Source of the DNA: an uncultured Candidatus Saccharibacteria bacterium | GTDB lineage: Bacteria; Patescibacteriota; Saccharimonadia; Saccharimonadales; Saccharimonadaceae | Direction of reading: 5' to 3' | Assembly: GCA_947304335.1 (NCBI GenBank) | Contig: CAMZAW010000004.1 | Span: 1 to 33,237 of the forward strand | Length of the DNA: 33,237 nucleotides | Shown: piece after piece, positions 1-33,237 of the stretch | Layout of the letters: each line of letters opens with the position of its first letter | Numbering within the stretch: position 1 is the first letter of the stretch | Position numbers and translations under genes: made by a program | Notes under the pieces: model-generated | Databases searched by the model: none | What the model was told of the DNA's origin: nothing | Seen by the model: only the letters and a program-made list of their open reading frames with translations

Positions 1-2
1 AC

Positions 3-353
3 AAAATTACCTCTGAAACTGGCGCCGAAGTTGATATCGAAGATTCTGGTCTTGTCACCGTTTCCGGCAAAGATCCAGAAGCCATCAAGAAAGCCCTCGA
101 TTGGGTCCGCTCGCTCACCGAAGAGCCAGAAGTTGGCAAAATTTACGAAGGTACCGTGGTCACCATCAAAGACTTTGGTGCATTTGTGAACATCATGCCA
201 GGCATCGACGGCATGCTTCACATTTCGCAAATTTCCGACAAGCGCCTTGCCAAGGTGACCGACGCCCTCCACGAAGGCGACAAAATCCGCGTCCGCCTCG
301 TCGCTATCGACGACAAAGGCCGCCTCTCGCTTACTATGCGAAACCTAGACTAG
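3..353 (+). CDS. pnp: Polynucleotide phosphorylase, C-terminal KH/S1 portion (5' truncated by window edge)
   Basis: In-frame translation KITSETGAEVDIEDSGLVTVSGKDPEAIKKALDWVRSLTEEPEVGKIYEGTVVTIKDFGAFVNIMPGIDGMLHISQIS; KH tail followed by S1 domain (GxVxxIxDFGAFV...GMLHISQIS), typical of PNPase C-terminus. Confidence 0.85.
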   Translation, partial: KITSETGAEVDIEDSGLVTVSGKDPEAIKKALDWVRSLTEEPEVGKIYEGTVVTIKDFGAFVNIMPGIDGMLHISQISDKRLAKVTDALHEGDKIRVRLVAIDDKGRLSLTMRNLD

Positions 354-356
354 ATT

Positions 357-2156
357 ATGAATACAGATAAAATCCGCAACTTTTGCATCATCGCGCATAT
401 CGACCACGGCAAATCGACCTTGGCCGATCGCATGATGGAGCTCACGGATACGGTAGAAAAGCGCGAAATGAAGGCGCAGCTGCTGGATTCGATGGAGCTG
501 GAGCGCGAAAAGGGTATCACGATTAAGTTGACGCCGGTGACGATGCAGTGGAAGGGGTATACCTTAAATCTGATTGACACCCCGGGCCACGTGGATTTTA
601 GCTACGAAGTGTCGCGTTCGCTCCAGGCCGTCGAGACGGCGGTGCTGGTGGTGGACGCCACTCAGGGTATTCAGGCCCAAACCTTGTCGAATGTTTACTT
701 GGCGCTCGAGCAAGATCTTGAGATTTTGCCAGTGATTAACAAAATTGACCTGCCGGCGGCAGACGTTGAAAAAGTCTCCGCCGAAATCGTCAATTTGCTC
801 GGCTGCAAAAAGGAAGATATTATCGGTGTTTCCGCTAAAACCGGCCTTAATGTTGAGCAGGTTCTCGATGCGATTATCGAACGCGGCCCGGCGCCACGCG
901 TGGTCGAACAAACCACTAGCGCTGCCGTCGAAACCCCAACTCGCGCTTTGATTTTTGATTCTTACTTCGATGATTACCGCGGCGTGGTGCTGTATGTCCG
1001 CACCTTCAATGGCCGCATTCCAAAAAACTCCGAGATTCGTATGATGGCCGCCGGCACCAACGGTTTGGCGCTTGAGGTCGGTATTTTGACACCAAAAATG
1101 TCACCAAAAGACGCACTCGAAGAGGGAAATATTGGCTACATCGTGACCAATCTCAAAACCACGCGCGAGGCAAAAGTCGGTGACACCGTGACTTTGGTAA
1201 AAAACCCAGCTTCGACTCCGCTCCCAGGCTACAAACACGTTTTGCCATTTGTTTATGCCGGCTTTTTCCCAGTTTCAAATGACCAATACAAAGATTTGAA
1301 AGAAGCCCTCGAAAAGCTTGCTCTTTCGGATTCTGCTTTGGTATTTGAGCCAGAAAATTCGCCGGTCCTTGGTTTTGGCCTTCGCATCGGCTTCCTCGGT
1401 CTTCTTCACATGGACATCATCAAGGAGCGTTTGGAGCGCGAATTTAATCTTGATCTTATTATCACCAACCCATCCACAAACTATGAAGTGACTTTGCAAA
1501 ACGGCGAGGAGCTCGAAATTAAATCCGCCGCCGATTTGCCAGATATTTCCGTGGTCAAGGAAATCCGCGAGCCTTGGGTGAAGGGTGAAATCATCGTGCC
1601 AAGCAGCATGATCGGAAACGTGTTGAATTTGATTAACGAAAAACGCGGCCATCAAACCAATTTGAGTTACATTGAAGACCGCGCCGTGATCGACTTTGAG
1701 GCGCCGATGGCGAACCTCCTTACCGATTTTTACGACCAATTAAAGTCCGCCACCTCTGGCTATGCCAGCTTTAACTACGAGCTCTACGGTTACCGCGCCG
1801 AAGACCTGGTTCGCGTGGATTTTCTCGTGGCGGGTAGCAAAATGGACGCGCTCTCCGTAATGTGCCACCGCAGCGAAGCGGACGCCATCGGGCGCGACGT
1901 CACTAAAAAGCTCAAAGAAGTCATTCCGCGTCAAAACTTCGAGGTGGCACTGCAGGCCGCCATCGGCGCCCGCATCATCTCCCGCGAAACTATCGGCGCC
2001 TACCGTAAAGATGTGACCGTTAAAATTCACACCGGCGACCGCGACCGCAAAGCCAAGTTGCTCGAAAAACAGAAGCGCGGCAAAGCCCGCATGAAACGCT
2101 TCGGCAAAATCGACATCCCGTCCGAAGCCTTTACAGTAATGCTCAAAAGAAATTAA
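357..2156 (+). CDS. lepA: Elongation factor 4 (LepA) GTPase
   Basis: 599 aa; NFCIIAHIDHGKSTLADRMM, DTPGHVDFSYEVSRSL, NKIDLPAADVE, C-terminal KHTGDRDRKAKLLEKQKRGKARMKRFGKIDIPSEAF-like LepA signature. Confidence 0.97.
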   Translation: MNTDKIRNFCIIAHIDHGKSTLADRMMELTDTVEKREMKAQLLDSMELEREKGITIKLTPVTMQWKGYTLNLIDTPGHVDFSYEVSRSLQAVETAVLVVDATQGIQAQTLSNVYLALEQDLEILPVINKIDLPAADVEKVSAEIVNLLGCKKEDIIGVSAKTGLNVEQVLDAIIERGPAPRVVEQTTSAAVETPTRALIFDSYFDDYRGVVLYVRTFNGRIPKNSEIRMMAAGTNGLALEVGILTPKMSPKDALEEGNIGYIVTNLKTTREAKVGDTVTLVKNPASTPLPGYKHVLPFVYAGFFPVSNDQYKDLKEALEKLALSDSALVFEPENSPVLGFGLRIGFLGLLHMDIIKERLEREFNLDLIITNPSTNYEVTLQNGEELEIKSAADLPDISVVKEIREPWVKGEIIVPSSMIGNVLNLINEKRGHQTNLSYIEDRAVIDFEAPMANLLTDFYDQLKSATSGYASFNYELYGYRAEDLVRVDFLVAGSKMDALSVMCHRSEADAIGRDVTKKLKEVIPRQNFEVALQAAIGARIISRETIGAYRKDVTVKIHTGDRDRKAKLLEKQKRGKARMKRFGKIDIPSEAFTVMLKRN

Positions 2157-2160
2157 AAAT

Positions 2161-2184
2161 GGCTCCCGAAGGAGCCGTTTTTAT
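2161..2184. terminator. Bidirectional intrinsic terminator between convergent lepA and the minus-strand gene
   Basis: GGCTCC-CGAA-GGAGCC followed by GTTTTTATT; preceded by ATTAAAAAT, giving a T-tract on the minus strand. Confidence 0.85.
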
Positions 2185-2525
2185 TCTGCAGGAATCCCCA
2201 GAGTTTCGTCCGTTAGTGCCTTGGCATCAAACGGTTTTTCGTATTTATTTAGCTGCTCAATTTCTTTCAGTAAATTCTCGAGATATTCATCAATCGTCTC
2301 GCCTGTGATGTTGCCCGAATCCGAAAACTCAAAATCGGTTTTTTCAATCTTGCTGTCATCCTCGATTTCTTCTTCGTCCGGCAAAAAGCCCGGGCGCGAG
2401 CGGTCTAGGTATACATCGCCAGAATGGTGATAAATCGTGAGAGAAACAGAGGTGAGCACCACTGAAATTGCGATCGTAAACCCGCCCAAAATCAAGATGT
2501 TGCGGCTGCCTTTTGTCATGCTCAT
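2181..2525 (-). CDS. Hypothetical single-TM protein with acidic ectodomain
   Basis: 114 aa, N-terminal hydrophobic helix (ILILGGFTIAISVVLTSVSLTIY); 4-nt ATGA overlap with upstream gene. Confidence 0.6.
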   Translation of the reverse strand: MSMTKGSRNILILGGFTIAISVVLTSVSLTIYHHSGDVYLDRSRPGFLPDEEEIEDDSKIEKTDFEFSDSGNITGETIDEYLENLLKEIEQLNKYEKPFDAKALTDETLGIPAE

Positions 2526-3040
2526 AGGCGCCCCCTCAGCTGGCGTACCAGCTCGATGTGTTTACTCGTGAGTTCAGAAACCTTGTTGATATCAAACACC
2601 ATGGTTTGGCGCTTTTCGCGCACCGTCACGAGTTGATTATAAAAATCCTGCGCGTTGCCGCAGTCGGCATTAATCAACTCCTCGAGCGACTTTTGGTATT
2701 CAATAAAATCGTCCTTAAAATTGGTTTGCGCCGTGGCAAAAGATACCTGGTTGCTCATCAACTCCTGCGCCAGTTCGTCGCTGATGTTGTTGCGGGTTAG
2801 CCGCACATTGAGAGGAGTAATATATTTACTGATAATTTTTTCGTAGTAACCACCGATATAGACGCGAGCGCGCGAGTCGTTATGTTGCACATTTTTAAGC
2901 TGAGTCTTTATCTGCTCGCAGTTATCAATAATGTAGTTTGCGCCGTTTTCGCTGAGAGCCCCAGCCACACATGAACAGAGAAGAATTTGACAAAAAAGCA
3001 TAAGTGTGATACAATAAAAAGATAGGGCTTTTTTCTTCAT
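2522..3040 (-). CDS. Hypothetical secreted/lipoprotein-like protein
   Basis: 172 aa; signal sequence MKKKALSFYCITLMLFCQILLCSCVAG; TGTTATAAT-N6-ATG promoter just upstream (minus strand). Confidence 0.65.
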   Translation of the reverse strand: MKKKALSFYCITLMLFCQILLCSCVAGALSENGANYIIDNCEQIKTQLKNVQHNDSRARVYIGGYYEKIISKYITPLNVRLTRNNISDELAQELMSNQVSFATAQTNFKDDFIEYQKSLEELINADCGNAQDFYNQLVTVREKRQTMVFDINKVSELTSKHIELVRQLRGRL

Positions 3041-3047
3041 AAATCTA

Positions 3048-4265
3048 TTATAACAAATTAAAAATTTTTCTAAACCATGCGTCGGCAGGGCCGGCGGTAA
3101 GCAGTAGAACCAGGTAACCCGAAGCCTGGTATTTTTTGAGTTTTTCAGCTAAATCATCGCTAGCCTCGGCTGGCTCGGCGATTTCGGCATTTTTAAGTCC
3201 AGAAATTAGTTTCTCTGGCGTCAAGACCTCGAGAGCAGGATTCTCGCGCGTGAGATAAGTCGGCAGCCAAAACAGCTTGTCGACGCCAACAAAAGCGTCT
3301 TTGTAGCCTGGCCAAACTTCGTGTTGGCGGGTGTTTTGGTGCGGCTGATAAGCCACCACCACGCCTTTCAAGCCACGGAGCGCGGCCTCCTCTTTGGCCA
3401 TCTCGATTGTGGCGGCAATTTCTTCTGGATGGTGCGCATAATCGGTGTAAGCACCATCGGCAACACGCTCAAAACGGCGGCCCACGCCAGGGAATTCGTT
3501 CAAAATTTCGGCGATTTTCGCTTCGTCAACCTCTGGCGCCATGGCAGATACCGCAGCCATCGCGAGCGTAGCGTCGGCACGGCGAGCCTCGCCAGCCAAG
3601 GTCAGACGCGGGTCGGCCGGCAAGTTTTCAATCACATTTTCGCACTGCGATTTAAATTGTTCAAACGCGGCCAAGTAATCCTCGCGGGTTGGGTAAATAT
3701 CTGGGTGATCATAGCTCACAAACGGCAACACGGCAAGCCACGGATGGAATTTCAGGAAGTTACGGTCGTACTCGTCGGCTTCGTAAATAAAGAATTTGTC
3801 GCCCGGGTGATAGGCTCCGCTAGGCGCAAAACCAAGTGTGGTGCCCACAATATAAGATACCGGCAGGCCGAGTTTTAAAGCGGCAAAAGTAATCATCGAA
3901 GTAGTGGTGGTTTTGCCGTGCGTGCCGGCCACCGCCACCATTTTAAGGCCAAGTTTTTCAATCAAATAAGCGGTCAACTCATCACGTTTGGTGACTTTGA
4001 TGCCAGCTTCTCGCGCCAACACCAGCTCCGGATGGTCGGCCGGCAAAGCCGAAGTGTGCACGAACCAGTCGATTTCATCAATGTGCGCCCGCAAAAACTC
4101 GCCGTCCTGCGCGCCGATTTTGACCTCAATATTATTAGCAGCTAATTCATCGTAAATTGCTCCGGCGGCAAGGTCCGAACCCATCACTTCGATTCCGGCG
4201 TTTTTTGCCATCAAAGCTAGCGGTCCCATCCCTGTACCAGAGATGCCTGAAATGTAGATTTTCAT
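3048..4265 (-). CDS. murC: Mur ligase family protein, UDP-N-acetylmuramate--L-alanine ligase-like (MurC/Mpl-like, short)
   Basis: 405 aa; MKIYISGISGTGMGPLALMAKNAG...GTHGKTTTTSMI...YEADEYDRNFLKFHP...; Mur ligase ATP-binding loop and central-domain motifs. Confidence 0.82.
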   Translation of the reverse strand: MKIYISGISGTGMGPLALMAKNAGIEVMGSDLAAGAIYDELAANNIEVKIGAQDGEFLRAHIDEIDWFVHTSALPADHPELVLAREAGIKVTKRDELTAYLIEKLGLKMVAVAGTHGKTTTTSMITFAALKLGLPVSYIVGTTLGFAPSGAYHPGDKFFIYEADEYDRNFLKFHPWLAVLPFVSYDHPDIYPTREDYLAAFEQFKSQCENVIENLPADPRLTLAGEARRADATLAMAAVSAMAPEVDEAKIAEILNEFPGVGRRFERVADGAYTDYAHHPEEIAATIEMAKEEAALRGLKGVVVAYQPHQNTRQHEVWPGYKDAFVGVDKLFWLPTYLTRENPALEVLTPEKLISGLKNAEIAEPAEASDDLAEKLKKYQASGYLVLLLTAGPADAWFRKIFNLL

Positions 4266-4267
4266 GC

Positions 4268-4277
4268 TATAATTTTA
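4268..4277. promoter_or_regulatory. Overlapping divergent -10 elements for tsaE (+, TATAAT 4268-4273) and murC-like (-, TAAAAT 4272-4277)
   Basis: Intergenic region is only 14 bp (4266-4279); each -10 lies exactly 6 nt before its ATG; + box is extended (TGCTATAAT). Confidence 0.65.
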
Positions 4278-4279
4278 CC

Positions 4280-4681
4280 ATGAAAATCTCATCTGAAGAG
4301 GAAATGATTAACTGCGGCCGCGAGTTCGCCAAAACCGTCAAAGCCCCGCAAGTAATCGAATTGATTGGCGACGTCGGCGCCGGCAAAACTACTTTTGTGC
4401 GCGGTTTGGCCGAAGGCCTCGGCATCAAAACGCCAGTCACCAGTCCGAGTTTCACGATTTCTAAAGAATACGCATATGACGGCGGCCGCCTCGTGCACTA
4501 TGATTTTTACCGCTTGCCAGACCCAGGCCTGATGGCCGAAGATTTAGACGAGGCCATTAGCGACCCGCACGCCATCGTACTCGTTGAGTGGGCCAATTCC
4601 GTCGAAAACATTTTGCCTGCCAACACGAAAAGAATCGAAATCAAATATAATGACGACGGCACCCGCGAGGTTACCCTATGA
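4280..4681 (+). CDS. tsaE: tRNA threonylcarbamoyladenosine biosynthesis ATPase TsaE
   Basis: Start set to ATG 4280 (MKISSEEEMINCGREFAKTVKAPQVIELIGDVGAGKTTFVRGLAEGLGIKTPVTSPSFTISKEY...VHYDFYRL); Walker A GDVGAGKTT and TSPSFT motifs. Confidence 0.93.
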   Translation: MKISSEEEMINCGREFAKTVKAPQVIELIGDVGAGKTTFVRGLAEGLGIKTPVTSPSFTISKEYAYDGGRLVHYDFYRLPDPGLMAEDLDEAISDPHAIVLVEWANSVENILPANTKRIEIKYNDDGTREVTL

Positions 4682-5010
4682 AAATGTATCTAGATACTTC
4701 AACCCCAGTCACGATTTTAAAACTCGATGACAAAACCTACGAATGGGAATCCGGCCGCGATTTGGCCGAGCAGTTGCATGGCTTCATCCGCGACAAGCTC
4801 GCTGAAAACGGCGCCACTTGGCAAGACCTCACCGAAATAACCTTTATGTCTGGCCCCGGCTCCTTTACCGGCCTTCGCATCGGCGCCGCCGTGGTCAATA
4901 CACTCGCGTCCGAGCTCAACATTCCGCTAAAAAACCATCACGGCGAGCAAGTCAAAATCATTTTGCCAGACTACGGCCGCCCGGCTAACATCACCACCCC
5001 GAAAAAATAG
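4678..5010 (+). CDS. tsaB: TsaB-like protein, N-terminal half only (110 aa)
   Basis: MKMYLDTSTPVTILKL...ITFMSGPGSFTGLRIGAAVVNTLASEL, the TsaB signature GPGSFTGLRIG; overlaps tsaE by ATGA; lacks the usual C-terminal half. Confidence 0.75.
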   Translation: MKMYLDTSTPVTILKLDDKTYEWESGRDLAEQLHGFIRDKLAENGATWQDLTEITFMSGPGSFTGLRIGAAVVNTLASELNIPLKNHHGEQVKIILPDYGRPANITTPKK

Positions 5011-5048
5011 CATAGGTGTTATAATAATTACAGTAAAAGGAGTGAAAA

Positions 5049-5441
5049 GTGGAAAAAGTTGAAGAAAAAACTGCAGAAGAGAAAAAATCCAAAAAAGGTT
5101 TGATTGCCATAATTATTGCTGCCGCAGTTGTTGTGATTGGTGTTGTTATCGCCCTCATCTTGATTCTTGGCGGCAACAAAGGCAGACTCATCGGCAAATG
5201 GAAAACCGAATCCGGCAGTTGGTATTACAATTTCGTCACCGATACCAAAGGCGGCTACGGCACCGATGCCTACGACATTGCAGATCAGCCATTCACCTAC
5301 AAAGACAACGGCGATTCATTCGACATCAAATATGACACCGCCACCTCTGGCATGACTCTCAAATATCGCATCGAAGACGGCGGCAAAAAACTTATTGTGG
5401 TCGATAGTTTCGGTCACGACACCGTTTATATTCGCCAATAA
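5049..5441 (+). CDS. Single-TM protein with small beta-rich extracellular domain (DUF5640/lipocalin-like appearance)
   Basis: GTG start with AAAGGAG SD; TM IAIIIAAAVVVIGVVIALILILGG followed by GKWKTESGSWYYNF...; extended -10 TGTTATAAT upstream. Confidence 0.7.
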   Translation: MEKVEEKTAEEKKSKKGLIAIIIAAAVVVIGVVIALILILGGNKGRLIGKWKTESGSWYYNFVTDTKGGYGTDAYDIADQPFTYKDNGDSFDIKYDTATSGMTLKYRIEDGGKKLIVVDSFGHDTVYIRQ

Positions 5442-5454
5442 TTAAAAAGCCCAG

Positions 5455-5484
5455 TGCAACCCCGTAAAGGGGTTGCATTTTTTT
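5455..5484 (+). terminator. Intrinsic terminator
   Basis: TGCAACCCC-GTAAA-GGGGTTGCA followed by TTTTTTT. Confidence 0.88.
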
Positions 5485-5507
5485 GCAATAAAGATAAAAA
5501 TAGAGGT

Positions 5508-6851
5508 ATGAAAAAGACTACCAATTTTGTCTGTCAACAATGTGGCGCCACTTATGCCAAGTGGGTCGGCCAATGCTCTAACTGTCAGGCTTGGAATTCT
5601 TTGGTGGAGCAGGTAATCGAGCCCGAGGCCAAAGCTGCCATCAGTAAGGGCCAGGTTTCCGGCAAAAAACTCGATTTCGTAAAGCTAAATTCTGTTACTC
5701 CGTCCGACGCCAAAGAGCGCTTAAAAACCAATTTTAAAGATTTAAATACCGTGCTTGGCGGAGGTTTTTTGCAGGGCTCCGTGAATTTGCTTGCTGGTCA
5801 GCCGGGCATTGGCAAATCCACGCTTCTCATGCAAATTTGTGCCGAAATCGCCAAAAATAAAAAAGTTCTTTATGTTTCAGGCGAGGAATCGGCCGGCCAA
5901 ATCAAACTGCGTGCCGAGCGCCTGGGCGCTAGCTCCGATAATCTCAATTTTGCGAGCAGCACCAGTGGTAATGATATTGCCAAAACTATCGAGTCCGGCG
6001 AATTCGATTTTGTAATCGTCGATTCCATCCAGACCCTCACCATGAACGAAATTTCTTCCGCGCCGGGCACCGTTTCGCAGGTCACCAACTGCGGCAATTT
6101 GCTGATTCGCGCCGCCAAACTCACCGATACTGCCGTGGTGATTGTGGGCCACGTCACCAAGGAGGGCACATTGGCCGGGCCAAAAACTCTCGAGCATCTA
6201 GTGGATGTAGTTTTGAATTTTGAAGGCGATCGCTACGGCGGCTTCAAGACCGTGCGCGCCGTCAAAAACCGTTTCGGCGGCACCAATGAAGTCGCGATTT
6301 TTGAAATGAATGAAAAAGGCTTGAAAGAAGTCGAAAACCCTTCCGCCGCGCTCCTCGCTGAGCGCCAGAACACCGACGGCTCGATTATTCTCGCCACTAT
6401 GGAGGGGAATCGTCCAATTTTGGTCGAGATTCAAGCTCTTGCTACACCAAGCAATTTCGGCTATCCAAAACGCACCGCGTCTGGCTTCGATTTAAACCGT
6501 CTAAATCTTTTAATCGCCGTGATCGAACGTCGCACCAAGCTCAAACTCAGCGACAAAGACATCTTTATCAACGTCGTTGGTGGCCTCAAAATCAACGATT
6601 CCGCCGCCGACCTCGCCGTCTGTCTTGCCATCGCGAGCGCCGTGGCCGGCCGTAAACTAGACGATAATTATGTGGTATTTGGTGAAGTTGGCCTCGGTGG
6701 CGAAATCCGCTCCGCCTTCCGCGCCGACCAGCGCATCGCCGAAGCCAAAAAACTCGGTTTCACTCACGCCATCGCTCCAAGCAAAGCCAAAGATTCCTTC
6801 GTAATTCCAGTCAAAGACCTCCGCGAAACTTTAATCAAATACGTCAAATGA
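5508..6851 (+). CDS. radA: DNA repair protein RadA
   Basis: Start set to ATG 5508 (MKKTTNFVCQQCGATYAKWVGQCSNCQAWNS); C4 zinc finger, AGQPGIGKSTLLMQ, KNRFGGTNEVAIFEM (RadA KNRFG motif), Lon-like C-terminal domain. Confidence 0.96.
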   Translation: MKKTTNFVCQQCGATYAKWVGQCSNCQAWNSLVEQVIEPEAKAAISKGQVSGKKLDFVKLNSVTPSDAKERLKTNFKDLNTVLGGGFLQGSVNLLAGQPGIGKSTLLMQICAEIAKNKKVLYVSGEESAGQIKLRAERLGASSDNLNFASSTSGNDIAKTIESGEFDFVIVDSIQTLTMNEISSAPGTVSQVTNCGNLLIRAAKLTDTAVVIVGHVTKEGTLAGPKTLEHLVDVVLNFEGDRYGGFKTVRAVKNRFGGTNEVAIFEMNEKGLKEVENPSAALLAERQNTDGSIILATMEGNRPILVEIQALATPSNFGYPKRTASGFDLNRLNLLIAVIERRTKLKLSDKDIFINVVGGLKINDSAADLAVCLAIASAVAGRKLDDNYVVFGEVGLGGEIRSAFRADQRIAEAKKLGFTHAIAPSKAKDSFVIPVKDLRETLIKYVK

Positions 6852-7321
6852 AAATTCTCGGCATCGACCCAGGCATCGGCATCTGCGGTTTTGGCCTCGT
6901 TGAAAACGACCAAGCCCTAGATTTTGGTGTCGTCACTACCGTAATTGGCGCACCACTCCCAGCCCGCCTCAAAGAACTCTACGAAGGCCTTACCGAAATC
7001 GTTGAAACGTCCAAACCGGATGTGATTTCTGTCGAGAAACTCTTTTTCAGTAAAAACATCACCACCGGCATCTCCGTGGCCGAAGCCCGCGGCATTGTTT
7101 TGCTCGTGGCTGAGCAACACAACGTGCCAGTTTTCGAATATACGCCAAACGAAATTAAAAAGACTTTAACGGGATATGGCTCCGCTAAAAAAGGCCAAGT
7201 CCAAGACATGGTCAAGCTCCACTTAAATCTCGACACCCGTCCAAAGCCAGACGATGCTGCCGACGCTCTCGCCGCCGCTATCACTCATTCCTTAATGGAA
7301 CGTGTAAATCTTGCAAAATAA
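6848..7321 (+). CDS. ruvC: Crossover junction endodeoxyribonuclease RuvC
   Basis: MKILGIDPGIGICGFGLVE...VEKLFFSKN...KPDDAADALAAAITH; ATGA overlap with radA. Confidence 0.95.
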   Translation: MKILGIDPGIGICGFGLVENDQALDFGVVTTVIGAPLPARLKELYEGLTEIVETSKPDVISVEKLFFSKNITTGISVAEARGIVLLVAEQHNVPVFEYTPNEIKKTLTGYGSAKKGQVQDMVKLHLNLDTRPKPDDAADALAAAITHSLMERVNLAK

Positions 7322-7375
7322 TAACAGGCTTATGCTATAATCAAACTAATTAATTATTTTTAATGAAAGGAAAAA

Positions 7376-8074
7376 ATGTTCGCTGCATATTCATCATATA
7401 GCTCCGAAAAACTAGCAAATGCCCTTCTTGGCGCTGCTGTTGCGGATGCATTTTGGACGGCCATCATGCCAGCATTGCTCTTTAGCCTTGCTGTTTGTGC
7501 CTTCTTGGTTGTCTGTATTTGGATTGTCTTTAAGAAAGCCGGTAAAAACGGTTGGGAAGCCATCGTGCCAATCTATAACATGATTGTGATGATGGAAATC
7601 GTTGATTTGCCAACCTGGTACATCGTATTGTTCTTTATCCCAATCGCCAACATCTTCCTAGCATACAAAGTTGCCCGTGGTCTCGCCGAAAAATTCGGTT
7701 CAGACGATGGCTTCTGGATCTTGTTGTTCCTTCTCCCAATCGTAGGCTACCCAATCCTTGCCTTCGACAAAAACCGCACTTATCAAGATGACGACGATGT
7801 AGTTCCAGGTGCCGTGCCAGGCGCTGCTCCAGCCCAACCAGGCGCTCCAGTAGCTCCAGCTCAACCATACGCACCAGCTGCTCCAGTAGCCCCAGCCCAG
7901 CCAGCTGCACCAGTAGCCCCTGCTGCTCCTGTTGCACCAGCTGCTCCTGCTGCACCAGCCGCCCCTGTCGCTCCAGCAGCTCCAGTCGCTCCAGCTCAAC
8001 CAGTCCAACCAGCTGCTCCAGCCGAACCGGTTCAACCAATTAACCCAGCTGGCCCTGCTACCCCCGCTCCATAA
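7376..8074 (+). CDS. Multi-TM membrane protein (DUF5684-like) with Pro/Ala-rich C-terminal tail
   Basis: 3-4 hydrophobic helices with GKNGWEAIVPIYNMIVMMEIVDLPTWY...IPIANIFLAYKVARGLAEKFG...GYPILAFD, then ~80 aa of (A/Q)PxAPxA repeats; SD GAAAGGA; TGCTATAAT upstream. Confidence 0.8.
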   Translation: MFAAYSSYSSEKLANALLGAAVADAFWTAIMPALLFSLAVCAFLVVCIWIVFKKAGKNGWEAIVPIYNMIVMMEIVDLPTWYIVLFFIPIANIFLAYKVARGLAEKFGSDDGFWILLFLLPIVGYPILAFDKNRTYQDDDDVVPGAVPGAAPAQPGAPVAPAQPYAPAAPVAPAQPAAPVAPAAPVAPAAPAAPAAPVAPAAPVAPAQPVQPAAPAEPVQPINPAGPATPAP

Positions 8075-8085
8075 GGAGACAATGA

Positions 8086-9186
8086 AGGGACGAACAGAAT
8101 CCAATTACTCCAGCTGCTCCAGAAGCTGAGCCAGTTCAACCAGTTGAGCCAGCTCCAGTAGCCCCAGCCGAGCCAGCCCCGGCTGCCCCGGAGGCTGCTC
8201 CAGTTGCTGAGCCAGCCCCTGCTGCTCCAGTTGAGCCAGCTCCAGTAGCTGCCATAGAAGCTGCACCAGCACCAAAGAAATCCAAAAAAGGTCTCGTAGC
8301 CGTAATCATCATCTTGCTTGTCGCCATCGCTGGCGGTGTCACTGCGGCATTTCTCATCCCAGTGCTCACCAAGATCGATTACTCTCCGGCCTATCGCCGC
8401 GCCAAAGAAATCTCGACCAAAATCTACGATTTCTCAACCAAGCAGAGCGATTGTTACAGAGTTGTTAGCAATGTCGAAAACGACACCGTCAATCTCGAAA
8501 CCTATGAGGGATACGTCAATAACTGTAAAAACAGTTTTGCCGATAAAAGCATGAATATTGCAGTCGAAAACCTCGGCGAGACTGATGGCGTTCAGCGCAA
8601 CAAAGACATCAAAGCTCTTTATGATGACTTTAACAGCGCCTACCAAGAGGTAGTTAATGCTGGTGATAACATCGAAACCAAGCTCACCGCTTACAAAGCT
8701 ATCCACGAGTTCATCAGGACAAAACGCAACATGTTTGAGCTCGGGGATTACAAGAAGCCAGCAACTATGGACTCGTATGTCAAAATCTTGACCGACACCG
8801 GAATTGACGAGCTCGTCACCTTCGCTAATACGTGGAAAGAAAAAGTTACCGCGCTTGCCGAGGCCGACGCTCACCGTGAAGAAGTCAAAAAAGAGATTAT
8901 CGACGGCAGCAAATCCTGGTTCATCGTTCTTGACTACGACAAAGACGAAAGATACAAAGAAGCTGACGCAGCCAGAGAAACTGCTCGCAAAGACTTCATC
9001 AACTACCAAAATACCGAACTTCCTCAAGCCAAGGACCTCTATCCAATTGAAATTGCAGATAGGGAAGGCCTAATTAGCAAGTTTGAATCACTTCGCGAGT
9101 TAATTAACTCGACTTACGAAGAAAACTACAACAAAGAGAGCGGTGACTGCACCGTAATCCTAGATACAGTAGTTAACTGCGAATAA
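8086..9186 (+). CDS. Pro/Ala-rich, single-TM protein with 4-Cys ectodomain; apparent start-codon loss (AGG at 8086)
   Basis: Frame 8086-9186 reads [AGG]DEQNPITPAAPEAEPVQP...APKKSKKGLVAVIIILLVAIAGGVTAAFLIPVLTKIDYSPAYRRAK..., colinear with paralog 9220-10254 (MDEPNPTTPAAPE...SAPKKSKKGLVITIVILLITVAGGVTAALLIPMLTRIDYGPAYRQAR). The ORF caller start at 8314 lies inside the TM helix and is not credible. Confidence 0.75.
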   Translation, partial: RDEQNPITPAAPEAEPVQPVEPAPVAPAEPAPAAPEAAPVAEPAPAAPVEPAPVAAIEAAPAPKKSKKGLVAVIIILLVAIAGGVTAAFLIPVLTKIDYSPAYRRAKEISTKIYDFSTKQSDCYRVVSNVENDTVNLETYEGYVNNCKNSFADKSMNIAVENLGETDGVQRNKDIKALYDDFNSAYQEVVNAGDNIETKLTAYKAIHEFIRTKRNMFELGDYKKPATMDSYVKILTDTGIDELVTFANTWKEKVTALAEADAHREEVKKEIIDGSKSWFIVLDYDKDERYKEADAARETARKDFINYQNTELPQAKDLYPIEIADREGLISKFESLRELINSTYEENYNKESGDCTVILDTVVNCE

Positions 9187-9219
9187 TTACGCTTATAATT
9201 CACAAAGGAGATATTACTA

Positions 9220-10254
9220 ATGGATGAACCAAATCCAACTACGCCAGCTGCACCGGAAACTACTCCGACGCAACCGGCTGAGCAACCAGCCCCAGCTGCT
9301 GCTCCGGCTGAATCAGCCCCGAAAAAATCTAAAAAAGGCCTCGTGATAACTATTGTAATCTTGTTAATTACTGTCGCCGGCGGCGTCACTGCAGCACTCC
9401 TCATCCCGATGCTCACTAGGATTGACTATGGTCCAGCCTATCGCCAAGCTAGGGATCTTACATCAAAACTCACTGACTCTGTGTTTAATCAAGTCGATTG
9501 TTACACGGTAGTTGACGATATCGAAGCGCTTGATTACGGAGACTCATCTTATGACGAGCTAGTTGATGTCTGTAAAAACAGTTTTATAGACAAAAGCCTA
9601 AATATTGCAGTTGAAAGCCTTGGCGAGACAGATGGCGTCAAGCGAGACAGCAAAATCAAGGCTCTCTATGATGAATTCAACTCTGATTATCAGAAGATAG
9701 TAGAAGCTAGCGACAATATCGAAGTAAAGCTTGAGGCCTATAGGGCGATGCATAAGTTCTTGCTAGATTCGAGCAAGACGCTGAGCGTAACGGTCCAAAA
9801 TAGTGAAGAAGTGTATTACTTTAGAGTAAAGACCGCGACGGAATCATGGGCTAAAACTCTAACAGATTCCGGCATTGACACTCTTGTCACATATGGCAAC
9901 GGTTGGAAAGAAAAAGTTGATGCGCTCGCCGATGCCAACGAAAAAATGTTGAAAGTACGAGCAGACATCTTGGCTGAGGATTCGCACGTTGCCAGACTGT
10001 TTGACTACGAAGACAGGGATGAATATAAAACAGCCAAAGCTGAATACGAACAAAAACTCGAAGAATACAAAGAATATGTAAAAAATAATCAGCCAAACGT
10101 CAAGGAACTTTTCCCAATTGGCATGACCGATCGCTCAGGCCTCATCAAGAAGTTTAGTGATATGAAAGATCTTATCACGACTACTTATCAAGAGCACTAC
10201 AATAAAGATAGTGGCGACTGTACGGACATCTTCGGCACTGTCATTTGCGAATAA
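9220..10254 (+). CDS. Pro/Ala-rich, single-TM protein with 4-Cys ectodomain (tandem paralog)
   Basis: 344 aa; SD AAAGGAG-N9-ATG; TM TIVILLITVAGGVTAALLI; shared NIAVESLGETDGVKRDSKIKALYDEFNS and terminal SGDC...CE with upstream copy. Confidence 0.85.
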   Translation: MDEPNPTTPAAPETTPTQPAEQPAPAAAPAESAPKKSKKGLVITIVILLITVAGGVTAALLIPMLTRIDYGPAYRQARDLTSKLTDSVFNQVDCYTVVDDIEALDYGDSSYDELVDVCKNSFIDKSLNIAVESLGETDGVKRDSKIKALYDEFNSDYQKIVEASDNIEVKLEAYRAMHKFLLDSSKTLSVTVQNSEEVYYFRVKTATESWAKTLTDSGIDTLVTYGNGWKEKVDALADANEKMLKVRADILAEDSHVARLFDYEDRDEYKTAKAEYEQKLEEYKEYVKNNQPNVKELFPIGMTDRSGLIKKFSDMKDLITTTYQEHYNKDSGDCTDIFGTVICE

Positions 10255-10261
10255 TTCGCCA

Positions 10262-10290
10262 AAAAGCCTCCTCTTAAGAGGAGGTTTTTT
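10262..10290 (+). terminator. Intrinsic terminator
   Basis: AAAAG-CCTCCTCTTAAGAGGAGG-TTTTTT. Confidence 0.88.
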
Positions 10291-10306
10291 GATGTATAAT
10301 ATATAT

Positions 10307-10876
10307 ATGATTGCTCACATCAAGGGCCAAGTGGCCGAAAAATTCTTAAACTCCGTAATTGTCGACGTCCACGGCGTGGGTTACGAAATCGCCCTCACCG
10401 CGCTTGATTTTGAAAACATCAATCTAGGCGACGAAATCAAATTCTACACCTATCATTCTATCCGCGAAAACTCCGAAGAACTCTATGGCTTCTCTAGTTT
10501 AGCCGCCAAAAAACTCTTCGAGCTCCTGATTTCCGTGCAGGGAATTGGCCCGAAGGCCGCCATGGCCATCCTTAGCCTCGCTGCCCCTGAAGAAGTCCGC
10601 AACGCCATCGCTAATGCCGATGCCGCCTTTGTAGCCAAAGCCAGCGGTGTAGGCAAAAAATCCGCCGAACGCGTGATTGTAGACCTTCGTGACAAAGTTG
10701 GCATCCCATCCCACTACGGCACCACCGTCACCACCCCTGTTAATACGGCCGATGACGAGGCCCTAGACGCCCTCATCGCCCTCGGATTCCCACTCAAAGA
10801 GGCCACCGCGGCGCTTGATGGCATCGACAAGGCACTTTCTACCGAAGAAAGAATCAAATTAGCCTTGAAAAAATAA
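10307..10876 (+). CDS. ruvA: Holliday junction branch migration protein RuvA
   Basis: Start set to ATG 10307 (MIAHIKGQVAEKFLNSVIVDVHGVGYEIALT...YTYHSIRENSEELYGF...SVQGIGPKAAMAILS...GVGKKSAERVIVDLRDK). Confidence 0.95.
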   Translation: MIAHIKGQVAEKFLNSVIVDVHGVGYEIALTALDFENINLGDEIKFYTYHSIRENSEELYGFSSLAAKKLFELLISVQGIGPKAAMAILSLAAPEEVRNAIANADAAFVAKASGVGKKSAERVIVDLRDKVGIPSHYGTTVTTPVNTADDEALDALIALGFPLKEATAALDGIDKALSTEERIKLALKK

Positions 10877-10926
10877 TTCAACTGTGTTAAAATAACGGGT
10901 AATTGTCTAATATTAAAGGTTAAATT

Positions 10927-11424
10927 ATGAGTTTTTCAATTTTAAAACAAATCGGTGACGCCCAAAAGAAGAAAGCTGTTGTTGACGTCCGTTCTGGTGA
11001 TACCGTTAAAGTCACCCAAAAAATTAAAGAAGGTGAAAAATTCCGTTTGCAGGTTTTTGAAGGTGTTGTTATCCGTGTTGATCGCAAAGAATCTCACACC
11101 GCTCGCATCGTAGTCCGCAAGGTTACCTCTGGTGTTGGCGTCGAGAAATCCTTCCTTCTTCACAGCCCACTCGTAGAAAAAATCGAAATTACCAAGCGCT
11201 CTAAGGTTCGTCGCAACAACTTGGGCTACCTCCGCGCTCGCTCTGGTAAATCTGCCCGCCTTACTGGCAAAGATTTCGACCGCGCTGCCGCTAACGACGT
11301 TTCCGTAGCCGAAGAAGAAGCTCCAGCTACTGAAGTTAAAGCCGAAGAAGCTGCTCCTGCCGAAGAAGTTAAAGCAGAAGAACCAGCCGAAGCTCCAGCC
11401 GAAGAAACTCCAGCTGCTGAATAA
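10927..11424 (+). CDS. rplS: 50S ribosomal protein L19 with acidic Ala/Glu-rich C-terminal extension
   Basis: RSGDTVKVTQKIKEGEKFRLQVFEGVVIRVDRKESHTARIVVRKVTSGVGVEKSFLLHSPLVEKIEITKRSKVRRNNLGYLRARSGKSARL, followed by ~50-aa AE-rich tail. Confidence 0.95.
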   Translation: MSFSILKQIGDAQKKKAVVDVRSGDTVKVTQKIKEGEKFRLQVFEGVVIRVDRKESHTARIVVRKVTSGVGVEKSFLLHSPLVEKIEITKRSKVRRNNLGYLRARSGKSARLTGKDFDRAAANDVSVAEEEAPATEVKAEEAAPAEEVKAEEPAEAPAEETPAAE

Positions 11425-11438
11425 TCAATTCGCTTTTA

Positions 11439-11466
11439 AAATACCAACCGCAAGGTTGGTATTTTT
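11439..11466 (+). terminator. Intrinsic terminator
   Basis: ATACCAACC-GCAA-GGTTGGTAT-TTTTG. Confidence 0.87.
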
Positions 11467-11490
11467 GTTGCCCTGTGATAATCTAAAACT

Positions 11491-12417
11491 ATGGCAATTC
11501 TTGGGATAGATGAAGTTGGTCGTGGCCCGTGGGCGGGCCCGCTTGTGATCGGCGCGGTCATTTTACCGGAAGAAAAACCGGCCTGGGTAGACGAACTCAC
11601 CGATTCCAAAAAACTTTCTGCCAAAAAACGCGAAGCTTTAAACGAACTTATTTTGCAAGAGGCCACCACTGGCCTTGGTTGGGTATCTAGCCGTGAGCTA
11701 GACGAGATTGGCCTCGCAAAAGCTTTGAAGCTTGCCACGCGCCGCGCCGTAGAAGAAGTACGTGCCAAAAACGTCCCGTTTTCCGAAATTATCATCGACG
11801 GCACCATTAATTTTTTGGCTGGCACATCGCTCGAACGCTACGTCACCATTCTGCCAAAAGCCGATTTTCTCGTTAAAGAAGTTTCTGCCGCCTCGATTAT
11901 TGCCAAAGTCGCACGTGATCATTATATGTATGAGCTCGGCCAGAAGTATCCGGGTTACGGATTCGAAAAACACGTTGGTTACGGCACCGCCGCGCACCAA
12001 AAAGCTTTGAAAGAGCTTGGCCCTTGCGCAGAACACCGCATGTCCTTTCGTCCCGTAAAAGAAAATGTTGTAAAAAATACAACAAAAATAGGGAAAAAGG
12101 CCGAAGATATCGTGGCAGATTACTTAAGATCGCAAGGTCACGAAATCATCGTGCAAAACTACAAAACCAAAGCTTACGAAATCGACATCATTTCAGCTTT
12201 CAAAAACGATATTTATTTTACTGAGGTAAAATATCGCAAAACCGCCACTCACGGCGAGCCGCTCGAAGCTATCACCGCAAAAAAACAGGAACAAATGCAT
12301 TTTGCCGCGGAGGCCTTCCTGCATACTCACCCACAATTTAAAAACAAAAACCCGCACCTTGCCGCGGCTGGCGTGGCCGGCACAGACTATGACCTAACGG
12401 ACTGGCTAGTGATATAA
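11491..12417 (+). CDS. rnhB: Ribonuclease HII fused to a YraN/UPF0102-family nuclease-like domain
   Basis: N-terminal ILGIDEVGRGPWAGPLVIGAVIL...DSKKLSAKKREAL...ASIIAKVARD (RNase HII); C-terminal GKKAEDIVADYLRSQGHEIIVQNYKTKAYEIDIISAFKNDIYFTEVKYRKTATHGEPLEAITAKKQEQM (YraN-like E-I-D-x-I/E-V-K motifs). Confidence 0.92.
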   Translation: MAILGIDEVGRGPWAGPLVIGAVILPEEKPAWVDELTDSKKLSAKKREALNELILQEATTGLGWVSSRELDEIGLAKALKLATRRAVEEVRAKNVPFSEIIIDGTINFLAGTSLERYVTILPKADFLVKEVSAASIIAKVARDHYMYELGQKYPGYGFEKHVGYGTAAHQKALKELGPCAEHRMSFRPVKENVVKNTTKIGKKAEDIVADYLRSQGHEIIVQNYKTKAYEIDIISAFKNDIYFTEVKYRKTATHGEPLEAITAKKQEQMHFAAEAFLHTHPQFKNKNPHLAAAGVAGTDYDLTDWLVI

Positions 12418-12471
12418 AGCTTGCGCTTTTTAGATAAAAGTGCTACAATTGCCCAAAAGGATCATACAAAA

Positions 12472-19035
<6,564 letters not shown>

Positions 19036-19042
19036 AAGCACA

Positions 19043-19073
19043 AAAAATGAGCCCCGCGTGAGGGCTCATTTTT
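19043..19073. terminator. Bidirectional terminator between convergent genes
   Basis: AAAAATGAGCCC-CGCGTGA-GGGCTCATTTTT. Confidence 0.9.
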
Positions 19074-19081
19074 AATGTGGA

Positions 19082-19990
19082 TTATTTTTTCTTCATTTCT
19101 TTTTCAAGCTTGGCGCGAACTTCCTTTTCAATCATTTCGCGGCGAACTTTTTCTTCAATCTCAGCGCGAAGCTCATCGTCGGATTTGGTTGCTGGTTTAG
19201 CTTCAGCGGCAGCTTGAGCAGCGGCGGCAGCTTGGGCAGCGGCGGCTTGTGCATCAGCAGCAGCCTGCGCGGCAGCCAATTTTGCAGCCTTCTTTTGCTC
19301 TTTCTTGACGCGAGTATGCTCGCTGCTAGAATTGATGCCAGCAATAATCAAAGTGATTAGCCAGCCAACCCAGGCAAAGGCAGACAAGGTAGAGAAGCGT
19401 GCCCAAAGTTCTTCTTGCTTAGCAAAAATAATGTTACCACCAAAGAAGATGCTGTCATGATAACCGAACGAATTAAACGTGCCAAGAATATTGTATAAAC
19501 AAACGATACCGAAACATACAACTGAAGTAATCTTAAGTGGACGAATAATGCCTTTCTTGTTGCCCTCAAACATGTTGAGTGTGCAAGCACCAACCAAACC
19601 AAAGATGGCTAGAATTGAGAACATCGTAGCAATCGAATATAGGTTGTGAAGAGTGAGTACGGTTTCTGGGCCGGTTACCCAAATACAAATTGTCCACATC
19701 ACAAACCATACAAAATTTGAGATGAGACCAATGAGTGCCAAAATTTGCACAAAAGCTTTGTCGCTGTCTAGGCGCGAAATCGTGATGGTACTAATTAGCA
19801 TAGCAAGACCAAGCACCAGGAAAGTGCCCATGATGCGGCCAATGATGTCGCCAGTGTCGGTACCGCCGAACATAATTAAGAAACCACCGAGCACCAAGCC
19901 ACCAATTAGCGTCCAAATGGCGATGTTGCGGAAGATATTCTTAACATTTTTTAATGTTTCTATAGTTGATTCTTTAAGTATACCTTTCAT
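19082..19990 (-). CDS. Multi-TM membrane protein with Ala-rich helical and charged C-terminal tail
   Basis: Start set to MKGILKESTIETLKN (19990), preceded by TGCTATACT-N6-ATG; several hydrophobic helices, then AAKLAAAQAAADAQAAAAQAAAAAQAAAEAKPATK and KKEQ/REMIEKEVRAKLEKEMKKK. Confidence 0.75.
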   Translation of the reverse strand: MKGILKESTIETLKNVKNIFRNIAIWTLIGGLVLGGFLIMFGGTDTGDIIGRIMGTFLVLGLAMLISTITISRLDSDKAFVQILALIGLISNFVWFVMWTICIWVTGPETVLTLHNLYSIATMFSILAIFGLVGACTLNMFEGNKKGIIRPLKITSVVCFGIVCLYNILGTFNSFGYHDSIFFGGNIIFAKQEELWARFSTLSAFAWVGWLITLIIAGINSSSEHTRVKKEQKKAAKLAAAQAAADAQAAAAQAAAAAQAAAEAKPATKSDDELRAEIEEKVRREMIEKEVRAKLEKEMKKK

Positions 19991-20007
19991 GCTAAAAGTA
20001 TAGCACA

Positions 20008-20997
20008 CTAGACATTGAATTTGAATTCAACCACGTCGCCGTCTTGCATGATGTAAGTCTTGCCTTCGGTGCGGAGCTTGCCGGCGGCTTTTACCGCCTG
20101 CTCCGAGCCAAGAGCTTTAAGGTCATCAAAATTACAAATTGATGCGGCAATAAACCCGCGTTCAAAATCGGTGTGAATGGTACCGGCAGCTTCTGGCGCG
20201 GTAGCGCCTTGCTTGATGGTCCAAGCACGGCATTCTTTTTTGCCGGCGGTGAGGAAGGATTGCAAACCAAGAGTTTTGTAGGCGGCCTTGATGAGTTCAC
20301 CAAGTGCGTCGTCTTTTACGCCATAACTTTCAAGAAATTCTTTTCTTTCATCGCGATTCATGCCGGCCATTTCTTCTTCAAGTTTGGCATTTACAAAAAT
20401 CGCTTCAGCTGGCGCTACGAGTGCGCGAAGCTTACCTTGCAAATCTGCATCGGTGAGGCCATTTTCGTCAACGTTAAACATATAAATCACTGGCTTTTCG
20501 GTGAGAAATGGAATATTTTCGTCGGCCGGATCTTTTTTGCGTTTGGCCGCAATTTTCTCCTTGGTCTCATCATCAGCAAGTTGAAGCTCGAGATTGATGA
20601 TGTCGATATCATCCTTGGCTTGTGCCACAATGTCTTCTTCGATTTTGTTGTCAGCGCGCACAATGTCGTTATTCACAAACGCGCGCACCACGTGACAAAT
20701 TGCCTGGCATTCGCGAATGTGTGCGAGGAATTTATTACCTAGGCCTTCGCCTTTACTTGCGCCGGCAACCAAGCCTGCGATATCAACAAACTCAACTGTG
20801 GCCGGCACAACTTTGTCGGTTTCATACATTTTAGCTAGCACATCCAAACGCTCGTCTGGTACCGGCACGATGCCAACATTTGGCTCGATGGTTGCAAAAG
20901 GATAATTCGCCGCGAGTGCCCCGGCGTTTGTTAACGCATTAAACAATGTTGACTTGCCCACGTTTGGCAACCCAACGATTCCAATCTTTAAATTCAT
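20008..20997 (-). CDS. ychF: Redox-regulated ATPase YchF (Obg-family)
   Basis: Start set to MNLKIGIVGLPNVGKSTLFNALTNAGALAANYPFATIEPNVGIVPVPDERLDVLA; C-terminal TGS-like YIMQDGDVVEFKFNV. Confidence 0.96.
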   Translation of the reverse strand: MNLKIGIVGLPNVGKSTLFNALTNAGALAANYPFATIEPNVGIVPVPDERLDVLAKMYETDKVVPATVEFVDIAGLVAGASKGEGLGNKFLAHIRECQAICHVVRAFVNNDIVRADNKIEEDIVAQAKDDIDIINLELQLADDETKEKIAAKRKKDPADENIPFLTEKPVIYMFNVDENGLTDADLQGKLRALVAPAEAIFVNAKLEEEMAGMNRDERKEFLESYGVKDDALGELIKAAYKTLGLQSFLTAGKKECRAWTIKQGATAPEAAGTIHTDFERGFIAASICNFDDLKALGSEQAVKAAGKLRTEGKTYIMQDGDVVEFKFNV

Positions 20998-21191
20998 ATC
21001 TGTTATTATACCATATTTTTGCGGTATATGGTTGGGTATCGCTAAATCTAGCACAATGATTAGTATATAATGAATCGGGCCTCATGATAGAGCATGATGA
21101 ATTGTAGGGATAATTGTAACGTGTTTTTGTTATAAATTGTAATGGTATTCTGATTATGTATATGCTATAATAATTATATAGTAGGTCATAT

Positions 21192-23546
21192 ATGAAAACA
21201 AAAACAATTATTCGAGTTTGTGGTTTTTTGGCAATAATGTGTCTATTTTTGGGGTGTCAAAGCGTGTTAGCCTATACCGAAGATGAGTGGAGTCATGATA
21301 TTGCTGTAAACTTCGAAGAATTAAGCTCACTCAGTGATGAGGAACTATCTCGCGTAGTGAGCGTAAATGCTTATAAAACACTTGATGGAGTTGAGTACTC
21401 GTTATTGGAAAAATGCACTAATTTGCAATCCATATACTATAGTCTTGTCGATAATCCCGATTTAAGTTATTTAAACGAGATAAATTTACCAGACGGCGTG
21501 TATATGTTTTTTCATGCATCGCGTGTGAACATTCCTGCCATCAATAATTCATCAATAGAAGGTATTAGTTTTAGCGTCTCGGAAGTCTCTGGATTTAAAA
21601 ATCTAGAATCATTGACTCAGCTAGAATCTATCGGCTTTGGCGAGAGCTCCGGATACGAACAATTGGATTTCTCAAAATTCCCGAATTTGGCAGAACTCGC
21701 CCTGAACGTTTTTATTGATGATTTTGACACGTTGACGGCAAATATCCCAAATGTAACAAGTCTCTCGTTTGGGGGGTCAAATATCCAAAACAAAGATACG
21801 GTTTATCTGCGACGGCTAACGGGGCTTAGAGAATTGAATCTGAGCCAAACCTATTTAACAGACGTTGATTTTTTGGAAGACCTTACCAATTTAGAGAACC
21901 TCACGCTGCCGTGGTCGGTACAAGACTTGTCGCCGGTTTATAATTTGGCAAAATTAACCCATCTCCAGTGGGAGGCATATACCGAGCTTTTTGTGACGCA
22001 AGAGCTAGTTGATTATTTGGATTCACACAATATCGGTCATCCAGATTATAACCCTAACATTAACACTAAAATTAATGAAATAATCCAGGCACTAAATCTA
22101 CCAGATGGCTTTAGCGATAAGGAGGCTTTGTCAGCCATGGTGGACTATATAGTAGAAAATACTCAGACGGATCCTCTCTATGATGGGATCACGGGCGCCC
22201 CATCTGACCTGGATTTGATTCTCATTTATGGACGAGGTGTGTGTCACCATCATTCTATTGCCATCTATACACTTTCAAAAGTATTAGGAATAAAAGATGT
22301 GTATGCCGTAACTGGCTCATTGGATAAAACTGTAGATTATAATATTGGCAAAACAGACGGCGATTTACTTCTAGTATTAGTTGCACATGGGTGGAATTTG
22401 ATAATGAAAGACGGGCGCTGGTATGGCATTGATGCAGCACAAATGAATACCAATGATGGTAGAGTTGTAAACAAAGATATGAATTTCTGGAAAAATCCGA
22501 TAGACGATGACGAGTATGACTTAAACTATGCCTACAGTAATTATCTAGATTTTAATTACTATTTCGCAGAGCGACATAGCGAGACTGATGGTATTTTAAA
22601 CCAGAAAACCACATATCAGTTTGAGAATATTGATGGTCTAAATATTATTAATCATACTATTTATGAGGTTGACTCGTCCGACCGTGATGCGTCGTCGATA
22701 TGCGCTAAGGTGCTAGATAATTATGGTTGCCAATATGTTGATGATGATAATGACGGGCAAATATCATCTGGTGATAAGCTGAGAATATTACATAATTCTG
22801 AAATTATTGATGAATTTTTGCTGAATGTTGGCTCATGGACTCCGCCGGTAGAACAATGGTTGGGAGGTTTAGATACAAAATACAAAAATTATCCGGACGT
22901 AGAAACCAACCCGCTAAATACAAATTACTTTTCAGAAGGTAACCCTCTTTTTCTAGTATTAAACGGACGAGGATACAACGAACAGCAAGAGTACCCGGCT
23001 ACTCTATCAATAATAGATACCAAGAAAAATGAGGAAATATATCATGATGACTTTGAATTATTCGGTAACGATATAAATAATGGAATTCAGATTGAGCTTG
23101 AGGCGTTTGATGCTATGGTGCCTAAAGAAAAAAACTCGGGCGCTGACCCAGGCTTTGGGGTTGCGCAATATATAATTACCTTGTCGATTGATGGTGTCGA
23201 ACGCATCTGGGGAGGTGACTATGTAATAGGCGACAAGGATGAAGACACGAAAGAAGACACAAATAAGGACGATGGCGCAAAGGAAAATAAAAACAATAGC
23301 GAAGACACGAAAGAAAGTACGAAAGAAGATAAAAATACACCTAAAGAAACTGAACAAAAAGACGATAGCAGCAAAGCATCCGATTCCCCGCGAGATGACA
23401 AAGAAGACGATGATGAAGGTATAGTGATTCCTAATACTTCTGTCGATACTACGGAAAACCCAAATACTGTCGATAATGTCGCGATTTATATCGTGTTGCT
23501 AGCGACTGCTTCGGCTATTCTGTTCTATAGAAACCGCCACTGTTAG
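21192..23546 (+). CDS. Secreted leucine-rich-repeat protein with transglutaminase-like cysteine protease fold, EF-hand-like loop, charged stalk and C-terminal sorting-signal-like tail
   Basis: Signal peptide MKTKTIIRVCGFLAIMCLFLGCQSVLA; LRRs (LRELNLSQTYLTDVDFLEDLTNLENLTL); GRGVCHHHSIAIYTLSKVLGI...AHGWNLIMKDGRWYGIDAA (Cys/His/Asp); DDDNDGQISSGDKL; C-term NPNTVDN-TM-RNRHC. Confidence 0.8.
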   Translation: MKTKTIIRVCGFLAIMCLFLGCQSVLAYTEDEWSHDIAVNFEELSSLSDEELSRVVSVNAYKTLDGVEYSLLEKCTNLQSIYYSLVDNPDLSYLNEINLPDGVYMFFHASRVNIPAINNSSIEGISFSVSEVSGFKNLESLTQLESIGFGESSGYEQLDFSKFPNLAELALNVFIDDFDTLTANIPNVTSLSFGGSNIQNKDTVYLRRLTGLRELNLSQTYLTDVDFLEDLTNLENLTLPWSVQDLSPVYNLAKLTHLQWEAYTELFVTQELVDYLDSHNIGHPDYNPNINTKINEIIQALNLPDGFSDKEALSAMVDYIVENTQTDPLYDGITGAPSDLDLILIYGRGVCHHHSIAIYTLSKVLGIKDVYAVTGSLDKTVDYNIGKTDGDLLLVLVAHGWNLIMKDGRWYGIDAAQMNTNDGRVVNKDMNFWKNPIDDDEYDLNYAYSNYLDFNYYFAERHSETDGILNQKTTYQFENIDGLNIINHTIYEVDSSDRDASSICAKVLDNYGCQYVDDDNDGQISSGDKLRILHNSEIIDEFLLNVGSWTPPVEQWLGGLDTKYKNYPDVETNPLNTNYFSEGNPLFLVLNGRGYNEQQEYPATLSIIDTKKNEEIYHDDFELFGNDINNGIQIELEAFDAMVPKEKNSGADPGFGVAQYIITLSIDGVERIWGGDYVIGDKDEDTKEDTNKDDGAKENKNNSEDTKESTKEDKNTPKETEQKDDSSKASDSPRDDKEDDDEGIVIPNTSVDTTENPNTVDNVAIYIVLLATASAILFYRNRHC

Positions 23547-23708
23547 GTATGCGTTTGACCAGGGTTTAAAGAAAATGTCTTTAGACATGGAATATGACGA
23601 GAGTAATTTTGAAAACGAAGCCACGACAGCTACAATTTATTCTTTTTACCTTACACGTGTTTATTATGGCATATCCGTAATGTATAATATAAGGCATAAG
23701 GAGACACC

Positions 23709-24086
23709 ATGGGTTTTCAAATCGAATTAAACGATACATTGCAAATCACAAAAGAGCAAGGCTTTCCGGCACAATTGAAATTGGAAGAACATTTCAAAAA
23801 TCCGTACAAAGCCGAAGATTTTAAGGACATGATTTTTGAATTCAAAAACAAGCCGGGCATCAGAATTTATCGTGTGCCACCAGTGCGAAACTTTCTCGTT
23901 GAAAACATCAACGGCAAGTGGGTCTATTGGGGCCTAATTCAAATTACGGAAATCAATCACGATTACGCAAACATGACAACTTCTGGCAAATTCAAAATCA
24001 CCTACATCAACACGCCGGAAGAAATGAAAATTGCACACAACATTATCGATAGGAACGAAGCCACAAATTATTTTGGCAATAATTAA
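23709..24086 (+). CDS. Hypothetical protein (125 aa)
   Basis: Good SD (AAGGAG), TATAAT upstream; no family recognised. Confidence 0.7.
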   Translation: MGFQIELNDTLQITKEQGFPAQLKLEEHFKNPYKAEDFKDMIFEFKNKPGIRIYRVPPVRNFLVENINGKWVYWGLIQITEINHDYANMTTSGKFKITYINTPEEMKIAHNIIDRNEATNYFGNN

Positions 24087-25345
24087 TTTGCCGAGTGCGT
24101 TTGAATCAGACCCTTTTTGATGTTTGCGTAAATTTTTTCGAAAACTTCAATCAGTGATTCAATCATCATTTCGTTATCAATCACGTAGCCAACATTTTCG
24201 TTGTCGCTAAATGAATCGATAAACAGTTCCTTTGTGCCATCTTTTCGAATCACAACTACGAACCCAGCGCCAATTTTTGGATAGTCGGTTCTATTATGTT
24301 TTTTAACAGCCTCATCCGAAACGATACCAATAAACTTCGCATCAGTTGATTCGTTGATAGCATGTTGAATTAAATCGTTAGCCACAATTTTTTCAATTTG
24401 TTCACTTGGAGTCATGATAATTCTATACAGTTCAACTCCGCGTTTTGTGGCGGCAATGTTTTGCTCAATGTATTCTTTTTCGTCTGGATTATGAATCCAA
24501 CCATATTCTGGAGTCGTGTCGTAACAGTAAACTTTGTCGCCAGCTTGCAACGATTCGAACGTACTGTTAAGCCATCCGTAGCCAACGATTTTTCTGGAGC
24601 TTTCGATCTCTTCCTTCAAAAGCACAGACACGTTGCCGTACCCGCCGTCGATAGTAATGTTGTCGCCATTAATAAAACTTGATTCGTCACTTGAAAGGAA
24701 ATAAACAACATTTGCAACCTCGTATGGTTGAGCGATGCGCTTGATTGGCGTCCATAATGGAGCCTCGAATTCTTGTTCGGGAGTATTCATGTCGGTATCG
24801 ATAGCGCCTGGCGCGATGGAGTTTACACGAATGCCTCTCCGTCCATAGTTAACGGACAAACATTTCATCAAACTTACGACGGCGCTTTTGCTAATGCTGT
24901 AGCTCATGCTGCCATAAGCCCCGCTATATGCATCGTTGCTAGACATCAAAACGATGTTGCCGCCGTTTTTAATATAGTTTTGCATTTTAGTCGCAATGAT
25001 TAATTGTGAATAAAAATTACAGTTCATTACAGCATTAAATTCGTCTAAATCAAAATTCACAAAATCATCGTTTTCGGAAAAAGTGCCAGCATTCAAAACG
25101 AGCGTATCAAATTTAACGCCGGAAATTTCATCCACCAAGGCATAGATATCTTCAATTTTGGTTAAATCAAATGGCCCAACTTTAACGACATTTTCCTCGC
25201 CAAATTCCTTAACGAGCTCGTTAATCTTATTCTCACTAGAAAAATAAGTGCCGTAAACTTTATAACCTTCTTTTAAAAATTTGGTCGCAATCGCCCTACC
25301 AATACCCCTGGAGGCGCCCGTGACTAATACTGTTTTCTGTTCCAT
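24083..25345 (-). CDS. SDR-family oxidoreductase with ~180-aa C-terminal domain of unknown function
   Basis: TGASRGIGRAIA, LVLNAGTF, YSISKSAV (YxxxK), SIAPGAIDTDM, INGDNITIDGGYG; then GYGWLNSTFESLQAGDKVYCYDTTPEYGWIHNPDEKEYI... Confidence 0.88.
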   Translation of the reverse strand: MEQKTVLVTGASRGIGRAIATKFLKEGYKVYGTYFSSENKINELVKEFGEENVVKVGPFDLTKIEDIYALVDEISGVKFDTLVLNAGTFSENDDFVNFDLDEFNAVMNCNFYSQLIIATKMQNYIKNGGNIVLMSSNDAYSGAYGSMSYSISKSAVVSLMKCLSVNYGRRGIRVNSIAPGAIDTDMNTPEQEFEAPLWTPIKRIAQPYEVANVVYFLSSDESSFINGDNITIDGGYGNVSVLLKEEIESSRKIVGYGWLNSTFESLQAGDKVYCYDTTPEYGWIHNPDEKEYIEQNIAATKRGVELYRIIMTPSEQIEKIVANDLIQHAINESTDAKFIGIVSDEAVKKHNRTDYPKIGAGFVVVIRKDGTKELFIDSFSDNENVGYVIDNEMMIESLIEVFEKIYANIKKGLIQTHSAN

Positions 25346-25436
25346 AATCTTATTATACTAAAACCTTGATTTTTTTGACAAAATAATATATAATCATAAG
25401 CACAAAAGGTCATATAAACAAAAAAGGAAAACAAAA

Positions 25437-27671
25437 ATGGCTATGTCGCGCTTTACGACTGTACATCTTATAGTTAATGCTCCTTCCGAAAGTGAGGAAA
25501 CGGAGCCACAGACCCCACCGGTTGTCGATGACACGGAAACGGGTTCAGAACAACCAGAAGAAACACCGGTTAATCAACCGGAAGATGCTGAAGGGGAAAA
25601 GCAGGAAGAGGTTCCAGCTACCCAAACTGAAACTCCTGAGGAAGAAAAGCAGGAAGAGGTTCCAGCTACCCAAACTGAAACTCCTGAGGAAGAAAAGCAA
25701 ACAGAAAAGCCAGTTGCTCAAACCGACGTTGTAAAAGAAAAAAAGAACGAAACCCTAAAAACCACGACATCTATTGAGGCGCCAGATACGGGCAATTTCA
25801 CGTGGGAACGTTCTAGCGGAAATATTTTATCGATAAGCTTTGCCGTTCCAATTCTCGTCTTTGCTGTTTTTATGTTTATACTGACCATCTTTAAGATTAA
25901 AACTGCCGCCAAAACCGGCTTCTACATTGATAAGAAACGTAAAATTATTGCCAGCTCTTTGGCGTTTTTCTTAGTTGCATCTTGCGCGGGTGGAACGCTT
26001 GCTAGTAGCTTGCTTAGTAACCAAGGCGCTGATGCAAGCGGAGAATTTGGCTATTGGAATTCGGGTGATATCACGCTCGAGGTAACCGCCGGCTCAAATT
26101 CGACGGTGTGCGAGACTGTTTATCTTGGTTTTAAAGCGGAAAAAGGGATTGTGTTTGAGAGCGAAATAAACAGATCATTAGCGCTCAGGGATCAAAGTAC
26201 TGGTGAAATCCTAAATGAAATTCCGTCAATCACTAGTTCGGGCAGTCTTATCGAAGGAGAGAATTCCTGGGGAATTAGAATAAATTATGGCACTGAAGAA
26301 GAAATTCCTTGGGAACCAATCAACCAAAGCACCATTGTGGAGCAAGAGTTTGATCCTACGTCTTCGGTCCAGATTTGCTATGGTGTAACAACGCGCAAAG
26401 ATCTAAGGCCGGGCGAATACTATGCAGCTATTGACCATGACATAAGACTTTATATACCAGAAACAATAAGCACATGGCCAGATATGACGATGGACGAGCT
26501 CTATTGGACAAACCTAAGGCAACAGACTTCGCCAAAAAACTTAATTGTGCTTCTAATGAGCTATAACGATGGATATTGGGATGTGAGCGATGAAGAAATT
26601 GAAGCAGAATGGGCGGATTGGGTTTTTGGTACTGGAACAATCGAAGAAGGCACGGCTTCGGTCAATGATTATCTAAAAGAAATATCCGGTGGCAAGTTTT
26701 ATTACAACCCAATCCTAGTGGGCGACAATACTACCGGTGTGTATTCCTTCCATTTTGACAAAAACTTTTCGGACGAGGAAGGATATTGGCCAAACGATGG
26801 GTTGTATGATGATAACCATTTTTATGGGACCGAAAATGAATATGATATGGCTCAGGCTATAGGGCAGCTAGAAGAAAAAGGACTTGATACGTCAAGGTTT
26901 AGTGTAGTTGGTATTGATAGCCTTTATGAGGCTGAGCAATGGGCAATGGAGTGGTATGATGCACCTCAAAGCTTCCGTGACCCACAATGGTATGACAACG
27001 ATGTTATTATGTGTGTTTTTCCATCCTTCAATAAGGAGAGGGTCGAACCAGGACCCGTATCTGGGACCTTTAATAAATATGGATTTCACGTGCATGCCAA
27101 TAGTGACAGCACTTTTGGTACCATCGCCCACGAATTACTGCATACAATAGGTACAATAGACATATATGCTTTTGGATCTTATCCAGACATCATGTCTGAC
27201 ATATATCCATATGTTCCTGGAGAGTACAACACGGTTCACATCAACCCATACTACAAAATTCTCTTTGGTTGGGTCGATGCAGAGGTGATACCACGTTCGC
27301 AAAAACAGGTTACACTCTACCCAGCCACGTCGGAAAAATATAATCCGGTGATTGTGCCGACAGACGATCCAAACCAGTATCTAGTTATCGAGAACCGGAA
27401 GAAAGAGGGCTTTGATCGCGGCATGGAGTATGAATATTCCGAAGGCGTATATGTATGGAGAGTTGATGCCCTCAGTATGGAAAAAATTTACAGCTATGAA
27501 AGAAAAGGATTGCAGGCTGAAAGGCTTTGGTACAACGGCACAGTAACGCCAAATTATTACGAGAACAGAACGGACGTAAATGATGATACCGAAATTCCAA
27601 CCGGCATAGTCATCGAGTTTCTATCCGAAAATGAAGATGGTTCAATTACGATTTCGATCAACACACCGTAG
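25437..27671 (+). CDS. Membrane-anchored M6-like (immune inhibitor A-like) zinc metalloprotease with E/P/T-rich N-terminal region
   Basis: TIAHELLHTIGTIDIY (HExxHxxGxxD), DIMSD Met-turn, YYKILFGWVDAEVI, LVIENRKKEGFDRG...GVYVWRVDA (M6-like C-terminal signatures); two TMs near residues 130-190. Confidence 0.82.
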   Translation: MAMSRFTTVHLIVNAPSESEETEPQTPPVVDDTETGSEQPEETPVNQPEDAEGEKQEEVPATQTETPEEEKQEEVPATQTETPEEEKQTEKPVAQTDVVKEKKNETLKTTTSIEAPDTGNFTWERSSGNILSISFAVPILVFAVFMFILTIFKIKTAAKTGFYIDKKRKIIASSLAFFLVASCAGGTLASSLLSNQGADASGEFGYWNSGDITLEVTAGSNSTVCETVYLGFKAEKGIVFESEINRSLALRDQSTGEILNEIPSITSSGSLIEGENSWGIRINYGTEEEIPWEPINQSTIVEQEFDPTSSVQICYGVTTRKDLRPGEYYAAIDHDIRLYIPETISTWPDMTMDELYWTNLRQQTSPKNLIVLLMSYNDGYWDVSDEEIEAEWADWVFGTGTIEEGTASVNDYLKEISGGKFYYNPILVGDNTTGVYSFHFDKNFSDEEGYWPNDGLYDDNHFYGTENEYDMAQAIGQLEEKGLDTSRFSVVGIDSLYEAEQWAMEWYDAPQSFRDPQWYDNDVIMCVFPSFNKERVEPGPVSGTFNKYGFHVHANSDSTFGTIAHELLHTIGTIDIYAFGSYPDIMSDIYPYVPGEYNTVHINPYYKILFGWVDAEVIPRSQKQVTLYPATSEKYNPVIVPTDDPNQYLVIENRKKEGFDRGMEYEYSEGVYVWRVDALSMEKIYSYERKGLQAERLWYNGTVTPNYYENRTDVNDDTEIPTGIVIEFLSENEDGSITISINTP
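25596..25691 (+). repeat. Two perfect tandem copies of a 48-bp unit (16 aa, EEVPATQTETPEEEKQ register)
   Basis: gaaaagcaggaagaggttccagctacccaaactgaaactcctgaggaa repeated at 25596 and 25644, partial third copy from 25692. Confidence 0.95.
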
Positions 27672-27691
27672 TACGGTTGTATAATATAGAT

Positions 27692-28105
27692 ATGAAAATT
27701 TATCTTGCCGCATCAAGTAGTTTCTGGGATAAGTTACCAGCCGTAAAAGAAAAGCTGGAAGCGTTCGGCCACGAAGTGATGTTGCCATCTACTGTTGACG
27801 ATCCAGATTTGGAAGAAAAAACCTGGCAGGAAAGTGACGAAGCGCACGTTAAGTTGATTAGAAATCTTTTTGAAGATAGCGAGGAAAGAATTGGCAAATG
27901 GTGCGACGCGTTTTATCTATTAAACTACGATAAACATGGCATTTCAGGATACGTTGGTGGCGCGGCGTTAATTGAACTCTACATCGCGCACCGCAACTAC
28001 AAAAAGATTTTTATCGAAAACGACGTTTTTCCTGGGCCAATGTACGACGAAATCATGGGCTTTGGCCCAACCTTCGTGCACGGTGATTTAAATAAGATTA
28101 AATAA
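27692..28105 (+). CDS. Hypothetical protein, possibly nucleoside 2-deoxyribosyltransferase-like
   Basis: Start set to MKIYLAASSSFWDKLPAVKEKLEAFGHEVMLPS (TATAAT-N6-ATG); CDAFYLLNYDKHGISGYVGGAALIELYIAHRNYKKIFI resembles the nucleotide-binding SLOG/NDT-like arrangement. Confidence 0.65.
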   Translation: MKIYLAASSSFWDKLPAVKEKLEAFGHEVMLPSTVDDPDLEEKTWQESDEAHVKLIRNLFEDSEERIGKWCDAFYLLNYDKHGISGYVGGAALIELYIAHRNYKKIFIENDVFPGPMYDEIMGFGPTFVHGDLNKIK

Positions 28106-28106
28106 A

Positions 28107-29060
28107 TTATTTATTAAGCTCATCTTTAATCAAATCGAATAGTTCTGGAAACTCTTCGAGCCCACTCTTTTTACCCATGTGGCCAATACCACGAATCAAT
28201 ATTGGCTTGGCGCCGATTTGTTTCGGAAATTCCTCCAGGACATCAAACGGAACGAGATGATCGTTGTCGCTGTAAATCGCATAACGTCTACTTGTTGATT
28301 TCTTAAATAGCTCAATTTGTTTGTCGTTCACTAAAAACTTTTCAACAGCTGTATTTAGCACGTCTTTACCTTCGTTGTAATATGTTTTCGCAAAACCTGC
28401 CAAGCCGATATATGTTCGGACTTTGTAATTCTTTTCGGCAAAATATCGAATCAAAAACTCGTTGCCGATGGAGTGACAAACCACAATTGATCCAGTCTGA
28501 ATACTATCGATATATTGGTCGAAAATTTTTGCCCAGTCTTCATAGATTGTGCCTTCCTGCGGTGGAAAGCTCGGCATGATTACGTCGATGCCTTCATCTT
28601 CTAATCTGCTTTTCAACCACTCAAACATTTTTGGGATACCATTAATGCCATGGATTAGAATTACATTTCTGACATAATGAATACCTTTGATATTTCTATA
28701 TATTGCTGAAACAAAGTATAAAAGTACGGTGAGCGCAATCGAGATAGAACATAGTTTTTCTTGTAGAATGCCATACGAATCAGGGAACAGATTCACGGCT
28801 CTCATACGAGGGCCAACGTCGTAGCTGTCAGTGAATATTAGTGCGGCAAACAAAAAGAAAAACGTCGTAAGGTAATACAAAACATAATCGACAGCAGTCT
28901 TTTTTGGCAGCCCGGCAAATCTAAATCCAGTTACTATATAAAAAACGAAAAACAATATGACAAATGGCGCACCGAAAGCCGTAATAATACCAAATGTCAT
29001 GGACTTAAGAGCGATAAAGATCATCGCGAATATTATTGTTAGTATTATATATAGAGCCAT
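28107..29060 (-). CDS. Alpha/beta hydrolase (RBBP9/YdeN-like) with N-terminal multi-TM domain
   Basis: Start set to MALYIILTIIFAMIF (29060) with SD AAGGAT; hydrolase part RNVILIHGINGIPKMFEWLKSRLEDEGIDVIMPSFPPQEGTIYEDW...VVCHSIGNEFLIRYF...DNDHLVPF...GIGHMG. Confidence 0.82.
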   Translation of the reverse strand: MALYIILTIIFAMIFIALKSMTFGIITAFGAPFVILFFVFYIVTGFRFAGLPKKTAVDYVLYYLTTFFFLFAALIFTDSYDVGPRMRAVNLFPDSYGILQEKLCSISIALTVLLYFVSAIYRNIKGIHYVRNVILIHGINGIPKMFEWLKSRLEDEGIDVIMPSFPPQEGTIYEDWAKIFDQYIDSIQTGSIVVCHSIGNEFLIRYFAEKNYKVRTYIGLAGFAKTYYNEGKDVLNTAVEKFLVNDKQIELFKKSTSRRYAIYSDNDHLVPFDVLEEFPKQIGAKPILIRGIGHMGKKSGLEEFPELFDLIKDELNK

Positions 29061-29129
29061 GTTTTTATCCTTGTGTTTATTATACCATAGGCCCTCAGCG
29101 CCAAAGGGCATTGGTGGTATAATTAAGAC

Positions 29130-29393
29130 ATGGAAAACAAACTCGAAACTGAAATTGATAAAATTAAGGCTCGCAACGCGCGCGTTGAGTTAGATAAAAA
29201 ATGGGAAACCTCGTGGACTCGCCGGCTTTGCATTTGTGTTTTAACCTACATCGTAGTCGTCATTTATAGCTTCACGATTCAGCAAGTTTCAAACATTTTC
29301 TTATCGTCGCTCGTGCCAGTGATTGGCTTCACACTTTCCACGCTTTCGCTCAAATTCGTGCGCAAGATTTGGGAAAAGAGAATTAAGAAATGA
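29130..29393 (+). CDS. Small two-TM membrane protein
   Basis: KWETSWTRRLCICVLTYIVVVIYSFTIQQVSNIFLSSLVPVIGFTLSTLSL; TGGTATAAT-N6-ATG. Confidence 0.78.
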   Translation: MENKLETEIDKIKARNARVELDKKWETSWTRRLCICVLTYIVVVIYSFTIQQVSNIFLSSLVPVIGFTLSTLSLKFVRKIWEKRIKK

Positions 29394-30073
29394 TTAAACG
29401 CACTTTGTTTAACGACAAAGTTGAAGTCGTGATTTCTGAACTCGAAGATGGCAACATGCGATTTTTTGGTAGCGAAAACGAAGAGGAAATTATTGATAAT
29501 CAATCAAAACTAGGCAGGGAAGTAGATCTAGCTGGCGAGCAAATCGCTCGCGTGAGAACCGTGTACGGCGATAGAAATGATTTTACTAACTTCCAGGAAA
29601 TCACGCACGATAATTTATCGAGCTACGTTATTCGCACGCCCGAACAACAAATTCTAGTTTCGGATGGCCTAGCTACTAAATGCGCCGACGTAGGATTATT
29701 GCTGCCGCTCGCCGATTGCTTGGGCGTTGTAGTTTACGACGAAAAATTGGGTGTGCTTGGCCTACTGCATTCTGGCCGCCAAAACTTGGAACAAAACGGC
29801 GCGCAAAAATTTGTTGATTTTCTTGTTCGCAAATTTGGCAGCGAGCCAAAAAATCTCAAAATTTATTTCTCGCCATACGCTCTAGAATATAAGATTTTTA
29901 AACTTAATAATAAAAGTTTGTCTGCCGCCGCAACGGAACAATTTTTAGCTGCCGGCGTTTTAGCGGAAAATATTATCGACCCGAAAATCGATACAGTAAC
30001 AAATGATAACATGCCGTCAAATTCACATGGCGACGTTGACACGCGCTTTGCAATTGTGGCTCGGCTCAAATAG
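29390..30073 (+). CDS. Laccase-domain (YfiH/PgeF-like) protein, diverged
   Basis: DGLATKCADVGLLLPLADCLGVVVYDEKLGVLGLLHSGRQNL; PADC/TADC-like and HAGxR-like motifs; ATGA overlap with preceding gene. Confidence 0.8.
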   Translation: MIKRTLFNDKVEVVISELEDGNMRFFGSENEEEIIDNQSKLGREVDLAGEQIARVRTVYGDRNDFTNFQEITHDNLSSYVIRTPEQQILVSDGLATKCADVGLLLPLADCLGVVVYDEKLGVLGLLHSGRQNLEQNGAQKFVDFLVRKFGSEPKNLKIYFSPYALEYKIFKLNNKSLSAAATEQFLAAGVLAENIIDPKIDTVTNDNMPSNSHGDVDTRFAIVARLK

Positions 30074-30093
30074 CGTCGCGCGCCATTTTCCAC

Positions 30094-30123
30094 TTGCCAA
30101 AATGGATCGGGGGGGGGTACAAT
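30094..30123 (+). promoter_or_regulatory. Promoter with G9 tract in the spacer: TTGCCA-N18-TACAAT
   Basis: TTGCCA 30094-30099, G9 30109-30117, TACAAT 30118-30123; SD AAGGA and ATG 30150 downstream. Confidence 0.65.
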
Positions 30124-30149
30124 AAAAGTACATAATTAAGGAAAATGTC

Positions 30150-30806
30150 ATGAAGGCAGAAAGCTTGAATTTAGAAAATAATACGTCTGATGCACACGAA
30201 GTTGTGTACGACGGTAGAAAATTCCAGGTGGAAGTGGATGAAAACGGCCGCATTAGCCAGGCTAGGCACGAAGGAAGGGTTAGGTCTAAAGGCGAATATA
30301 CTGGCGACATTATAGTAACGGGCGCAACCAATAAAGATCTCACTGAAGGAAGCATTCCAGCAACGGTGGGCACAAACAAAACATATGACACGATAGCTTT
30401 TCAATATAGAGCATTCGCAGACAACGACGCAATAAGCCACCCTCACGTAGAAGGTGAAGTACAATTTTGGGATAATGGTGAGATGGTAGGTCAGAGCCGT
30501 TTCAAAATTGACGGAGAACACAATGTGGTCGATAACTCCCCGTTAGATGGTTTTTCTAATGAGCTAAAATCCGTTATGCGTGGCGACGATAGTTCTATGT
30601 ACTATGCACAAGAAATGATTGGAAAAACAGTATCCGAAGTTGAACAAGAACAATCCGAAATGCAACAGTATTACGAGCAAGAGTCAAAGTCTGGCATAAA
30701 TGATCTTTCTGCGATGGCTGATAAATTCGACCCAGAAAAAGCGAAAAGGGAAAAACTCGGCAGGCAAATACTCAGTAGTGACAATTTTAATCAACCAAAA
30801 GAATAA
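30150..30806 (+). CDS. Hypothetical soluble protein (218 aa)
   Basis: SD AAGGA, long single ORF; no recognised family. Confidence 0.72.
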   Translation: MKAESLNLENNTSDAHEVVYDGRKFQVEVDENGRISQARHEGRVRSKGEYTGDIIVTGATNKDLTEGSIPATVGTNKTYDTIAFQYRAFADNDAISHPHVEGEVQFWDNGEMVGQSRFKIDGEHNVVDNSPLDGFSNELKSVMRGDDSSMYYAQEMIGKTVSEVEQEQSEMQQYYEQESKSGINDLSAMADKFDPEKAKREKLGRQILSSDNFNQPKE

Positions 30807-30807
30807 C

Positions 30808-30843
30808 AAAAAAGAATTCCCCCGGCGAAAGCTGGGGGAATTC
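30808..30843 (-). terminator. Strong hairpin terminator oriented for minus strand
   Basis: GAATTCCCCC (30814-30823) / GGGGGAATTC (30834-30843) with GCGAAAGC inner loop; the A-run at 30808-30813 is a T-tract on the minus strand, whereas the plus side has only TCTACC. Confidence 0.75.
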
Positions 30844-30851
30844 TCTACCTC

Positions 30852-30880
30852 TTGACAAAACGGGTATTCTTTGATACAAT
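30852..30880 (+). promoter_or_regulatory. Near-consensus sigma70 promoter TTGACA-N17-TACAAT
   Basis: TTGACA 30852-30857, TACAAT 30875-30880, exact 17-nt spacer. Confidence 0.8.
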
Positions 30881-30886
30881 GAAATT

Positions 30887-30940
30887 ACTTTCGGGAATAC
30901 CCGCGTTCCCCATGCCGCAAGGCCTGGGGCATATTTTTTA
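30887..30940 (+). ncRNA. Candidate small RNA (~54 nt): two hairpins plus U-tract
   Basis: Hairpin 1 CGGG-AATA-CCCG (30892-30903); hairpin 2 CCCCA-t-GCC-GCAA-GGC-c-TGGGG (30908-30929); T6 at 30934-30939; no plausible ORF. Confidence 0.5.
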
Positions 30941-31327
30941 CTTATATAATTTCAAAAATGCGTTTTTAACGATAACTAAATCTGTATCAGGGACTTGGCC
31001 GATTCTTGTGAATAGTCTTGATGTACTCATAACTCTGGCCTGGCTGATTGCAGCAAATTGAACTCTTCCGAGAAAGGTAAAGCTAACGTACCAAGGGCCA
31101 GTTTTTTCTTGTGTCGTTAATGGAATACCCATAAAGCCACGATAGCCCAGCTTCTTCATGACTAAAACTGGTCGCGAAAAACGAGATCCTTTGCCGTTAA
31201 TTTCCACGCCAACGTTTTCTCCGCACCCACACCACCAAACATCGCCATCACTAATTCTTGGGGCCGAAGCACCAAAATGAAGTCTTTCTTTTAGTTTCAC
31301 CCAACTATCAAAGTGTTTTTCTTGCAT
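30938..31327 (-). CDS. PemK/MazF-family toxin-like protein, no adjacent protein antitoxin
   Basis: ISDGDVWWCGCGENVGVEINGKGSRFSRPVLVMKKLGYRGFMGIPLTTQEKTGPWYVSF...AAISQARVMSTSRL; PemK/MazF motif order. Confidence 0.82.
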   Translation of the reverse strand: MQEKHFDSWVKLKERLHFGASAPRISDGDVWWCGCGENVGVEINGKGSRFSRPVLVMKKLGYRGFMGIPLTTQEKTGPWYVSFTFLGRVQFAAISQARVMSTSRLFTRIGQVPDTDLVIVKNAFLKLYK

Positions 31328-31385
31328 TTGCCGCGATTGTAGACCGTCGCCACGTATATTACAACCCCCACCAGCAAAACTAAGC

Positions 31386-32300
31386 CTAGGCAGTTTGGGC
31401 TGTGCCGCGTGCCATTTTCATAATTTGTTTGCGCAGTAGGAAATTATCAAGCATCAACAAATCACTTTGCGTGGCTTCTATGTCAAAAATTTTTTCCAGT
31501 CTTTGCTTTACACCGTCACCGCCAAAGTAAATGTAGCTTTTGCCGTCTTCAAGTGAAATCACATTCATCATCCATTCTGAATACTCAGCAAAAACTTTTT
31601 TCATTTCATCAAGATTAAAACTATTTATATTCAGCACAATCATTTGGCCGATAACTTCTGGCAAATCGCCGGCTTTCTCGATTTTTAAGTCATCTTTAAT
31701 TGCCTTGGCAAAATCCTTCATGATTTCAGCCTCGCAAGCCGAAAAATATTCTGCATAAAAATCGCTAGAAACGTTGCCGATTTTTAGCAGCTCATTATAA
31801 GTAACGCGATCACGTTCCGTAGTGATGCTGGATTTTAAATTTAATGTATTATCCAGAATCCCAGCAATCAAAAGTTTGCAAAGATCGGTGTCTAGGATTT
31901 CGGTATGATTTTCGTGAACGATTTTTTCATAGATAATCGTACAAACCGAACCAATAAATTCGATTTCGGTTTTAATATTTGGAAAAGCCGTCCAATAACT
32001 TTCGAAGCCAGAATGGTGGTCGACGATTTCAATTACATTTTCAATTTTGATTCGCTCGTCAAAGAAATCTGGATTCGAAACATCAAGCAGAATATATTTG
32101 CTATCATCGGCCGCAGCGGAATCGTCAAAACTATATTTTAAATTCAGGATCAGCGGTGGCACACTTTGATTAAGCCTGGCCGTGGTAGAAGCCGTAACAT
32201 TTGGATTGCCCTCAGCTTTTAGCAACTCACGATATGCGATCATGCTGGCGTAAGCATCAATATCTATGTATTTGCGCCCAGAAGTAATGACGATATTCAT
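31386..32300 (-). CDS. DHH-family phosphoesterase (Mn-dependent inorganic pyrophosphatase-like)
   Basis: DIDAYAS, LLDVSNP, VDHHSG, AGILDNTLNLKSSITTERD, C-terminal LLRKQIMKM; TGTTATAAT-N6-ATG. Confidence 0.85.
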   Translation of the reverse strand: MNIVITSGRKYIDIDAYASMIAYRELLKAEGNPNVTASTTARLNQSVPPLILNLKYSFDDSAAADDSKYILLDVSNPDFFDERIKIENVIEIVDHHSGFESYWTAFPNIKTEIEFIGSVCTIIYEKIVHENHTEILDTDLCKLLIAGILDNTLNLKSSITTERDRVTYNELLKIGNVSSDFYAEYFSACEAEIMKDFAKAIKDDLKIEKAGDLPEVIGQMIVLNINSFNLDEMKKVFAEYSEWMMNVISLEDGKSYIYFGGDGVKQRLEKIFDIEATQSDLLMLDNFLLRKQIMKMARGTAQTA

Positions 32301-32383
32301 GCATCTATTATAACATGTGGTTTAGCTCAACTTGCCGCGCTTCAATTCAAGGACCATTTTATTTTTTGAAAATAAAACGAAGC

Positions 32384-33237
32384 TTAAAATTTGAAATCCA
32401 AAAACATATAGTCGTCCATACTGTAGGCGAGGTTTTTATCAATCGCGTTTTTCACGAGCTTACAAACCTTAGACATACGCTGGCCATTATATAATGGGTC
32501 GACGTAGCGAATTTTGTGTTTTTCGTGCACATAGTAAACATCTTTTGGCGCGGTTTTCGAAACATGAATTTCTTTGGCGTTTTGCAAGATTTCAAAGATA
32601 TCTTTGTATTTCGATTTTTTGATTAGCTCAACAATTTCAATTTCTTTCATTTCGTAAAGCTGCTCAACCGTGATTAAGCCGTCGTCCTTCATGCGTTTCA
32701 ATATGTCAGCCAGGACTCGCATTGTAAAACGACGATGATTGTTTCGATACATCACGGACATTTTATTAGAAAGCCTTGCGAATTTGCGTGCGATGGTTTT
32801 AGTTTTAAAACCAAGTTCGTCCACGCCAAATTCATTCTTTTGGATTTCAAGATCATTATAAAATTCTTTGATATCATCAAACGTGGCCTGGTTAAAAATA
32901 AACAGTGGATTCGAAAGGGAATATTCCAAACGATCCGCGGCGAGTTGCGGCGTATCGTTATCCGCAATTGGATATAAATGATAATTATCAACTTCCTCAA
33001 GTTTGATGCCGTCGCGTTTTAGAAGCGCCATAATCTCGGCAGAATTTTTAATCATTTCTGTGGTAAGGTTTTCGGTTGATTCTTGCTTCAATGCATCGCC
33101 ATTCATCACATCTACGCAGTGTTTAAAAACTGGCGTTGCGATGTCATGAAAAAGTCCGGCGAGAGTTTGTTTTTTGTCATGCGTAAAATGCCAAATAATT
33201 AACGCCACGCCAATCGAATGTTCCAAACTAGAATAAA
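32384..33237 (-). CDS. HD-domain phosphohydrolase (5' end beyond window)
   Basis: Frame open to window end: YSSLEHSIGVALIIWHFTHDKKQTLAGLFHDIATPVFKHCVDVMNGD (H...HD motif). Confidence 0.82.
   Translation of the reverse strand, partial: YSSLEHSIGVALIIWHFTHDKKQTLAGLFHDIATPVFKHCVDVMNGDALKQESTENLTTEMIKNSAEIMALLKRDGIKLEEVDNYHLYPIADNDTPQLAADRLEYSLSNPLFIFNQATFDDIKEFYNDLEIQKNEFGVDELGFKTKTIARKFARLSNKMSVMYRNNHRRFTMRVLADILKRMKDDGLITVEQLYEMKEIEIVELIKKSKYKDIFEILQNAKEIHVSKTAPKDVYYVHEKHKIRYVDPLYNGQRMSKVCKLVKNAIDKNLAYSMDDYMFLDFKF

Follow-up and report, generated by a model that had tools for sequence, protein, structure and literature searches.

Does a run of nine G residues between two promoter-like hexamers make the promoter of a Saccharibacteria gene phase-variable? 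The run lies in a 33,237-nucleotide contig of an uncultured Candidatus Saccharibacteria bacterium (CAMZAW010000004.1; the whole of this stretch is the DNA that was analysed and is called the window here), and a preliminary description had proposed that slippage in the run, which makes up half of the spacer, alters the spacing of the promoter in front of a hypothetical gene.

A G tract within a candidate promoter

Re-reading the sequence placed both hexamers, 18 nt apart, and the nine-G run abutting the -10 exactly where that description had put them, and the downstream gene does have a Shine-Dalgarno-like sequence of its own. The features are as follows.

30094..30099, plus strand: -35 element TTGCCA, read from the sequence, with one mismatch to TTGACA
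30100..30108, plus strand: non-G part of the spacer, AAATGGATC, 9 nt, read from the sequence
30109..30117, plus strand: G9 tract, where slippage is proposed to occur; no run of G or C in the window is longer, and sister sites have G7-G17 here
30118..30123, plus strand: -10 element TACAAT, read from the sequence; sister sites in other species have this hexamer after their G tract
30138..30142, plus strand: Shine-Dalgarno-like AAGGA, read from the sequence, 7 nt before the ATG at 30150
30150..30806, plus strand: gene for a 218-aa orphan protein, an ORF without relatives and without family matches above the cut-off

The 18-nt spacer consists of AAATGGATC followed by G9. The claim that this is the longest G tract in the window holds, the runner-up among runs of G or C being one G6 within an ORF, and a first-order Markov model predicts 0.017 runs of at least nine G in the window. 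Pattern searches of the whole genome (608 kb, 74% complete) returned only six independent runs of G or C of at least 7, and the promoter described here is the only one in that genome with a spacer tract of G≥7. The hexamers and their spacing are unconvincing by themselves because such pairs turn up often: allowing one mismatch in each hexamer gives 24 of them in the window. As far as sequence can tell, what lifts the site above chance is the position of the G tract directly against the -10, together with the recurrence of this arrangement across species.

Recurrence of the promoter class in the genus and beyond

When the sequence around the site was searched against DNA of the genus, the promoter stretch was matched before unrelated genes in five other species, for example as TTGACAAAAAGGGTC-G10-TACAATTAAAAGTA and as TTGACAAAATGTGTC-G9-TACAAT. 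Of 174 genomes of the genus, 61 contained the pattern G7TANNAT (G≥7), at about 100 sites in all, compared with 19 for the reversed pattern, and when TTGAC was required in front the sites again exceeded the control several times. TTGAC lies at most 26 nt upstream at 60 of the 98 non-redundant sites, where 2.0 would be expected after shuffling. The architecture of the class is TTGAC[AT], a short spacer, G7-17 and TANNAT; the commonest non-G spacer length in the sister promoters is 9 nt (20 of 66), and -35 variants TTGCC and TTGCA like that of the window recur at sister sites (e.g. L275, L082 and L065). The window promoter is, by these sequence features, a member of a class that is repeated through the genus, mostly before genes for surface proteins. 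As to conservation of the tract in relatives, a check that the preliminary description had called for, the same architecture recurs genus-wide, and the window locus itself is empty in the relative G112.

We note that a leader such as ATAAGCATAAAGGTTATAC, just after the -10, is common to many of the G-tract promoters, ahead of different genes (L236, L238, L239, L258, L272, L086 and others). More assemblies than expected end no further than about 100 bases from a G-tract promoter (G137:C19, G125:C9, G169:C21, G173:C7, G074:C47/C48 and G152:C12), which would fit disruption of assembly by tract length or by repeated copies of the promoter. G7-TTGTAA, a candidate for a second class in the window's genome, was rejected as a genus-wide class, with 4 sites in 170 genomes and 1 in the control.

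Outside the genus, the plain pattern is only mildly enriched in the order (36 sites versus 13 in the control, 252 genomes), where L316, L318, L320, L322, L329, L330 and L340 are likely members of the class. A scan of the phylum with TTGACN{4,10}G8TANNAT, a pattern that undercounts long tracts, yielded 10 sites, spread over 9 of 380 genomes, and none in the control. In GTDB, 40 of the 115 matches listed for G8TACAAT have TTGAC upstream (1.9 expected); many of these precede signal-peptide proteins, in taxa such as Treponema, Clostridia and Gemella. The layout TTGAC, G8-13 and TACAAT was seen in other phyla (Treponema, Clostridia, Gemella, Streptococcus and others; L123, L134, L145, L172, L184, L223, L225 and L228), and the TTGAC/poly-G/TACAAT layout is apparently a widespread convergent design.

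Spacing, tract length and the reading of the site

Ordinary TTGACA/TATAAT promoters without a G tract in the same DNA have a 17-bp spacing in 14 of 19 cases, and a looser TTGAC[AT]-TANNAT set, also without a G tract, contains 45 pairs at 17 bp and no more than 8 at any other spacing. The spacing of the G-tract promoters of the looser pattern, by comparison, is spread over 14-22 bp (p=0.0002 for the 17-bp share in ordinary versus G-tract TTGACA/TATAAT pairs); because G-tract sites were picked by tract and -10 alone, their spacing was not selected. The scatter arises because G7-G17 tracts vary between near-identical copies. Such copies, otherwise the same, carry G15 and G10 in one genome and G10 and G9 in another; G11/G10 (G030) and G17/G16 (G137) likewise occur within single genomes, and related copies in different species have G12, G11 and G9. 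All of these lengths come from draft assemblies, which can misstate the length of a homopolymer.

Homopolymers are unstable in cells that lack mismatch repair. A search for MutS1 (TIGR01070) had no match in any of 60 genomes of the genus and was positive in 11 of 14 control genomes, and with no MutS found the tracts should be unstable.

The proposal that the promoter is phase-variable is supported by the recurrence of the class, the differences in G number between copies, the spacing scatter, a bias towards surface proteins among the genes behind the class and the failure to find MutS. We consider it likely that a poly-G tract prone to slippage, placed directly against the -10, sets the spacing of this sigma-70-type promoter and gives stochastic switching or tuning; the G9 site would then probably act as an on/off switch driven by slippage, of the sort found in Neisseria. 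Replication slippage would add or remove G residues and so bring the -35/-10 spacing on or off the 17-bp optimum; with G9 the spacing is 18 bp, and it would become 17 bp if one G were lost and 19 bp if one were gained. The shift would then switch or tune transcription of the downstream gene stochastically, from cell to cell. That tract length switches within a single population, and that this alters transcription, is what we infer from these patterns. Weighing against the reading are the mismatch in the -35, the untypical gene downstream and the lack of any other such promoter in the window's genome.

The site could instead be an ordinary fixed promoter in which the G tract serves as a strength tuner, an operator or a structural element of species-stable length, which we regard as unlikely; length differences between species or paralogues would then reflect slow divergence. 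The 18-bp spacing of the window promoter would be functional in itself, and some sister pairs keep equal numbers of G (L290/L291 and L081/L245). Moreover, G length and non-G length partly compensate (Spearman -0.38), which indicates that total spacing is loosely held rather than free. However, tract lengths differ within one genome between copies with nearly identical flanks, spacings from 14 to 22 bp would be needless for a fixed operator in a genus whose ordinary promoters keep to 17, and the failure to find MutS also speaks against fixed lengths. It is much less probable still that the tract is an assembly or sequencing artefact, produced by two-colour-chemistry poly-G or a collapsed homopolymer: some sister sites do lie at contig ends or beside N runs, or in one case show an implausible G31 (L286, L062 and L238), but the window tract is 3 kb away from the contig end, flanked by a -35 on one side and by a -10 and an intact gene on the other, and the same architecture is present in many independent assemblies from different studies.

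Downstream genes, known switches and the variable segment

The hypothetical gene that the preliminary description had placed behind the promoter encodes an orphan of no known family. Homologues of the 218-aa protein were absent from 59 relatives, the GTDB genome contigs and the viral contigs, and a hydrophobicity rule detected no signal peptide. Pfam matches to AcrF8 and DUF2553 (E about 0.01, below the cut-off) were taken as chance, and the AlphaFold model, of low confidence (mean pLDDT 43), was left out of fold searches.

An N-terminal hydrophobic segment, as in signal-peptide or membrane proteins, is present in 37 of 51 genes behind G-tract promoters, versus 72 of 278 control ORFs (p=5e-10). 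The 51 genes are those that have a -35 in front, a start codon that comes early and a product of at least 150 aa; the control is made up of every long ORF at these loci, including some that are not genes, and the hydrophobicity rule is a simple heuristic rather than a signal-peptide predictor. Family matches are of surface types, namely FISUMP, List_Bact_rpt, DUF285/PARCEL, LRR/InlJ, pectate-lyase-like adhesive domain, SpaA and papain, and the genes of the class are predicted to encode mostly surface proteins, LRR/internalin-like and adhesin-like ones included. A minority are non-secreted proteins, several of which begin with a short N-terminal motif such as GWDSLSEVPF. The window orphan falls within this non-secreted minority but is without such a motif, and, being an orphan without a signal peptide, it is not a typical target of this class of promoter. 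Written as W[DE]xV/L... and in many cases with PFxG after it, the motif stands ahead of unrelated bodies, some of them GNAT-like (L064, L066, L072, L075, L085, L087 and L267); a shared N-terminal motif of this kind could be a localisation or export signal.

In meningococcal porA, a poly-G tract in the -35/-10 spacer controls transcription, one G more or less altering the spacing (PMC3899988). The window class resembles porA in having its poly-G tract within the spacer, and differs from it in phylum and in gene, in that the tract always abuts the -10, in its recurrence across many species of a genus with reduced genomes, and in being known here from sequence alone. At the window site the G tract lies between a recognisable -35 and -10, as in porA; variation of tract length around the 17-bp optimum is seen class-wide, the window locus being a single copy. 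Two further porA-type traits are not strictly defining: a permissive repair background is present in the genus (MutS1 in 0 of 60 genomes), and the typical surface or host-interaction gene is enriched in the class, the window gene itself being without a signal peptide. In Haemophilus hifA/hifB, TA repeats in the spacer set promoter spacing (PMC3899988); there, too, repeat number sets the spacing of a promoter for surface structures, although the repeat is a dinucleotide in a bidirectional promoter, whereas the window class has a single-base G tract and acts in one direction. Slipped-strand mispairing has been invoked in a CPR bacterium for a hypervariable repeat gene of Gracilibacterium BD1-5 (PMC6851277), where the repeat array lies in a coding region and not in a promoter spacer. 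No report of such a promoter switch in Saccharibacteria, Patescibacteria or TM7x was found in open-access full texts, which cover few subscription journals, and this Gracilibacterium coding repeat is the nearest CPR precedent in that literature. The proposed switch is of a known kind, in a lineage without a record found in the open-access literature.

On balance we favour the view that this genus of ultra-small Saccharibacteria without detectable MutS has a dispersed phase-variable regulon. About a third of its species would carry poly-G spacer promoters, 1-5 in each genome, and these would stochastically switch surface adhesin-like proteins and a set of small non-secreted proteins. Saccharibacteria live as epibionts on other bacteria and also occur in animal guts, and to our knowledge little is known of how they vary their surface. 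If the regulon reading is true, it would amount to an epibiont contingency system directed towards host bacteria, phages or the animal host, and the recurrent poly-G class would point to the likeliest candidate genes for such control. The class has a simple signature (TTGAC, 4-9 nt, G7+, TANNAT) that occurs in other phyla too, and it makes phase variation in CPR bacteria testable from existing reads, through the G lengths at about 60 listed promoters.

The window promoter lies within a segment that is absent from G112, the closest relative (laccase protein 84% identical), in which the DHH gene directly follows the 3' end of the laccase gene. Three further features define the segment.

30078..30090, plus strand: left 13-bp flanking repeat, GCGCGCCATTTTC, from the empty-site comparison with G112
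31407..31419, plus strand: right 13-bp flanking repeat, GCGTGCCATTTTC, from the empty-site comparison with G112
30938..31327, minus strand: PemK/MazF-like gene (PF02452, E=5e-8), a neighbour and not part of the promoter

Compared with G112, the window holds 1,329 bp extra (30091-31419, one copy of the repeat included), containing the G-tract promoter, the orphan gene and the PemK/MazF-like gene; the 13-bp repeat has these two copies and none elsewhere in the genome. The 1.3-kb segment looks like a small insertion, or like the product of a repeat-mediated deletion in G112, and gain in the window and loss in G112 fit the comparison equally. Because the segment is absent from G112, the orthologous tract at the window locus is beyond comparison. 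That the hexamers and G tract are a non-working relic at the edge of an inserted segment would suit this absence, the 13-bp flanking repeats and the orphan gene, but we give this idea the least credence of all, given that the 218-codon ORF is intact with its Shine-Dalgarno sequence at the proper distance and that the promoter matches the recurrent class down to TACAATAAAAGTA in other species.

A second stretch missing from G112 lies at 28107-29129 and carries a hydrolase-like gene (PF06821), with collinear flanking genes. At 30852-30936, a short hairpin and then a terminator lie behind a consensus promoter (TTGACA-17-TACAAT), and the interval contains no ORF, which makes this a possible small RNA directed towards the 3' end of the PemK-like gene. 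Rfam matches near 30.8 kb were far below gathering scores. Elsewhere in the window's genome, a C7 run (L006; G000:C8, about 480-600) forms the loop of a long inverted repeat that sits just past an apparent tRNA 3' end.
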